42,615 nucleotides of DNA from a virus. The DNA is taken from positions 1 to 42,615 of the IMG/VR virus record IMGVR_UViG_3300020020_000086; one strand, given 5' to 3'. The translations under genes and the position numbers were made by a program. This document shows, one piece after another, positions 1-42,615 of this stretch. Position 1 is the first letter of the stretch, and the number at the start of each line of letters is the position of its first letter. The notes under the pieces were generated by a model. It saw nothing but the letters and a program-made list of their open reading frames with translations, made no database searches and was not told the origin of the DNA.

Positions 1-7
1 CTCTTAT
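1..7. other. Seven unmatched bases at the left end
   Basis: These bases precede the exact terminal repeat but differ from the seven bases that precede the same repeat at the right end (42483-42489). They create the TAA stop that apparently ends the portal gene at 4-6. In the right-hand copy the frame continues through Tyr-Gly-Thr. They are most simply an assembly or read-end error rather than a real stop. Confidence 0.7.
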
Positions 8-834
8 GCAGGCTTCGGACACGGGAAAAAATGCGTCAGGTCGAGGTGCGGGTCGTCCTCGTCCAGAATGTTCTCGCAGCCCTTTGCCACCCAGACGACG
101 CGCTGCGACGGCCGGTCCCAGATCTCCCAGAACTTGGCGCGCTGCCGGTTGTCTGCGCCGCCGACGTCCTTGGCCTCGCGGTTAACCGTGTACTCGGCGC
201 GCTGGTACTCGTCGCCGGAGTGCTTGTGGAAACGCTTGCGCGCCTCGCCGCGTGTCAGGTAGCTCGCCGCGGCGACCCACGTCACCTCGGGCCAGTTGCG
301 GCTGATGCTGTGCAGGAAGTCGCGGCGGTCCTTGAAGTCGATGCAGATCTTCTCGCTGCTGTACCGCTTGTCGCCCTTGCCACTCTCGTAGCGGCACCAC
401 GCAACGCCGCGGCAGTTCAGCGCCACGTCGTCGCGCACCAGCAGCATCAGGTCGTTGATGCGCGCCAGATCGAACGCGACATTGGCGCACCGCTCCGCCA
501 GCTCGGACGCCGCCAGCGGCACCGGGCGCTGGTCCTTGAACTTGGGCACGACGACAGGCTCGGGCTTCTTCGCGTAGATCGACGGCTTCACGACCTCGCA
601 ATTGGCCCAGAACATCGCGAACTCCTTGTCGCGAGACATGCTCGATAGCCGCTCAAGGCTGGCATACAGCTTGTCGATGCGGTCGCAATGGTCGTTCCAG
701 CCTGAAAATACGCCCTCGCTCTCCTCCAGCAGGTTGATCCACGCCTTCGCGCTCTTCGGCTCGACCGCCGGGTTAAACTCGTGATCTTCGTGCCGCAGAT
801 CTTTCTCGATCGGCTTGTCGGCGTCGTCAGCCAT
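4..834 (-). CDS. Portal protein, N-terminal part (split by window ends)
   Basis: Encodes about the first 276 residues of the portal, the dodecameric ring at the capsid vertex through which DNA is packaged and ejected. The apparent stop at 4-6 lies in the seven unmatched end bases. Across the circular junction the frame continues into 42489-41001, giving about 771 residues, close to P22-class portals (about 725 aa). The role rests on size, on position between terminase and capsid genes, and on the C-terminal half (long Gln/Lys-rich coiled coil). The start is the ATG at 834. The gene begins 8 bases after the stop of the 115-aa gene upstream, in the same late transcript. Confidence 0.85.
   Translation of the reverse strand: MADDADKPIEKDLRHEDHEFNPAVEPKSAKAWINLLEESEGVFSGWNDHCDRIDKLYASLERLSSMSRDKEFAMFWANCEVVKPSIYAKKPEPVVVPKFKDQRPVPLAASELAERCANVAFDLARINDLMLLVRDDVALNCRGVAWCRYESGKGDKRYSSEKICIDFKDRRDFLHSISRNWPEVTWVAAASYLTRGEARKRFHKHSGDEYQRAEYTVNREAKDVGGADNRQRAKFWEIWDRPSQRVVWVAKGCENILDEDDPHLDLTHFFPCPKPA
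8..133. repeat. Terminal direct repeat, left copy (126 bp)
   Basis: Bases 8-133 are identical to 42490-42615, which I compared directly. The repeat lies inside the portal gene, and joining the two copies restores one continuous reading frame. This marks a circular or circularly permuted molecule whose ends overlap in the assembly. An exact overlap of this length is typical of a k-mer assembler, so it should not be read as the phage's physical terminal repeat. Confidence 0.95.
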
Positions 835-842
835 AGGTCACC

Positions 843-1190
843 TCAGTAGCTCGGGGCCTCGTCGGGCCGATCACCCCAGCCCAACGTCATGGCGACGTTT
901 TCCATGTCGTCGCGCGTCGCATCGATCGCGTTCTGTTGTGGCAACCCAGACTTGCTGTAGTCCTGATAAACCTGCGCCGGGAAGCCCATGCCCCTCGGCT
1001 GCACAAACGGCATAGCGTTCGGATCAACCCGCCCGGCCGGGCCAAGGCTGCGCTGATGCTCCGGGTCGCTCAGCATCCGCTGCTGCGCCAGATAGAGCGC
1101 CTCCAGATCCGGCTGCCGCATCGCTTGCTCCTGCATCATCTGCCGCATGAGCCCGGCGGCGACACGTCCACGCAATGCATTATCTGCCAT
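843..1190 (-). CDS. Conserved hypothetical phage protein (115 aa)
   Basis: Not recognised. The ATG at 1190 gives a protein beginning MADNALRG, and a GGATGGGG stretch upstream could serve as ribosome-binding site. The frame stays open upstream, but those residues overlap the preceding gene and look like out-of-frame noise. The N-terminal half is helical and Met/Gln-rich (two RQM-type helices), and the C-terminal part is proline-containing and acidic. It sits between terminase and portal, overlapping the previous gene by 11 bases and ending 8 bases before the portal start, so it is co-translated with packaging genes. A packaging or portal accessory role is inferred from place only. Confidence 0.7.
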   Translation of the reverse strand: MADNALRGRVAAGLMRQMMQEQAMRQPDLEALYLAQQRMLSDPEHQRSLGPAGRVDPNAMPFVQPRGMGFPAQVYQDYSKSGLPQQNAIDATRDDMENVAMTLGWGDRPDEAPSY

Positions 1191-1440
1191 CGTAGAACCC
1201 CATCCTGTGCTTGCCGACCTCGCGCGCAAGGATGCGCAGCTCGCGGGCGGCATCGGGATACTTCTGCATCAGCCGCATGAACTCGCCGGTCGACTTGACG
1301 ATCACCGGCAGCACGCGGGGGATCTCCAGCGGGCGCGTCTTCAGCCACTCCGTCAAGGGGTCGAGCGCCAGTACCACGTCGGTCTCCACAACGTGCACCA
1401 GCGCCTTGCTGGGGATCATCGGCAGCTTGGAGGGGGTCAC
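1180..1440 (-). CDS. Small conserved hypothetical protein after terminase (86 aa)
   Basis: Not recognised. The start is the GTG at 1440, which overlaps the terminase stop in a GTGA arrangement and implies translational coupling. The protein (VTPSKLPMIPSKALVHVVET...) is mostly helical with a basic C-terminus and contains no catalytic motif I can name. It overlaps the next gene by 11 bases. Tight coupling on both sides suggests a function tied to packaging or head assembly, but nothing in the sequence proves that. Confidence 0.7.
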   Translation of the reverse strand: MTPSKLPMIPSKALVHVVETDVVLALDPLTEWLKTRPLEIPRVLPVIVKSTGEFMRLMQKYPDAARELRILAREVGKHRMGFYDGR

Positions 1441-2801
1441 AGCCGTAGCCCTCCCGCGCGATCGACCGGCGGCGGCGGAATGCGCCAGCCTTCCTGCTTC
1501 GGCTCCGGCGTCACGCGCCGATGCACGCCGCGCCACGACAGCGACAGATACCTGAACGCCGCGGCCGGGTGCGACGTCCAATCGTGCACGTCGGTGGCGC
1601 GGAACGCCTTCTTCTCATCGTCCCATTCGCGCCGGTATTGCTCCAACGCATCGAGGCCGCCGGTCTCGCACCGCGGATGAAACACGCAGTACGGAAACGT
1701 GCGCCTGCACGCATTGATACCGTCGGCGAACGTCGCCATCGGCACCAGCATGGGATTGAGCCCCAGCGCCTTCATGGTCTCGACGCGGGTCTTGCCCGAT
1801 CCCCACTCCTTGATCTTCGCGTCGTGCGGCACGAAGTCAGTGCCGCGCACCCAACCGTGCTCGCGTTCCTTGCGCTCGATCACCTCGGCATAGTGCTCGA
1901 CGCCTGCGCCGCTCGCCGCGTAGTGGTCGAGCACGACCAGCTGTGCGCCTTGGATCTGCCACCACCAGATCGAGGTGTCTTCGCGCACCCCCAGATCCCA
2001 AGCCCGGTGCACTGGCTCGCCGGGTATTGCGGCGACGTCAAGCACCCGTCCCTCGGCGCGAACGGCTGCCATCTCCATGGCGAAGTAGGCACCCAATATG
2101 CTGGCGTTCCAATCACAGTAATACTCCTGCCGGAATTGAGCGTTGCCCATGTCCTCGCCGTACAGCGCAGAGTATTCCCTCAAGGTTTCGGCAAGAGCTT
2201 GGTCGGAGACCTCGCCGGTATCCTTGGCTGTGAGCCGCTCGCTGAACCACTCGGGGCTTCGCTGGGCATGATTAAAAAGGGCGAACGCATGATTGCGTCC
2301 TCGGGGAGTAGAGACAAACGTCGCCCAACCGTTGTTCTCCTCGACCATCGGGCGGTGGTAGGCCCATGCGCTTGGGTTCGCCAGCGCATATTCGGAGTAG
2401 ACGATGCCAGCGACGCTGGCTCCGACCGTAGTGTTATAGGTGTCGGACCCAATACATTGCCATGTTGATCCGTTGCGGAAGCGGATGAACATCTCGCTAT
2501 CATTCGTGTTGGCTCTGAACTTTTCGGGGAAGGCTTCATCGATACGTCGTCGTCCGGTGTGCGCATTGATCGCTGTCCATATTGCCTTGCGGGCCTGTGC
2601 ATATTCGGGGAGGCAGTGCCAGTAGTTTCCGACGCGCTCGGTCAGCGCGATCATGGTGTGATGCAGCAGCACGTCGTCCTTGCCTGCGCGGCGGTGCCAG
2701 ACCGCGATCGCGCGCTTGCCGCCGTCACGCAAATACTTCCACAGCGCCATCTGATGCGGCCGCGGCGTCCACTTGTTGTACGGCAGCTCGATGTCGATCA
2801 T
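1437..2801 (-). CDS. terL: Terminase large subunit (454 aa)
   Basis: The DNA-packaging motor: an N-terminal ATPase and a C-terminal RNase H-fold nuclease. The Walker A-type motif WHRRAGKD lies at residues 35-42, the hydrophobic Walker B strand ending IVYSE at 133-137, and the coupling motif STPRG at 164-168. The nuclease half has the characteristic WDLG (Asp269) followed by REDTS, and HD at about 326-327 (PHDAKIKEWG). The start is the ATG at 2801. The frame is open for 62 more codons upstream, but those are Arg/Ser-rich noise overlapping other genes. The ATG overlaps the stop of the 41-aa membrane protein (ATGA). Length is normal for the family. Confidence 0.95.
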   Translation of the reverse strand: MIDIELPYNKWTPRPHQMALWKYLRDGGKRAIAVWHRRAGKDDVLLHHTMIALTERVGNYWHCLPEYAQARKAIWTAINAHTGRRRIDEAFPEKFRANTNDSEMFIRFRNGSTWQCIGSDTYNTTVGASVAGIVYSEYALANPSAWAYHRPMVEENNGWATFVSTPRGRNHAFALFNHAQRSPEWFSERLTAKDTGEVSDQALAETLREYSALYGEDMGNAQFRQEYYCDWNASILGAYFAMEMAAVRAEGRVLDVAAIPGEPVHRAWDLGVREDTSIWWWQIQGAQLVVLDHYAASGAGVEHYAEVIERKEREHGWVRGTDFVPHDAKIKEWGSGKTRVETMKALGLNPMLVPMATFADGINACRRTFPYCVFHPRCETGGLDALEQYRREWDDEKKAFRATDVHDWTSHPAAAFRYLSLSWRGVHRRVTPEPKQEGWRIPPPPVDRAGGLRL

Positions 2802-2923
2802 AGCGCCCACTTCCCAACAGCGACGCCGACGATGAGTGCCATGGCGAGCAAGAACACAAGCACCCAGAACGCACGACCGATATCGCGAGCCAACACCAAG
2901 CTGAAGAAGTCTGGCCCGATCAT
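2798..2923 (-). CDS. Small single-span membrane protein (41 aa)
   Basis: Starts MIGPDFFSLVLARDIGRAFW and is followed by one hydrophobic segment (about residues 18-36, WVLVFLLAMALIVGVAVG) and a short basic tail. The start is the ATG at 2923, fused to the preceding stop (TGATG). The stop overlaps the terminase ATG. It is the last of four consecutive tiny overlapping membrane ORFs. It could be a holin-like or spanin-like peptide or an exclusion protein; no family recognised. The perfect ATGA coupling at both ends supports its being real. Confidence 0.65.
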   Translation of the reverse strand: MIGPDFFSLVLARDIGRAFWVLVFLLAMALIVGVAVGKWAL

Positions 2924-3021
2924 CAGTCAATCCCGATCCACTGACACACGGCCTCGATCGCGAGCGGCGAGATGACGAAGCCTGCAACGAACGCCGCGAT
3001 GATGCAGAGCCAGAACATCAT
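2923..3021 (-). CDS. Tiny membrane protein (32 aa)
   Basis: MMFWLCIIAAFVAGFVISPL followed by AIEAVCQWIGID. Almost the whole peptide is one hydrophobic helix, starting at the double ATG at 3021/3018. Its start overlaps the preceding stop in ATGA form, and its stop overlaps the next ATG. Function unknown. Its place in a nest of overlapping membrane peptides upstream of terminase suggests a lysis or membrane-modifying cassette. Confidence 0.6.
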   Translation of the reverse strand: MMFWLCIIAAFVAGFVISPLAIEAVCQWIGID

Positions 3022-3179
3022 CGCTTGCCTCCGACGACTGTCCCCTCGGCAGGCATCGGCACGCAGTACGCCGCAGCGATGACGACGACGTCCTGCGCGG
3101 CCTTCGTGCACGCCTCGCGCGTCGGATAGCCAGTGATGGCCCACGACGCGCCGATGACAAGCACCCACACTGTCGTCAC
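3018..3179 (-). CDS. Small exported or membrane protein (53 aa, GTG start)
   Basis: Predicted from GTG at 3179 (GTGA overlap with the preceding stop). A start at GTG 3194 would add five residues. The N-terminus VTTVWVLVIGASWAITGYPT is a hydrophobic segment resembling a signal or anchor sequence. Then follow a Cys-containing helix (REACTKAAQDVVVIAAAYC) and a PMPAEGTVVGGKR tail. The two cysteines could form a periplasmic disulfide. No family recognised. The stop is coupled to the 32-aa gene. Confidence 0.55.
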   Translation of the reverse strand: MTTVWVLVIGASWAITGYPTREACTKAAQDVVVIAAAYCVPMPAEGTVVGGKR

Positions 3180-3256
3180 GACATTGCCTTCCACAAAAAG
3201 TAGCAGAGCACGATCGCACCCGACGCCACGACGTAGAGCGCGATCACGTTAGCCAT
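3176..3256 (-). CDS. Tiny membrane peptide (26 aa)
   Basis: MANVIALYVVASGAIVLCYF followed by LWKAMS: a single transmembrane helix with a basic C-terminal end. The ATG is at 3256. It overlaps the 3' end of the Acb2-like gene by 8 bases and its own stop is shared with the next GTG (GTGA). Too short for homology-based naming. The support is the unbroken chain of coupled starts and stops. Confidence 0.5.
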   Translation of the reverse strand: MANVIALYVVASGAIVLCYFLWKAMS

Positions 3257-3482
3257 CGGTCGCCTGCGGACGCGCAGCATGCTGCGCAGCCTTGCCGCGC
3301 TGCAGCCAGAACATTGCTTCCTCAAGCTTGGTGATGCACAGCGCGTACTCGCGACAAGGCGTCAACTCGCGCACGATGCGCACTGTGAGCGCGCTGAGTT
3401 GCGCGGTGAGATCGTCGGCGAGCGCGTCGACATACTCGGCCTGCGGCATCGCCGAGTTATTGGGCTGCGTGCGCGCGACCAT
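3249..3482 (-). CDS. Acb2/Tad1-hairpin-like protein, candidate anti-CBASS sponge (77 aa)
   Basis: Residues about 30-66 form two helices with the core PCREYALCITKLEEAMFW. This strongly resembles the pattern P-x-RE-x-(S/A)-L-x-(L/I)-T-x-LE-x-A-x-(F/M)W of short phage proteins carrying the Acb2/Tad1 hairpin domain. In that family, Acb2 binds cyclic di- and trinucleotides made by CBASS, and Tad1 binds Thoeris signals, stopping abortive infection. The residues after the Trp differ: WLQRGKAAQ here, against WANA-x-IAR as commonly seen, so ligand binding is not assured. The start ATG at 3482 overlaps the previous stop (TAATG). It sits in the late operon just before the tiny membrane genes and terminase. 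Assignment is from remembered family pattern, not a search. Confidence 0.65.
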   Translation of the reverse strand: MVARTQPNNSAMPQAEYVDALADDLTAQLSALTVRIVRELTPCREYALCITKLEEAMFWLQRGKAAQHAARPQATDG

Positions 3483-3715
3483 TACTTTTTCTTTCCTTCC
3501 AGAATAGTCCGAATGGTGATGCGGATATCGCCCTCGCCGTCCTCGCCGGTGACCGGCTGTGCAGGTCGGCCGTGACCGCGCTCCCACAACATCGCCGTGG
3601 CCCGCAGCCGCGTATCCTCGTTCAGGCTATTCTCGGCGATACCGGCAACCATGCGCACGGTGGTCTCGGTATAGGAGCGGCACAGCGAACGGATATCTGC
3701 TGGTACTTTAGCCAT
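3482..3715 (-). CDS. Small conserved phage protein, candidate terminase small subunit (77 aa)
   Basis: The N-terminal 50 residues follow a pattern common in phage and plasmid proteins: a helix (YTETTVRMVAGIAEN), a second helix (NEDTRLRATAMLWERG), then HGRPAQPV. This resembles proteins annotated as DUF5681-like or small terminase-like, with xxRGxGKPxQ at the end of the repeat. The C-terminus is charged (ITIRTILEGKKK). Early position in the late operon, ahead of the large terminase, makes a DNA-recognition role plausible, but I see no convincing helix-turn-helix. TAA is followed directly by the next ATG overlap (TAATG). Confidence 0.5.
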   Translation of the reverse strand: MAKVPADIRSLCRSYTETTVRMVAGIAENSLNEDTRLRATAMLWERGHGRPAQPVTGEDGEGDIRITIRTILEGKKK

Positions 3716-3886
3716 TTAGCTCGGGGGTGCCCCCCTCCTCTGCAGCTCATCGACGTCGGCGCGCAGGCGCTGAATATCGATCATGATGGCGACCAGCGCG
3801 GTTTTAATTTCGGCATTGGCGTCGTTGATCAATTTCACCGCGGCGTCGCGCTCGGTGATGAGGGGAATGATTTTGCCGTAGGCCAT
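3716..3886 (-). CDS. First gene of the late operon, coiled-coil protein (56 aa)
   Basis: Begins at the ATG at 3886 with a good Shine-Dalgarno (AGGGGAG). A longer version from 3913 is possible but has no such site. The protein (MAYGKIIPLITERDAAVKLI...) is almost all helix, and residues 33-52 read as an amphipathic coiled coil (IMIDIQRLRADVDELQRR). It lies immediately downstream of the terminator/promoter gap and its stop abuts the next ATG. Function unknown. It probably marks the start of late transcription. Confidence 0.6.
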   Translation of the reverse strand: MAYGKIIPLITERDAAVKLINDANAEIKTALVAIMIDIQRLRADVDELQRRGAPPS

Positions 3887-3962
3887 GCCCGCTCCCCTGT
3901 AGTGCCCGGCCACCCACTAAAGGGCCCTCTGCCGCCGGGCGGGCAGCCCTGAATGCAAACGC
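3887..3962 (-). promoter_or_regulatory. Probable late-operon control gap with GC hairpin
   Basis: This short gap separates the terminator of the upstream unit from the first late gene, so late transcription probably initiates here or reads through from above. It holds a GC-rich hairpin at 3921-3950 (AGGG...CTGCC / GGCAG...CCCT). I could not find a convincing -35/-10 pair, which would suit a promoter needing a phage activator. Confidence 0.35.
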
Positions 3963-4004
3963 AAAAAGGGCGCGTACGCCCATTACTGGGACATTACGCG
4001 CCCT
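3963..4004 (-). terminator. Rho-independent terminator (minus strand) ending the 4616-4042 unit
   Basis: On the minus strand the arms AGGGCGCGT and ACGCGCCCT (plus-strand 3996-4004 and 3967-3975) are perfectly complementary and are followed immediately by TTTTT. It lies 38 bases downstream of the HTH gene stop, closing the short operator-controlled leftward unit before the late operon. Confidence 0.8.
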
Positions 4005-4041
4005 CCCGCCGACCGTCTACGGGGAAGGAAAAACGGCCGGA

Positions 4042-4278
4042 CTAGTCTGCCTTGGGTGCGGGTGGCACCTTCGGCATGATTTCGTATGCGTCGAGGATAC
4101 GCAGCAGCAGCACGAAGCCGGGCGGCACCTCGGCCTCGCCGGATATGTAGCGGCGGGCTTGGCGGTGCGAGACGCCCAAGTAGCGGCCTGCGCCTTCCTG
4201 CGTCATGCCCAGCGATGCGATCAGCCCCCGGTACTGCCGGGGGCTGATGCTGCGCTGGTTTTGCCAGTCGTCTGTCAT
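4042..4278 (-). CDS. Small helix-turn-helix protein, candidate repressor of the palindrome regulon (78 aa)
   Basis: The central segment reads as a Cro/XRE-type HTH: helix ISPRQYRGLIASLG, then MTQEGAGRYLG-VSHRQARRYI-SGEAEVPP, with a following helix VLLLRILDAYEI. It is the second gene of the unit driven by the operator-containing minus promoter (4643-4671), its ATG overlapping the first gene's stop (ATGA). That place suggests it may bind the TAGGCC-N5-GGCCTA sites and control its own synthesis. Which protein binds the sites is inference. A second HTH protein (14858-15094) is the alternative. This fold is also seen in proteins with no repressor role. Confidence 0.7.
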   Translation of the reverse strand: MTDDWQNQRSISPRQYRGLIASLGMTQEGAGRYLGVSHRQARRYISGEAEVPPGFVLLLRILDAYEIMPKVPPAPKAD

Positions 4279-4616
4279 GCGGTCTCCTTGTTGAACTCGG
4301 CGAACTTTTTGGTATCGCGCTTGCGGGATGCCTCAGCACGCTTGACGGCGATCTGGCGGGCTTCTTCCAGCGTGCGGGTGATGGCGCGGTTGAATGCCGG
4401 GCCGTAGCCCTTGCCGTTGCGGCAGGGATTGCTGAGCAGCTCGAACGCGGGCTCACCGGCCTCAACGCTGAAGCCTACGCCGTAGGCCCCGTAGCTCTTG
4501 GGGGTGTCGGAGATCATCTGGCGGATCTCCCACATGTAGCCGCAGGCGCGGCCCTTCTGGTCGACGAAGCCGAAGTCGGTGGAGCCGGTATCGAGGGGCA
4601 GGTACTGAGTAGTCAT
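4275..4616 (-). CDS. Hypothetical early protein (113 aa)
   Basis: Not recognised. First gene of the leftward operator-controlled unit. The start ATG at 4616 is preceded by the shared leader CATCACAACGGAG. The N-terminal half looks like a compact beta fold (QYLPLDTGSTDFGFVDQKGR, then GAYGVGFSVEAG), and the C-terminal third is a basic helix (TRTLEEARQIAVKRAEASRK). Its coupling to the HTH gene suggests early expression. No catalytic motif seen. Confidence 0.75.
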   Translation of the reverse strand: MTTQYLPLDTGSTDFGFVDQKGRACGYMWEIRQMISDTPKSYGAYGVGFSVEAGEPAFELLSNPCRNGKGYGPAFNRAITRTLEEARQIAVKRAEASRKRDTKKFAEFNKETA

Positions 4617-4623
4617 TTGCTTT

Positions 4624-4636
4624 CTCCGTTGTGATG
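4624..4636 (-). promoter_or_regulatory. Shared early leader CATCACAACGGAG (copy 1)
   Basis: Minus-strand copy 7 bases upstream of the ATG at 4616. The final CGGAG is the ribosome-binding site, and the preceding CATCACAA is conserved well beyond what ribosome binding needs. Confidence 0.75.
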
Positions 4637-4642
4637 CCCCCC

Positions 4643-4671
4643 TTGTAGGCCAGCCCGGCCTAGACCGTCAA
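4643..4671 (-). promoter_or_regulatory. Leftward early promoter with operator O1 in its spacer
   Basis: On the minus strand: -35 TTGACG (4671-4666), a 17-base spacer, then CTACAA/TACAAG as -10 (about 4648-4642). The spacer contains a perfect inverted repeat, TAGGCC-N5-GGCCTA on the plus strand at 4646-4662. A protein bound there would block RNA polymerase. It is divergent from the plus-strand promoter at 4726-4755. Confidence 0.7.
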
Positions 4672-4677
4672 TCCCGA

Positions 4678-4694
4678 TAGGCCTGACCGGCCGA
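4678..4694. promoter_or_regulatory. Operator O2 (imperfect palindrome) between divergent promoters
   Basis: TAGGCCTGACCGGCCGA has the same TAGGCC-N5-GGCC(T/G)A arrangement with one mismatch in the right arm. Its centre is 32 bases from O1, about three helical turns, so cooperative binding with O1 on the same DNA face is plausible. Confidence 0.55.
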
Positions 4695-4725
4695 TAAAAT
4701 AATTCCAGAAAATATGGAATTGGGG

Positions 4726-4755
4726 TTGACGCATTAGGCCAGCCCGGCCTATCAA
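4726..4755 (+). promoter_or_regulatory. Rightward early promoter with operator O3 in its spacer
   Basis: -35 TTGACG (4726-4731), then -10 CTATCA at 17 bases or TATCAA at 18. The spacer carries TAGGCCAGCCCGGCCTA (4735-4751), identical to O1. An AT-rich stretch (AAAATAATTCCAGAAAATAT) lies just upstream and could act as an UP element. It drives the 4780-5708 genes. Confidence 0.75.
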
Positions 4756-4759
4756 GATG

Positions 4760-4773
4760 CATCAACAACGGAG
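4760..4773 (+). promoter_or_regulatory. Shared early leader (copy 2, CATCAACAACGGAG)
   Basis: Differs from the consensus CATCACAACGGAG by one inserted A. It ends 6 bases before the ATG at 4780 and lies just downstream of the operator-containing promoter, so it is near the 5' end of the mRNA. Confidence 0.7.
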
Positions 4774-4779
4774 GCCATC

Positions 4780-5040
4780 ATGGCACGCAAGTCCACCCGC
4801 CCTTCCCTCACCAATTCCGCGTACTGGCAGAAGTCCGACGCCGTTCTGCGCTTCATCCTCAAGGATGCCAGCGCCGCCGCCGATTGCATGCGCGGCATGG
4901 ATGACGCCGCGGAGGCCAAATACCTTGAACAGATGGCCGATGCCGAGACCGTGCTGGCCTCCCGCAGAGGAGTGTCCGCCGTCATCGACCACCCCACCCA
5001 CGCCAACTGGGCCCCCGCCCTTGAAGGTTTTGAAGACTGA
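4780..5040 (+). CDS. Hypothetical early protein (86 aa)
   Basis: Not recognised. First gene of the rightward operator-controlled unit. MARKSTRPSLTNSAYWQKSD opens a basic N-terminus, followed by helices with conserved-looking ACMRGMDDAAEAKYLEQMAD spacing and an acidic end (ALEGFED). No domain named. The small size, early promoter and shared leader fit a host-takeover or regulatory protein, which is inference from context only. Confidence 0.7.
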   Translation: MARKSTRPSLTNSAYWQKSDAVLRFILKDASAAADCMRGMDDAAEAKYLEQMADAETVLASRRGVSAVIDHPTHANWAPALEGFED

Positions 5041-5080
5041 CCCGGCCGGGCGACCCGGACCTGCCGCCCATCACCACCAC

Positions 5081-5093
5081 CATCACAACGGAG
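5081..5093 (+). promoter_or_regulatory. Shared early leader CATCACAACGGAG (copy 3)
   Basis: Exact 13-base copy ending 6 bases before the ATG at 5100, here within an operon rather than at the mRNA start. It follows a GC-rich partly palindromic stretch (CCCGGCCGGG). Confidence 0.75.
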
Positions 5094-5099
5094 ACCACC

Positions 5100-5423
5100 A
5101 TGACCACATCGAACCTGACCGCCCTGATCGACGCCTTCGCGGCCCTGAAGCAGAAGCAGGCCGTGCTGGAGGCGGAAGAGACCGCGCTGAAGGCTGCGCT
5201 GGCCGACGTTCCGGCGGGCAATTACGAGAGCGAAAACTACCGCCTGTCGATCATCGATGGCGTGCGCAAGACCGACGACAAGGAACTGGCCGCCAAGGTC
5301 AAGGAAGTCGTCGCGGAGTACAAGCTGTCGCTGACGCCGCAGTACCTGTGCGCCCACACAGTCAAGACCGACACCCGGACCCACCGGATCGGCCTGCCCA
5401 CCGGCAAGGATCTGGCGCAGTAG
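5100..5423 (+). CDS. Hypothetical early coiled-coil protein (107 aa)
   Basis: Not recognised. The N-terminal 40 residues form a heptad-rich coiled coil (LIDAFAALKQKQAVLEAEE). A beta segment follows (NYESENYRLSIIDGVRKT), then a charged helix (KELAAKVKEVVAEYKLSL) and the tail THRIGLPTGKDLAQ. Length and layout resemble small early proteins of other siphoviruses and podoviruses that I cannot name. It carries the shared leader just upstream, in the operator-controlled unit. Confidence 0.7.
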   Translation: MTTSNLTALIDAFAALKQKQAVLEAEETALKAALADVPAGNYESENYRLSIIDGVRKTDDKELAAKVKEVVAEYKLSLTPQYLCAHTVKTDTRTHRIGLPTGKDLAQ

Positions 5424-5483
5424 CGCCAGATCGCCACCCCTAAAATTCACCCCCTAAAACCTAAAACCCACCGGAGTACCACC

Positions 5484-5708
5484 ATGCCCACCCTCAAGCT
5501 TGGCTCAAAATCCAAGGTTATTTCGGCCCGGCCCGACCGCCACCCGGCCTACACTGTCATCGCGTTCCGCACCCCTTTCGGCACGCTGGACCGTGTCCGC
5601 ATCCCCTACGAAGAGGCCACGACCGACCGCATCTCCGATGCCGTTGCGGGGCTCGCCCTGCGCTACTCGATGGCGGAAGGCGACAGCATCACGATCGAAG
5701 TCGAATAG
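5484..5708 (+). CDS. Hypothetical early protein (74 aa)
   Basis: Not recognised. A predicted all-beta small protein (MPTLKLGSKSKVISARPDRH, then YTVIAFRTPFGTLDRVRIPY) ending in an acidic strand (DSITIEVE). The start ATG at 5484 has a CCGGAG site but not the shared leader. It is the last gene of the rightward unit. Its 3' end overlaps the opposing gene by 20 bases, and its transcript is closed by the terminator at 5768-5796. Confidence 0.7.
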   Translation: MPTLKLGSKSKVISARPDRHPAYTVIAFRTPFGTLDRVRIPYEEATTDRISDAVAGLALRYSMAEGDSITIEVE

Positions 5709-6291
5709 CCAACAGCCCGGCGGTGGTCATGGTCAGGCCACCGCCAGCCAGCAGCGCCAGCAGCAGCACCGCCGGGAGGCCACTCCCGGCGGTTTTGCTT
5801 TGGGTGGGCCAGACGTCCGGCGGCTCGCCGTCGAACGTCGTGTAAATCGTTACGGGGGGTGCAACGATTTCGTCGTCGCCGATGCGTTGGGGTTGGAACG
5901 GCTCCTTGGCTTCCCAAACCCAACCCAGCCCTCCGGGGTGTGGCCATGGGATCTGCTCGACCCGAATGCTTTCCGGCTGCGGAAAGTCTGGCGACACGTC
6001 CTCTGCAACCGGCAAAATACGCGGGTTGTCCGCGTATTTTGCCGGTTGTGTTTTCGCGGATTGCCCAGCCTTGCCCAACTTTGCCCAGCCTTGCCTAGCC
6101 CCTTTCGGGGCCCAGCACTGCCACTTACGGCTGTCGTACCGCCACGTCATGTAGGCCCCCGGCCATCTGGCCTTGGCCTCCCGATACGAATAGCAGGCGC
6201 TGGATGCGTCCCCGGCTCCGTCCGCCAGAACGGAGCCCCCCATCCAAATAGACGCACCCAGCGCCACGGCTGCGAGGCTATTGAGCCTCAC
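5689..6291 (-). CDS. Secreted, membrane-anchored protein of rhizobial type (200 aa, GTG start)
   Basis: Starts at GTG 6291 with a good site (GAGGGGG). The N-terminus is a signal peptide (LNSLAAVALGASIWMGGSVLADG). A Cys/Trp/Tyr-rich module follows (YSYREAKARWPGAYMTWRYD, then RKWQCWAPKG), a pattern I associate with many short exported proteins in Bradyrhizobium. The middle is proline-rich, and a C-terminal transmembrane segment (LPAVLLLALLAGGG...) ends in Arg residues. A type-I membrane topology is likely, facing the periplasm. Envelope change or superinfection exclusion is a guess. The coding region contains an 18-bp inverted repeat and a 10-bp tandem repeat. Confidence 0.7.
   Translation of the reverse strand: MRLNSLAAVALGASIWMGGSVLADGAGDASSACYSYREAKARWPGAYMTWRYDSRKWQCWAPKGARQGWAKLGKAGQSAKTQPAKYADNPRILPVAEDVSPDFPQPESIRVEQIPWPHPGGLGWVWEAKEPFQPQRIGDDEIVAPPVTIYTTFDGEPPDVWPTQSKTAGSGLPAVLLLALLAGGGLTMTTAGLLAIRLRS
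5768..5796 (+). terminator. Rho-independent terminator of the rightward early unit
   Basis: A perfect 10-bp stem (ACCGCCGGGA / TCCCGGCGGT) with a 6-base loop and TTTT at the 3' side on the plus strand. It lies 60 bases after the stop of the 74-aa gene and inside the opposing 200-aa gene. Confidence 0.8.
6007..6047. repeat. Perfect 18-bp inverted repeat inside a coding sequence
   Basis: AACCGGCAAAATACGCGG (6007-6024) and its exact reverse complement (6030-6047) are separated by GTTGT. The hairpin sits within the 200-aa secreted protein gene, where it encodes part of AKYADNPRIL. It has no following T-run on the minus strand, so it is not a standard terminator for that gene. An RNA structure or a protein-binding site is possible. 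Confidence 0.9.
6061..6100. repeat. Four tandem copies of a 10-bp unit (TTGCCCAGCC)
   Basis: The copies are TTGCCCAGCC, TTGCCCAACT, TTGCCCAGCC and TTGCCTAGCC, in perfect 10-base phase, followed by a small GC palindrome (CCCCTTTCGGGG). A 10-bp period is not a multiple of a codon, so the protein (GWAKLGKAGQ) is not simply repeated. The phasing is closer to one DNA helical turn. Confidence 0.85.
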
Positions 6292-6649
6292 CGCCGTCCC
6301 CCTCGGTCTTGGTCCGCACCATGGGTTCGTGCTCGATGCTGAAGGCCCGGAGCTGGGCTTGGATGCTAATCAGGATGGCCCGGAAGGTTGCCATGTCGGC
6401 GATGGCTTGGTCGCGTTCGGCTCGCGCCGTCGCCATGCGGCTTTCCAGTTCGGCATTGAGGCTTTGCTGGGCCTCGCCAGCGATCTTGTGGGCGGCCACG
6501 TCGCTTTTGAGCTGGAAGACCTCACGGGCGAGCGCGTTTCGTTCCGCCACCAGCTCATGGTGGGCGGTTAGTCCTTGCCGGATGGCGATCTCTTGGCTTT
6601 CAGGCAGTTGCGCCTTGCCGTTGGGTTGTTTTGACACTTCGGTGGCCAT
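6278..6649 (-). CDS. Hypothetical coiled-coil protein (123 aa)
   Basis: Not recognised. After a short polar start (MATEVSKQPNGKAQLPESQE) nearly the whole protein is a long helix with heptad hydrophobics (HHELVAERNALAREVFQLKS, then LNAELESRMATARAERDQAI). It ends in a charged Glu/Gly tail. The ATG at 6649 follows an exact copy of the shared leader. Its stop overlaps the start of the secreted-protein gene by 14 bases. Probably a dimeric or scaffold-type early protein; no function assigned. Confidence 0.75.
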   Translation of the reverse strand: MATEVSKQPNGKAQLPESQEIAIRQGLTAHHELVAERNALAREVFQLKSDVAAHKIAGEAQQSLNAELESRMATARAERDQAIADMATFRAILISIQAQLRAFSIEHEPMVRTKTEGDGGEAQ

Positions 6650-6657
6650 GTTTCGTT

Positions 6658-6670
6658 CTCCGTTGTGATG
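6658..6670 (-). promoter_or_regulatory. Shared early leader CATCACAACGGAG (copy 4)
   Basis: Exact minus-strand copy, 8 bases before the ATG at 6649. No TAGGCC-N5-GGCCTA operator is nearby, so the leader is not simply part of the operator-promoter cassette. Confidence 0.75.
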
Positions 6671-6671
6671 A

Positions 6672-7292
6672 TTACGCTTGCGGGTGGAACAGGTCGTCCA
6701 GCGGGTCGTCGAAACTTCCGGCGTGCCGGATGGCGTCCAGCGGACTGGGGATTGATCTGCGAACCGCCGCCACCGTTGCGCCGGGCCACTGCAGCTTCAC
6801 GCGGGCCACATCCTTGTGGTGCGACATCAGGCGGGCAATTTCGTCCAGCGTGTAGACCACCTTGGCCCGACCGTCGGCGATGACCTTGAAGGCGGCATCG
6901 TTGTCCTTGACGATGACTGCCACCGTGCCGTCGTCCAGCACCACCTCCCAGAACTCAGGGTTGATCGGCTCAGCGCCAACGCGGGAGGCTTCCCTGTCCA
7001 GCGTTCGCCACGCCACGCACATGCGGGCACACTCCTGCCGGAGCGTCTCCAGATCGCCGTGCAGGATCGCTGCACTGACCCGATAGAGCTGCCGGTCGAA
7101 CTTCTCACGCAGCTCCGGGGAGACCAGCAGGCGGAGCCTGCCTTGCCCCCACCGCTCCTGCATCTGCAGCGCCAGCGCGTTGACGCCGTCGAGGTGGGCC
7201 CGCCCGGCGATGTAAGTGCCGTGGCTGGCGTCCCAGCCGTTGGGGTTGGTGACCGCCGTGGGTGGATTTTTCTGCCGTGAAGGCTTGGCCAT
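6672..7292 (-). CDS. Conserved hypothetical protein beside replication region (206 aa)
   Basis: Not recognised by function. The N-terminus is basic and polar. Residues 35-105 are helical with a pattern I recall from uncharacterised rhizobial phage proteins (RLRLLVSPELREKFDRQLYR, ILHGDLETLRQECARMCVAW). Residues 110-150 look like beta strands (FWEVVLDDGTVAVIVKDN). The start ATG at 7292 has a good AAGGA site. It is the first gene downstream of the iteron region, in the same direction as the Prim-Pol/helicase gene, so involvement in replication control is possible. Confidence 0.75.
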   Translation of the reverse strand: MAKPSRQKNPPTAVTNPNGWDASHGTYIAGRAHLDGVNALALQMQERWGQGRLRLLVSPELREKFDRQLYRVSAAILHGDLETLRQECARMCVAWRTLDREASRVGAEPINPEFWEVVLDDGTVAVIVKDNDAAFKVIADGRAKVVYTLDEIARLMSHHKDVARVKLQWPGATVAAVRRSIPSPLDAIRHAGSFDDPLDDLFHPQA

Positions 7293-7501
7293 TTTCGTAT
7301 CCTTTTTTGAGGGACGCTTCGCTACGCTTAGCTACGCTACGCTACGATCCCCCTTCGGGAGGGGATCGTAGCGGCGGCTGATACGACGATTGTTGAGGTT
7401 TTTCATATAGTTACACGTTTTCGTAGCAGGCCGTAGCATCTGCTACGATACGGTCGTTTGGTCGGTTTTGCCGTAGCAGCCTCTGATACGATTTTCGTTC
7501 T
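7293..7501. other. Origin-like iteron region (probable replication origin or control region)
   Basis: No gene in 209 bases. The hexamer GCTACG/CGTAGC occurs nine times. It includes a run of tandem 5-mers at 7316-7345 (GCTTC GCTAC GCTTA then GCTAC three times), a 13-bp perfect stem (CGCTACGATCCCC 7340-7352 / GGGGATCGTAGCG 7361-7373), isolated CGTAGC at 7422 and 7472, and a near-palindrome CGTAGCATCTGCTACG at 7432-7447. An AT-richer stretch lies at about 7388-7420. Iterons plus an AT-rich segment directly 3' of a Prim-Pol/helicase gene is the usual look of a replicon origin, but this is inference. The stem could also act as a terminator or attenuator. Confidence 0.55.
7340..7373. repeat. 13-bp perfect hairpin within the iteron region
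   Basis: Arms CGCTACGATCCCC and GGGGATCGTAGCG flank an 8-base loop containing TTCG. The outer arm sequences are themselves iteron copies. There is no T-run on either strand. Confidence 0.85.
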
Positions 7502-9589
7502 CTATTCATTCTCGTCTCCGGCGACCCCTATCTCGTCCCGCCCCTTGGCTGTCAGGCGGTACTTTCCGCCCCGGTGTTTGACCACCAGCTTGTCGTTCCG
7601 CAGCCGCTCCACGATGCGCTGGACCCGGTACTTTTGCGGTTCGCCGTCGGCCATGAAGCCAGCCCGGCTGGCGAGATTAGAGAACGACGCCCGCGGGTCG
7701 GCATGCATCAGCCGCAGCACCCGGTTCTCGTCTGCCTCCTGCACGTTCTCCGTCATCTCGACTGTCGTGTCCGAGATCGGCTTAGCCACCACGCTGGGCA
7801 TCAAGCGCCCCTCGGCGTCCACCACGCGCGCGCTCTCCGCGCCCGCCAATTCGAACGAGCACGGGTTGAACTCGGGCCCCCGGAACTTGCCCTGCCAGTG
7901 CAGCGAAACATGCTTGTCGCCGTCGCTCCACAGCGTCAGGTTCCCGTCGACCTCATTCAGGAAGGCCGACCCGCCCATCGGCAGCAGGTTGTCGCGTGGC
8001 GCGTTCTTGACCGGGTGGCAATTGACCAGAACGGTCGGCTTGCCGTTGAGGAACGTGAGCTGCCGCAATTGCCGGGCATAGGCACCCTGCTGGCTGTTGC
8101 TGTTGGTCTCGTCGCCGGGGAAGTAAGCCGCCGCGGTATCGACCATGACCAGCATCAGGTCGGGGATGGCGTCGGCCGCGGCCCGGATCGCGGGCATGCT
8201 GGCCTCGATGTTCACCACACCGGCAACAAACCGCATTTTCAGATCTTCAGCGACAAAGCCGTAGGCCTCCGCCAGCACCAGATAACGGGCCCGGATATCG
8301 TCCGGGTTCTCCCCTGCCAGCAGCAGGACAGTGCCACTCTTGACCGTGCGGCCGTGCATGTCCTGCCCGCGCGCGACGCACTGGCCGATGTACATGGCCA
8401 CCGCGGTCTTGCCGTGCCCGGTCCGGGCCGTCAGCGAGTACAGGTAACCCCGCTGCAGCATGCCGTCGATCAGATACGCCGGAGGCGTGAACCCGGCGAC
8501 GAACTCGGCCGCCGTCAGCACCGTACAATTAGGAGCCGCCGCGGCCGGGTCTATTTGTACGGCCGGGCGTTGTGCAGCACCCGAAAAAATGCCCGCAGCT
8601 TTTCGTTGCTCCTTGGGTGGCCGGGTGGCAGCCGCCTGCGCGATCTCGACATGCCACTTGGCAAACGCCGCCCGCCACTTGGCGTCGAACTCGGACCAGC
8701 CCCGGTTCTCGCGTTCTAGCCCGCCCTCCTTGGTCTCGCCGGGGAGGGGCACCTGCACCTCGACGTTGCGCAGGTAGTCCGCCCACGTCGCATTCAGCTC
8801 GGCCTGTCCGGCTGGGATCGGGCTGTCGATGTAGTAGCCGACCAGCGCCGCCCAGATCATGTCGGCCATGTAGGCCTCGCGACCGTCGATGCGCCGCCCG
8901 AAGGCCGTGAAGGTCTGGCCGGGATTTTGGTCTGTTTGAGCGGTTTGACTGATTTGATCGATATGAGCGGTTTGATCAGTCGGGCCGGGAACGCCACGCT
9001 CGCCGGTCAGCTTCTCCAGCTCCTCGATCAGCCAGTCCGGTATGACAAGGATCTCGACCTCCCACGGGGCCCGGCCGGGCAGCCATTCGTAGGCCCGCCC
9101 GGAAGCGTGCCGGGTCGGCGGCAGCACCGCAAAGCCGCCCTTGCCGCGGATGTCGACGTCGTGCCCCGTGGACGCATTGGACAGCATCCAACCCGCAGGA
9201 CATTGGAAGAACATCTGGCGGCCGCCGCCGCCGGTCCGCTGCTCCCACGTCTCCAGCTCGAGCCCGTTGTTGTTGACGTCGAGAACCCGCTGCCACCATG
9301 CCGCCGCCTTGCCGCCGACCTTGTAGGTGTCCAGATCCACCATGATCTTGCTGCCGGAGCACGGCCCGGTCAGCACGCCCATGTCGTCCATGCCGACATA
9401 CTTGCCGCCGATCGCGTACCAGCTGTCGAACAGGGTCTGCGGCACCAGCTCGTTCTGGTACTCGCGCCAGCCCGCCAGCATCGGCCGCTTGTCGCGGCAT
9501 GGCACCACCTGCAGGCCGCACGCGCGATACATCTCCGCCCACTGGGCGGGACCGGCAAAATCAGGATCGAAGCTTGGGAGCGGAGGCAT
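7502..9589 (-). CDS. Prim-Pol / RepA-like helicase fusion replication protein (695 aa)
   Basis: A likely replication initiator with primase-polymerase and ATPase parts. The N-terminal Prim-Pol-type domain (residues about 15-190) shows AEMYRACGLQVVPC-DKRP, an acidic pair IMVDLD (85, 87), TGGGGRQMFF (Arg where a His is common) and VDIRGKGGFAVLPPT. A RecA/AAA ATPase follows, with Walker A GHGKTA (about 391-396) and Walker B LMLVMVD (about 478-484). The C-terminus is a winged-helix-like DNA-binding region. ATG 9589 has a strong GGAGG. The stop is next to the iteron region. The linker (210-225) carries an imperfect 27-bp tandem repeat. Confidence 0.85.
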   Translation of the reverse strand: MPPLPSFDPDFAGPAQWAEMYRACGLQVVPCRDKRPMLAGWREYQNELVPQTLFDSWYAIGGKYVGMDDMGVLTGPCSGSKIMVDLDTYKVGGKAAAWWQRVLDVNNNGLELETWEQRTGGGGRQMFFQCPAGWMLSNASTGHDVDIRGKGGFAVLPPTRHASGRAYEWLPGRAPWEVEILVIPDWLIEELEKLTGERGVPGPTDQTAHIDQISQTAQTDQNPGQTFTAFGRRIDGREAYMADMIWAALVGYYIDSPIPAGQAELNATWADYLRNVEVQVPLPGETKEGGLERENRGWSEFDAKWRAAFAKWHVEIAQAAATRPPKEQRKAAGIFSGAAQRPAVQIDPAAAAPNCTVLTAAEFVAGFTPPAYLIDGMLQRGYLYSLTARTGHGKTAVAMYIGQCVARGQDMHGRTVKSGTVLLLAGENPDDIRARYLVLAEAYGFVAEDLKMRFVAGVVNIEASMPAIRAAADAIPDLMLVMVDTAAAYFPGDETNSNSQQGAYARQLRQLTFLNGKPTVLVNCHPVKNAPRDNLLPMGGSAFLNEVDGNLTLWSDGDKHVSLHWQGKFRGPEFNPCSFELAGAESARVVDAEGRLMPSVVAKPISDTTVEMTENVQEADENRVLRLMHADPRASFSNLASRAGFMADGEPQKYRVQRIVERLRNDKLVVKHRGGKYRLTAKGRDEIGVAGDENE
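8938..8975. repeat. Imperfect 27-bp in-frame repeat in the Prim-Pol/ATPase linker
   Basis: GAGCGGTTTGA occurs at 8938-8948 and again at 8965-8975, exactly nine codons apart. The protein reads TAHIDQISQ-TAQTDQNPG, a polar linker between the two enzymatic domains. A similar Thr/Gln/Asn-rich tract, NAENAKNAQTQ, occurs in the scaffold protein. Confidence 0.7.
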
Positions 9590-9691
9590 CAGAGGCCTCC
9601 TGAATTGTTGTCCGGCCGGGCCGGGACTGCTATGAACATGGTTGTGGTTTCCTTTGGTTTTGCTTTCCAGAGCGCCAATGGGTTCTACACC

Positions 9692-9723
9692 AAAGGCGGG
9701 GGCCCCCAAGCCCCCGCCTTTTT
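9692..9723 (+). terminator. GC hairpin with T5 between replication genes
   Basis: GGCGGGGGC (9695-9703) pairs with GCCCCCGCC (9710-9718), followed on the plus strand by TTTTT and on the minus strand only by TTTGG. All neighbouring genes run on the minus strand. It may therefore weakly attenuate between the SSB-like gene and the helicase, or block antisense transcription. Confidence 0.6.
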
Positions 9724-9741
9724 ACGTTGTCCCCGCTAATC

Positions 9742-10497
9742 TCAGCCGAAATCGTCGGGCGAGACCGTCGCAGTGGCCCGCTGCGGCTGCTGCGCTACAG
9801 GGTTCTCCCACGGCACCATCTTGGCCAGTGCCGCCAGCGGCTGCGGCTGCCCCGGCGGCGGCGCATACTGCCCACCGGTCGCTGGCGGTCCGCCATTGAG
9901 CGGCCGTGCGCCCTGCAGATGCGGCGTCGGTGCCACCATGGCATTCGGCGGCGGCAGGTCCTGCCGATCGGCCCAGCCAACGATCTGCCACACCGGCTGA
10001 TAGTTGGTGCTCTGCCGCACGCCGCTCCCGGTCGTCACCGGCACCGTCTCCGGCATGATGATCACCGGAAGCTTGCCGGGGTTGGCCGCCATTCCCGCCT
10101 GATACTCCGGATACAGCTTCTCCATCGATGCGCGGAACGAATTGGACGTCCCGGCCATCTGCCGCACGTCGCCGCCGCAGCCCTTGGCAAGCTTCAGCGT
10201 GACCCGCAGGCCCTGCATGAAGTTCGGCCCCGGACACTCAGGCAGGGGATAGCCGGGAAACGGCACCATCACGAACGACGGCTGGCCGCCCGACGCAAAG
10301 TCCATCCAGCCGATCTCCAGCGCGTCGAGCGCCGCGATCGCCTTGAACGTGTTGGTGATGTCGACCTTTTCCTTTTCCCATCCATTGATGGTCTGCACGC
10401 TGTCGCGCCGGAACAGCCGCCCGGCCTTGGCGTCGTATTGCAGGATCGGCATGAAATCGCCGCTGCTCTTCTTCACAGTAAAACCGAAAATGCTCAT
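9742..10497 (-). CDS. Probable single-stranded DNA-binding or replication accessory protein (251 aa)
   Basis: The start ATG at 10497 has a strong AGAGGAG. The first 160 residues are a conserved-looking mixed fold (MSIFGFTVKKSSGDFMPILQ, LEIGWMDFASGGQPSFVMVP, NFMQGLRVTLKLAKGCGG, TSNSFRASMEKLYPEYQAGM). A long proline/glutamine-rich linker follows, ending in a short acidic tip, VSPDDFG. Globular domain, disordered tail and acidic tip is the architecture of SSB proteins (E. coli tail DDDIPF). With a Prim-Pol/helicase downstream and a nuclease upstream, a single-strand-binding role is likely but inferred. Confidence 0.6.
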   Translation of the reverse strand: MSIFGFTVKKSSGDFMPILQYDAKAGRLFRRDSVQTINGWEKEKVDITNTFKAIAALDALEIGWMDFASGGQPSFVMVPFPGYPLPECPGPNFMQGLRVTLKLAKGCGGDVRQMAGTSNSFRASMEKLYPEYQAGMAANPGKLPVIIMPETVPVTTGSGVRQSTNYQPVWQIVGWADRQDLPPPNAMVAPTPHLQGARPLNGGPPATGGQYAPPPGQPQPLAALAKMVPWENPVAQQPQRATATVSPDDFG

Positions 10498-10515
10498 GGC
10501 ATTTTCTCCTCTGTT

Positions 10516-10535
10516 GCGGCAGTCAGGTCTGCCGC
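10516..10535. other. Small hairpin before the SSB-like gene
   Basis: GCGGCAG and CTGCCGC are separated by six bases, just upstream of the AGAGGAG ribosome-binding site on the minus strand. It could modulate translation of the SSB-like gene. No T-run. Confidence 0.4.
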
Positions 10536-10564
10536 GCACCACACCGGATGATCCCGGTATCGGA

Positions 10565-10918
10565 CTATTCTGGCGGCGTGTATTTTTCGTACGGGCCCGC
10601 GTAGTCGGTCATATCATGTTTCGACGGCGACGCCCGCGTCTCGAAAAACTCACCCAGCTCGGGATGCTTGTCCATGAACCACCGCGACATGCGCGGCGTC
10701 CAGTTGTTGTTGCAGGTGAAGTCGCGTTCGCCCTTGTCAACCTCGTAATGCCAGCGGATGCGGTGCATGACCGCGCGCGCCGAGTAGTGCTCAAAGCCAC
10801 GCCGGGACAGTTCCAAGGTGAGCTTCTCAAACAGAAATACCACCCGCGGCGGAATACCGTTCACGTCACGCCGGTCGCGGCGGCCCTTGAACAGATCCCC
10901 CTGCCCGTTGTCGTCCAC
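10565..10918 (-). CDS. Conserved phage protein of the replication block (117 aa, GTG start)
   Basis: The start is taken as GTG 10918, whose G is shared with the nuclease stop (TAGTG). A TTG four codons earlier is possible. The protein has a conserved core of the kind seen in many phage replication regions: PRVVFLFEKLTLELSRRGFE, YSARAVMHRIRWHYEVDKG, FTCNNNWTPRMSRWFMDKHP and ELGEFFETR. I recall such proteins as uncharacterised. The Arg/His/Trp-rich helical core suggests nucleic-acid contact. Function not established. Confidence 0.75.
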   Translation of the reverse strand: MDDNGQGDLFKGRRDRRDVNGIPPRVVFLFEKLTLELSRRGFEHYSARAVMHRIRWHYEVDKGERDFTCNNNWTPRMSRWFMDKHPELGEFFETRASPSKHDMTDYAGPYEKYTPPE

Positions 10919-11703
10919 TAGACGCCCCAATACTTGAATGCCAGCGCCCTCTGCTTTGGCTCCTTCCAGAGGAAAGAGTCAACGTCCGGCGCAGTGATCG
11001 ACAGAAAGAACTCCGGGTCTCTCGACAGCGCGATGAAGTTCTCGACGTTCTTGGCAATCCGCAGCAGTGCGTTGCGGTGCGCCGTGATGTTCTCAAGCTT
11101 GTAGGGCGCGATCTTTTTCGGTGTCACGTAAACCAGATGCGCCGCCATGTTGTCGGAGCCGCTGTACAGCGCCACCTGCCGCGCGTGCGGGATCTTGATC
11201 TCCGACGGCATTTTTTCGGTGGTCTTCAGGTCGGCGATGATGCCGTGCTGGTCCCACGCGAAGTCGTACTTGCCGACGATCGGCAGCCGCAGCTCGTCGG
11301 GGTGCCACTCGACCCAGCCCTGCGTCGACGTCGGAACGCCGTACTGGCGCATCTGCTTGAGCGCCGCCGTCACCATGTCGCCGATCGTATTGCGGTACAG
11401 CGCGCGCCGCGGGTCCGGCGACAGCAGTGTCAGCTCGTCATACTTCTTCTCGGCAACGTCGATGCAGTGCTCAAGCTTGGCCCTCGGGTCCATCAGCCCA
11501 AGCGTCACGCCATCCTCGACCGCGGTGCCGCGGTGTGCCGGGACGCCGACCGTCTGCTTGTCGCCGATGATGCGCTCGACCACGAACATGCTGATCGACA
11601 TCGCGAACATATTCAGCGAGCTGGGCGAGTGCCGGTAGTACATCGGGTCCGGCTCGACGTTGGGGTCGAGGCCGAAGAGATCTTTTTGTGCTGCCATGGT
11701 CAT
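10918..11703 (-). CDS. PD-(D/E)XK exonuclease, RecB/Cas4-like (261 aa)
   Basis: The nuclease core is visible: HRGTAVEDGV (about 57-66) supplies the early Glu. GKYDFAWDQHGIIADLKTT (about 144-162) gives Asp147 and the D-x-K catalytic triad Asp158/Lys160. IPHARQVALYSG (about 171-182) is the QxxxY-type helix. This matches phage recombination or processing exonucleases of the PDDEXK_1/RecB family, which degrade or trim DNA ends during replication or recombination. The start is ATG 11703 (a second ATG at 11697 is possible). The SSB-like and helicase genes follow, forming a replication-recombination set. Confidence 0.85.
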   Translation of the reverse strand: MTMAAQKDLFGLDPNVEPDPMYYRHSPSSLNMFAMSISMFVVERIIGDKQTVGVPAHRGTAVEDGVTLGLMDPRAKLEHCIDVAEKKYDELTLLSPDPRRALYRNTIGDMVTAALKQMRQYGVPTSTQGWVEWHPDELRLPIVGKYDFAWDQHGIIADLKTTEKMPSEIKIPHARQVALYSGSDNMAAHLVYVTPKKIAPYKLENITAHRNALLRIAKNVENFIALSRDPEFFLSITAPDVDSFLWKEPKQRALAFKYWGV

Positions 11704-11726
11704 TCCAGAAAACTACGACTGTTCGG

Positions 11727-12890
11727 TCATGCGGTCAATCGCGCGGCGATCTTCTCACCGGCCTGCGCCTCGGTCAGGTGCCCCGGCGGGATCGGTGCAA
11801 AGCGACTGATGTTGTAGGTCTCAAAGTCGGTCTCGATCAGCGGTGTGTGATGCAGACCCGGCACCGTGATGGTGACGCGATAACCATTCCACTCGAACTT
11901 GCGCAGGCCGCGGTGGTGAAATTTGACGTACTTGGTGCCCAGTCTGGTCTCGCGCTTGTGGGCCCGGACAATGTGGAAGATCCGCTTTGTCTTGCCGTTG
12001 TCGACCACCGGCTCGCGGTCCCTGAAGAAGTAGGCGGTGCGCTTGATCGGGATATTGAACTCGGCTGCGGCGTCGCCCTTGTGCACCATGATGCGCGTGT
12101 TGGCGAGCGCCGCGTCGCCCACCGCAGAGGCCGCCCAGCAGAACGACGACACGCCAATCCGCTCCGGCGAGGTTTTGTTTTGTATGGCGATGTCCTTGAT
12201 GATCTCGGGATAATCGATGCTGGGGATGGTAAAGTGACTGCGCTTTTTATATTCCCGCCGCTCCTTGATCGAGGAGCGGCCGCGCTCCTTCAGCAGGACA
12301 ACCTCGTTGTCCTTTGTCACCGCCACCCGGTAGCTCGCCATCAGCCCGTACTTGGCTATCGGCGCGAGCTTGTTCTCGTCGGTGTAGAATATCGTGACGT
12401 CGTAGAACGTGACGCCCTCCCGCGCCTCAAAGGGACTGGGCTTGCGGCGCGTGAAGTAGATGAATTTGACGTAGATCTTCACACGGTTGTCTGGAATGCT
12501 TTTTGAGTTGTGGATCAGCACGCCACCGAAGGCCGGGCGATGCTGCTTGAATACGTGCGGCACGTCGTAGTTATACAGCTCGCCATCCATCGGCACGATA
12601 TGCAGGCCGGTGCGGCCCATCAGGCCGTACGCGCCGGGATCTGATTTCTTCATTTTGATGATGTAGCGAAAATAGCGATCGAGATTGTCGAGGATCGCAC
12701 CCTTGAAGCGGTAGGAATGAACGTCCAGCTCGGCGTCTTCGATCGACTTGGCCGCCGTGACCGGCGGCAGCTCGACCTCTTCGGTGACCTCGGGTTTTCT
12801 TCTGCGAAATAGTCTCGCCCACAGCCGGGCCAGCATGTCTGAGATATCTCGAACGACCGAAACGCGCGCAGAAATCTCCGTCAATGTCAT
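11727..12890 (-). CDS. Conserved hypothetical protein (387 aa)
   Basis: Not recognised by function. The start is ATG 12890 (AAGGGTGG upstream); a GTG three codons earlier is possible. The N-terminus holds an Arg-rich segment (LWARLFRRRKPEVTE). The middle is rich in aromatic and basic residues. The C-terminal third has a pattern I recall in uncharacterised rhizobial and phage proteins: TKRIFHIVRAHKRET, VKFHHRGLRKFEWNGYRVTI, PGLHHTPL. Basic composition suggests nucleic-acid binding, perhaps a DNA-modification or host-interaction factor, but no motif proves it. It lies upstream of the exonuclease in the same direction. Confidence 0.75.
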   Translation of the reverse strand: MTLTEISARVSVVRDISDMLARLWARLFRRRKPEVTEEVELPPVTAAKSIEDAELDVHSYRFKGAILDNLDRYFRYIIKMKKSDPGAYGLMGRTGLHIVPMDGELYNYDVPHVFKQHRPAFGGVLIHNSKSIPDNRVKIYVKFIYFTRRKPSPFEAREGVTFYDVTIFYTDENKLAPIAKYGLMASYRVAVTKDNEVVLLKERGRSSIKERREYKKRSHFTIPSIDYPEIIKDIAIQNKTSPERIGVSSFCWAASAVGDAALANTRIMVHKGDAAAEFNIPIKRTAYFFRDREPVVDNGKTKRIFHIVRAHKRETRLGTKYVKFHHRGLRKFEWNGYRVTITVPGLHHTPLIETDFETYNISRFAPIPPGHLTEAQAGEKIAARLTA

Positions 12891-12905
12891 TAGCGCCACC
12901 CTTGG

Positions 12906-13097
12906 TTAGTTATCCTGTCGGAATGTAATTGGCCCGTTCATTTTGTCGGAGCTGTCCTTGACCATGTCGCGCAGCCACAGCGACACCGCCTCGGCGAGCG
13001 CGTAATTGGGCAGGCCGGTGACCTGCACCGTGATGGTCTGGGTGCCGTCGTCCTGCTCGTCGATCCAGCAGTTCATATCCAGCGTTGTCTTGGGCAT
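12906..13097 (-). CDS. Hypothetical small protein (63 aa)
   Basis: Not recognised. A compact sequence with a beta-rich N-terminus (MNCWIDEQDDGTQTITVQVT) and a helix (AEAVSLWLRDMVKDSSDKM), ending ITFRQDN. The length and spacing (15 bases to the next gene, 3 to the previous) fit an operon member. Function unknown. Confidence 0.65.
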   Translation of the reverse strand: MPKTTLDMNCWIDEQDDGTQTITVQVTGLPNYALAEAVSLWLRDMVKDSSDKMNGPITFRQDN

Positions 13098-13100
13098 GGT

Positions 13101-13352
13101 CTAGCCCTTCCCTGCATCGACCAACCGGCGGACGCCCTGCAGAACATTGATTTCGGTGATCGGGTTTTCTTCGTAGTCCCTGACGCCCGCGCTGTTTAGC
13201 GTGAAAGCAATAGCCTGCAGGATGCTGTCGCTCCGCGATCGATTGTCGAGCGCAGCCCGCAGCCTCTCGTTCTCGGCGTGTAGCCCGCGGATTACCTCAT
13301 GAAAGTATTTTGTCTCGGCCTCCCATGTCTTCACGCTGTCGGGGTGGATCAT
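13101..13352 (-). CDS. Hypothetical small coiled-coil protein (83 aa)
   Basis: The start ATG at 13352 has an AGGAGA site. Residues 8-38 are a coiled coil (WEAETKYFHEVIRGLHAENE, RLRAALDNR), followed by a second helical part (ITEINVLQGVRRLVDAGKG). Unrecognised. Its ribosome-binding site sits directly after the T-run of the terminator that closes the PEP-CTERM-like gene, so expression of this and the following replication genes must depend on read-through, antitermination or a promoter I could not find. Confidence 0.65.
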   Translation of the reverse strand: MIHPDSVKTWEAETKYFHEVIRGLHAENERLRAALDNRSRSDSILQAIAFTLNSAGVRDYEENPITEINVLQGVRRLVDAGKG

Positions 13353-13365
13353 CGGGCTGTCTCCT

Positions 13366-13405
13366 AAAAAAACGGACGGCGGGTCCGGGGGTGGCCCCGC
13401 CGCCC
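13366..13405 (-). terminator. Rho-independent terminator after the PEP-CTERM-like gene
   Basis: On the minus strand GGCGGCGGG (from 13404) pairs with CCCGCCGTCC (to 13374), followed by seven T residues (13372-13366). It separates the secreted-protein gene from the replication block that continues in the same direction. Confidence 0.75.
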
Positions 13406-13415
13406 AGCTCCTCCA

Positions 13416-14183
13416 CTAGGCTGCGACTGCGCCTTGCTGTTCGAGCAGCTTACGCTTGCGCCGCCGCTGGAGCGCGAGAAGACCAAACAGGCCTGCCCCG
13501 AAGTACCAGCCCGCCGGGCCCAATGGCACCGCCTGAACTTGCGGGATCAGAAAAAAACTATCGGGCCCATCGTTTGCGCCCGTGATCCTCGCATAGAACA
13601 TCACGTCGTCGCCGGGATTGATCCCCGCCAACGTCAGGCCCGACAACGTGTAGTCGGGGAAGCCGGTGCCGTTCTGGATCGTTGGCAGCGCGACACCGCC
13701 CGGCCCCGGAGAGAACACGGCGAGGACGGTCTGTTGCGTTAAGTTGAGAAACCAGAAGCTTTCCAGCGTCTGCGCCGTGTTGCTCTGGTTCATGTCGATG
13801 CCGATATCGAACGAGATACGACCGCCGATCGCGTTCAGCAACGGACTGCCGTCCGCAATGGAATAGCCGACGCCAAGCTGGTCGATAGCGAGGCCGGAGC
13901 CGCCACCGCCGGGGACGACCGATGTCGAGAAGAACGACACCGTGTTGGCGTTGCCAGTGTTTCCAAACAGGTTATAGCCAAACCCGCTCGGCTGAAGCGG
14001 TTGGTTCGCGCCGCAGATTAGACAAGGAAGGTTTGTCGTCTGCTGCCCCGGTGCCGTGAGTGTCGGGGCGCTCAGGATGATCGCGCCGCTGGCGTCGAAG
14101 TCGAGCCCACCAAGAATGTCGCCCTTGGCCGGAAGCGTCAGGGCCGCCAGCACGGCGAGCCCTCCTAACAGATAGCGTTTCAT
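13416..14183 (-). CDS. Secreted protein with PEP-CTERM-like sorting signal (255 aa)
   Basis: The N-terminus is a signal peptide (MKRYLLGGLAVLAALTLPAKG). The body is Gly/Asn/Thr-rich and predicted beta (GGRISFDIGIDM, NLTQQTVLAVFSPGPGG), like many exported PEP-CTERM proteins. The C-terminus has VPLGPAGWYFGAGLFGLLAL followed by QRRRKRK, that is a VPLxPA-type motif, a transmembrane helix and an Arg cluster, the tripartite exosortase signal. Eleven more residues (LLEQQGAVAA end) follow, which is longer than usual. ATG 14183 has AGAGGG. It has its own palindrome upstream and terminator downstream, like a moron. The role is unknown; surface alteration is inferred. Confidence 0.75.
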   Translation of the reverse strand: MKRYLLGGLAVLAALTLPAKGDILGGLDFDASGAIILSAPTLTAPGQQTTNLPCLICGANQPLQPSGFGYNLFGNTGNANTVSFFSTSVVPGGGGSGLAIDQLGVGYSIADGSPLLNAIGGRISFDIGIDMNQSNTAQTLESFWFLNLTQQTVLAVFSPGPGGVALPTIQNGTGFPDYTLSGLTLAGINPGDDVMFYARITGANDGPDSFFLIPQVQAVPLGPAGWYFGAGLFGLLALQRRRKRKLLEQQGAVAA

Positions 14184-14200
14184 TGGATACCCTCTGGTTG

Positions 14201-14216
14201 GCCGGATGCATCCGGC
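14201..14216. promoter_or_regulatory. Perfect 16-bp palindrome upstream of the PEP-CTERM-like gene
   Basis: GCCGGATGCATCCGGC is its own reverse complement and ends 18 bases before the ATG at 14183. Size, symmetry and position fit an operator for a dimeric regulator. I could not define the promoter boxes around it. Confidence 0.6.
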
Positions 14217-14238
14217 AGTGAGCGAAAGCCCACCGGGC

Positions 14239-14257
14239 GCGGGCCGCAATGGCCCGC
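14239..14257. other. GC hairpin between nuclease and PEP-CTERM-like genes
   Basis: GCGGGCC and GGCCCGC with a 5-base loop, 12 bases beyond the VRR-NUC stop. There is no clear T-run, so it is at best a weak terminator or mRNA 3'-end stabiliser for the upstream nuclease transcript. Confidence 0.45.
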
Positions 14258-14268
14258 CTCCGGTAAAC

Positions 14269-14637
14269 TCATTTCTTCAGCGCCCCCCACCCACGTAAAG
14301 CATCGATCGCCTCCGGCAGATCCCGGCACAGCGCGTAATGGTGCCCCAGCTTCAGGCACATCTCCTCAAACATCCGCTGCGGCAAAGACTGCTTGCCGCC
14401 CCGGGTCTTCATCTCGATCCAGCCGGTGGCACCCTCGTCCAGCATGACACACAGGTCAGCCACGCCCGGCGTCAGACCTTCGTCTTTCAGGCGTCGGCCC
14501 GCCCAGACACTACGCTTGCCCGCATTGGGGATGGCGAAGGCAAAGACGTCCGGCTGAGCATGCAGCGACAGGTACAGCAGCACTGAAACCTGCAGGCTGT
14601 GCTCGCTGGCGCGGGAAAGGTATTGCTTGGCCTTCAT
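14269..14637 (-). CDS. VRR-NUC domain nuclease (122 aa)
   Basis: The core of the VRR-NUC (PD-(D/E)XK) family is present: an N-terminal helix (SEHSLQVSVLLYL), IPNAGKRS (36-43), GLTPGVADLCVML (54-66) with the catalytic Asp61, WIEMKTRGGKQS (73-84) with E75/K77, and Q87 in the following helix. Phage versions of this small nuclease are thought to cleave branched or Holliday-type DNA, useful for resolving replication intermediates before packaging. ATG 14637 overlaps the preceding stop (ATGA). Length is typical of stand-alone phage versions. Confidence 0.9.
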   Translation of the reverse strand: MKAKQYLSRASEHSLQVSVLLYLSLHAQPDVFAFAIPNAGKRSVWAGRRLKDEGLTPGVADLCVMLDEGATGWIEMKTRGGKQSLPQRMFEEMCLKLGHHYALCRDLPEAIDALRGWGALKK

Positions 14638-14861
14638 TTGCGGCGGCCCCACAGATACTCCCGCACTGCCGTCAGCGTCGTGACCTCGCCGTCCATCCAG
14701 TAGGCGTAGCGGGTCGACACCGGGTAGTAGTGCACGGTCACCGGCCCAAACGCCGCCCGGCCGGTGCTCCGCAGCCCGGCGTCTTCGCAGGCCTTTTTCT
14801 TCAGCAGGAACAGCGCGTGCGGGTCGCCGTGCTGCTTGGCGTAGATCGCGCCCTTCCTCAT
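14634..14861 (-). CDS. Hypothetical small protein coupled to the nuclease (75 aa)
   Basis: ATG 14861 gives MRKGAIYAKQHGDPHALFLL. The upstream open frame is GC-rich noise. The sequence has a basic helical first half with two Cys-containing or Lys-rich turns and a beta second half (VTVHYYPVSTRYAYWMDGEV). Both ends overlap neighbours by ATGA, giving a three-gene coupled set: HTH protein, this protein, VRR-NUC. Not recognised. Confidence 0.7.
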   Translation of the reverse strand: MRKGAIYAKQHGDPHALFLLKKKACEDAGLRSTGRAAFGPVTVHYYPVSTRYAYWMDGEVTTLTAVREYLWGRRK

Positions 14862-15094
14862 GCGCGCCCTCGCTTGGCCCGCTTCGCCTTGAGCCGCATG
14901 CCCCACAGCTTGTCGGGTGCCGACAGCCCCATCGTCGTCAGGTGTTCGCGCAGCGTCACGTAAGTTGCCGCCGGGAACTTGTTGCTGACCTTCCAATTAC
15001 TGACTGCCTTGGGGTTGCTGTGGGTCAGCTCCGCCACCCGGCTATTGCCGCCCAGCGCACTTATCACCAGCCCGACCGATGGGAGATTTGTCAT
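14858..15094 (-). CDS. Cro-like helix-turn-helix protein (78 aa)
   Basis: Residues 5-40 match the simple HTH of Cro/YdaS-like regulators: VGLVISALGGNSRVAELTHS followed by NPKAVSNWKVSNKFPAATYV. The pattern AVSNW near the recognition helix and F-P-A-x-x-Y after it are typical of that group. The C-terminus is strongly basic (RLKAKRAKRGRA). The start is taken at ATG 15094; an ATG at 15106 is possible but has its GGAG too close. It is divergent from the plus-strand genes starting at 15185 and heads a minus-strand set, a common position for a switch regulator. Confidence 0.75.
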   Translation of the reverse strand: MTNLPSVGLVISALGGNSRVAELTHSNPKAVSNWKVSNKFPAATYVTLREHLTTMGLSAPDKLWGMRLKAKRAKRGRA

Positions 15095-15184
15095 TTTGGA
15101 AACCATACTCCATAAAAGTCCGAATGCACCCTTGTCGCTCCAAATTTATCCGAATAGCCTTCCGGGATCAATCCGGAGGAAGCA
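15095..15184. promoter_or_regulatory. Divergent control region beside the Cro-like gene
   Basis: A 90-base gap between divergent genes. TCCGAAT occurs twice, about 30 bases apart (near 15119 and 15149), and TCCGGGATCAATCCGGA forms an imperfect inverted repeat that merges into the GGAGGA site of the next gene. These may be operators for the Cro-like protein. A weak plus-strand -35 (TTGTCG) is visible, but no good -10, so promoter positions are uncertain. Confidence 0.4.
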
Positions 15185-15271
15185 ATGTCATACGTTGCCG
15201 TTATCGTCGTGGCGATGCTCGTCGCCGCCATCCTGCTGTGTCTGTTGCCAGACACTTATTTCCGGGGATAG
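15185..15271 (+). CDS. Tiny membrane protein (28 aa)
   Basis: MSYVAVIVVAMLVAAILLCL followed by LPDTYFRG: one transmembrane helix. ATG 15185 has an excellent GGAGGA site, which is the main support. First gene of the rightward group. Function unknown. Confidence 0.6.
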   Translation: MSYVAVIVVAMLVAAILLCLLPDTYFRG

Positions 15272-15273
15272 CG

Positions 15274-15369
15274 GTGAGAAACCTTCCCGCCGCCGTAGCC
15301 GTTGAGGTGATCGTGATCATATCGCTGGTCGTGGGCATAGCCGTTGTCCTGACACGGGTGCTCGCATGA
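15274..15369 (+). CDS. Tiny membrane protein (31 aa, GTG start)
   Basis: Starts at GTG 15274, two bases after the previous stop: VRNLPAAVAVEVIVIISLVV, then GIAVVLTRVLA, a single hydrophobic helix. The stop is in the ATGA junction with the next possible start at 15366. No family recognised. The tight spacing suggests co-translation. Confidence 0.5.
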   Translation: MRNLPAAVAVEVIVIISLVVGIAVVLTRVLA

Positions 15370-15383
15370 AAGGAACCCGACCG

Positions 15384-15698
15384 ATGCTGAGCCGTGACGA
15401 GGCGTACCGCCTCGCCGAAGAGCACACTGCCAAGGGCCGCCATATCGAGGCGGCGTGGACCCTGACGGCGCTGCGCGGCGCACCCGCCGACGTGGCCGAC
15501 CATCAGATCGAGGCAATGCGGGCCTGCTTCTACTTGGGTGCCGATTTTGTGGTGCAAATGCTGGTTACCGGCGAGGACCGCGGCTGGACGCCGGACGACG
15601 CCGCTGCTCACCTTGTCACCCTGCTGAAAGAGCTGGACAAATTCATCCTAGGCCGGAGCCTGCAGGCGGCCAGAGCCAGCGGCGAAACGGAGCACTGA
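15384..15698 (+). CDS. Hypothetical helical protein (104 aa)
   Basis: ATG 15384 is preferred because AAAGGAA lies 9 bases upstream. An ATG at 15366, coupled to the previous stop, would add six residues. The protein is all-helical with a TPR-like opening (LSRDEAYRLAEEHTAKGRHI, EAAWTLTALRG) and a second helical pair (AAAHLVTLLKELDKFILGRS). Not recognised. Its stop overlaps the next ATG (TGATG). Confidence 0.65.
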   Translation: MLSRDEAYRLAEEHTAKGRHIEAAWTLTALRGAPADVADHQIEAMRACFYLGADFVVQMLVTGEDRGWTPDDAAAHLVTLLKELDKFILGRSLQAARASGETEH

Positions 15699-15904
15699 TG
15701 CATACACTCACAAAATCAGGCAAGCGATGGACGGTCGGCTATTGGACGCCGTTTGACGCCGGGCTCGAAGATCCATGGATAGCCGTTGCCACGCTCGACA
15801 CCGCGGAAGACGCCGCCCACCTCGTCAGCTACCTGAACGGTGGCCCCGGCAATGCCGCGCTGGCGACACTGCACATCGCAGGTAAAATTAAATTCGTAGA
15901 ATAA
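15698..15904 (+). CDS. Hypothetical small protein (68 aa)
   Basis: MHTLTKSGKRWTVGYWTPFD with a beta-rich start, then TLDTAEDAAHLVSYLNGG (helix) and IKFVE at the end. The pattern strand-strand-helix (x-W-x-V-x-x-x, DTAEDAAHLVSYLNGG) is common in small phage proteins that I cannot name. ATG 15698 is coupled to the preceding stop. The stop lies just before the -35 of the next promoter. Confidence 0.65.
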   Translation: MHTLTKSGKRWTVGYWTPFDAGLEDPWIAVATLDTAEDAAHLVSYLNGGPGNAALATLHIAGKIKFVE

Positions 15905-15909
15905 TGGAA

Positions 15910-15939
15910 TTGACAGCATAGGCCAGCTCGGCCTATTAA
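15910..15939 (+). promoter_or_regulatory. Rightward early promoter with operator O4 in its spacer
   Basis: Consensus -35 TTGACA (15910-15915), then -10 CTATTA at 17 bases or TATTAA at 18. The spacer holds TAGGCCAGCTCGGCCTA (15919-15935), one base different from O1/O3 and only in the non-palindromic centre. An ATGGAATTG-type stretch precedes both this promoter and the one at 4726. It drives the 15964-17625 genes. Confidence 0.75.
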
Positions 15940-15943
15940 GGTT

Positions 15944-15956
15944 CATCACAACGGAG
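15944..15956 (+). promoter_or_regulatory. Shared early leader CATCACAACGGAG (copy 5)
   Basis: Exact copy, 7 bases before the ATG at 15964 and only a few bases past the -10 of the operator-containing promoter, so it is at or near the mRNA 5' end. Confidence 0.75.
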
Positions 15957-15963
15957 ATGAGCC

Positions 15964-16875
15964 ATGACCAACCGCGACCCCAACGACTACTTCCCGCAGG
16001 ACGACCTCGACGCGCCCGCCACCAGCCCGGTCCGTTCCGGCAAGGCTGGCTACGTCGCGCCGGAAGTCCAGTTTGCCGAAGGCTGCCCCAAGTGCCGCGG
16101 CACCGGCAAGTTCACCAGCTGGTCTGGCCGCGTGCTGGGCGACTGCTTCTCCTGCAAGGGTGCGGGCAAGCACACCTTCAAGACCTCGCCGGAGGCGCGT
16201 GAGCGGGCCCGTACGCAGGCTGCGGCGCGCAAGGAACAGCGCGGGCAGGACGCCGTGGCGACGTTCAAGGCTGAGCATCAGGCGCAGTATGAGTGGCTGG
16301 TCGCCACCGCCCCGCGCTGGGACGTCGCCGCCTCGCTGCTGGCCGGGCTGCACAAATACGGCTCGCTGACCGACAAGCAAATGGGCCTCGTCGACAACGG
16401 CATCGCCCGTGACGCGGCCCGCTCCGCGCAGCGCGCCCAGCGCGATGCGGCGGCTCCGGCGGCGGACGTCAGCAAGCTTGAGGCGGCGTTCGCCACCGCT
16501 CGCGAGCGGGCAGAGCGGACCGGCCAGATGGGTGTGTTTGTGAAGCCGCTCAAGCTGACCGCCGACGGCGTGTCGGTCGCCATCAGCCCCGGCAAGCCGG
16601 GCAGCAAGTGGGACGGGCTCTTGTTCGTCCGCGACGCCAAGGATGACGATCGCAAGCTCGGCATGTTCAAGGGCGGCAAGTTCATCGCCGACCGCAACAG
16701 CACCCCTGCGGAGCAGGCGGCGATCCTCACCTGCGCCACCGACCCGCACACCGCGGTGGTGGCCTACGCCAAGGCATGGAGCCGCTGCGGCGTCTGCGGC
16801 CACGGTCTGCTGAACGACGTCAGCATCGAAGCCGGGATGGGCCCGGTGTGCCGCGCCAAGTTCGGCTGGGCCTGA
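15964..16875 (+). CDS. Zinc-finger protein with DUF6011-like C-terminus (303 aa)
   Basis: Two metal-binding parts are visible. Near the N-terminus, C41PKC44RGTG and C61FSC64KGAG form a DnaJ-like zinc ribbon. At the C-terminus, C275GVC278GHGLLNDVSIEAG with C296 matches the DUF6011 pattern (CxxCGxxLxxxxSxxxGxGPxCxxK). Between them are a helical region and a beta segment (KLTADGVSVAISPGKPGSKW, GLLFVRDAKDDDRKLG). A nucleic-acid or protein-binding early protein is likely. It is the first gene under the O4 promoter. No enzymatic motif seen. Confidence 0.8.
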   Translation: MTNRDPNDYFPQDDLDAPATSPVRSGKAGYVAPEVQFAEGCPKCRGTGKFTSWSGRVLGDCFSCKGAGKHTFKTSPEARERARTQAAARKEQRGQDAVATFKAEHQAQYEWLVATAPRWDVAASLLAGLHKYGSLTDKQMGLVDNGIARDAARSAQRAQRDAAAPAADVSKLEAAFATARERAERTGQMGVFVKPLKLTADGVSVAISPGKPGSKWDGLLFVRDAKDDDRKLGMFKGGKFIADRNSTPAEQAAILTCATDPHTAVVAYAKAWSRCGVCGHGLLNDVSIEAGMGPVCRAKFGWA

Positions 16876-16889
16876 ACCCAGCCGCTCTA

Positions 16890-16911
16890 CCTCCCGGCTC
16901 CGGCCGGGAGG
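16890..16911. other. Intercistronic GC hairpin
   Basis: CCTCCCGGC pairs with GCCGGGAGG across a 4-base loop, 14 bases after the zinc-finger gene. It lacks a T-run. It probably protects or processes the mRNA rather than ending it, since the next gene has the shared leader and no promoter of its own that I can see. Confidence 0.55.
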
Positions 16912-16921
16912 CTCTACCCAC

Positions 16922-16934
16922 CATCACAACGGAG
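16922..16934 (+). promoter_or_regulatory. Shared early leader CATCACAACGGAG (copy 6)
   Basis: Exact copy, 6 bases before the ATG at 16941, inside the O4 operon. Confidence 0.75.
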
Positions 16935-16940
16935 ACGACA

Positions 16941-17252
16941 ATGATCATCACCACCATGCTGCACCAAGGCGTCATGCCTGACGACCTCGGCCTGATCCCC
17001 CACTTCCTGCATGAGGCCGACGACCGCCCGGCGGCGCAGCAGTTCAATGAGAACTATGCCCATGGCGGCGGCTGGCGTCCGCAGGAAGGCTTCAAGCTGC
17101 TGCCCAGCCGGGCCCTGAAGTATCCCGGCGACAGCCCCATGAAGCCGCTGGCGATGATCCAGTTCCGCAAGGAATTGATCATGATCTACCCCTACGGCTA
17201 CGTCGCAATCATCCAGCCGGACGGCTCGTTCGAAGCCTGCAGGATGGACTGA
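16941..17252 (+). CDS. Hypothetical early protein (103 aa)
   Basis: Not recognised. ATG 16941 follows the shared leader. The sequence has a mixed fold: MPDDLGLIPHFLHEADDRPA (helix), YAHGGGWRPQEGFKLLPSRA, and beta strands rich in Met/Ile/Tyr (PLAMIQFRKELIMIYPYGYV). The compact size and the early unit suggest a small inhibitor or regulator, without direct evidence. Confidence 0.7.
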   Translation: MIITTMLHQGVMPDDLGLIPHFLHEADDRPAAQQFNENYAHGGGWRPQEGFKLLPSRALKYPGDSPMKPLAMIQFRKELIMIYPYGYVAIIQPDGSFEACRMD

Positions 17253-17253
17253 C

Positions 17254-17625
17254 ATGGAGCGCGCAACAGCCATCAAAAAACTCGGCAAGCTTCTGGGAAA
17301 GTCGATGGCTTATCGGGTCAGCGACCACGCTCCCAACGCAGACCGCCGCGCCGCCGCAAGAGATCGACTGACGGCGGCGCTCGCGGAGCGGAAGACCTTG
17401 GCGGAAGCAATGGAGGCCCGCCGTCAGGCCGTTCTGGCTGCGGACGTCGCGTATCAAAGCTTGAAATCGGCCCACGCAACCGCAAGCGCACTGACCGACA
17501 AATTGTCGTCCTTGACCCGGCACTGCAAGTTCACGGTCGGCACCAACAACGGACTGTTTTTCGTTGTTCTGGCTGAAGGCGATACGTGGGAAGAGGTCAT
17601 TGCCAAGATCGAAAAGCGCAGCTAA
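17254..17625 (+). CDS. Hypothetical early coiled-coil protein (123 aa)
   Basis: Not recognised. A basic N-terminus (MERATAIKKLGKLLGKSMAY) is followed by a long helix (RLTAALAERKTLAEAMEARR) and a beta C-terminal part (CKFTVGTNNGLFFVVLAEGD, TWEEVIAKIEKRS). It begins one base after the previous stop and lacks the shared leader. It is the last plus-strand gene before the convergent late operon. Confidence 0.7.
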   Translation: MERATAIKKLGKLLGKSMAYRVSDHAPNADRRAAARDRLTAALAERKTLAEAMEARRQAVLAADVAYQSLKSAHATASALTDKLSSLTRHCKFTVGTNNGLFFVVLAEGDTWEEVIAKIEKRS

Positions 17626-17629
17626 ACGC

Positions 17630-17670
17630 AAAAAAAATCGCCCGGCAAGCGTGGGGGCCTGCCGGGCGAT
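17630..17670 (-). terminator. Rho-independent terminator of the late operon
   Basis: On the minus strand ATCGCCCGGCA (plus 17670-17660) pairs with TGCCGGGCGAT (plus 17647-17637), an 11-bp perfect stem with a 12-base loop, followed by eight T residues. It lies between converging transcripts and should end the long late mRNA. On the plus strand only CTACT follows, so termination of the early unit there is weaker. Confidence 0.9.
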
Positions 17671-17694
17671 CTACTACAAACCACCGCGTACGTT

Positions 17695-17706
17695 CATCAC
17701 AACGGA
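17695..17706 (+). promoter_or_regulatory. Orphan copy of the shared early leader (CATCACAACGGA)
   Basis: Matches the first 12 bases of the conserved leader and is followed by ATG at 17715. The plus-strand frame from there is antisense to the holin-like gene, has no protein-like composition and runs to about 17942. It looks like the remains of a lost early gene or a recombination scar. Confidence 0.55.
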
Positions 17707-17756
17707 TACGAGTGATGAGCGGCCGGAAAATAGGGCGGCCATCCTGCCCGGTCAAC

Positions 17757-17960
17757 CTACAGCCGGACCGGCGACACGACGCCCAGCAGACCGGCAATCA
17801 CCCAGACGATCACCAGTACCGCAATCACCGTGATCAACACCCTGATCACCACGCCAAACGGATGCGGCAGCGGCACCAGTGGCAGCAGTGCATAGACCGC
17901 CCACAGAATGACGCCCAGCACGATGAGCATCAGCACGACTGAGATTAAGGTACTGATCAT
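17757..17960 (-). CDS. Two-span membrane protein, putative holin (67 aa)
   Basis: MISTLISVVLMLIVLGVILW begins the first transmembrane helix. A short loop (LLPLVPLPHPFG) leads to a second helix (VIRVLITVIAVLVIVWVIAG) and a short tail. It resembles the Thivi_2564-type small membrane proteins of proteobacteria, and the topology and size fit a class II holin. It is the last gene of the late operon, after a lipoprotein and a membrane protein, and directly before the terminator. The holin role is inferred from topology and place. Confidence 0.6.
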   Translation of the reverse strand: MISTLISVVLMLIVLGVILWAVYALLPLVPLPHPFGVVIRVLITVIAVLVIVWVIAGLLGVVSPVRL

Positions 17961-17970
17961 TGCCGCCTCC

Positions 17971-18162
17971 TTAGTCGAAGCAAGAGCTGGTCGTCGTCGT
18001 GACGTTGCGCACGCGCCCGCCGATGCCGCTCTCGGTGATGCGGCGGGTCTGGTCGACCCTGCCGCCGACACACCCGGCTACTGGTAGGACAGGCTCCTGA
18101 TAGACCCACCGCCCCATACAGCCGGGCAGCAGCAACAGCAGCAGGAGCGCCGCTATTTGCAT
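17971..18162 (-). CDS. Small lipoprotein, possible o-spanin (63 aa)
   Basis: MQIAALLLLLLLPGCMGRWV is a lipoprotein signal with lipobox LLPGC (Cys15), followed by VYQEPVLPVAGC and a short Arg/Thr-rich mature part. Small lipoproteins overlapping or adjacent to a membrane protein in a lysis region are typical outer-membrane spanin subunits. Its start overlaps the stop of the 62-aa membrane protein by 10 bases. It is not very proline-rich, so other roles (entry exclusion) remain possible. Confidence 0.6.
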   Translation of the reverse strand: MQIAALLLLLLLPGCMGRWVYQEPVLPVAGCVGGRVDQTRRITESGIGGRVRNVTTTTSSCFD

Positions 18163-18341
18163 TTCTGGATCACCTCGCTCAACAGCTTGTCGCGCTCGAC
18201 AACGCGGCCGCTGATGCTGTGCAGCGTATACCAAACAATGCCGAGACACATCACGTTGATCAGCACCACCGGCAGCGCCAGCGGCTGGTTACGCAGCGCC
18301 TCCGCCAGCGTGTGGGCGACCCTGCCGGAGGCGTGGATCAT
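18153..18341 (-). CDS. Single-span membrane protein, possible i-spanin or holin partner (62 aa)
   Basis: An amphipathic N-terminus (MIHASGRVAHTLAEALRNQP) is followed by one transmembrane helix (LPVVLINVMCLGIVWYTL) and a short charged helix (SGRVVERDKLLSEVIQKCK). Similar small proteins (NQP-hydrophobic-RDKLL) recur in rhizobial phages. ATG 18341 is coupled to the adhesin stop (ATGA). The periplasmic part is short for an i-spanin, so holin-like pairing is equally likely. Confidence 0.6.
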   Translation of the reverse strand: MIHASGRVAHTLAEALRNQPLALPVVLINVMCLGIVWYTLHSISGRVVERDKLLSEVIQKCK

Positions 18342-19141
18342 GCGAGAGAACCCCTGATGTCGGCCCCATGCACGCCGGTGTAGACGTGCTCCTGCTTGAC
18401 GCTGTCCCAGTAACCAAACCGGCAATTGCCCCAGCCGTAGACTGCGTAATTGGTGCCGCCGCCGCCGTGATCGGTTACGTAGCCGGGGTTGTTGCCGTAC
18501 GCGGCCTGCCCGGCTTGGCCGGGGCCGCCGCCGTTGCCTTGATTGATGGCCGGATTGTTGTCTGCGCGGAAGCCGGTGCCGCCGCTCTCGGTCGTGCCGT
18601 CGGTGCCTGCGTGCCAGAATGAATTGCCGGTGTAGAAATACGGCACACCGGCGGGACCGGGGTTGTAGCCGCACCCGCCGCCGCCGTTGAAGTAATACGT
18701 GTTCGAAGGCATGTAGGTGGCACCACCGCCGCCGCCGCCCGCAAATATCTGCGCACCCGCCGTGACCAAGTTAATCGATCGGTCGACGTAGAACGCAGGA
18801 CCGCCTGCCGCCCCCGGACCCCCGCTCTGGTACCCGCCGCCCTGTCCGCCCGCACCTTGGATGCGGCCGTACACAATCATGTTCAGCGTCGCCCGCGGCG
18901 ATGGACCGCTGTCCATCTCGCCCCACCCGCCCAGCTGCAGGGCCCACGCGCCGGTCGACGACGCGCCGATGTAGACGCCGGGATTGATGATGAACAGGAT
19001 GGTGTCCTCGGCCTTCGGTGCCGGGTAACCCCACGAATTGTAGACCGCACGTAAATTGACGTCGTGCGCATTGCCCGTGAAGGTCACCACCTTCGGCGGC
19101 GGCTTTATCTTACCCATGATGTTGGAAATGCCGGGCATCAT
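18338..19141 (-). CDS. Glycine-rich tail adhesin (267 aa)
   Basis: After a conserved-looking N-terminal beta domain (VVTFTGNAHDVNLRAVYNSW, AEDTILFIINPGVYIGASS) the protein becomes a series of Gly-rich loops (GAGGQGGGYQSGGPGAAGG, AGGGGGGATYM, NGGGGCGYNPGPAG, GNGGGPGQAGQAAYG). This is the composition of polyglycine-II sandwich adhesins such as gp38 of T-even-like phages, which cap the fibre tip and choose the receptor. The start is the double ATG at 19141/19138. It lies 5 bases after the fibre gene, as a tip adhesin would. Confidence 0.75.
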   Translation of the reverse strand: MMPGISNIMGKIKPPPKVVTFTGNAHDVNLRAVYNSWGYPAPKAEDTILFIINPGVYIGASSTGAWALQLGGWGEMDSGPSPRATLNMIVYGRIQGAGGQGGGYQSGGPGAAGGPAFYVDRSINLVTAGAQIFAGGGGGGATYMPSNTYYFNGGGGCGYNPGPAGVPYFYTGNSFWHAGTDGTTESGGTGFRADNNPAINQGNGGGPGQAGQAAYGNNPGYVTDHGGGGTNYAVYGWGNCRFGYWDSVKQEHVYTGVHGADIRGSLA

Positions 19142-19146
19142 TGGCG

Positions 19147-20172
19147 TCAGGCCATGTTCGGCAGGTGGACGCACCAGATGTATTCCGGCGACAACACCGA
19201 GTAGCTCACGATGTCGTTGCCGCCACTCCACGCAGGCTTAATGCCGTTGGGGAACTTCCACGATGTGCCCCACCCGGCGATGGTGGTTTGAATGAGTAGT
19301 GTCCCCTTCTGCCCCTGCTTGGCGTTGAGCGGATTGTGGATCGAGCCGCCGACACTCTGAAAGTCAAAGCCCAGCGCCATGTCGATCGTCACCGACGCAC
19401 CAACGGTCACCACAGCCGCTGCTGCCCACACCGTGTTCGGCGTCACCGTCTTGTAGCCCGCGGCGTTCGACCTAAACTCGGCCCCGGTCGCCGCAGGCGG
19501 CAATGTCGTAATGTCAGCCTTGAGGTCGAGGGCGGTCTGGATCGTTGCCTGTAACGCCGTGTCGGCCGCCACCATCACGTCCTTGCGTACCGCGTGCGCG
19601 TCGCCCGGCGGCGGCGTCGCCGGAAGCGATAGGTGCCCGGTCATGACATCGCCTGCAATATCGACCTTCAGCTCGTCCAGATCCGCTAGCGCCTCATCGA
19701 ACGCGGCCTCGATCATCGCCGTGGCTCGCACCCACGCGCCCCACACGCCGGTCTTCTTCTCGCGGACATAAAGCGTCCCCGGCACCGCGTCGTCGTCCAG
19801 ATCGGTCGCGTGAATGATCACGTTCTGGTTGGCGGGCGGATACGCCACGGGGTCGGCCGAATACACCAGCCCGGCAAACGCATGCCCGCTGGCAGGCGAG
19901 CCGCTCGCCGTGGAGGCTGCGCGGAACGAGCCGGGAAACCAGACGTGACTGTCGAAGTTCGTCACCACCTGCGAGGATTTCTCGGCGTTCAGGTTCATCA
20001 ATGCCTGCTCGGCATTCTCCGCCGCGGTGCCCCCGGCGATGATCGGCCGCGGCGCATTGAGGTCGATCACCAGATCGGACACGAAGCCGTTATACACCGC
20101 GCTCTCGATCGTCGTGTCGGTGACGACGTCGGGATGCGGCTGGTGGTAGATGTTCGAACCGTCGCGTGGCAT
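19147..20172 (-). CDS. Tail fibre protein (341 aa)
   Basis: MPRDGSNIYHQPHPDVVTDT is the usual opening of short phage fibre proteins. Residues 60-150 look like a beta domain with GTLYVREKKTGVWGAW. The middle has a trimeric helical stretch (DEALADLDELKVDIAGDVMTG). The last 115 residues (RSNAAGYKTVTPNTVWAAAA ... KFPNGIKPAWSGGNDIVSYS) are clearly related to the C-terminus of the collagen-like fibre at 31823-33430. An adhesin gene follows directly. Receptor interaction at the cell surface is inferred. Confidence 0.8.
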   Translation of the reverse strand: MPRDGSNIYHQPHPDVVTDTTIESAVYNGFVSDLVIDLNAPRPIIAGGTAAENAEQALMNLNAEKSSQVVTNFDSHVWFPGSFRAASTASGSPASGHAFAGLVYSADPVAYPPANQNVIIHATDLDDDAVPGTLYVREKKTGVWGAWVRATAMIEAAFDEALADLDELKVDIAGDVMTGHLSLPATPPPGDAHAVRKDVMVAADTALQATIQTALDLKADITTLPPAATGAEFRSNAAGYKTVTPNTVWAAAAVVTVGASVTIDMALGFDFQSVGGSIHNPLNAKQGQKGTLLIQTTIAGWGTSWKFPNGIKPAWSGGNDIVSYSVLSPEYIWCVHLPNMA

Positions 20173-20181
20173 TGCTGACCT

Positions 20182-21747
20182 CTATCGGTAGTTCGGATTG
20201 ACCGTGATGCGCAGCGGCTCTTTCTTTTCGCGTTGCTGCCGCATCAATTCAAACACGATAGCGTTCTTTGTCGCCTCTATCGTCTGCCGCGTCGGCGTGT
20301 AGGCGTGGCCCGGACCAGCCCGCATGCCGGGCGTTGCCGCCTGCCGCTCAAGGAACATCGGCGAGCGCACCCGCATCGCCCGCGTTGCCTCATCGATCTC
20401 GCGCGCCATGCTGCGGTTGCCGAGAACCCGCAAGCCGCGGCCCGCGCCCAGCCCAGCCAGCGACATCAATGCCGCCGTCTGCGGGTCTTGCCCGCCAGCC
20501 AGCCCCGCACCACCGGCCGCGCCTGCGGCGACCACTGCGCCCAATCCGCCGCCGCCGCCCAGCATGTTTCCGGCCTGCCGGGTGAACTCCGGCAGCGTGC
20601 TGCGGCGGATCAGATCCTGCACCGACCGCCGCTCGGCGGCGTTGTAGCCCATCAGCGGGTCGGCCTTGCCCTGCTTGTTGACAATGTTCTTGATCTGCTG
20701 CCGCGCCGTGTTCTCGAAATTGAGCCCGGAATGCGCCGACGCTGACGCATTAACGGCGCGCTCATTGGCCCCCTCGATTTGCCGCGCCCGCGATCGCGCT
20801 GCCCAGTTCGCATTGCCCTGTCGCAGCAGCTCGGCGGCTTCCTGCTGCTGCACCCGCGTGCCGCGCTCAAGGTTGGCCGGGTCGCGAATGAAATCGTCAA
20901 TCATGGTTTTGGCCTGACGGCCGCCGATCGCCTCCTTGCCGCCAGCCTTCTGCGCCGCGCTGAGCTGCTCCCACGTCGCGCCAATGCTGTGCGGCTCCAT
21001 CCGCACTGTTGCGCCGGGCGGCGGCACGATGTCGCCGCGGCGGATGTCGTCTATCGCTGTATGCACCTTCGGCGCATTGCGCGGGTTGATGCCCTCCTGC
21101 CGGATCAGCCGTTGTTCAAGATCGGTCGCCGCATCGAAGTAGGGGCGCGGCCGATAGTCGATATCGGTATTGCGGAATGCGTCGAGCTGCTGGCCGCCCC
21201 TTGCGCCCAGCTCCGCGCTGCTCGGCACCGCTGCCCGCGGCACGGCCGCAGGCCGCGCCAGCGGACCGGTGATGGCTCCGCCAACGGCCCCGACACCTGC
21301 GCCGGTCTTCAGGTTTTCCGGCAGGCTTTCCCAGTCATAGGTGTGCCCGGCGGCCTGTCCTGCGCCGACAACCGCGCCCTCGGTGCCATAGCCCAGCATG
21401 CGCCCTACAGCGGGCAGAACGCCGGTGCGAGCCGCGCCAATGCCGCGCGAGATCGCGCCGCCAATCAGTCCCGCGCCGGGCGTCAGCACACTGCCGATCA
21501 CGTCGCCGCCCATCGTCGCCCACGGGCTGCGCTCGCGGGCCTCCAGCGTCTTCTTGACCTCGTCGCCGCCCAGCGCCCGGTCGAGCAGTCCGAAAGACAG
21601 CGTGTCGGCGGCGGTGCGGACGACGTCGTCGGCGGTCTGGCCGACGTTGGCGACAGTATCGCGCCACGTTTTTGGCGGCGCATCAGCCGCCGGAGGCGGC
21701 GCGCTGCCGTGCTGCTTGTCCAGCTCTTCCCAGCTTGGTCCCGCCAT
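20182..21747 (-). CDS. Putative internal virion / DNA-ejection protein (521 aa)
   Basis: Unrecognised by family. Several Gly/Ala hydrophobic stretches (VIGSVLTPGAGLIGGAISRG, GVGAVGGAITGPLARPAAV, LGAVVAAGAAGGAGLAGGQD) alternate with long Arg/Gln-rich helices. The N-terminal WRDTVANVGQTADDVVRTAA, DTLSFGLLDRAL is a pattern found in ejection proteins of P22-like podoviruses and their relatives. It follows the tail lysozyme gene by 3 bases. Membrane-active ejection of DNA across the envelope is the likely role. Confidence 0.6.
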   Translation of the reverse strand: MAGPSWEELDKQHGSAPPPAADAPPKTWRDTVANVGQTADDVVRTAADTLSFGLLDRALGGDEVKKTLEARERSPWATMGGDVIGSVLTPGAGLIGGAISRGIGAARTGVLPAVGRMLGYGTEGAVVGAGQAAGHTYDWESLPENLKTGAGVGAVGGAITGPLARPAAVPRAAVPSSAELGARGGQQLDAFRNTDIDYRPRPYFDAATDLEQRLIRQEGINPRNAPKVHTAIDDIRRGDIVPPPGATVRMEPHSIGATWEQLSAAQKAGGKEAIGGRQAKTMIDDFIRDPANLERGTRVQQQEAAELLRQGNANWAARSRARQIEGANERAVNASASAHSGLNFENTARQQIKNIVNKQGKADPLMGYNAAERRSVQDLIRRSTLPEFTRQAGNMLGGGGGLGAVVAAGAAGGAGLAGGQDPQTAALMSLAGLGAGRGLRVLGNRSMAREIDEATRAMRVRSPMFLERQAATPGMRAGPGHAYTPTRQTIEATKNAIVFELMRQQREKKEPLRITVNPNYR

Positions 21748-21750
21748 GCG

Positions 21751-24621
21751 TCACCTGTTGCGCCGCTTGTAGCGGCCGATCTCCAGCTCGGCGGAGCCTT
21801 CGCCAAACCGTGCATCGAACGCGCGCTTGTTTTCCGGGGTCGGCTCCGACACCAGCTTGTCGACAAACGGCTGCGGTGCCGTCTCGGTGCTCGGCAATTG
21901 GAAGTCGCGGTGCGCCCGCGTGCCCTTGAGGTAGTAGTCGCGCCGGTCTTCGAAGTCGTTGAGCTTGTCGGATGCGAGCCGATTGCTGGTGTTGAGCAGC
22001 TGCCGGATCGCGGCGGGCTCCAGCGTCGGGTCGGCACCGGACGCCTTCTCGGCCAGCTGCCGGTCGGTGTTCGATACTTGCGCGGTTGAGCCGCCCTGAA
22101 TGTTGCGGACCGCCTGCCCGATCGCGGCCGACAGCGACGCACGCAGCACCTGCGTGTTTGCCGCGGCGTCGCCCGCCATGCCGTTGTTGAGCGCAAACGC
22201 CTCCAGCCGTTTGACATCGATGCGGAAGTTCGCCCCCCAGCCGGTCACTACGCCTTCGTTGATCGCCTTGATGGCCATTCGGTTCATGTTGAGCTGGTGA
22301 ACGATCTGCTGTGCCTCGACCTTGCTCTTGTCCATCTCGGCAAAGAACTTATCGGGGTCGCGCCCGCCCAGCCGCTCCTTCATCCCGGCGTCGTCGCGCG
22401 CCTTGCGGACCTCTTCCCAAGTCTTGGCCTCGTCGGCGGCACGCTTGCCGCCCTCCAGCCGGGCCTTCTCCTGCTCCTCCGCCAGCTTGTTGTGCAGGGT
22501 CATGCGCGACTTGTAGACCTCGATGTCGCGCGCATAGGCGTCGTCGCGCTTCTTCTGCTCCCGCGCGATGACGGTGTCGGCGAGCCTTGCGACGTCCGGG
22601 TCGCCGGGGTTGGTTGCCTTCAGCCGGTAGGCCGCGGTTTCCTCCTTGCCCATTGGCGGCCGCACCGGAGCGGTGGGCTCGACCAGCGGCTTGCCCGCGT
22701 AGGGGGTCGTCGGAGGCCCGGCAACGATCGGCGGCACCGGCGCGACCGGGGCGACGCCCGGTCCTGCCTGCGCCACCGCCTGCCCCGGCCGACCAATGGG
22801 CGCGGGCGCAATATCGGTGACGGTAACCGGATTAGAGCCAGTCCCAGTCGGGCTCGATTGCGGCGAGGTTGTCGCCGCCAGCGTAGGGTCCACCGGAGGC
22901 ACCGCCGGGCCCTGCTGCTGCTGTTGGACCGCATTGTAGATCTGCTGGCGCTGCTTCGCCGTGTCGGCAATGCCTGCGCCGGTGGCGGAGCCCAGTGGGC
23001 TCAGGCCCGGCATCGGTGCGTCGGAGCCGATATCGCCGCGCGAGGCGGTTGCGGTGGCAAGGAATGGGCTGCCGGGGCGGCTCATGCCGATCACGTCACG
23101 CATGCGGGCCTCGCCCGCCACGTCCTCCTCGCTTGGCCCGGCCTGCTGTTGCTGCGGCTGCTGCATGATCGCCGCCGCGATGGCGTCACGCATATCCGGC
23201 GTTTCCAGCGGATCGGCCTCAGCCATGCGGGCGGGCCCACCCATCACCGCCGCCGGGTCGGCCTCTGGCGGAGCAGCCGTGGCCACTGATGCGTTCCCGT
23301 CGCCCGGACCCAGCATCCCTGCCAGCCGGGCGGCGTTCCGCTCCCGCCCCCCCGTTCTGTCGGCAGACCGCTCGTAATACCGATTGATGGCGGTTGCCGC
23401 GGCTTCCGGCGTCTGGGCCGCCAGCAGCTTCTGATAGGCGCGCTTTTCGGTGGTGTCGTATTCGTGGCGCATGAACGCCTGCTGGGCCTCCGTCGTGCGG
23501 TGGTCCATGCCGCGCTCACTGGCGAACCGCTGTAGCGCAGCAAAACGGGGGCCGCGCCACTGCGCCGCCCCGAATGCCGTGCCGCTGTCTCCCGCCACTC
23601 CCCACGGCTTGATGCCGGGGCCGCTCTCGGCCTGCAGGTTGGCCACCTTCGCCGCCGCCTGCGCGTGGCTGAGCCCCAGCCCGCCCTCCTCGCGGGGACG
23701 GGTCGCGAAATTGTACCAGCTCTGCACATTGCCGCCCGGCGCGCCTCGCGGCGTCATGGCCGCCTGCGCCGGAAGATCTCCGCTCGGCCGCGGCCTCGGC
23801 ATGCGCATGTCGGCCGTCTGCGGCACCGTCGGCTGCCAGTCGCCGGGCTTCGGGGCCAGCGCCACAGCGGGGTCAGGCGGGCCGCCCGGCGTGATCAGCT
23901 TACGCTGGTCATACGGCTCCGGGTCGAGCGGCCCCTGCTGCGGGGCCACCAGCCCCGCGGCGCGGGCATTCAGCGCCGACGGCGACGGCGCAGGGGGCAG
24001 GTAGGGATCGGCCTCGGGCGGGGGCTCCGGGCTCGCCAGATCGGCCGGGCCCGCTGGCGGCCGGAAGCTTGTTGTCACCACCGGCCGACCTGCAGGAGCG
24101 GCCACGGGTGCAGGCTCGGGGGCAGCCCCGGCAACAGCATCAAACCGGGTCGTAAATGCCGCCGGACCGATGTCGGGTTGATCGCCGCCGCCCTGCGAGG
24201 CATCGAACCTGTCCGCAACAACCCACGGCTCCGCCTGCGGCGGGGCAGCCGCGACCGGAGCCGCCGGAGCTGCCGCTGCTGGCGGTGCTGCTGTCGGAGG
24301 TGGCGCGGTCGTGACGGGCGCTGTTGTTGGGCGAGGTTCCGGCTCTGGCTCTGCGGGGTAGAGCTTCTGGGCCTCCGCCGCCAGCTTGGCGTCGCGGGCC
24401 CGCTCGGCCTGCTCCAGCCGCCACATCAGCCCGGCCTCGCCAAGGCTCTCACCGAAATACGTCAGCCCCTCGCCAAGGTTCTTCGGGAAGCCGCGCTGGC
24501 GCGCCGCCAGCGACGCCGCGATGCGGCGGCGCAGCTCCAGCGAGCCGTAGCTCAGCGCCGGATCTTTGCCGCCCGGCCAGATCAGATAGCCGCCGTCCCC
24601 GCCGCCTTCTGTCTTTGCCAT
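21751..24621 (-). CDS. Virion-associated tail lysozyme / ejection protein (956 aa)
   Basis: Residues about 300-440 match the phage tail lysozyme fold (Phage_lysozyme2): SHAQAAAKVANLQAESGPGI with candidate catalytic Glu332, then KPWGVAGDSGTAFGAAQWRG, ERGMD and FMRHEYDTTE. The N-terminal 280 residues are an extended Pro/Ala-rich region. The C-terminal 350 residues are helical and charged, ending DARFGEGSAELEIGRYKRRN. The protein probably locally cleaves peptidoglycan during DNA entry. Since no separate endolysin is seen, it may also serve at lysis, but that is speculation. Confidence 0.8.
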   Translation of the reverse strand: MAKTEGGGDGGYLIWPGGKDPALSYGSLELRRRIAASLAARQRGFPKNLGEGLTYFGESLGEAGLMWRLEQAERARDAKLAAEAQKLYPAEPEPEPRPTTAPVTTAPPPTAAPPAAAAPAAPVAAAPPQAEPWVVADRFDASQGGGDQPDIGPAAFTTRFDAVAGAAPEPAPVAAPAGRPVVTTSFRPPAGPADLASPEPPPEADPYLPPAPSPSALNARAAGLVAPQQGPLDPEPYDQRKLITPGGPPDPAVALAPKPGDWQPTVPQTADMRMPRPRPSGDLPAQAAMTPRGAPGGNVQSWYNFATRPREEGGLGLSHAQAAAKVANLQAESGPGIKPWGVAGDSGTAFGAAQWRGPRFAALQRFASERGMDHRTTEAQQAFMRHEYDTTEKRAYQKLLAAQTPEAAATAINRYYERSADRTGGRERNAARLAGMLGPGDGNASVATAAPPEADPAAVMGGPARMAEADPLETPDMRDAIAAAIMQQPQQQQAGPSEEDVAGEARMRDVIGMSRPGSPFLATATASRGDIGSDAPMPGLSPLGSATGAGIADTAKQRQQIYNAVQQQQQGPAVPPVDPTLAATTSPQSSPTGTGSNPVTVTDIAPAPIGRPGQAVAQAGPGVAPVAPVPPIVAGPPTTPYAGKPLVEPTAPVRPPMGKEETAAYRLKATNPGDPDVARLADTVIAREQKKRDDAYARDIEVYKSRMTLHNKLAEEQEKARLEGGKRAADEAKTWEEVRKARDDAGMKERLGGRDPDKFFAEMDKSKVEAQQIVHQLNMNRMAIKAINEGVVTGWGANFRIDVKRLEAFALNNGMAGDAAANTQVLRASLSAAIGQAVRNIQGGSTAQVSNTDRQLAEKASGADPTLEPAAIRQLLNTSNRLASDKLNDFEDRRDYYLKGTRAHRDFQLPSTETAPQPFVDKLVSEPTPENKRAFDARFGEGSAELEIGRYKRRNR

Positions 24622-24622
24622 G

Positions 24623-26023
24623 TCAGGCCACCTTCAGGATTGAGCCAAGCTTGGCTTGATCGATGTACTTGATGCCCTTGCGGGTCTTCACGGCGCGCCT
24701 GTCGATCCGCTCGACGTCCTGCGCCATCGGTCCGACGTGACGCTCGCGTTCCGGGTCGTGCTTGTAGGCGTACTCGTACACCGGCAGCTCGCGCTCGGAG
24801 CCCTTCGGGTCGGTGGCGAAAATTGTCCCGACCTTGTCGACGTCGGTCTTCATCCGCTCGTCGGACATCTTCATCATGCCGCCCATCAGGCCGAATATGC
24901 CGCCCATCAGCGCGTTCTGATTGGCCGACTCTTGCTTGTAGATATCCATGTCCTGCGAGAAACGATTGTTGATCAGCCCGGCCACGTCGGTGGTCGGGAT
25001 CTGATTGTTTGGCGTGTTCACGAAGTTCGGATTGCTGATCTGCGAGCCGGACAGCAGCGAGCTGATTTCGTTGATCGGCTGATTGCGCAGCGCGTACTGC
25101 TCATTCATGTACTGATTGCGGCTCATATTCTGCGCATTGAAGCCGCTCTGTGCCTGCGCGATCTGTTGCGCCAGCCCTGCATTGGTGAACTCGCCGCGCG
25201 CTGCCTCCTGCTGGAATGCCGTCGACTGCGCCATGTTGGCAAACTGGCCGCGGCCCTGCGCTTGCGTGTAGGCCTGCTGCTGCGCGGCGTTCTCAAAGCC
25301 CGCACGCTGCGCCGCCATGTCCATCATGCGCTGCTGTTCTTGTCCGCCCGCCGCCGTCACACCAATGCGTGCGTCGTTGGCCTGCCGGTTGTAGTCGTCC
25401 ATCGCCTGCTTGTAGGCGGGCGAGCCGTAGCGGATGCCCTGCTCCTCAAGCCGCTGTTCGATGTTGCCGCGCTCGCGCTCAAGCTGCGGGTTGAGCCGCT
25501 GATACAGCGCGTCCTCGACCCGGTTGCGATCGGCGCTGAAGTCGCCGGGGCCGTAGCTGCGCGTGATGTCGCCAGCCTCGCCAAATTCAGTCTGCTGCTG
25601 TCCGACGTCGTCGAACTCCGTCAACGCCTTCGGCACGCTGCCGATCGCCCCAGCATCGCCCGCCGCCGGTGCGTTGCTCAGATTGATATCGTTGGCCAGA
25701 TGCGAAGACAGCCGCGCGCTCTGCGCGTTTGCCATGCCCGCCATGTTGAGCTTGGCGGCCATGCTCTGGTCTTGGATTGCCTGCCCCTGCGGCGTCAGGC
25801 TTTGCGTCGCCGTGAACGTCGGAATGTTGACGTTCATTCCAGTGTAGGGGTCGTACCAAGTGTGATTGCCGGTCACGTCGTAGCGGAGGCTGCCCTCCGG
25901 CGTGATCTGGTTGGTGTTGTTCAGAAACGCATTGGCTATGGACGTGCCGACGTTCGTAGACGTCGAGGCTCGCGCCGTGTCGGCCGGGTTCGGGGGTGGT
26001 GGGGGAGAGCTTTTGCCGCCCAT
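24623..26023 (-). CDS. Virion protein with C-terminal S74-type intramolecular chaperone (466 aa)
   Basis: The N-terminus is proline-rich (MGGKSSPPPPPNPADTARAS). Residues 60-330 are Gln/Asn/Ala-rich helices (RNVEDALYQRLNPQLERERG-like) typical of a virion rod or internal protein. The last ~75 residues begin SDERMKTDVDKVG and include YEYAYKHDP and HVGPMAQDVE, the hallmark of the endosialidase-type chaperone domain (Peptidase_S74), which trimerises fibre proteins and cuts itself off. In podoviruses this arrangement recurs in proteins between nozzle and ejection genes. The conserved catalytic Ser is in SDERMKTD. Confidence 0.75.
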   Translation of the reverse strand: MGGKSSPPPPPNPADTARASTSTNVGTSIANAFLNNTNQITPEGSLRYDVTGNHTWYDPYTGMNVNIPTFTATQSLTPQGQAIQDQSMAAKLNMAGMANAQSARLSSHLANDINLSNAPAAGDAGAIGSVPKALTEFDDVGQQQTEFGEAGDITRSYGPGDFSADRNRVEDALYQRLNPQLERERGNIEQRLEEQGIRYGSPAYKQAMDDYNRQANDARIGVTAAGGQEQQRMMDMAAQRAGFENAAQQQAYTQAQGRGQFANMAQSTAFQQEAARGEFTNAGLAQQIAQAQSGFNAQNMSRNQYMNEQYALRNQPINEISSLLSGSQISNPNFVNTPNNQIPTTDVAGLINNRFSQDMDIYKQESANQNALMGGIFGLMGGMMKMSDERMKTDVDKVGTIFATDPKGSERELPVYEYAYKHDPERERHVGPMAQDVERIDRRAVKTRKGIKYIDQAKLGSILKVA

Positions 26024-26024
26024 G

Positions 26025-26459
26025 TCAGTATCGCCCTAATTGGCCCGGCATGCCGGGGATCTGCGTTCCGGGCAATTGCCCGACTTGCGGCGGCTGCTGT
26101 CCGACCAGCCCCGGTACATTCGGCGGCGGCGGCAGCGGCGTCCCGCCCATCTGCGGCGGCATGCTCTGCGGCGGAGCCATCGGCGCGCCCTGCCCCACTC
26201 CCATCCCGAAGGCCGGACCTTGCGCGCCGCCGGGTGCTGGCGGGGGTGCCTGCATCGGCGGCGGCATGGCCGGACCGCCAGCGCCCTGCATGTTTGGGGA
26301 CGCAGAAACGCCGGACGGCACGATGGGGGATTGCGTGGGGGCACCCGCGCCCATGCCGGGCATCTGGGTGCGCGGTGGCGGGTTCTGCACGTTCAGCAGC
26401 GCCTGCGTGATCGCGTTGCGCTGCATGTTCATGCCCGGATTGGTCGAGCCATATGGCAT
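26025..26459 (-). CDS. Proline/glycine/methionine-rich virion-region protein (144 aa)
   Basis: Low-complexity protein with about a quarter proline (PPPMQAPPPAPGGAQGP, PPPPNVPGLVGQQPP). Only the first 30 residues (MPYGSTNPGMNMQRNAITQA, LLNVQNPP) look helical and specific. It ends one base before the S74 protein's start and overlaps the GNAT-like gene by one base. It is probably an intrinsically disordered structural or assembly peptide. Its real length is supported by the tight overlap. Confidence 0.65.
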   Translation of the reverse strand: MPYGSTNPGMNMQRNAITQALLNVQNPPPRTQMPGMGAGAPTQSPIVPSGVSASPNMQGAGGPAMPPPMQAPPPAPGGAQGPAFGMGVGQGAPMAPPQSMPPQMGGTPLPPPPNVPGLVGQQPPQVGQLPGTQIPGMPGQLGRY

Positions 26460-26947
26460 TACGCGGCCTCCTCATGCGGGGCGTCGAGCACCTCATGGTG
26501 CCGCAGCCGCTTGTTGAACCTGTTGGCCATCCAGTCCTCGACCGTCAGCGTGCACAGGACGCCGTCACGCTCGCGACCAAACATCCGCGGCACATTGATG
26601 AATGCGTAGTCGTACACGGCGAGTTGCCGCAGCAGCCGTGTGTTATCGGCTGGTGTCTTCTGGAACAGCATCTGGCAGCCGCACTGCAAGAAAGGATAGC
26701 TGTACATCCTGCGAATAGTCTCGCGGGTCAGCCATTGTTTCCCCGGCAAAGCCGCGCCGTGCATCTCAATGGTTTGTGATAGGTCGTCGTAGCTTGTGTA
26801 GACCAGCCCGGCGATCAGCAGCCCTGTCTCATCAATCACGCCGATGGCGCGCGCGTCCGGGCCGTATGAATGGCCTCCCGCATGCGGGATCATCGCGGCG
26901 ACAAAGCCGCAGACCTCCATCGGATGATCGTAGACGTATCGCAGCAT
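26459..26947 (-). CDS. GNAT-fold acetyltransferase-like virion-operon protein (162 aa)
   Basis: The sequence has the beta-alpha layout of phage GNAT-like proteins: AIGVIDETGLLIAGLVYTSY, IEMHGAALPGKQWLTRETIR, RMYSYPFLQCGCQMLFQKTP, NTRLLRQLAVYDYAFINVPR, RDGVLCTLTVEDW. I recall relatives in many podovirus virion operons. I do not see the classical R/Q-x-x-G-x-G/A acetyl-CoA loop; QKTPADNT takes its place. So catalysis is uncertain. The start is set at ATG 26947 (GTG 26950 is possible). Confidence 0.7.
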   Translation of the reverse strand: MLRYVYDHPMEVCGFVAAMIPHAGGHSYGPDARAIGVIDETGLLIAGLVYTSYDDLSQTIEMHGAALPGKQWLTRETIRRMYSYPFLQCGCQMLFQKTPADNTRLLRQLAVYDYAFINVPRMFGRERDGVLCTLTVEDWMANRFNKRLRHHEVLDAPHEEAA

Positions 26948-27336
26948 CACAGCCCTGCCAGCTTCCTTGCAATCGCGCTGCGCCGCGCGTCCCAGTCATA
27001 CTTGCCGCCCTGCGACCACACCCGCAGCGCCTCCGGGTCGACCGCGCCCTTGCCGCTGTAATCGAGGTTCAGTGGGATCGCTCCGCCGCCATACTGATCA
27101 CTGGGTGCCGACCCGCGATCGGCCATCGCCGGGAACGGCATGCGCGTATCCTCGATGCCCTGCGGCGTCATCGAGCGGTACATGGCCGTCCAGTCCGCCA
27201 CCGCCTTCTCTGACGGCGCGTAGCCCTTGATGAATGCCGGGGCGAACAGCCCGCCCATGGCTCCGGTCGGGTCGTAGTTCTGGTACAGGTCCGGCACTGC
27301 TGCCTCGGCCGGAACGGGGACTGGCACGTCAGGCAT
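26947..27336 (-). CDS. Hypothetical virion-region protein (129 aa)
   Basis: MPDVPVPVPAEAAVPDLYQN, with Pro-rich and Gly/Tyr-rich stretches (FAPAFIKGYAPSEKAVADW, QYGGGAIPLNLDYSGKGAV). Not recognised. ATG 27336 lies 9 bases after the nozzle stop, and its stop is coupled to the GNAT-like gene. Conserved position between nozzle and GNAT suggests a minor tail or assembly part. Confidence 0.65.
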   Translation of the reverse strand: MPDVPVPVPAEAAVPDLYQNYDPTGAMGGLFAPAFIKGYAPSEKAVADWTAMYRSMTPQGIEDTRMPFPAMADRGSAPSDQYGGGAIPLNLDYSGKGAVDPEALRVWSQGGKYDWDARRSAIARKLAGL

Positions 27337-27345
27337 GGTTTGCTC

Positions 27346-28977
27346 CTACACGTTGACGCCGAGACGCTCGAACGTCGCGTCGACGGCGATCATCTCAATC
27401 TGCGGCCGCGCCTGCTGCGCGACTGTGGTCTGCACGACAACAGCGTGCGTGAAGCCGGTAATGCCGATCGATACCCAGCCGCTGTTGCGCACGATCGGCT
27501 GCGCGTTCACACCGGTGTCCCACTTGCCCTGATCCCACAGCGCCTGATCCCACACGTCCGTGATGCCCGGATCGGGACCGACCGGAGGCGGTGGTGGCAG
27601 CGCAATGGAGAAGTCGGTGCAGCTCGACAGCTGCGGCTGGAAGCCGCCCTGTGCCGCCGAGAACGAGGCGCGCGCCTGATGCCACACCACCGTCGACGGC
27701 TGGCTCTGCAGCGTGCCCCAGTGGCCGACGTAGGTGCAAACGTATGGCTTGCCGTCGTCGTAGCCAGTGCGGTCGGCTTGCATGACGATGCCATTCTGCG
27801 TACCGAAAAACAGATCGTTGCGCATGCGCATGAAGCACGTCGCGTCCCAGCCGGTGAACCGGCACCATGCATTAGTCGCGGTATTGACGACGGCGCAGCG
27901 TTCCTGACCGGGCTTGCCGCCGGGCCACGTCACGAACAGACCACCATACTCGTCCCACCGCTTCATCGACCAAGCCCACTCCCGCTTGTCGATTGCCTCG
28001 GCGCGCCACATCGAGCGGATCTGGTAGGTGACCTTCACCAGATCGAGCTGTTCGGCCTCCTTGGTGATGGTGGCGCTGACCGGCACCAGCCCGTCCAGCG
28101 TCGCAATCAGCAGGTCGCCGCCCAGCGTGGCGTGTGCATTCATGCCCAGCGGCGGGTCGGTCTGGTAGCGCCCTTCCTGCCGCCAGTTCGCGGCGTTGCC
28201 GGGATCGCCGCCGGTGAAGATCAGCAGCTCACCAAGGTCGGTGCAGAACACCAGCTTGTCGTCCAGACCGTCGCCCGCATCGATGCCCCACGTCGCAGCG
28301 AACAGCAGCTTGCCGCCGCGGGTCGCGGCACCCGACAGCGGGATCTGGTTCAGCTCGCCCTCGATGGCGTTGAGCGGCAGATACCAAGCATTCATCGAGT
28401 TCTGCTCGATGAAGAACAACCGGCTGCGATACTTGCAGACGTGCACCAGCAGGCCGCCGTCCGCGACGGCGGCGTCGGGGTACTTCACCGGGTCGGCATA
28501 GATCTGCCCGGCGTCCAGCGTCTCCCACGTCAGACCATTGAACCGCAGCACCGGGTCGCCGCCGTCGTTCACGACAATGAGGTTGTCGCCGCTCGCGTTG
28601 GCGAGCTGTGCCGACGCATAGTTGCCGGACGTCTGCCCGTCCTTGACCAGTACCGGCGTGCCGCCGTTGGTGACGTCGTACAGCTTGGTGGCGTTGGCGG
28701 CGAACATGCGGTGCGCAACGCCGCTGGTAAACTCCATTCCGGAGATGATCGGCGTGTTCTCCGGCAGCACGCACCAGCGAATGCAGCCGCCGCGCAATTT
28801 CACGCCGCGCAGCGTCGGCACCCAGTTGTCGAGCACCAGCGCGCCGCCCGGCTTCATGAACGCGGCGTTGTCGGACAGCGTCAGCCCACGCGTCGGCGAC
28901 GGGATCGAGATAGCTGTATGCTTCTGCGCGAACTGCTGCGGCACCGGCTGGCGGCGAAAGGCTTGGTGTATGCTCAT
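27346..28977 (-). CDS. Tail nozzle/stabilisation protein, P22 gp10-like (543 aa)
   Basis: The protein shows the pattern of podovirus nozzle proteins: an N-terminal GLTLSDNAAFMKPGGALVLD, NWVPTLRGVKLRGGC opening, then repeated beta-propeller-like blades (KLYDVTNGGTPVLVKDG, NLIVVNDGGDPVLRFNG, SRLFFIEQNSMNAWYLPLN, ELLIFTGGDPGNAANWRQ, NDLFFGTQNGIVMQAD). The late segment WDQALWDQGKWDTG is typical of such proteins in rhizobial and related phages. It closes the tail below the adaptor. The start overlaps the tail-protein stop (ATGA). Confidence 0.8.
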   Translation of the reverse strand: MSIHQAFRRQPVPQQFAQKHTAISIPSPTRGLTLSDNAAFMKPGGALVLDNWVPTLRGVKLRGGCIRWCVLPENTPIISGMEFTSGVAHRMFAANATKLYDVTNGGTPVLVKDGQTSGNYASAQLANASGDNLIVVNDGGDPVLRFNGLTWETLDAGQIYADPVKYPDAAVADGGLLVHVCKYRSRLFFIEQNSMNAWYLPLNAIEGELNQIPLSGAATRGGKLLFAATWGIDAGDGLDDKLVFCTDLGELLIFTGGDPGNAANWRQEGRYQTDPPLGMNAHATLGGDLLIATLDGLVPVSATITKEAEQLDLVKVTYQIRSMWRAEAIDKREWAWSMKRWDEYGGLFVTWPGGKPGQERCAVVNTATNAWCRFTGWDATCFMRMRNDLFFGTQNGIVMQADRTGYDDGKPYVCTYVGHWGTLQSQPSTVVWHQARASFSAAQGGFQPQLSSCTDFSIALPPPPPVGPDPGITDVWDQALWDQGKWDTGVNAQPIVRNSGWVSIGITGFTHAVVVQTTVAQQARPQIEMIAVDATFERLGVNV

Positions 28978-31823
28978 CGCGCCCTCGCATACTTGAACGG
29001 GTGTTCGGCGAACGCGGCGTAGATGATCGCGTGGCCAGCCGAGTTCATCGAGGAAGTGTTTCTGATCTTGAACCCGTTGCTCAAGATGTCGATGTGGATG
29101 TCCTGCGCCCCGTCGGTGTACGCGGGATTGGTCAGGTTTGTGTGCAGGATGGAAACCTTCGTTGTCCCGTTCACAGAACTCCGCGCCGTATCAATCAGCC
29201 ACCAATTCCACACAGCAGAAATATCTTTCAGCAAAAGAAAACGCGGCCTAAATCCGCACCACACAAACGGCCCGTCGGCAATTCCGCTTCCGGCGAAGTA
29301 CCAGAAGTGTGAAAAGCCCGGCACCTCGGAAAACAACCAAGTCACTTGCGGGCCAGCACCAAATGCTGTGCCAATAAAGAAATGCGTGGCCGTCGGCGCT
29401 TGATAAAATATTGTCGCGGATGTTTGCCTCGCTATGTCCATGTTGATCGCGACGATCTCCGTGCCGCCCATGCACTTGTGCCAAGTGTGGGAATTTGAAG
29501 CGCCTCTTTCCCTCTGGATCAGCATCGCCGGGACAGCGCCGAGACTGTGCGGGATGGCCTCGTTGACCGCATTGGCCTTATTGTACGTGACGATATCAAC
29601 GCCGGGCAGCGCCCCCTTCTTCCACGCCCAATCAACGAAGGTCGTCCCCGCTCCGTTGATGCCGACATGGCCGTTGAAATCGTACCCGTTCGGCAGGAAG
29701 TCCATGTCCTGATAGTCCGAGACATCCTCGGCGACGCCAGCAGGCAAGTATGCAACCTTGTCGGTGCCGCGCACGCTGTCGAACAGCCGAAAATCGGACG
29801 CGACATTAAGGGTCTTCGACCACAGCATATCCGGCTGGAAGTCGAGCGTCGTCAGACTGCCGGGCGCTCCGGTGCCGGTACGCAGCTTGGTGTCGAAATA
29901 CTGCGAAGGCTTCTTGATCACCGGATCGCGCAGATTTTCCGTGCAGAGTGTCTTGTGACCGGCCGGTACAGGATAAACGAACGGCCCCTTCTGTCCGAAA
30001 TTCGCACTGCACTGCCCGTTTGTAGAGCAAGAAATCGCGGGGGCGTACCGATCACTCTGGCTTTTCAAATTGGAGAACGCGACGCCCTGCGAAACGCCTT
30101 GGTTGTAGAACGTGATTGTCCCGGCATCCATGTCGAGCGCGACACCGAGAATATGATTGAGGGCAAAGGCTGACCCGTACCCCACTCCGCCGGTGACACC
30201 GTTGTACTTGTTTCCGCTGGGATGGTAGCCCCAACCGTCAGCGGTCTGCCCCACATAGATGTACTCGGTTTCGCTCCGTCCCGCCAAGTAAGTGTGCCAA
30301 CCCATCACCCCCACCATCACATCGCCAAGGTAGTGGATGCTGACTTCCCAGTACCACTTGCCCTCGGTCACCCAGATGGTCCCGCGTGAGGCTCCCCAAT
30401 AGGGACTGCCATTGGCGAGGTATAGGTTGCCGTCGTAGAGGACCACATTCGGATGATTGTCCAAGTAATTGAAGATGCAATAGTTGCCGTGCGCCCGGCC
30501 ATTGACATCGGTGTAATTGGTCGGCGTGTCGTATGATCCGCCGTACAGGCCATTGTACGGGGTCAGGTTTTTATCGGGCACCGCCGTGCCAGAGGTTTTT
30601 TGCAGTTCGTTCGGGATGGTGGTGCCGACCGACAGGTTGGCGCGGAAGAGAGAAATATACAGACTGTTTATCGTAGTGTTGCTGTTAGCCTCAAAAATTA
30701 CAGCGTCAGCCCCGGCTGTATTATGCGTGGTCGTCACAGAACATTTAACCCAAGCCCCAACCCTTTCTACCTTCGCTGTTGTATTCGTCCCAGTGCCTAA
30801 GTTTGCAACGCTTGTGACGGCTCCACCAACCACAGACAAATCGATAGTGGCCATCCCGCCATTTACGCTGCCGTTAAATATATTAACACTCGTTATCGTA
30901 CCGGCCGCGGCGATGACAGCCACTGTCGTTGTTTCGTTAACGGCTCGCGTTATGCTGTAAGAAACTTTTGGCCGCGCAGTGCTGCTGCCGACCGCGAGAG
31001 AACACGCGCTGGTGCCGCCGAATGGATCATTTTGACCAGCAGTCACAACGGCATTATTCAGCTTAGTCCAGTTGGTTGCGAAAGCATCCGACCACGGCAG
31101 CAGATTGCTCATCCCGCTGTAGTCTTTGCCCATGCCTGCGGCGGTTTCGACGCTGTCGGTGTATTTCCAATAACATCCGGCCGCACCAAATAAGCCGGTG
31201 TAGGCCTTTGGCTCCCATGCGCCGGTCACCGTATTGAACTGGCCAAACATCGACGCCGGATGCGCGTAGCCGTCGATCAAATATTCCTCGGCCTTGTACG
31301 CATGAAGATATTGCGCGGGTGTGGCTCCGAAATACCGCCCGTTCGACACAACTGTGCCGGGCTCCCCGCCAAAAAGCGGAGAGTTCTGAGGAAAAGTGCT
31401 GTCAGAGGACAATTCCGACGCCGTGGCCTTCACGCCGTTGATGTATATTTCCACTGCATTGGCGCTAATCGGCGTGTTCCAGTTGACGACGATGTGCATC
31501 CAAGCACACGTGTCGTGAAGTGACCCTTGGTAGTAGATGCGACCGGCAAGCGCACCGCCGATGACGTTATGTATGTTGAACTTGTTACTCTCAAACGAGA
31601 TCGCCGTCCGGTTGGCCTCGTCCCAGCGCATTTCCAAAAGATATTGATTTGTAAGACTGAGGCGCTTGACCCAGACGCTGTAAGTGCCGACGTAGCGGTT
31701 GCTTCCGGCGACGACACTCCTCTGGAGGTATGAGGAAACGTGCGGCCGAAAGAACATCGAACGATCGATCCGATATCCGGGTGACACGCCCGCAACCCAA
31801 CTGGGTATGATGCCGGGCAGCAT
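28974..31823 (-). CDS. Large tail/receptor-binding protein with LamG-like, SPRY and DUF7483-like regions (949 aa)
   Basis: The start ATG at 31823 overlaps the previous stop (TAATG). Residues about 20-190 form a concanavalin/LamG-like jelly roll (YSVWVKRLSLTNQYLLEMRW, VEIYINGVKATASE). About 480-620 is a SPRY domain (GKWYWEVSIHYLGDVMVGVM, HILGVALDMDAGTITFYNQG). The remainder (LWSKTLNVASDFRLFDSVRG, HIIYAAFAEHPFKYARAR-like end) matches proteins of marine phages annotated DUF7483. Such modules bind sugars or host surface. The region is AT-richer than its neighbours, suggesting horizontal acquisition. Confidence 0.75.
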   Translation of the reverse strand: MLPGIIPSWVAGVSPGYRIDRSMFFRPHVSSYLQRSVVAGSNRYVGTYSVWVKRLSLTNQYLLEMRWDEANRTAISFESNKFNIHNVIGGALAGRIYYQGSLHDTCAWMHIVVNWNTPISANAVEIYINGVKATASELSSDSTFPQNSPLFGGEPGTVVSNGRYFGATPAQYLHAYKAEEYLIDGYAHPASMFGQFNTVTGAWEPKAYTGLFGAAGCYWKYTDSVETAAGMGKDYSGMSNLLPWSDAFATNWTKLNNAVVTAGQNDPFGGTSACSLAVGSSTARPKVSYSITRAVNETTTVAVIAAAGTITSVNIFNGSVNGGMATIDLSVVGGAVTSVANLGTGTNTTAKVERVGAWVKCSVTTTHNTAGADAVIFEANSNTTINSLYISLFRANLSVGTTIPNELQKTSGTAVPDKNLTPYNGLYGGSYDTPTNYTDVNGRAHGNYCIFNYLDNHPNVVLYDGNLYLANGSPYWGASRGTIWVTEGKWYWEVSIHYLGDVMVGVMGWHTYLAGRSETEYIYVGQTADGWGYHPSGNKYNGVTGGVGYGSAFALNHILGVALDMDAGTITFYNQGVSQGVAFSNLKSQSDRYAPAISCSTNGQCSANFGQKGPFVYPVPAGHKTLCTENLRDPVIKKPSQYFDTKLRTGTGAPGSLTTLDFQPDMLWSKTLNVASDFRLFDSVRGTDKVAYLPAGVAEDVSDYQDMDFLPNGYDFNGHVGINGAGTTFVDWAWKKGALPGVDIVTYNKANAVNEAIPHSLGAVPAMLIQRERGASNSHTWHKCMGGTEIVAINMDIARQTSATIFYQAPTATHFFIGTAFGAGPQVTWLFSEVPGFSHFWYFAGSGIADGPFVWCGFRPRFLLLKDISAVWNWWLIDTARSSVNGTTKVSILHTNLTNPAYTDGAQDIHIDILSNGFKIRNTSSMNSAGHAIIYAAFAEHPFKYARAR

Positions 31824-33430
31824 TATTTGAAATCCGCAGCGAAGCTGCACATGATGTAGCTGCCGCCGTAAACCGCATAACTAATGATATCCCAAGCACC
31901 CACCACTGCGGTGAGTTGCGGTTTGATGCCGCCCGGAAACTTATAAAACGATCCCCACGTCGTGATCGTCGCCGCCCCGCCGCTGTTCTGAATGCCTATC
32001 CACCCCTTCTGGCCAGCCTTTACATTTGTTGGATTGGCTAATGTGCGGCCCGCCGTCGTCATGCTTATGCTGAAATCAAAGCCCGCCGCAAAATCCGGCG
32101 TAAAGGCTCCGGCGGCCTCAAAGACCGTGACAATTGCGGCTGCATCCCACACCGCGCCCGGCGTGAGCATCTTGGTCGGCGCGCTGTTCGCGCGATACTC
32201 GGCGGCAGTGGCGGCAGCGGGAGCTTTGGTGTCCACGTATTGCTTGGTCGCGGCCTCCAGCGCGTTGGCCGGATCGGCGGGGAGCTGGACCGGCACCAGT
32301 GCCGTCAGCAACGCGCTACCGATAGTGAAACGCGCCACGCCAGCCGTCGCGAAACACAGCGTATTGCTAATCCTGTACATGCCAGCGTCGGGATTGTTGG
32401 TGAACGAATAAGACGGGGCCGCGGAACTGCCATCGGCTGCGCGCGTCGGAACAGTCGTCGTCAACGCGCTGCTGTTGACGTAGAACCGCGTTACGTCAGC
32501 CGTCGAGGCATACAGGCCGGTCGATGTCCCAAAGAACCCAGTACCGGCGGTGCCAAAGTTCAGCTGTGTGTTGTTTTGCGAACCAGCATTCGGCAGCGCG
32601 ACCGGCCCGTAAGAGACAATGCCCGTCGATCCCACCGACATCCGCAGGGCACCCGCCGTCGCAAAGCCTAAGGCGCTGCCGGTGTAATACATCCCGGCAC
32701 TGGTGTTGCCGGTGAAACTGTATGTTGGTGCGGCTGGGTCATTGGTAGGCCCGCGCATCGTGTAAAAAAAGCTGCTGACGCCAATCGCGTCCCAGTTCAT
32801 CGTTTCAAAGTTGTTGCAGGACACCGAAACGTTGTTCGCCGCCTTGCGGAACAGCCCGGTAGCGACATCGCCAAACGTCAGCGCCGGGAGCGGCTTCGTC
32901 CCCGCAGGCAATTTCAGCGCGCCGGTCATCGTGTCGCCAGCCTTGGCGACCTTCTCGGTATCCAGCTCGACAATCGCCGCCTGCACGTCGGTTGCGGCGA
33001 TGTTGCCAACCGGCGTGAACGTGACGCTGCCCGCTGACCCGCCGCCAGCATCCGCTATCCAGCCGCCGTCCTTGCGGTTGTAGGCAGTGCCGTTTATCGG
33101 CGCTTCGGGGACCGGGCCGGGCGGACCGGTTGGGCCGGTGTCGCCCTGCGGCCCCTGCGGGCCAGTGTCGCCTTGCGGCCCTTCCGGCCCCGGCACCGTG
33201 CTGGCCTCACCCTCTGGCCCCTCGGGGCCGGTCTCGCCCTGCGGCCCTTGCGGCCCAACGGGGCCGGGCACAGTGCTGGCGTCGCCGGTGTCGCCCTTTG
33301 GCCCAATTGGCCCCGTCGGGCCAATGGGCCCCTGCGGCCCCTGCTCGCCCTGCGGGCCAACAGGCCCCTGCAGGGCAATGTTGAAGGCTGTCCCGCTCGG
33401 AGGGACGAAAGGATTGCTAGAGGTTGGCAT
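31823..33430 (-). CDS. Collagen-like tail fibre protein (535 aa)
   Basis: Residues about 20-110 are Gly-X-Y repeats ([40 protein letters not shown]), interrupted by two [16 protein letters not shown] units. This forms a triple-helix stalk. A beta body follows ([40 protein letters not shown] repeated blades). The last 115 residues share a clear relationship with the 341-aa fibre at 19147-20172. It attaches between adaptor and tail protein. The start ATG 33430 overlaps the adaptor stop by 14 bases. Confidence 0.85.
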
Positions 33431-34118
33431 GCCAACCCCCGGCGACGTGCGGGTAATTGGACAGAATAGGTGCCGGGCCGTCGCTGCCCATGGCGTTGGT
33501 CAGAGCGTCGCCGTAGGTCCCCATGTCCTCGGCATACGGGCTGCCCTTGTTGGCCTTCCATTGCCAAACCATGCCCAGCTTCAACAGCCGCTCGTCTAAT
33601 ACGAAGGTATCGGCGTCTGACAGAAAGGTATCGCTATAGCCGCCGACACTGCCGCCCGGACCGGCCAGCGCCACGCAGTGCTTGCTGAGATAGACGAACG
33701 AGGCTACCGCCCCCGGCGGCAGTACGGGGAAAATGTGGATCTGGCCGCCGATGTTGGTCCACTCGCCGCTGCCGTCGGTGCGGTTATCCTTGCGGCGGCG
33801 CACCCACATATCGGCATCGGGAAAGAACCGCAGCGGCGCATGCGTAGTGACCGACGACCAGACGTTGGTCGTCTTCAGCATGCGCCGGTAGTTGTTCGGC
33901 AGATCCCACGCCGTCGTGATGCCGTCGCCGGTGAACGAGTGCAGCGCCTTCATCCGCGTCCAGTCGCGGGTGTCGGTGGCGATGCGCTGCGCCATTTCGT
34001 TGGCGAGCGTCACCATCTCCTGCATGGTGCGGTTGCCGACGATGCCTGCAAACACGCTCGACGGCTGCGACACGCCGACCACAGCGCAAACATCGCGCAC
34101 CACAGTCAGCAGTGTCAT
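33417..34118 (-). CDS. Head-tail adaptor, P22 gp4-like (233 aa)
   Basis: Features of podovirus head-to-tail connectors: a helical N-terminus ([40 protein letters not shown]) and a beta insertion after [34 protein letters not shown] and [20 protein letters not shown] follow, and the final [26 protein letters not shown] lies before a Tyr/Ala-rich tail. It binds beneath the portal and receives the nozzle. Located between coat-region genes and fibres, as expected. Confidence 0.8.
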
Positions 34119-34120
34119 GT

Positions 34121-34843
34121 CTAGACCTTCTGCTTGAGATCCATTGCCATGCGGACCAGCGTCTTACGGCTGATGGTGCCGTGCGGCGCGTGTCCGGAAT
34201 TGGTCGTGATGTACTCGCGAACCTGTTCGACCGTCATGTCATCGAACATTGCGTCGGCCTTGTCGCCGCGCTCCGGCAGCGTCACCATCTGCTTGACCAG
34301 ATGCTTGGCATCCTCCTCAAGGATCGTATTGCGCGCCTTCAGCGCCTCCAGCTCCGCCGCCATCTGCGCGTTCGGCGCGGCGGTCTTGGCCTCCTCCATG
34401 TACTCCACGGCCTTGTTCTTCAGCTCGCGGCCGTTGTGGCCAAGGTTCTTCAGCTCCTGACCGTCAATGTGTGCGAGCTGTTCGACTGTGTAGATGTTGA
34501 GCGCACGCAGCTCGGCGCGGCGCGCCTCGGTAACGAACGGAGCGTGTGCGAGCGGCGTGCCGCTCTTGGTCTGCTGGTGGTGTTCCTTGAATTGCAGATA
34601 CTGCCGCCGGAAACGCTCGGCGTAGGTTATCGGCGTCTGCTCGCCGGTCTCCGGATTGTCGACCCAGTGCGATCGCGAGAGCGCCGGGAAGACCGAGACG
34701 CTGCGCGAGCCGGGAAAGCGGATCTCGACAACCTCGACGTCGTCGTAGATCGGGCGGCCCTGCTTCAGGCTCTCGCCCGGATTAGGCAGCGGATGGTTCT
34801 TGAACAGCGCAACGACCTTATCGTCAGCGTAGTGAACAGGCAT
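34121..34843 (-). CDS. Virion-region protein beside the coat gene (240 aa)
   Basis: ATG 34843 follows CGGAGATCG. The N-terminal half is a compact domain (MPVHYADDKVVALFKNHPLP, IRFPGSRSVSVFPALSRSHW). Residues 130-170 look like a helix-hairpin pair (LNIYTVEQLAHIDGQELKNL, GHNGRELKNKAVEYMEEAK) and the rest is a Glu/Ala coiled coil with a MDLKQKV end. I cannot name it. Related proteins sit just after the coat gene in similar phages, so a head-completion or assembly role is plausible. Confidence 0.65.
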   Translation of the reverse strand: MPVHYADDKVVALFKNHPLPNPGESLKQGRPIYDDVEVVEIRFPGSRSVSVFPALSRSHWVDNPETGEQTPITYAERFRRQYLQFKEHHQQTKSGTPLAHAPFVTEARRAELRALNIYTVEQLAHIDGQELKNLGHNGRELKNKAVEYMEEAKTAAPNAQMAAELEALKARNTILEEDAKHLVKQMVTLPERGDKADAMFDDMTVEQVREYITTNSGHAPHGTISRKTLVRMAMDLKQKV

Positions 34844-34873
34844 ATCGATCTCCGTTCGAGGAAGGAAAGCGAA

Positions 34874-34915
34874 AGCCGCCGCCCTTGAGCTGGGTGGCTG
34901 TGGAGGGCGACGGCT
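34874..34915 (-). terminator. Hairpin after the coat gene (attenuating terminator)
   Basis: On the minus strand AGCCGTCGCCCT pairs with AGGGCGGCGGCT (one mismatch), followed by TTTCGCTTTCC. The T-rich part is interrupted, so it likely attenuates rather than stops. That would give extra coat mRNA over downstream genes. Confidence 0.6.
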
Positions 34916-34933
34916 CCGCAAAAACCCGTTGAA

Positions 34934-35956
34934 CTAAGTCGCCGGGTTTGAGTCGTACAGTCTCCAATTGAACATCGGATTTGTCATCGTGAGTTCACCC
35001 ATCCAGCCGATGAACTGCGCGATAGCGTCCTTGTCGATCGGCATCTGACCTTCGCCGTCGAACACCTTGTCGAAGTTTCGGTTTGGGTGGTAGCGGATGC
35101 GGAGGCTGTCGGTGTTGATGCCAAACGTCGTGTTGGCTGGCATGTTCGAGCCGATGCCGCCGTCCAGCACGATTTCGGCACGCTTGCCGCCGCCGACGTA
35201 TTCAAGCGAGCTGAAGCCAAGCTTGCCCATCGACGTCTCGTTGGTCTGGCGCTGGATCGCGACTGTTGCAGCGTCGTATGCCGCGTAGTGCTCCGGCGAC
35301 ATGATCAGCAGGTCCGCATAGTCCTTGCCGCGGCTCTGCTTGGTCATCACGTAGTTCAGCATCGGACGCGCCGTCGTCGCACTGACCTGCGTGCCGAGTG
35401 CCGGTGCCATGGTCTGCGCGTCGTAGGTCTTGGTCTGCCAGATCGTTGCGGTGGCGCGATCGATGCCGCCGTAGATGCCGGTATTGGGGATGATCGGCAG
35501 AGCGGTGGCGAGGCCGGTGATCTGCTTGCCGCCGTTCGCCGTGCCGTCGCCGTATATGCCAGCGTCCATGGTGTCTTCCAGCGCGCGCTCGGCTGCATCC
35601 ATGTAGCTGTCGTAGACGTCCATCAGCTGCTGTTCACCCTCATTGTTGAGGATTTCCTGCATGCTGAGAATGATGGGAACGACCACCATTTTTGGATCGA
35701 AGTAGGCGTCATTAAAGAGATCAATCGCTGGGTTCAGCAACTGATCGTAGCCGCTGTACCACTGCGCGACTTGCTTGCCGACCTGCAACGTCTGCCGGAT
35801 GCGCGGACCGGAGTAGGACTGCCACAGGCCCTTGCGCTTGAGCACGGCCAGCAGCGCGTTGTTGTTGGAAACGAGATCTTGATAGGACGATGAGCGGCTT
35901 TCCACCGCCATCGTGAGGATCTGCTGGTATTGCGCCAGCGGTGCGATGTTGGGCAT
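34934..35956 (-). CDS. Major capsid protein (340 aa)
   Basis: Size, position directly after the scaffold gene and the good ribosome-binding site (GGAGGGG before ATG 35956) mark the coat. The fold pattern agrees with HK97-type coats of podoviruses: LVSNNNALLAVLKRKGLWQS, FFNDAYFDPKMVVVPIILSM-type helix, QQLMDVYDSYMDAAERALED, DGTANGGKQITGLATALPI, YADLLIMSPEHYAAYDAATV, and a C-terminal beta domain (ANTTFGINTDSLRIRYHPNR). No decoration domain is fused to it. A hairpin follows the gene. Confidence 0.85.
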   Translation of the reverse strand: MPNIAPLAQYQQILTMAVESRSSSYQDLVSNNNALLAVLKRKGLWQSYSGPRIRQTLQVGKQVAQWYSGYDQLLNPAIDLFNDAYFDPKMVVVPIILSMQEILNNEGEQQLMDVYDSYMDAAERALEDTMDAGIYGDGTANGGKQITGLATALPIIPNTGIYGGIDRATATIWQTKTYDAQTMAPALGTQVSATTARPMLNYVMTKQSRGKDYADLLIMSPEHYAAYDAATVAIQRQTNETSMGKLGFSSLEYVGGGKRAEIVLDGGIGSNMPANTTFGINTDSLRIRYHPNRNFDKVFDGEGQMPIDKDAIAQFIGWMGELTMTNPMFNWRLYDSNPAT

Positions 35957-35979
35957 GAGCCCCCTCCATACGGTTCAGA

Positions 35980-37242
35980 TTAGACGCGGCCATTAACGTG
36001 GCGCATCGCGCCAGCAATGGCTTCGCGTCGGCCAACCTTTTTGCCTTCTCTGCGCTGGCCGTCTGAGGGCCCGGACTCTGGTGCGCCGGAGATGGACTTG
36101 TCGTCGGGTCGGGTCTGAGCCGATGGGTTGCGGGTCTGAGCCGCGTGGGTTCGGGGCCTGAGAAGTTCTGCGCGGCGGTACGCTGTTGGAAGGTCGTAGC
36201 CGACGTTCAGCTCTTGCTCGATTAGATCCCCTAATTCATCGAACCGATCGTGGCCGGGTTGATCAGCGAACTGGTCGACCGCGGACCGCGTGTACGTGAA
36301 CTGTTGCTGATTATGCATCTGTCCCAGCATACTTTTCAAGCTGGCTACTTCCTGATGCAGCGAGCCGATCTGGTGGCTGGCCGCCGTCGCCGCATTCTGG
36401 GTCTGGGTGATGCGCTGCTGGTCCGGCGACATATTCAGGATGTGATATGCGACGTCGCGCAGGCCGATCTTCTGGCCGTCCTGCGTCTTCAGGTTCAGGT
36501 TATTCACAATCACGTCGAGGCCGCCGACCAGATCCTGCCGCAGCTTTTGCTCCATGCTGACGTAATTGGTCAGCGCCCGGTCGAGCGTCGTGCCGTGCTC
36601 GCGCGCCATGTCGTGAAAATGGCGTATCGAGTTCATGGTCTCATGGTCGCCCTTCAGGGTCTGGTAGGCCCCGTCGAACTCCTTCTGCATGCGGTGAACC
36701 TCTCCCCGCACCGTCTCCGGTGCGGCCGCCCACTCCGCCTTGGCGTGTTCGGCCATGCGGTGCGGCGGCTCACGGTAGGGGGCCGTCTCAGGCAACGGCG
36801 GCACCTGACGCCGTTGCCCCGGTTGACCCGGCTGCTGACGGGGCAGAGTGGTTTGATCGGACGCCCGCGCGAACTGGGTTTGAGCGTTTTTGGCGTTTTC
36901 GGCGTTTTGATCGGGTGCCTTGGCGAACTTGCCGCCCTCCCGGTAGACCTCGCGCTTGGGCGGCTCGGTCTTCTCGTCCGGCGTCTCCTCGGGCGGCTGA
37001 TTGTGGCCCCTGCCCGGCTTGGCCCGCTGCGGAGCCTCTTCGTTGCGCTTGTTGGCGCGGTCGAACGCCTTCTGGATCGCCTCGCGGCGGCTCTCCGGCC
37101 GCCCGGCAGGCTTGTCGCCGCCGTCCGGCTGCGCGGGTGGAGCCTGCGGTCCGATCGGCGGTGGCGTCGTCACCGGGCTCTGATCGATCGGCACTTCGTT
37201 GGACGGGGGTGGCGGTGCGGCGGGGACGTTGACGTCGGACAT
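35980..37242 (-). CDS. Putative scaffolding protein (420 aa)
   Basis: ATG 37242 has a strong AAGGAGGAG. The N-terminal 190 residues are proline/lysine/glutamine-rich and disordered (PPPPSNEVPIDQSPVTTPPP). The C-terminal half is long helices (GEVHRMQKEFDGAYQTLKGD, LHQEVASLKSMLGQMHNQQQ) with a small basic end, the usual look of phage scaffold proteins that line the inside of the procapsid. It precedes the coat gene. A polar linker NAENAKNAQTQFARASDQT resembles the one in the Prim-Pol protein. Role assigned from composition and position. Confidence 0.7.
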   Translation of the reverse strand: MSDVNVPAAPPPPSNEVPIDQSPVTTPPPIGPQAPPAQPDGGDKPAGRPESRREAIQKAFDRANKRNEEAPQRAKPGRGHNQPPEETPDEKTEPPKREVYREGGKFAKAPDQNAENAKNAQTQFARASDQTTLPRQQPGQPGQRRQVPPLPETAPYREPPHRMAEHAKAEWAAAPETVRGEVHRMQKEFDGAYQTLKGDHETMNSIRHFHDMAREHGTTLDRALTNYVSMEQKLRQDLVGGLDVIVNNLNLKTQDGQKIGLRDVAYHILNMSPDQQRITQTQNAATAASHQIGSLHQEVASLKSMLGQMHNQQQFTYTRSAVDQFADQPGHDRFDELGDLIEQELNVGYDLPTAYRRAELLRPRTHAAQTRNPSAQTRPDDKSISGAPESGPSDGQRREGKKVGRREAIAGAMRHVNGRV

Positions 37243-37295
37243 AGCTCCTCCTTGCCGGTCTGAGCGGCTGGGTTCATACAAACGTATAGGTCAGC

Positions 37296-37314
37296 CTGAC
37301 CGTAATACGGTCAG
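37296..37314. promoter_or_regulatory. Palindrome CTGACCGTAATACGGTCAG upstream of the scaffold gene
   Basis: Nine-base perfect arms around one base, overlapping the stop of the preceding gene, 54 bases before the scaffold ATG. It could be an operator or an RNA hairpin controlling scaffold and coat expression. A further half-site (GTCAG at 37290-37294) lies next to it. Confidence 0.55.
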
Positions 37315-37631
37315 CGTGGCCGGGGCCGCTCCCCGGCCTTGTAGCGAGCCATCGCTTGGGACAGTGCAGCGCGGCGCTGCTTCTTCACTTCTGCACTGTT
37401 GGTCGAACGCTGCTTCGGCTTCGGCTTTTCGTTGCCGACCTCGGTCAGCCCCAATGCGCGCCCCACCGCGCGAAACGCTGCCTTACTCTCATAAAAACGG
37501 CCGTCAACCTGTTCGGTCGGCGGCATGACATCCGAGACGACGTGCGGACACGGCAAAGTCGAGCGGGCTGGCGGCAATGTTTCCCGTGAAACACGCCACC
37601 GGCCCGGCTCGACCTCGATCAGCTCAACCAT
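37311..37631 (-). CDS. Conserved phage protein with a short basic tail (106 aa)
   Basis: The first half contains PCPHVVSDVMPPTEQVDGRF, YESKAAFRAVGRALGLTEVG, a pattern I associate with short phage proteins in head-gene clusters (xxISD-xMxPxxHPxDGRxYxSKxxFRxxxKxxGxxExG). The basic remainder (KPKPKQRSTNSAEVKKQRRA, ALSQAMARYKAGERPRPR) likely contacts DNA or RNA. ATG 37631, with the stop lying in the palindrome upstream of the scaffold gene. Function not known. Confidence 0.7.
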   Translation of the reverse strand: MVELIEVEPGRWRVSRETLPPARSTLPCPHVVSDVMPPTEQVDGRFYESKAAFRAVGRALGLTEVGNEKPKPKQRSTNSAEVKKQRRAALSQAMARYKAGERPRPR

Positions 37632-37642
37632 GCTTCCCCGTG

Positions 37643-38497
37643 TTACTTGCGCTTCTTCTTCTTGCTCTCGCGCGCGGGCTTCTTCGGCTTGGCCTTGCGC
37701 TCCGACGCCCGTGCCGCCTCCACGAACTCAAAGTTCAGCGGCTCGCTCTCGCCGTGCGCATTACGCACAGTCACGCCGTACTCGCCGGGCGTCGACGCCG
37801 TTGACGGCTTGACGATCGTCGTGACGTGCGTCGGCGACAGGAACGTGGTCGGCTCGTCACCGCCGTTGAACACGATCACGCTGTCGGCCGTGAAGCCTTC
37901 GCCGTGGCAGTTCAGCGTCACGTCAGGGTCGCCGATCGCGGCAACATCCGGGTCGATATCCAGTAGCTCGGGAACGTCGTCCTCTCCGCCTTCGCCTTCG
38001 GCCGGAATGGCGCTGCCGACCGTGGAGCCATACGGCTCATTGATGCTGGCGTGGCTGCCTTGGCCTGCGAGCGGCGTCTGCCCCTGCTGGTTTGGGTAGT
38101 TCTGCTGGATGTCTTTTGGCTCATTGATGCTGTCGCCGACGTACCCCTGCGGCGGGTTGATGCTGTTGGCTGGTGCGTCGGGATTGACGCCGCGGTGGCC
38201 GGGGTTGCCGGTGACGTCCTCCAGATCCAGCCGGGTGCCCTTGCGACGCGGCTCGTTCTCAATCCGGTCAGCGGGCATGTTGGCCGGGTGCATGCCCGGC
38301 GCATCCTCGTCGTATTCCCGGAAGCGCGCCGTGTTCGGGTTGTTGCCCTTGCTGCGCTCCGCCAGCTCGGTCTTGGCCTCGCCGCGTTCCTTCTGGTCGC
38401 GCTCCTTCCGCTCCTTCTGGTCGCGCTCCATATGCTCGCGCTGTTCCTTGCTCAGGCCCTGTAACGCGCCACCCTGCGCCTGCTGCTGATTAGCCAT
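37643..38497 (-). CDS. Virion-region protein with an IPT/TIG-like domain and basic tail (284 aa)
   Basis: The N-terminal 60 residues are a very charged helix (KEQREHMERDQKERKERDQK). The middle has three SINxP repeats (NSINPPQG, DSINEPKD, ASINEPYG). Residues about 178-260 form an Ig-like IPT/TIG fold (PDVTLNCHGEGFTADSVIVF, NGGDEPTTFLSPTHVTTIV, GEYGVTVRNAHGESEPLNFE). The end is Lys/Arg-rich. Ig-like folds on capsid proteins often serve for decoration or host-surface binding. It lies in the head cluster next to another IPT/TIG protein. Confidence 0.75.
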   Translation of the reverse strand: MANQQQAQGGALQGLSKEQREHMERDQKERKERDQKERGEAKTELAERSKGNNPNTARFREYDEDAPGMHPANMPADRIENEPRRKGTRLDLEDVTGNPGHRGVNPDAPANSINPPQGYVGDSINEPKDIQQNYPNQQGQTPLAGQGSHASINEPYGSTVGSAIPAEGEGGEDDVPELLDIDPDVAAIGDPDVTLNCHGEGFTADSVIVFNGGDEPTTFLSPTHVTTIVKPSTASTPGEYGVTVRNAHGESEPLNFEFVEAARASERKAKPKKPARESKKKKRK

Positions 38498-38547
38498 CGT
38501 GTCGTCTCCTTGGGTTCAGTGATGCCGGATAACGCGCAAGCGACGCC

Positions 38548-39132
38548 TTACGTCCAAGTGAAGTTTCTGGTTGAAGGAACGGCCACACCGCCTTGTTTGA
38601 CGTCGACCGCCCACACGCCCGCATCGGGGCTCTTGGGCACCGTCGCGGTAATCGAGGTGGCGCTGACAAACGTCGTATTGCGCTCCTGATTGTTGACCCA
38701 GATCCGGCAGCCCGGCGTGAAGTTCGTCCCGGTGCAGGTGATCAGCTGCGTACCGCTGGCCGCCTTCGCCGCGGTGGTCGGCGTGATGCTGGCGAGCGCC
38801 GCCTGCGTCGCTGGCGTCATCGAGCTGGCGTGTTGCTGGTTCGGAGTGAGGGTGTAGGCCCCCAGCACGCTGACCGCGACCGTCGGAGCCTCGACGCGGG
38901 AGCCCGGTGCCGTCACCACCACTTCGGTGCCCGCCGCCTCATGCGCGGCGCTCGGGAAGTTGGCCGGGTCGGCCGACACCCGCGGCGTCGCAAACGCCGT
39001 CAGCGGCCCCGCGGCACCGTCGTCGACCGTCGTCTGCGCCGGTGCGGTGGGCGGAGTTGTCCCCAGAAAAGTCGTAAAATTGGTCGGCGGGGTCGGGCTG
39101 GGTGGGGTCACCGTAATCGCGCTCTGAGCCAT
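38548..39132 (-). CDS. IPT/TIG-domain virion protein, candidate capsid decoration (194 aa)
   Basis: The N-terminal 60 residues are Pro/Thr-rich. Residues about 110-194 form an IPT/TIG domain (LASITPTTAAKAASGTQLIT, CTGTNFTPGCRIWVNNQERN, TTFVSATSITATVPKSPDAG, VWAVDVKQGGVAVPSTRNF). The Ser/Thr/Pro N-terminal part may be an attachment arm. A decoration or adhesion role on the capsid surface is plausible; I cannot prove it. The start ATG at 39132 lies 15 bases after the previous stop. Confidence 0.75.
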   Translation of the reverse strand: MAQSAITVTPPSPTPPTNFTTFLGTTPPTAPAQTTVDDGAAGPLTAFATPRVSADPANFPSAAHEAAGTEVVVTAPGSRVEAPTVAVSVLGAYTLTPNQQHASSMTPATQAALASITPTTAAKAASGTQLITCTGTNFTPGCRIWVNNQERNTTFVSATSITATVPKSPDAGVWAVDVKQGGVAVPSTRNFTWT

Positions 39133-39147
39133 GCGGCCCTCCTGTTG

Positions 39148-41004
39148 CTATTGCCTGTACGTACTTTCGTCAGCGAGGCCGCCCATCTTGGCGGTGGCGC
39201 TGCCGCCAAGAACCGCAGCAGCTCCGTACCCCAGCAGCGGGTTCTTGCCGGTGAACGCATCGACCAGCGCCTCGTATGGCGTTTGGCCGCGCACCATGCC
39301 GGTAACGTGTGCCCTCCGGTTTATCACTTCCATCAGCGGCGCGGGATAGGACTTCAGATTGGTGTAGCCGCCCTTCTGTGGAAACTGCGGCGACGGGATG
39401 CCTCCGCCAACCCACGTCGCCGCCTGCTGTCCAGCCTGCGGCGCGCCAGCCCGCGTCGCAGCGCGCTGTCCGACACCTTCCAGATACGAATACTCGCCCG
39501 GCAGCAGTGCGCTGTCTTCGGCGTTAAAGCTTTCCTTGGCGCGCGGCATGCCGACCATGTTGCGGATGTCGTGCGTGTCGACCGTGCGCGGCATCCAGTT
39601 GCCGCCAAGGTTCATCCGATACGAAATCGGCTTCGGATTGCTGACCGGGTCGTAGGTGTGCGTCAGGTATTCCTTAACGCGATCGGCATGCTGGATCTGG
39701 CTCTTCGCGCCATAGCCCGGCGGCGGCCCACCCACCATTGTCTTGACCATCTTGCCGGTCTCAGGGTCGACAATGTGCAGCACCTCGGGCAGCGGCTTGC
39801 CCTGCATGATCTGCTGCAAGTACCACGTCGAGGACCGCACGTTGTTGTCGATCGGATTGACCATCGACGTCCCGGCGACGCCGTCGAGCCACCCGTTAAA
39901 AACCTGTTCGCCCTTTTCGGGACCATGAATTTTGTGCGCGAGATCTCGCGCCTGCATCAGATTGTACCAGCCCCAGTTCTCCTCCGGAGCATTCGCCGCC
40001 GCGCGCTCCAACCGCTGCACACCGCCACGCGACACCGGCAGCAGCCGCTCGGTCTGCTTCGGTGCAACCCTCGGCAGCGGGAATTGCGCGACGTCCGGCG
40101 TCTTGCGCAGCGTTTCGGCGGACAGGTCGAAAATGCTCGGCTTAATGCCGCGCTTCACGTTGGCGTCGAACTCCTTCTCGGCAGCCGACACTTCCTTCTT
40201 CAGCGGCTCGAATGCCTCAAGGCCGGGCCGGGCAACCTCTTGCGACGGCAGCAATGCACCGCCCGGCAATTTGCCGCTGGTCGCATACTCAATGCGGTCC
40301 TTCTTCGGCAGCGTATTGAGCACCTCGCGGTCAGCAAGCTTGAGGTCGATTGCCGCCTGTCTCGCGCCAGACGAATGTTGCGCCGCCAGCGACGGGCTGA
40401 CCAATTCGGACGGCGCGCCGCCAGTCAGGCCCAGCCGATCGTATAGCTTGCGCAGCTCGGGCTGCGTCGCCCCCTGTCGGCTTTCAGCCGCGGCTTTGGT
40501 GATCTCTTCCGGGGTTGCCCAGCCGCCGCTGCGCGAGAGCGCCGGAGTCTGGCTCGCCGTCTCGCCCATGACGAAGTTGGGAATTTTAACTCCGGCACGC
40601 GCCCCAGATCCGGCAGCCTTGAACTTGTCTGCAAACGCTTCAGACGGGTTCAGCGCAAAGCCAGCCGCCAGCGCGCCCATCTTGGCTAACGGATGCAGGT
40701 TCGACAGCGCCGCGGCACCGGCGGCCTGCATGCCGCCGCCCCACGTCGTGTTCGGCACGTACCAGTCCCGCATCGCGTCGGCGGTTTCTTTCTCGGTGTA
40801 CATCGCCTCCTGCGGCGTCGTCGTGCCGTAGGCCATGCCGGTGTCCGGCACGATCTGCCGCTTCAACGCAGCGTCGTCGTGTTGCTTCCAAGCGTCCTTG
40901 GCTGATTGATCGCGGACCAGCGCGCCCATTGGCACGCCGCCACTCAAAAACTGATCCAGCTCATAAAGATCCTGCGGCTGCTCATCTCGCGGAAACAGCA
41001 TCAT
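39148..41004 (-). CDS. Large virion-operon protein, possibly DUF7178-related (618 aa)
   Basis: ATG 41004 is coupled to the portal stop (ATGA). The N-terminus is polar (RDEQPQDLYELDQFLSGGVP) and an Ala/Gly-rich stretch at about 90-115 (AAGAAALSNLHPLAKMGAL, AAGFALNP) may touch membrane. Residues 380-560 have a pattern I recall from DUF7178-type phage proteins: TSMVNPIDNNVRSSTWYLQQ, NWMPRTVDTHDIRNMVGMP, YSYLEGVGQRAAT and QQAATWVGGG. An internal virion or head protein is likely. I am not certain of the family. Confidence 0.5.
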   Translation of the reverse strand: MMLFPRDEQPQDLYELDQFLSGGVPMGALVRDQSAKDAWKQHDDAALKRQIVPDTGMAYGTTTPQEAMYTEKETADAMRDWYVPNTTWGGGMQAAGAAALSNLHPLAKMGALAAGFALNPSEAFADKFKAAGSGARAGVKIPNFVMGETASQTPALSRSGGWATPEEITKAAAESRQGATQPELRKLYDRLGLTGGAPSELVSPSLAAQHSSGARQAAIDLKLADREVLNTLPKKDRIEYATSGKLPGGALLPSQEVARPGLEAFEPLKKEVSAAEKEFDANVKRGIKPSIFDLSAETLRKTPDVAQFPLPRVAPKQTERLLPVSRGGVQRLERAAANAPEENWGWYNLMQARDLAHKIHGPEKGEQVFNGWLDGVAGTSMVNPIDNNVRSSTWYLQQIMQGKPLPEVLHIVDPETGKMVKTMVGGPPPGYGAKSQIQHADRVKEYLTHTYDPVSNPKPISYRMNLGGNWMPRTVDTHDIRNMVGMPRAKESFNAEDSALLPGEYSYLEGVGQRAATRAGAPQAGQQAATWVGGGIPSPQFPQKGGYTNLKSYPAPLMEVINRRAHVTGMVRGQTPYEALVDAFTGKNPLLGYGAAAVLGGSATAKMGGLADESTYRQ

Positions 41005-42615
41005 GCGCGACCTCCACCCGGCGGCTGCGTCATCTTGAATTGATGCTGCGCCGCGCGCTCGGCACTGCGCTGCGCCATGTCGGTCTGCTTCAGGTTGGCC
41101 TGCTGCACTCCCAATTGCGCCTTCTGCCGCGCCAGCTCCATGTCCTGCGTCTTCTCGATGACGTGCGCCTGATGGCTCTCGCGGTTCTGCATCAGCTTTT
41201 CGTTCTGGATCTGCTGCTTGCCCTGCAGCTCGACCTGCTTGTCGCGCGCGCCCATCCCGGCGATCGCTCGATCGTTAGCCAGCTTCTGCTGATGCTGCTT
41301 ATCCTTCTGCACCAGCTCGTCCTGCTTCACCTTCAGCTCGGCCGCGTCGGACATCTTCTTCTGTTCGATCTTGGCCATCTCGATGTCTTTCATCAGCTTG
41401 AGCTTCTCGGCCTCCGGATTGGGCGGCGGCTGCGAGCCCTTCTGCTTCATCAGCTCGACCAGCTCGTCGACCGCGCCACTCAGGCTGCGCCCGGCGCGGA
41501 ACGGAGCCAGCGAGAATTTCAGCAGCTCGCCACAGAACGGCGCGGTCTTCGGCTCGCCCGCGATCATCTGTGCCAGTTGCGGCAGCAGCGTCGACAGCAC
41601 ACCGACAAACTCGGTGCGCCGCTGCTTCTCGGCGTTCTCGTCGGTCTGGATCGTTGAGTCGGTCTCAATGTCGAGCACAAACGTGCGGCCGCGGGTGTCG
41701 CGCAGGAACTTCAGCACCTGCTCGATCGTCGGCTTTTCCGCCAGCTGATTGATGGTCTGCGCGCCAGCCTCCTGCGCCTTCTCCATCTGCTGCATGATCT
41801 CTTGCGCCTGCTCGGGGTTCTGCTGCGCCATCTGCTGAACTTGCGGGTTTTGCTTCAGCATCTCCGCCTGCTGCTTCTGCATGTTGAGCTGGCGCTGCAC
41901 CTCCATGATCTTCTCTCGCACCATCGCCTGCGTCGGCAGGTCGGTCTGGCTCATCTCGACAATGGTGGTGTCCTCAAACTCGTCGAACATCACCTCGATC
42001 GTGATCTCGACCAGATCACGCGCCAGCCGCACCAGCTCGTTCTGCTTGTCCTTGATGCGCTTGCCGCCGTACTCACCCTTCATCTGCTGCGCGCCCAGCG
42101 TCTCGTTCGGATCGGTCGCGCCGCGCATGATGTCGGCCAGCCCCATGATCTGGTAGATGTCCTCGATCACCTGCTTACGCAGCGCCACCAGCGCCGTGAT
42201 GGTCTGCGCAATCATGTCGATCGGCAGCCAGATGATCACTTCCTTGCTGCCGCCAAACGCAGCCCAGTTGCTGATCGGCACCAGCATGCGGCCGGGCGTG
42301 TGCGCCGTCACCGCAGCCTGCACGGCCTCGCTCAGCTCGGCACCACCGGCCGGGTAGAAGCCCTTCGCCTCCAGCGAATAGCTCAGCGCGTGAATGCGCC
42401 CGGTCAGCAGGTTGATCTCGTCGAGCTGGTCGCGATACTGCATCACGTCCGGCACCGGCACCAGCGAGCCGCGCTGCACCGTCCCGTAGGCAGGCTTCGG
42501 ACACGGGAAAAAATGCGTCAGGTCGAGGTGCGGGTCGTCCTCGTCCAGAATGTTCTCGCAGCCCTTTGCCACCCAGACGACGCGCTGCGACGGCCGGTCC
42601 CAGATCTCCCAGAAC
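41001..42615 (-). CDS. Portal protein, C-terminal part (runs across the circular junction)
   Basis: Continues the frame from 834-8: the repeat region encodes the shared segment ending HFFPCPKPA and then YGTVQRGSLVPVPDVMQYRD. Residues in this half include the portal core (LLTGRIHALSYSLEAKGFYP, WLPIDMIAQTITALVALRKQ, QIMGLADIMRGATDPNETLG) and a long Gln/Met/Lys-rich coiled C-terminal region (MEVQRQLNMQKQQAEMLKQN, KMSDAAELKVKQDELVQKD) such as the barrel or crown of podovirus portals. Together with 8-834 it forms about 771 residues. The stop is coupled to the 618-aa gene. Confidence 0.9.
   Translation of the reverse strand, partial: FWEIWDRPSQRVVWVAKGCENILDEDDPHLDLTHFFPCPKPAYGTVQRGSLVPVPDVMQYRDQLDEINLLTGRIHALSYSLEAKGFYPAGGAELSEAVQAAVTAHTPGRMLVPISNWAAFGGSKEVIIWLPIDMIAQTITALVALRKQVIEDIYQIMGLADIMRGATDPNETLGAQQMKGEYGGKRIKDKQNELVRLARDLVEITIEVMFDEFEDTTIVEMSQTDLPTQAMVREKIMEVQRQLNMQKQQAEMLKQNPQVQQMAQQNPEQAQEIMQQMEKAQEAGAQTINQLAEKPTIEQVLKFLRDTRGRTFVLDIETDSTIQTDENAEKQRRTEFVGVLSTLLPQLAQMIAGEPKTAPFCGELLKFSLAPFRAGRSLSGAVDELVELMKQKGSQPPPNPEAEKLKLMKDIEMAKIEQKKMSDAAELKVKQDELVQKDKQHQQKLANDRAIAGMGARDKQVELQGKQQIQNEKLMQNRESHQAHVIEKTQDMELARQKAQLGVQQANLKQTDMAQRSAERAAQHQFKMTQPPGGGRA
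42490..42615. repeat. Terminal direct repeat, right copy (126 bp)
   Basis: Identical to 8-133. It is preceded by CCCGTAG rather than the CTCTTAT seen at the left end. The right version keeps the portal frame open, so it is the biologically credible one. Confidence 0.95.

What the first reader, a model, noticed from the sequence alone, without database searches (positions are those of the whole stretch)
3249..3482. Acb2/Tad1-like hairpin protein (candidate anti-CBASS sponge) inside the late packaging operon
The core PCREYALCITKLEEAMFW closely fits the Acb2/Tad1 hairpin pattern of proteins that sequester cyclic oligonucleotide alarm signals. Here it is nested, by overlapping start/stop codons, between a candidate small terminase and tiny membrane genes. 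That is late, virion-stage placement rather than the early timing expected for a counter-defence gene. The residues after the Trp (LQRGKAAQ) differ from the common ANAxIAR, so ligand range may be different or lost.
Basis: partly seen in the sequence, partly recalled or inferred. Interest (0 to 1): 0.8.

Follow-up and report, generated by a model that had tools for sequence, protein, structure and literature searches.

The report
Slimmed-down anti-immunity sponge beside terminase
A soil phage carries, wedged between its two DNA-packaging genes, a small protein of the Acb2/Tad1 family, which mops up bacterial alarm molecules; this copy keeps the core hairpin but has lost the arm that grips two-letter alarm rings, so if it works it probably catches a different ring.

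Summary
The gene is real: 77 aa, minus strand 3482→3249, good ribosome-binding site, overlapping stop/start codons on both sides. It passes the curated Pfam cut-off for PF24729 Acb2/Tad1 hairpin (28.4 vs 27 bits) and folds as a two-helix hairpin with or without an alignment. It belongs to the family but is divergent. The N-terminal arm with the aromatic that stacks on cyclic dinucleotides (T4 Tyr8) is missing, and so is the post-Trp ANAAIAR. The R-x6-T pair (R44/T51), present in all family branches compared except T4, is kept. My best guess is a sponge with lost or reduced dinucleotide binding, possibly trinucleotide-selective. No binding data exist, and loss of function is not excluded.

Family genes also lie beside terminase in Mycobacterium phage Bernal13, between capsid genes in two relatives of this phage, and within 2.5 kb of terL in 11 of 20 distinct soil-phage contigs of another branch (3.2 expected). 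In this lineage the terS–terL gap is a variable cargo slot; among the genomes found, only the window phage and a 97%-identical relative carry this gene there. Staphylococcal CBASS is triggered by RNA from exactly that junction, which makes co-expression a testable idea.

The parts
3249..3482 (-). Acb2/Tad1-hairpin protein, 77 aa: disordered residues 1-13, helix 14/15-39, turn TPC, helix 44-69
3482..3715 (-). TerS-like protein, 77 aa; homologues upstream of terL in 75 of 80 related loci
1437..2801 (-). terminase large subunit, 454 aa; 61.7% identical to that of Rhizobium phage RHph_I3_18
3176..3256 (-). 26-aa single-helix membrane ORF whose start overlaps the hairpin gene's stop; also present in L002
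3018..3194 (-). 58-aa small ORF (GTG start), no relatives found among the 80 terL loci
2923..3021 (-). 32-aa hydrophobic ORF (internal ATG of a longer frame), no relatives found
2798..2923 (-). 41-aa hydrophobic ORF just upstream of terL, no relatives found
3716..3913 (-). 65-aa helical ORF upstream of the TerS-like gene; a few weak relatives in the same place
3968..3981 (-). terminator-like hairpin (GGGCGTACGCGCCC TTTTTGCG) upstream of this gene group; weak, 1.3 sites expected by chance in the region
4042..4278 (-). HTH_3 regulator, 78 aa, conserved in 43 of the loci searched (window included)

Best explanation
The gene encodes a divergent member of the Acb2/Tad1 hairpin family of phage sponges, acquired as cargo in the variable slot between terS and terL and expressed with the packaging genes. 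SHOWN: family match, hairpin fold (predicted), gene context, missing dinucleotide-pocket arm, retained R44/T51. INFERRED: it assembles through its hairpins as Acb2 and Tad1 do and sequesters a cyclic oligonucleotide made by a host defence system (CBASS-like, or type III CRISPR that signals with cA3), blocking the effector. Because the N-terminal aromatic/basic arm is absent while the R-x6-T pair is kept, I expect lost or poor cyclic-dinucleotide binding and, more likely than not if it binds anything, binding at the three-fold trinucleotide-type site.
For: PF24729 above the curated cut-off, which the functionally proven T4 Acb2 also matches. Hairpin predicted at pLDDT 87.6 with an alignment and 80.7 without. 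Top BFVD matches are named Acb2/Tad1 hairpin proteins; T4 Vs.4 is among the PDB matches (Z 7.3, rmsd 5.6, 69 aligned). R44/T51 align with R67/T74 of PaP2 Acb2, with the R-E...T of Tad1, with 9PTQ (Acb2 homolog 43) and with hairpin-only 49-aa members. No residue aligns with T4 Tyr8; T4 Y8A and F82C abolish or reduce nucleotide binding (PMC12657218). 34 shared codons show 3 silent and 0 replacement changes. Close relatives of this phage carry other PF24729 genes between capsid genes.
Against: No binding or infection data. The Pfam score is only 1.4 bits above the cut-off. A two-helix hairpin is structurally generic and Foldseek gives no significant match. The motif after Trp is replaced by LQRGKAA, which could disturb oligomerisation. 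That R67/T74 contact trinucleotides is from my memory of Cao et al. 2024, which is not held. T68 of T4 (equivalent to T51) also affects T4 Acb2 affinity (PMC12657230), so T51 is not specific to a trinucleotide site. Only one incomplete second copy supports purifying selection, and its last codons overlap the next gene.
Confidence: 0.55

Rival explanations
1. A full-range Acb2-like sponge that still binds cyclic dinucleotides through replacement residues, for example Tyr17 at the start of helix 1, in place of the standard arm.
For: The family is very divergent in the arm; Tyr17 lies at the start of helix 1; T4 Acb2 uses a residue (Phe82) at its C-terminus that most relatives lack.
Against: 57 of 67 distinct relatives keep the simple aromatic-His-x-Pro-type motif, and nothing in this protein aligns with it; the first 13 residues are predicted disordered.
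Confidence: 0.15
2. A decayed or repurposed hairpin that no longer binds nucleotides: a small helical protein now serving packaging or capsid assembly, or doing nothing.
For: Loss of the arm and of ANAAIAR; position between terS and terL; weak Pfam score.
Against: The most conserved family block (RE...TKLEEAMFW) is intact; 3 silent and 0 replacement changes against L002; the gene is absent from the other terL relatives, so packaging does not need it.
Confidence: 0.25
3. About position only (compatible with the sponge reading): the location has no functional meaning, because the terS-terL gap is simply an easy insertion site for small cargo genes.
For: The gap ranges from -11 to about 2,400 bases and holds many unrelated ORFs; 30 of 75 loci have at most 11 bases there.
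Against: A different branch of the family is itself over-represented near terL (11 of 20 representatives within 2.5 kb, 3.2 expected), and Bernal13 gp1 lies directly before terS-terL. Representatives are not phylogenetically independent and the 2.5 kb limit was set after looking.
Confidence: 0.5

Closest known systems
PF24729 Acb2/Tad1 hairpin domain proteins of actinophages and soil phages (e.g. Bernal13 gp1; homologues in L041, L055)
   Same: RE...TKLEEAMFW core, hairpin, R-x6-T pair; Bernal13 gp1 also abuts the terminase genes
   Different: They keep the RFxYHxP-type arm and ANAAIAR; this protein has neither
Acb2 of phage T4 (Vs.4, PDB 7UQ2) and Pseudomonas phage PaP2 (p26, PDB 8H2J)
   Same: Same Pfam family for T4 Acb2; helix hairpin; T51 = T4 T68 = PaP2 T74; R44 = PaP2 R67
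   Different: The aromatic of the dinucleotide pocket (T4 Y8, F82) is missing here; T4 lacks the Arg
Hairpin-only 49-aa PF24729 proteins in Bacilli/Clostridia/Gastranaerophilales/Tenericutes MAG contigs (L172, L174, L175, L177)
   Same: No N-terminal arm; Leu after the Trp; R-x6-T kept
   Different: Shorter, different hosts, function unknown
Acb2 homolog 43 (PDB 9PTQ, six chains in the entry)
   Same: Best PDB match of the family profile; the alignment to it starts after the arm
   Different: Full sequence and ligand data were not available to me
L179-type soil-phage branch (SFNPS...AQTAYEEAAMWAVKAAT)
   Same: PF24729 hit, R-x6-T, late-gene placement, present in close relatives of this phage
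   Different: Keeps an arm (RVRxSFNPS); only about 22% identical to this protein

Membership tests
PF24729 Acb2/Tad1 hairpin | Sequence score above the curated gathering threshold | tested here: met
   28.4 bits vs 27, E 1.9e-6
PF24729 Acb2/Tad1 hairpin | Two antiparallel helices forming a hairpin | tested here: met
   Predicted H15-39, H44-69, pLDDT 87.6; same without alignment
Acb2 (cyclic-dinucleotide sponge) | N-terminal arm with stacking aromatic (T4 Tyr8) and basic partner | tested here: not met
   No equivalent residue in P0001; T4 Y8 is needed for binding
Acb2/Tad1 trinucleotide site | Conserved Arg and Thr seven residues apart at the start of helix 2 | tested here: met
   R44/T51 align with PaP2 R67/T74 and Tad1 R/T; that these contact cA3 is recalled, not verified
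Acb2/Tad1 sponges | Hexameric assembly | not testable with these tools
   Only monomer prediction available
Acb2/Tad1 sponges | Binding of cyclic oligonucleotides without degradation, and protection against CBASS/Thoeris | not testable with these tools
   Needs purified protein and infection assays
Tad1 | N-terminal beta-sheet domain before the hairpin | tested here: not met
   Residues 1-13 have no predicted structure
PADLOC defence proteins | Match to a defence-system model | tested here: not met
   No hit

The most novel reading that the evidence does not exclude
Acb2/Tad1-hairpin sponges are selectively placed at the terS-terL junction so that the antidote is co-transcribed with the RNA that triggers CBASS (cabRNA is made from the terS-terL junction in staphylococcal phages, PMC10686824). 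The gene in this window would be a dinucleotide-blind, trinucleotide-selective version of such a junction sponge.
Probability: 0.12. Interest if true: 0.8.

Novelty: new variant of a known kind. Interest (0 to 1): 0.5.

Why it matters
If the protein binds, it would be a natural sponge stripped of the dinucleotide pocket, useful for separating the two binding sites of the family and for knowing which defence signal a soil-phage host uses. The recurrent packaging-proximal placement of the family, together with the published origin of the CBASS-activating RNA at the terS-terL junction, gives a testable link between when a phage is sensed and where its antidote gene sits.

Tried and rejected
Plus-strand reading of 3249-3482: one search was run on the wrong strand before I noticed the ORF is on the minus strand. 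NCBIfam and PADLOC: no hits. Foldseek on PDB and VIA-align: generic helical hairpins dominate and T4 Vs.4 ties with unrelated rows, so fold similarity alone is not used as evidence. Papers by Cao 2024, Huiting 2023 and Li 2024 are not held. Searching the upstream regions of the other terL relatives for a hairpin gene in the terS-terL slot found none beyond L002. Exact end repeats were first missed because the scan was too narrow; the true terminal overlap is 126 bases starting at base 8.

Full report
THE GENE. The reported peptide is encoded on the minus strand, 3482→3249, 77 aa. It has a purine-rich ribosome-binding site (GGAAGGA) upstream of its ATG. Its start overlaps the stop of the 77-aa ORF before it, and its stop overlaps the start of a 26-aa membrane ORF. 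A second, incomplete copy (L002, contig 97% identical in TerL) has 34 codons of overlap with 3 silent and no replacement changes, and the same downstream membrane ORF followed directly by terL.

FAMILY. Pfam PF24729 (Acb2/Tad1 hairpin) scores 28.4 bits against a curated cut-off of 27; phrog_1454 E=1.8e-5. T4 Acb2 itself scores 71.4 bits with the same model. An alignment with 25 viral relatives shows an invariant RE...TKLEEAMFW. A profile from it finds Acb2 homolog 43 and Tad1 in the PDB. AlphaFold2 gives two helices, 15-39 and 44-69, at pLDDT 87.6, and nearly the same without any alignment (pLDDT 80.7). BFVD neighbours are annotated Acb2/Tad1 hairpin proteins, though with weak E-values. The PDB comparisons are swamped by generic helical hairpins.

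WHAT IS MISSING AND WHAT IS KEPT. In 57 of 67 distinct relatives a simple search finds the aromatic-His-x-Pro-like arm before helix 1. The window protein has no residue equivalent to T4 Tyr8. Tyr8 and Phe82 of T4 Acb2 are needed for nucleotide binding (PMC12657218). The ANAAIAR segment is LQRGKAA. The Arg and Thr seven residues apart at the start of helix 2 (R44, T51) are kept; they align with PaP2 R67/T74, Tad1, 9PTQ and all other branches compared except T4, which lacks the Arg. I recall from Cao et al. 2024 that these residues line the trinucleotide site at the three-fold axis, but the paper is not held, so this is a lead and not a result. Hairpin-only 49-aa members without any arm exist in Firmicutes-type and Gastranaerophilales MAG contigs and pass the Pfam cut-off, so arm loss is a natural variant of the family.

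CONTEXT. The window is a near-complete circular podovirus-like genome: 126 bases from position 8 repeat at the end and the portal gene is split across the ends. TerL relatives are Rhizobium and Bradyrhizobium phages and soil contigs. In 75 of 80 terL relatives a homologue of the 77-aa TerS-like ORF precedes terL; members hit PHROG small-terminase families weakly. The gap between the two genes ranges from -11 to 2,388 bases and is at most 11 in 30 of the 75 loci. The hairpin gene sits in this variable slot only in the window and L002 (L002 is cut before terS, so its upstream neighbour is not seen).

PLACEMENT IS NOT AN ANOMALY. Among 30 records of relatives, three carry another PF24729 gene. 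In two of them it lies between homologues of the capsid-region genes at 37.3-38.5 kb of the window. That L179-type branch is abundant in soil phages (207 loci). In one of its loci (L237) the gene abuts terL directly. Of 27 contigs over 15 kb in which a PHROG terL could be located, 13 have the gene within 2.5 kb of terL, all on the same strand. After collapsing near-identical contigs this is 11 of 20 against 3.2 expected by uniform placement. The A1-type relatives, closer to the window protein, show 4 of 15. Bernal13 gp1 directly precedes terS-terL, another relative lies between lysin B and holin, and a Mycobacterium phage (Darrell) carries it beside thymidylate synthase and DNA polymerase genes. 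So the family has no single early position. The enrichment test is post hoc and the contigs are not phylogenetically independent.

A POSSIBLE REASON. CBASS in Staphylococcus is triggered by cabRNA transcribed from terS-terL in several phages whose cabRNAs share no sequence (PMC10686824). A sponge gene in that very junction would be co-expressed with such a trigger. This is inference; a neutral cargo-site explanation fits equally well for this window.

VERDICT. It is a new variant (arm-less, post-Trp altered) of a known kind.

Noticed in passing
window 1-133 and 42490-42615: The last 126 bases repeat window bases 8-133 and the portal gene is split across the ends, so the record looks like a circularly complete genome.
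   Followed up: yes
L088:1263-1445, L112:1726-1914, L099:3606-3809: Another small helical ORF (MRDGDPHKSVxIxEMFxRF...LRDIMxKAD) recurs in the terS-terL slot of relatives; no family hit, function unknown.
   Followed up: partly
L183-L262: A very abundant Acb2-family branch (RVRESFNPS...AQTAYEEAAMWAVKAAT) in soil phages, often adjacent to terL, almost absent from the GenBank phage collection (only partial Flavobacterium phage hits).
   Followed up: partly
L172, L174, L175, L177: 49-aa hairpin-only PF24729 proteins in Tenericutes/Bacilli/Clostridia/Gastranaerophilales MAG contigs, among the smallest members of the family seen here.
   Followed up: partly
window 26459-26950: Acyl-CoA N-acyltransferase-like gene (phrog_4470, E 5.5e-33) among the virion genes.
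   Followed up: no
window 7502-9709: Prim-Pol plus AAA_25 domain fusion as the likely replication protein.
   Followed up: no
window 4042-5708: Short plus-strand ORFs (4780-5708) face away from the minus-strand HTH gene group (4042-4616), so a divergent promoter region is possible near 4.7 kb.
   Followed up: no

Follow-up and report, generated by a model that had tools for sequence, protein, structure and literature searches.

The locus and its protein

The window, by which we mean the whole 42,615-nt stretch of DNA analysed here, is an IMG/VR virus record carrying an exact 126-bp repeat at both ends (positions 8-133 and 42490-42615), which makes it probably a complete, terminally redundant phage genome. 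Its genes include those for the portal, terminase, primase-polymerase, capsid, tail and lysis; a search for an integrase gave no match. The portal gene spans the record ends. On the replication-gene side, adjoining a nuclease-like gene, lies a gene for a 255-amino acid protein, with a Shine-Dalgarno-like GAGGG ahead of its ATG (Table 1). A hunt for an empty site found no close relatives of either flanking gene.

The protein begins with MKRYLLGGLAVLAALTLPAKG, which is signal-like by eye, and ends with VPLGPAGWYFGAGLFGLLALQRRRKRKLLEQQGAVAA, with a soluble domain in the middle. An N-terminal signal (by inspection) is thus combined with a motif, a helix and a basic cluster at the extreme C-terminus, the architecture of PEP-CTERM cargo. 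Open reading frame and sequence both confirm the exported-type protein with a tripartite C-terminal tail described in the first-pass annotation. A crude scan of the window revealed no convincing second PEP-CTERM-like gene, and a stricter scan missed even the known one.

Table 1 Features of the 255-amino acid gene and its surroundings in the window.
Feature	Position	Strand	Basis
Exported-type 255-aa protein with PEP-CTERM-type tail (P0001)	13416..14183	-	ORF and family
Signal-peptide-like N-terminal segment, residues 1-21	14121..14183	-	Sequence; present in complete relatives
CxxC motif C54-L-I-C57	14013..14024	-	Each Cys kept in 98% of the family
NDGPDSFF motif, residues 204-211, end of ectodomain	13551..13574	-	Almost invariant
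Sorting-type C-terminal tail VPLGPAGWYFGAGLFGLLALQRRRKRK, residues 219-245: proline motif, membrane helix, basic cluster	13449..13529	-	
Nuclease-like protein, upstream neighbour	14269..14652	-	phrog_824; weaker endonuclease and Holliday junction resolvase matches
Rho-independent terminator: GC-rich hairpin, then T7	13361..13415	-	Folding z -3.2; directly downstream
Strong hairpin between upstream nuclease gene and 255-aa gene	14225..14270	-	Folding z -5.4
16-bp perfect palindrome in 5' leader, GCCGGATGCATCCGGC	14201..14216	.	Exact; arms covary in L001 and L023

An AlphaFold model of the window protein (pLDDT 82) comprises strands and a C-terminal helix (residues 224-254). Foldseek returned nothing at E <= 0.001 in the PDB or among viral models, and a sequence search of the PDB with the family profile gave nothing meaningful. 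A second fold comparison yielded beta-sandwich and carbohydrate-binding-like folds with Z up to 7.6. We rejected the fold as a guide to function, because Z-scores of 7.6 or less lie within the range of common arrangements and Foldseek was null.

Signals around the gene

The palindrome, the upstream hairpin and the downstream terminator on which the first-pass annotation had based a separately regulated gene are all present in the window. By itself, the palindrome was rejected as strong evidence, since four perfect palindromes of 16 bp occur in the window, where about 1.1 would be expected. It gains weight from its conservation in two relatives from viral contigs, L001 (AGCCAGATGCATCTGGCT) and L023 (GTCAGATGCATCTGAC): the GATGCATC core is kept, while the arms change in compensating pairs. 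On this pattern, it probably serves the subgroup comprising the window, L001 and L023 as a leader or operator element. Neither the palindrome nor the terminator is shown by most relatives. A terminator of their own was found in 5 of 63 relatives compared with 4% of control genes, with no enrichment; the terminator layout was therefore rejected as a general family trait. No sigma-70 promoter was found for the window gene. Upstream of the palindrome, a hairpin with a TTTC loop is present in the window (14216-14262) and in L001 (9910-9991); the stems differ and still pair by eye.

Comparison of the tail with curated sorting-signal models

The tail of the window protein is a VPLGP variant in which the Glu of PEP is missing. 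Among NCBIfam models, it scored below cut-off against both EppA (20.3 bits, cut-off 90; E 5e-4) and MYXO-CTERM (13.6 bits, cut-off 20; E 0.06), and a Pfam search with the window protein gave no match. Five of the ten same-ectodomain relatives tested, on the other hand, pass at least one curated cut-off: L031 and L034 exceed those of NF035944 (PEPxxWA-CTERM) and TIGR02595 (PEP-CTERM), L028 that of TIGR03370 (VPLPA-CTERM), and L045 and L064 that of TIGR02595. PF07589 matches were observed in 8 of 63 family members (E <= 0.01). The curated-model matches of the relatives vanish once the tails are removed, so they stem from the tail.

The search with sorting-signal models proposed in the first-pass annotation therefore had a divided outcome, with the window protein under all cut-offs but half of the relatives tested above at least one. 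The PEP-CTERM-like reading itself stands by way of relatives that pass the PEP-CTERM, PEPxxWA and VPLPA cut-offs, but not by way of the window tail alone, whose scores are weak. Because its own tail reaches none of the curated cut-offs, we refer to the window protein as PEP-CTERM-like.

A tail under all model cut-offs would also suit an ordinary membrane anchor. The product would then be an inner-membrane protein facing the periplasm, where it might, for example, block the entry of other phages' DNA with no sortase involved; known superinfection-exclusion proteins are often membrane-anchored. A plain anchor, however, has no need for a conserved V-P-x-P ahead of the helix, and in the family alignment the V is present in 94%, the first P in 98% and the second P in 92% of members. 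Nor does it call for one ectodomain to be paired with tails of several curated PEP-CTERM subtypes, and we regard this explanation as unlikely.

A family in uncultivated phages

The first relatives were aligned, and the alignment was used to scan viral contigs. This gave 186 uncultivated viral stretches that encode relatives, some of them near-copies, and the best 80 were kept; nearly all of these best 80 of 186 end in a proline motif, a hydrophobic stretch and a basic terminus. The family was not found in plasmids or in the isolate phages of the phage collection, where no relative of the 255-amino acid protein turned up anywhere, and so none in the Rhizobium phage RHph_I3_18, whose capsid is 62% identical to that of the window. 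The first-pass annotation had called such a gene unusual in a phage, which is true of isolate phages but not of uncultivated ones, where it is common.

Among the neighbouring proteins are matches to several distinct terminase families and to major head proteins, head proteases, integrases, endolysins, DNA polymerases and HNH endonucleases. The most widespread neighbour cluster occurs in at most 10 of 79 loci, and an integrase is present in 9 of 34 phage records. The family is thus spread among unrelated phages, and these very diverse neighbourhoods, with unrelated genes beside the relatives, support the earlier view of an accessory, moron-like gene. The gene belongs to a spreading accessory cargo family and is no one-off. 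Like phage morons and superinfection-exclusion membrane proteins, it is a single accessory gene found at varied sites in unrelated phages, and its product is of exported type and membrane-anchored. To our knowledge, no PEP-CTERM-type sorting tail has been described for known proteins of these kinds.

Selection on the family is strongly purifying (dN/dS 0.06-0.20 over 18 pairs), and the ectodomain has 28 invariant columns in the family alignment. Such selection argues against host-derived cargo that is useless to the phage. A related explanation, that the genes sit on bacterial fragments misfiled as viral, draws on the existence of distant bacterial homologues (see below) and on some short IMG/VR contigs with VPGPxxGAGxPG tails that could be bacterial. 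It conflicts with the terminal redundancy of the window, a phage genome in which portal, terminase and capsid genes are present, and with the terminases, capsids, integrases and endolysins found beside the relatives. Furthermore, a pattern scan of 84,980 bacterial and archaeal species revealed no close relative, and a profile search of 397 genomes of one alphaproteobacterial order found no family member, yielding tail-only matches in genome G041 alone. In either form, useless cargo or misfiling, this explanation is already disfavoured and we consider it highly improbable.

Among the best 80 of the 186 stretches, a second PEP-CTERM-like gene lies nearby in seven loci (L005, L027, L028, L066, L068, L071 and L080), of which L066, L068 and L071 are near-copies; L007 and L016 were left out because their rows are the family gene itself. 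A distinct second gene of this kind stands directly beside the family gene in L066 (9198-9938), L080 (3404-4102) and L028 (6835-7413).

Tail replacement on a constant ectodomain

Under our own pattern definitions, the tails of 65 distinct rows fall into 47 VPxPxxGxGxP, five VPxPxxWLF, five PEPxxWA, five PEPGSL, two PLPASLP and one other. On a tree built from the ectodomain only, tail class changes 11 times against a minimum of 5, with the label still clustered (shuffled mean 17.7). Tails have thus been replaced on a constant ectodomain. At the DNA level, the window and L001 are 82% and 93% identical in the last two 60-nt blocks, which encode the tail, compared with mostly 49-76% before them. 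In parts of the ectodomain L001 and L023 reach 97% identity, but their tails and downstream DNA differ. Recombination near the ectodomain-tail boundary is the simplest reading of these patterns. The reason for the swaps, we infer, is that they fit one phage protein to the sorting enzymes of different hosts. The family would then offer natural tail-swap experiments for matching tails to sorting enzymes, which is difficult to do from bacteria alone.

Bacterial homologues and known PEP-CTERM proteins

A profile search of 385 alphaproteobacterial genomes identified distant homologues in three of them (G812, G917 and G989). The corresponding proteins, L227, L228 and L229, are apparently chromosomal, carry a PCVIG..SC motif and have the tails VPLPAALPLFASALL, VPEPASLALLGAGL and VPEPSVLGLLGAGL; L228 and L229 pass TIGR02595. 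A profile of the phage ectodomain only finds L227, L228 and L229 with E-values of 3e-13, 1e-8 and 9e-5, respectively (Z 5000), and reversed and shuffled controls for this profile gave no matches. Because a tail-free ectodomain profile still detects the bacterial proteins, the phage family is best regarded as forming a viral branch within a family of bacterial PEP-CTERM proteins. Phage and bacterial proteins share the ectodomain, homologous without the tails, and PEP-CTERM-type tails. They differ in that the bacterial proteins are 27-32% identical to the window protein, have C-V-I-G-x-x-S-C in place of the phage CxxC and, in two of the three, GGREQFF in place of the phage DGPDSFF.

The phage proteins resemble the cargo of PEP-CTERM/exosortase systems (TIGR02595; TIGR03370, VPLPA; NF035944, PEPxxWA; Haft et al. 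2006, PMC1569441) in their signal-like N-terminus, little-known ectodomain, lack of any other obvious membrane segment and C-terminal proline motif, helix and basic cluster, and in having relatives that pass the models. Unlike that cargo, they are phage-carried with no exosortase in the phage, the VPLGP tail of the window stays under the cut-offs, and the genes occur singly or in small numbers rather than as a genome-wide set. The flocculation-associated PEP-CTERM protein PepA (NF033554; PMC9850573) is exported and affects bound exopolysaccharide, and a bacterial PEP-CTERM protein in Aquincola influences matrix binding (PMC9850573). The similarity of the phage family to PepA is confined to the tail, with no ectodomain match once tails are removed; as the match depends on the tail, homology to PepA was rejected. 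Judging by titles and the openings of abstracts, none of the papers searched appears to concern phage-borne PEP-CTERM proteins.

Host, sorting enzyme and proposed role

Known PEP-CTERM cargo is encoded on bacterial chromosomes and is associated with exopolysaccharide. For the window, the capsid match to RHph_I3_18 noted above, together with a portal part 42% identical to that of the same Rhizobium phage, points without proof to an alphaproteobacterial host. The DNA polymerase was rejected as a host clue, as it gave partial, weak matches only. More generally, the uncultivated phages carrying the family probably infect soil alphaproteobacteria.

No phage-encoded exosortase (PF09721) was found in 39 phage records. 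The first-pass annotation had suggested looking for exosortase genes in candidate hosts, where they proved to be present but rare: PF09721 was detected in 21 of 397 sampled genomes (5%) of the order of G041, a candidate host order. Within the genus of G041 it was found in 16 of 117 genomes, and within the family of G039 in 6 of 248. XrtV-like enzymes near or above the XrtV cut-off occur in three of five exosortase-bearing genomes tested. Rhombosortase was rejected as the processing enzyme, as all ten genomes tested had generic rhomboids only, under the cut-off.

We consider it probable that the 255-amino acid gene is an accessory phage gene of PEP-CTERM cargo type, whose tail a host enzyme would be expected to recognise, releasing the ectodomain outward. 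Judged from sequence, the protein would be exported by the Sec route via its signal peptide. From sequence and model, a beta-sandwich ectodomain would then lie in the periplasm, with the C-terminal tail holding the protein in the inner membrane. A host exosortase or comparable membrane enzyme would recognise this tail and free the ectodomain to the surface or the exopolysaccharide matrix. The most likely use, which we put forward at somewhat below even chances, would be an altered surface or matrix of the infected cell, most plausibly hindering superinfection by competing phages. The carriage of such a tailed, exported-type protein suggests that these phages alter the surface of their host cells; if so, a widespread phage family that swaps sorting tails would be changing infected cells by way of the host's own surface-sorting route.

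It is the tail that matches host-type signals, and one phage can carry several such genes in tandem. Both observations would be in keeping with a protein that ties up the host sorting enzyme as a decoy or competing substrate and so alters the host's own matrix proteins, the ectodomain being secondary. However, a decoy would not require the strong ectodomain conservation seen in the invariant columns and the low dN/dS values, and we judge this explanation very unlikely.

The VPGPxxGAGxPG tail

The commonest of these tails, VPGPxxGAGxPG, was searched as a degenerate DNA pattern in genome contigs and in viral contigs. The genome contigs, covering 84,980 bacterial and archaeal species, contained eight stretches with this tail, all from alphaproteobacterial metagenome-assembled genomes (MAGs). 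At least 120 stretches were found in the viral contigs (L089-L201), and the proteins they encode form about 25 ectodomain clusters. Several phages carry two or three VPGPxxGAGxPG-tail genes, often in tandem. Because the two collections are of unequal size and composition, and some of the short viral contigs could be of bacterial origin, the apparent enrichment in phages counts as a strong lead and not as a measured ratio. This tail was found in no bacterial genomes other than the MAGs AP_7, AP_8, RBC079 and SupBloom_066 (L081-L088); two of these carry it on several different proteins, yet PF09721 was detected in none of the four.

Neither PF09721 nor XrtV had a match in the VPGPxxGAGxPG-tail genomes G039-G042, an absence that is not firm given that these are metagenome assemblies. 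The first-pass annotation had held that the tail implies a host with an exosortase, a conclusion undercut by these tail-bearing bacterial genomes with no detectable exosortase. Such genomes would also agree with the plain membrane anchor considered above. Since the few bacterial bearers have no detectable exosortase, we tentatively propose an unrecognised host enzyme that processes this largely phage-specific VPGPxxGAGxPG-helix-RRRR tail, phages having possibly made C-terminal sorting a general means of display. A short remnant with the VPGPIVGAGLPG motif, with no helix after it, is present at G235:C1:2301314-2301345 (L210), in a genome otherwise free of the tail.
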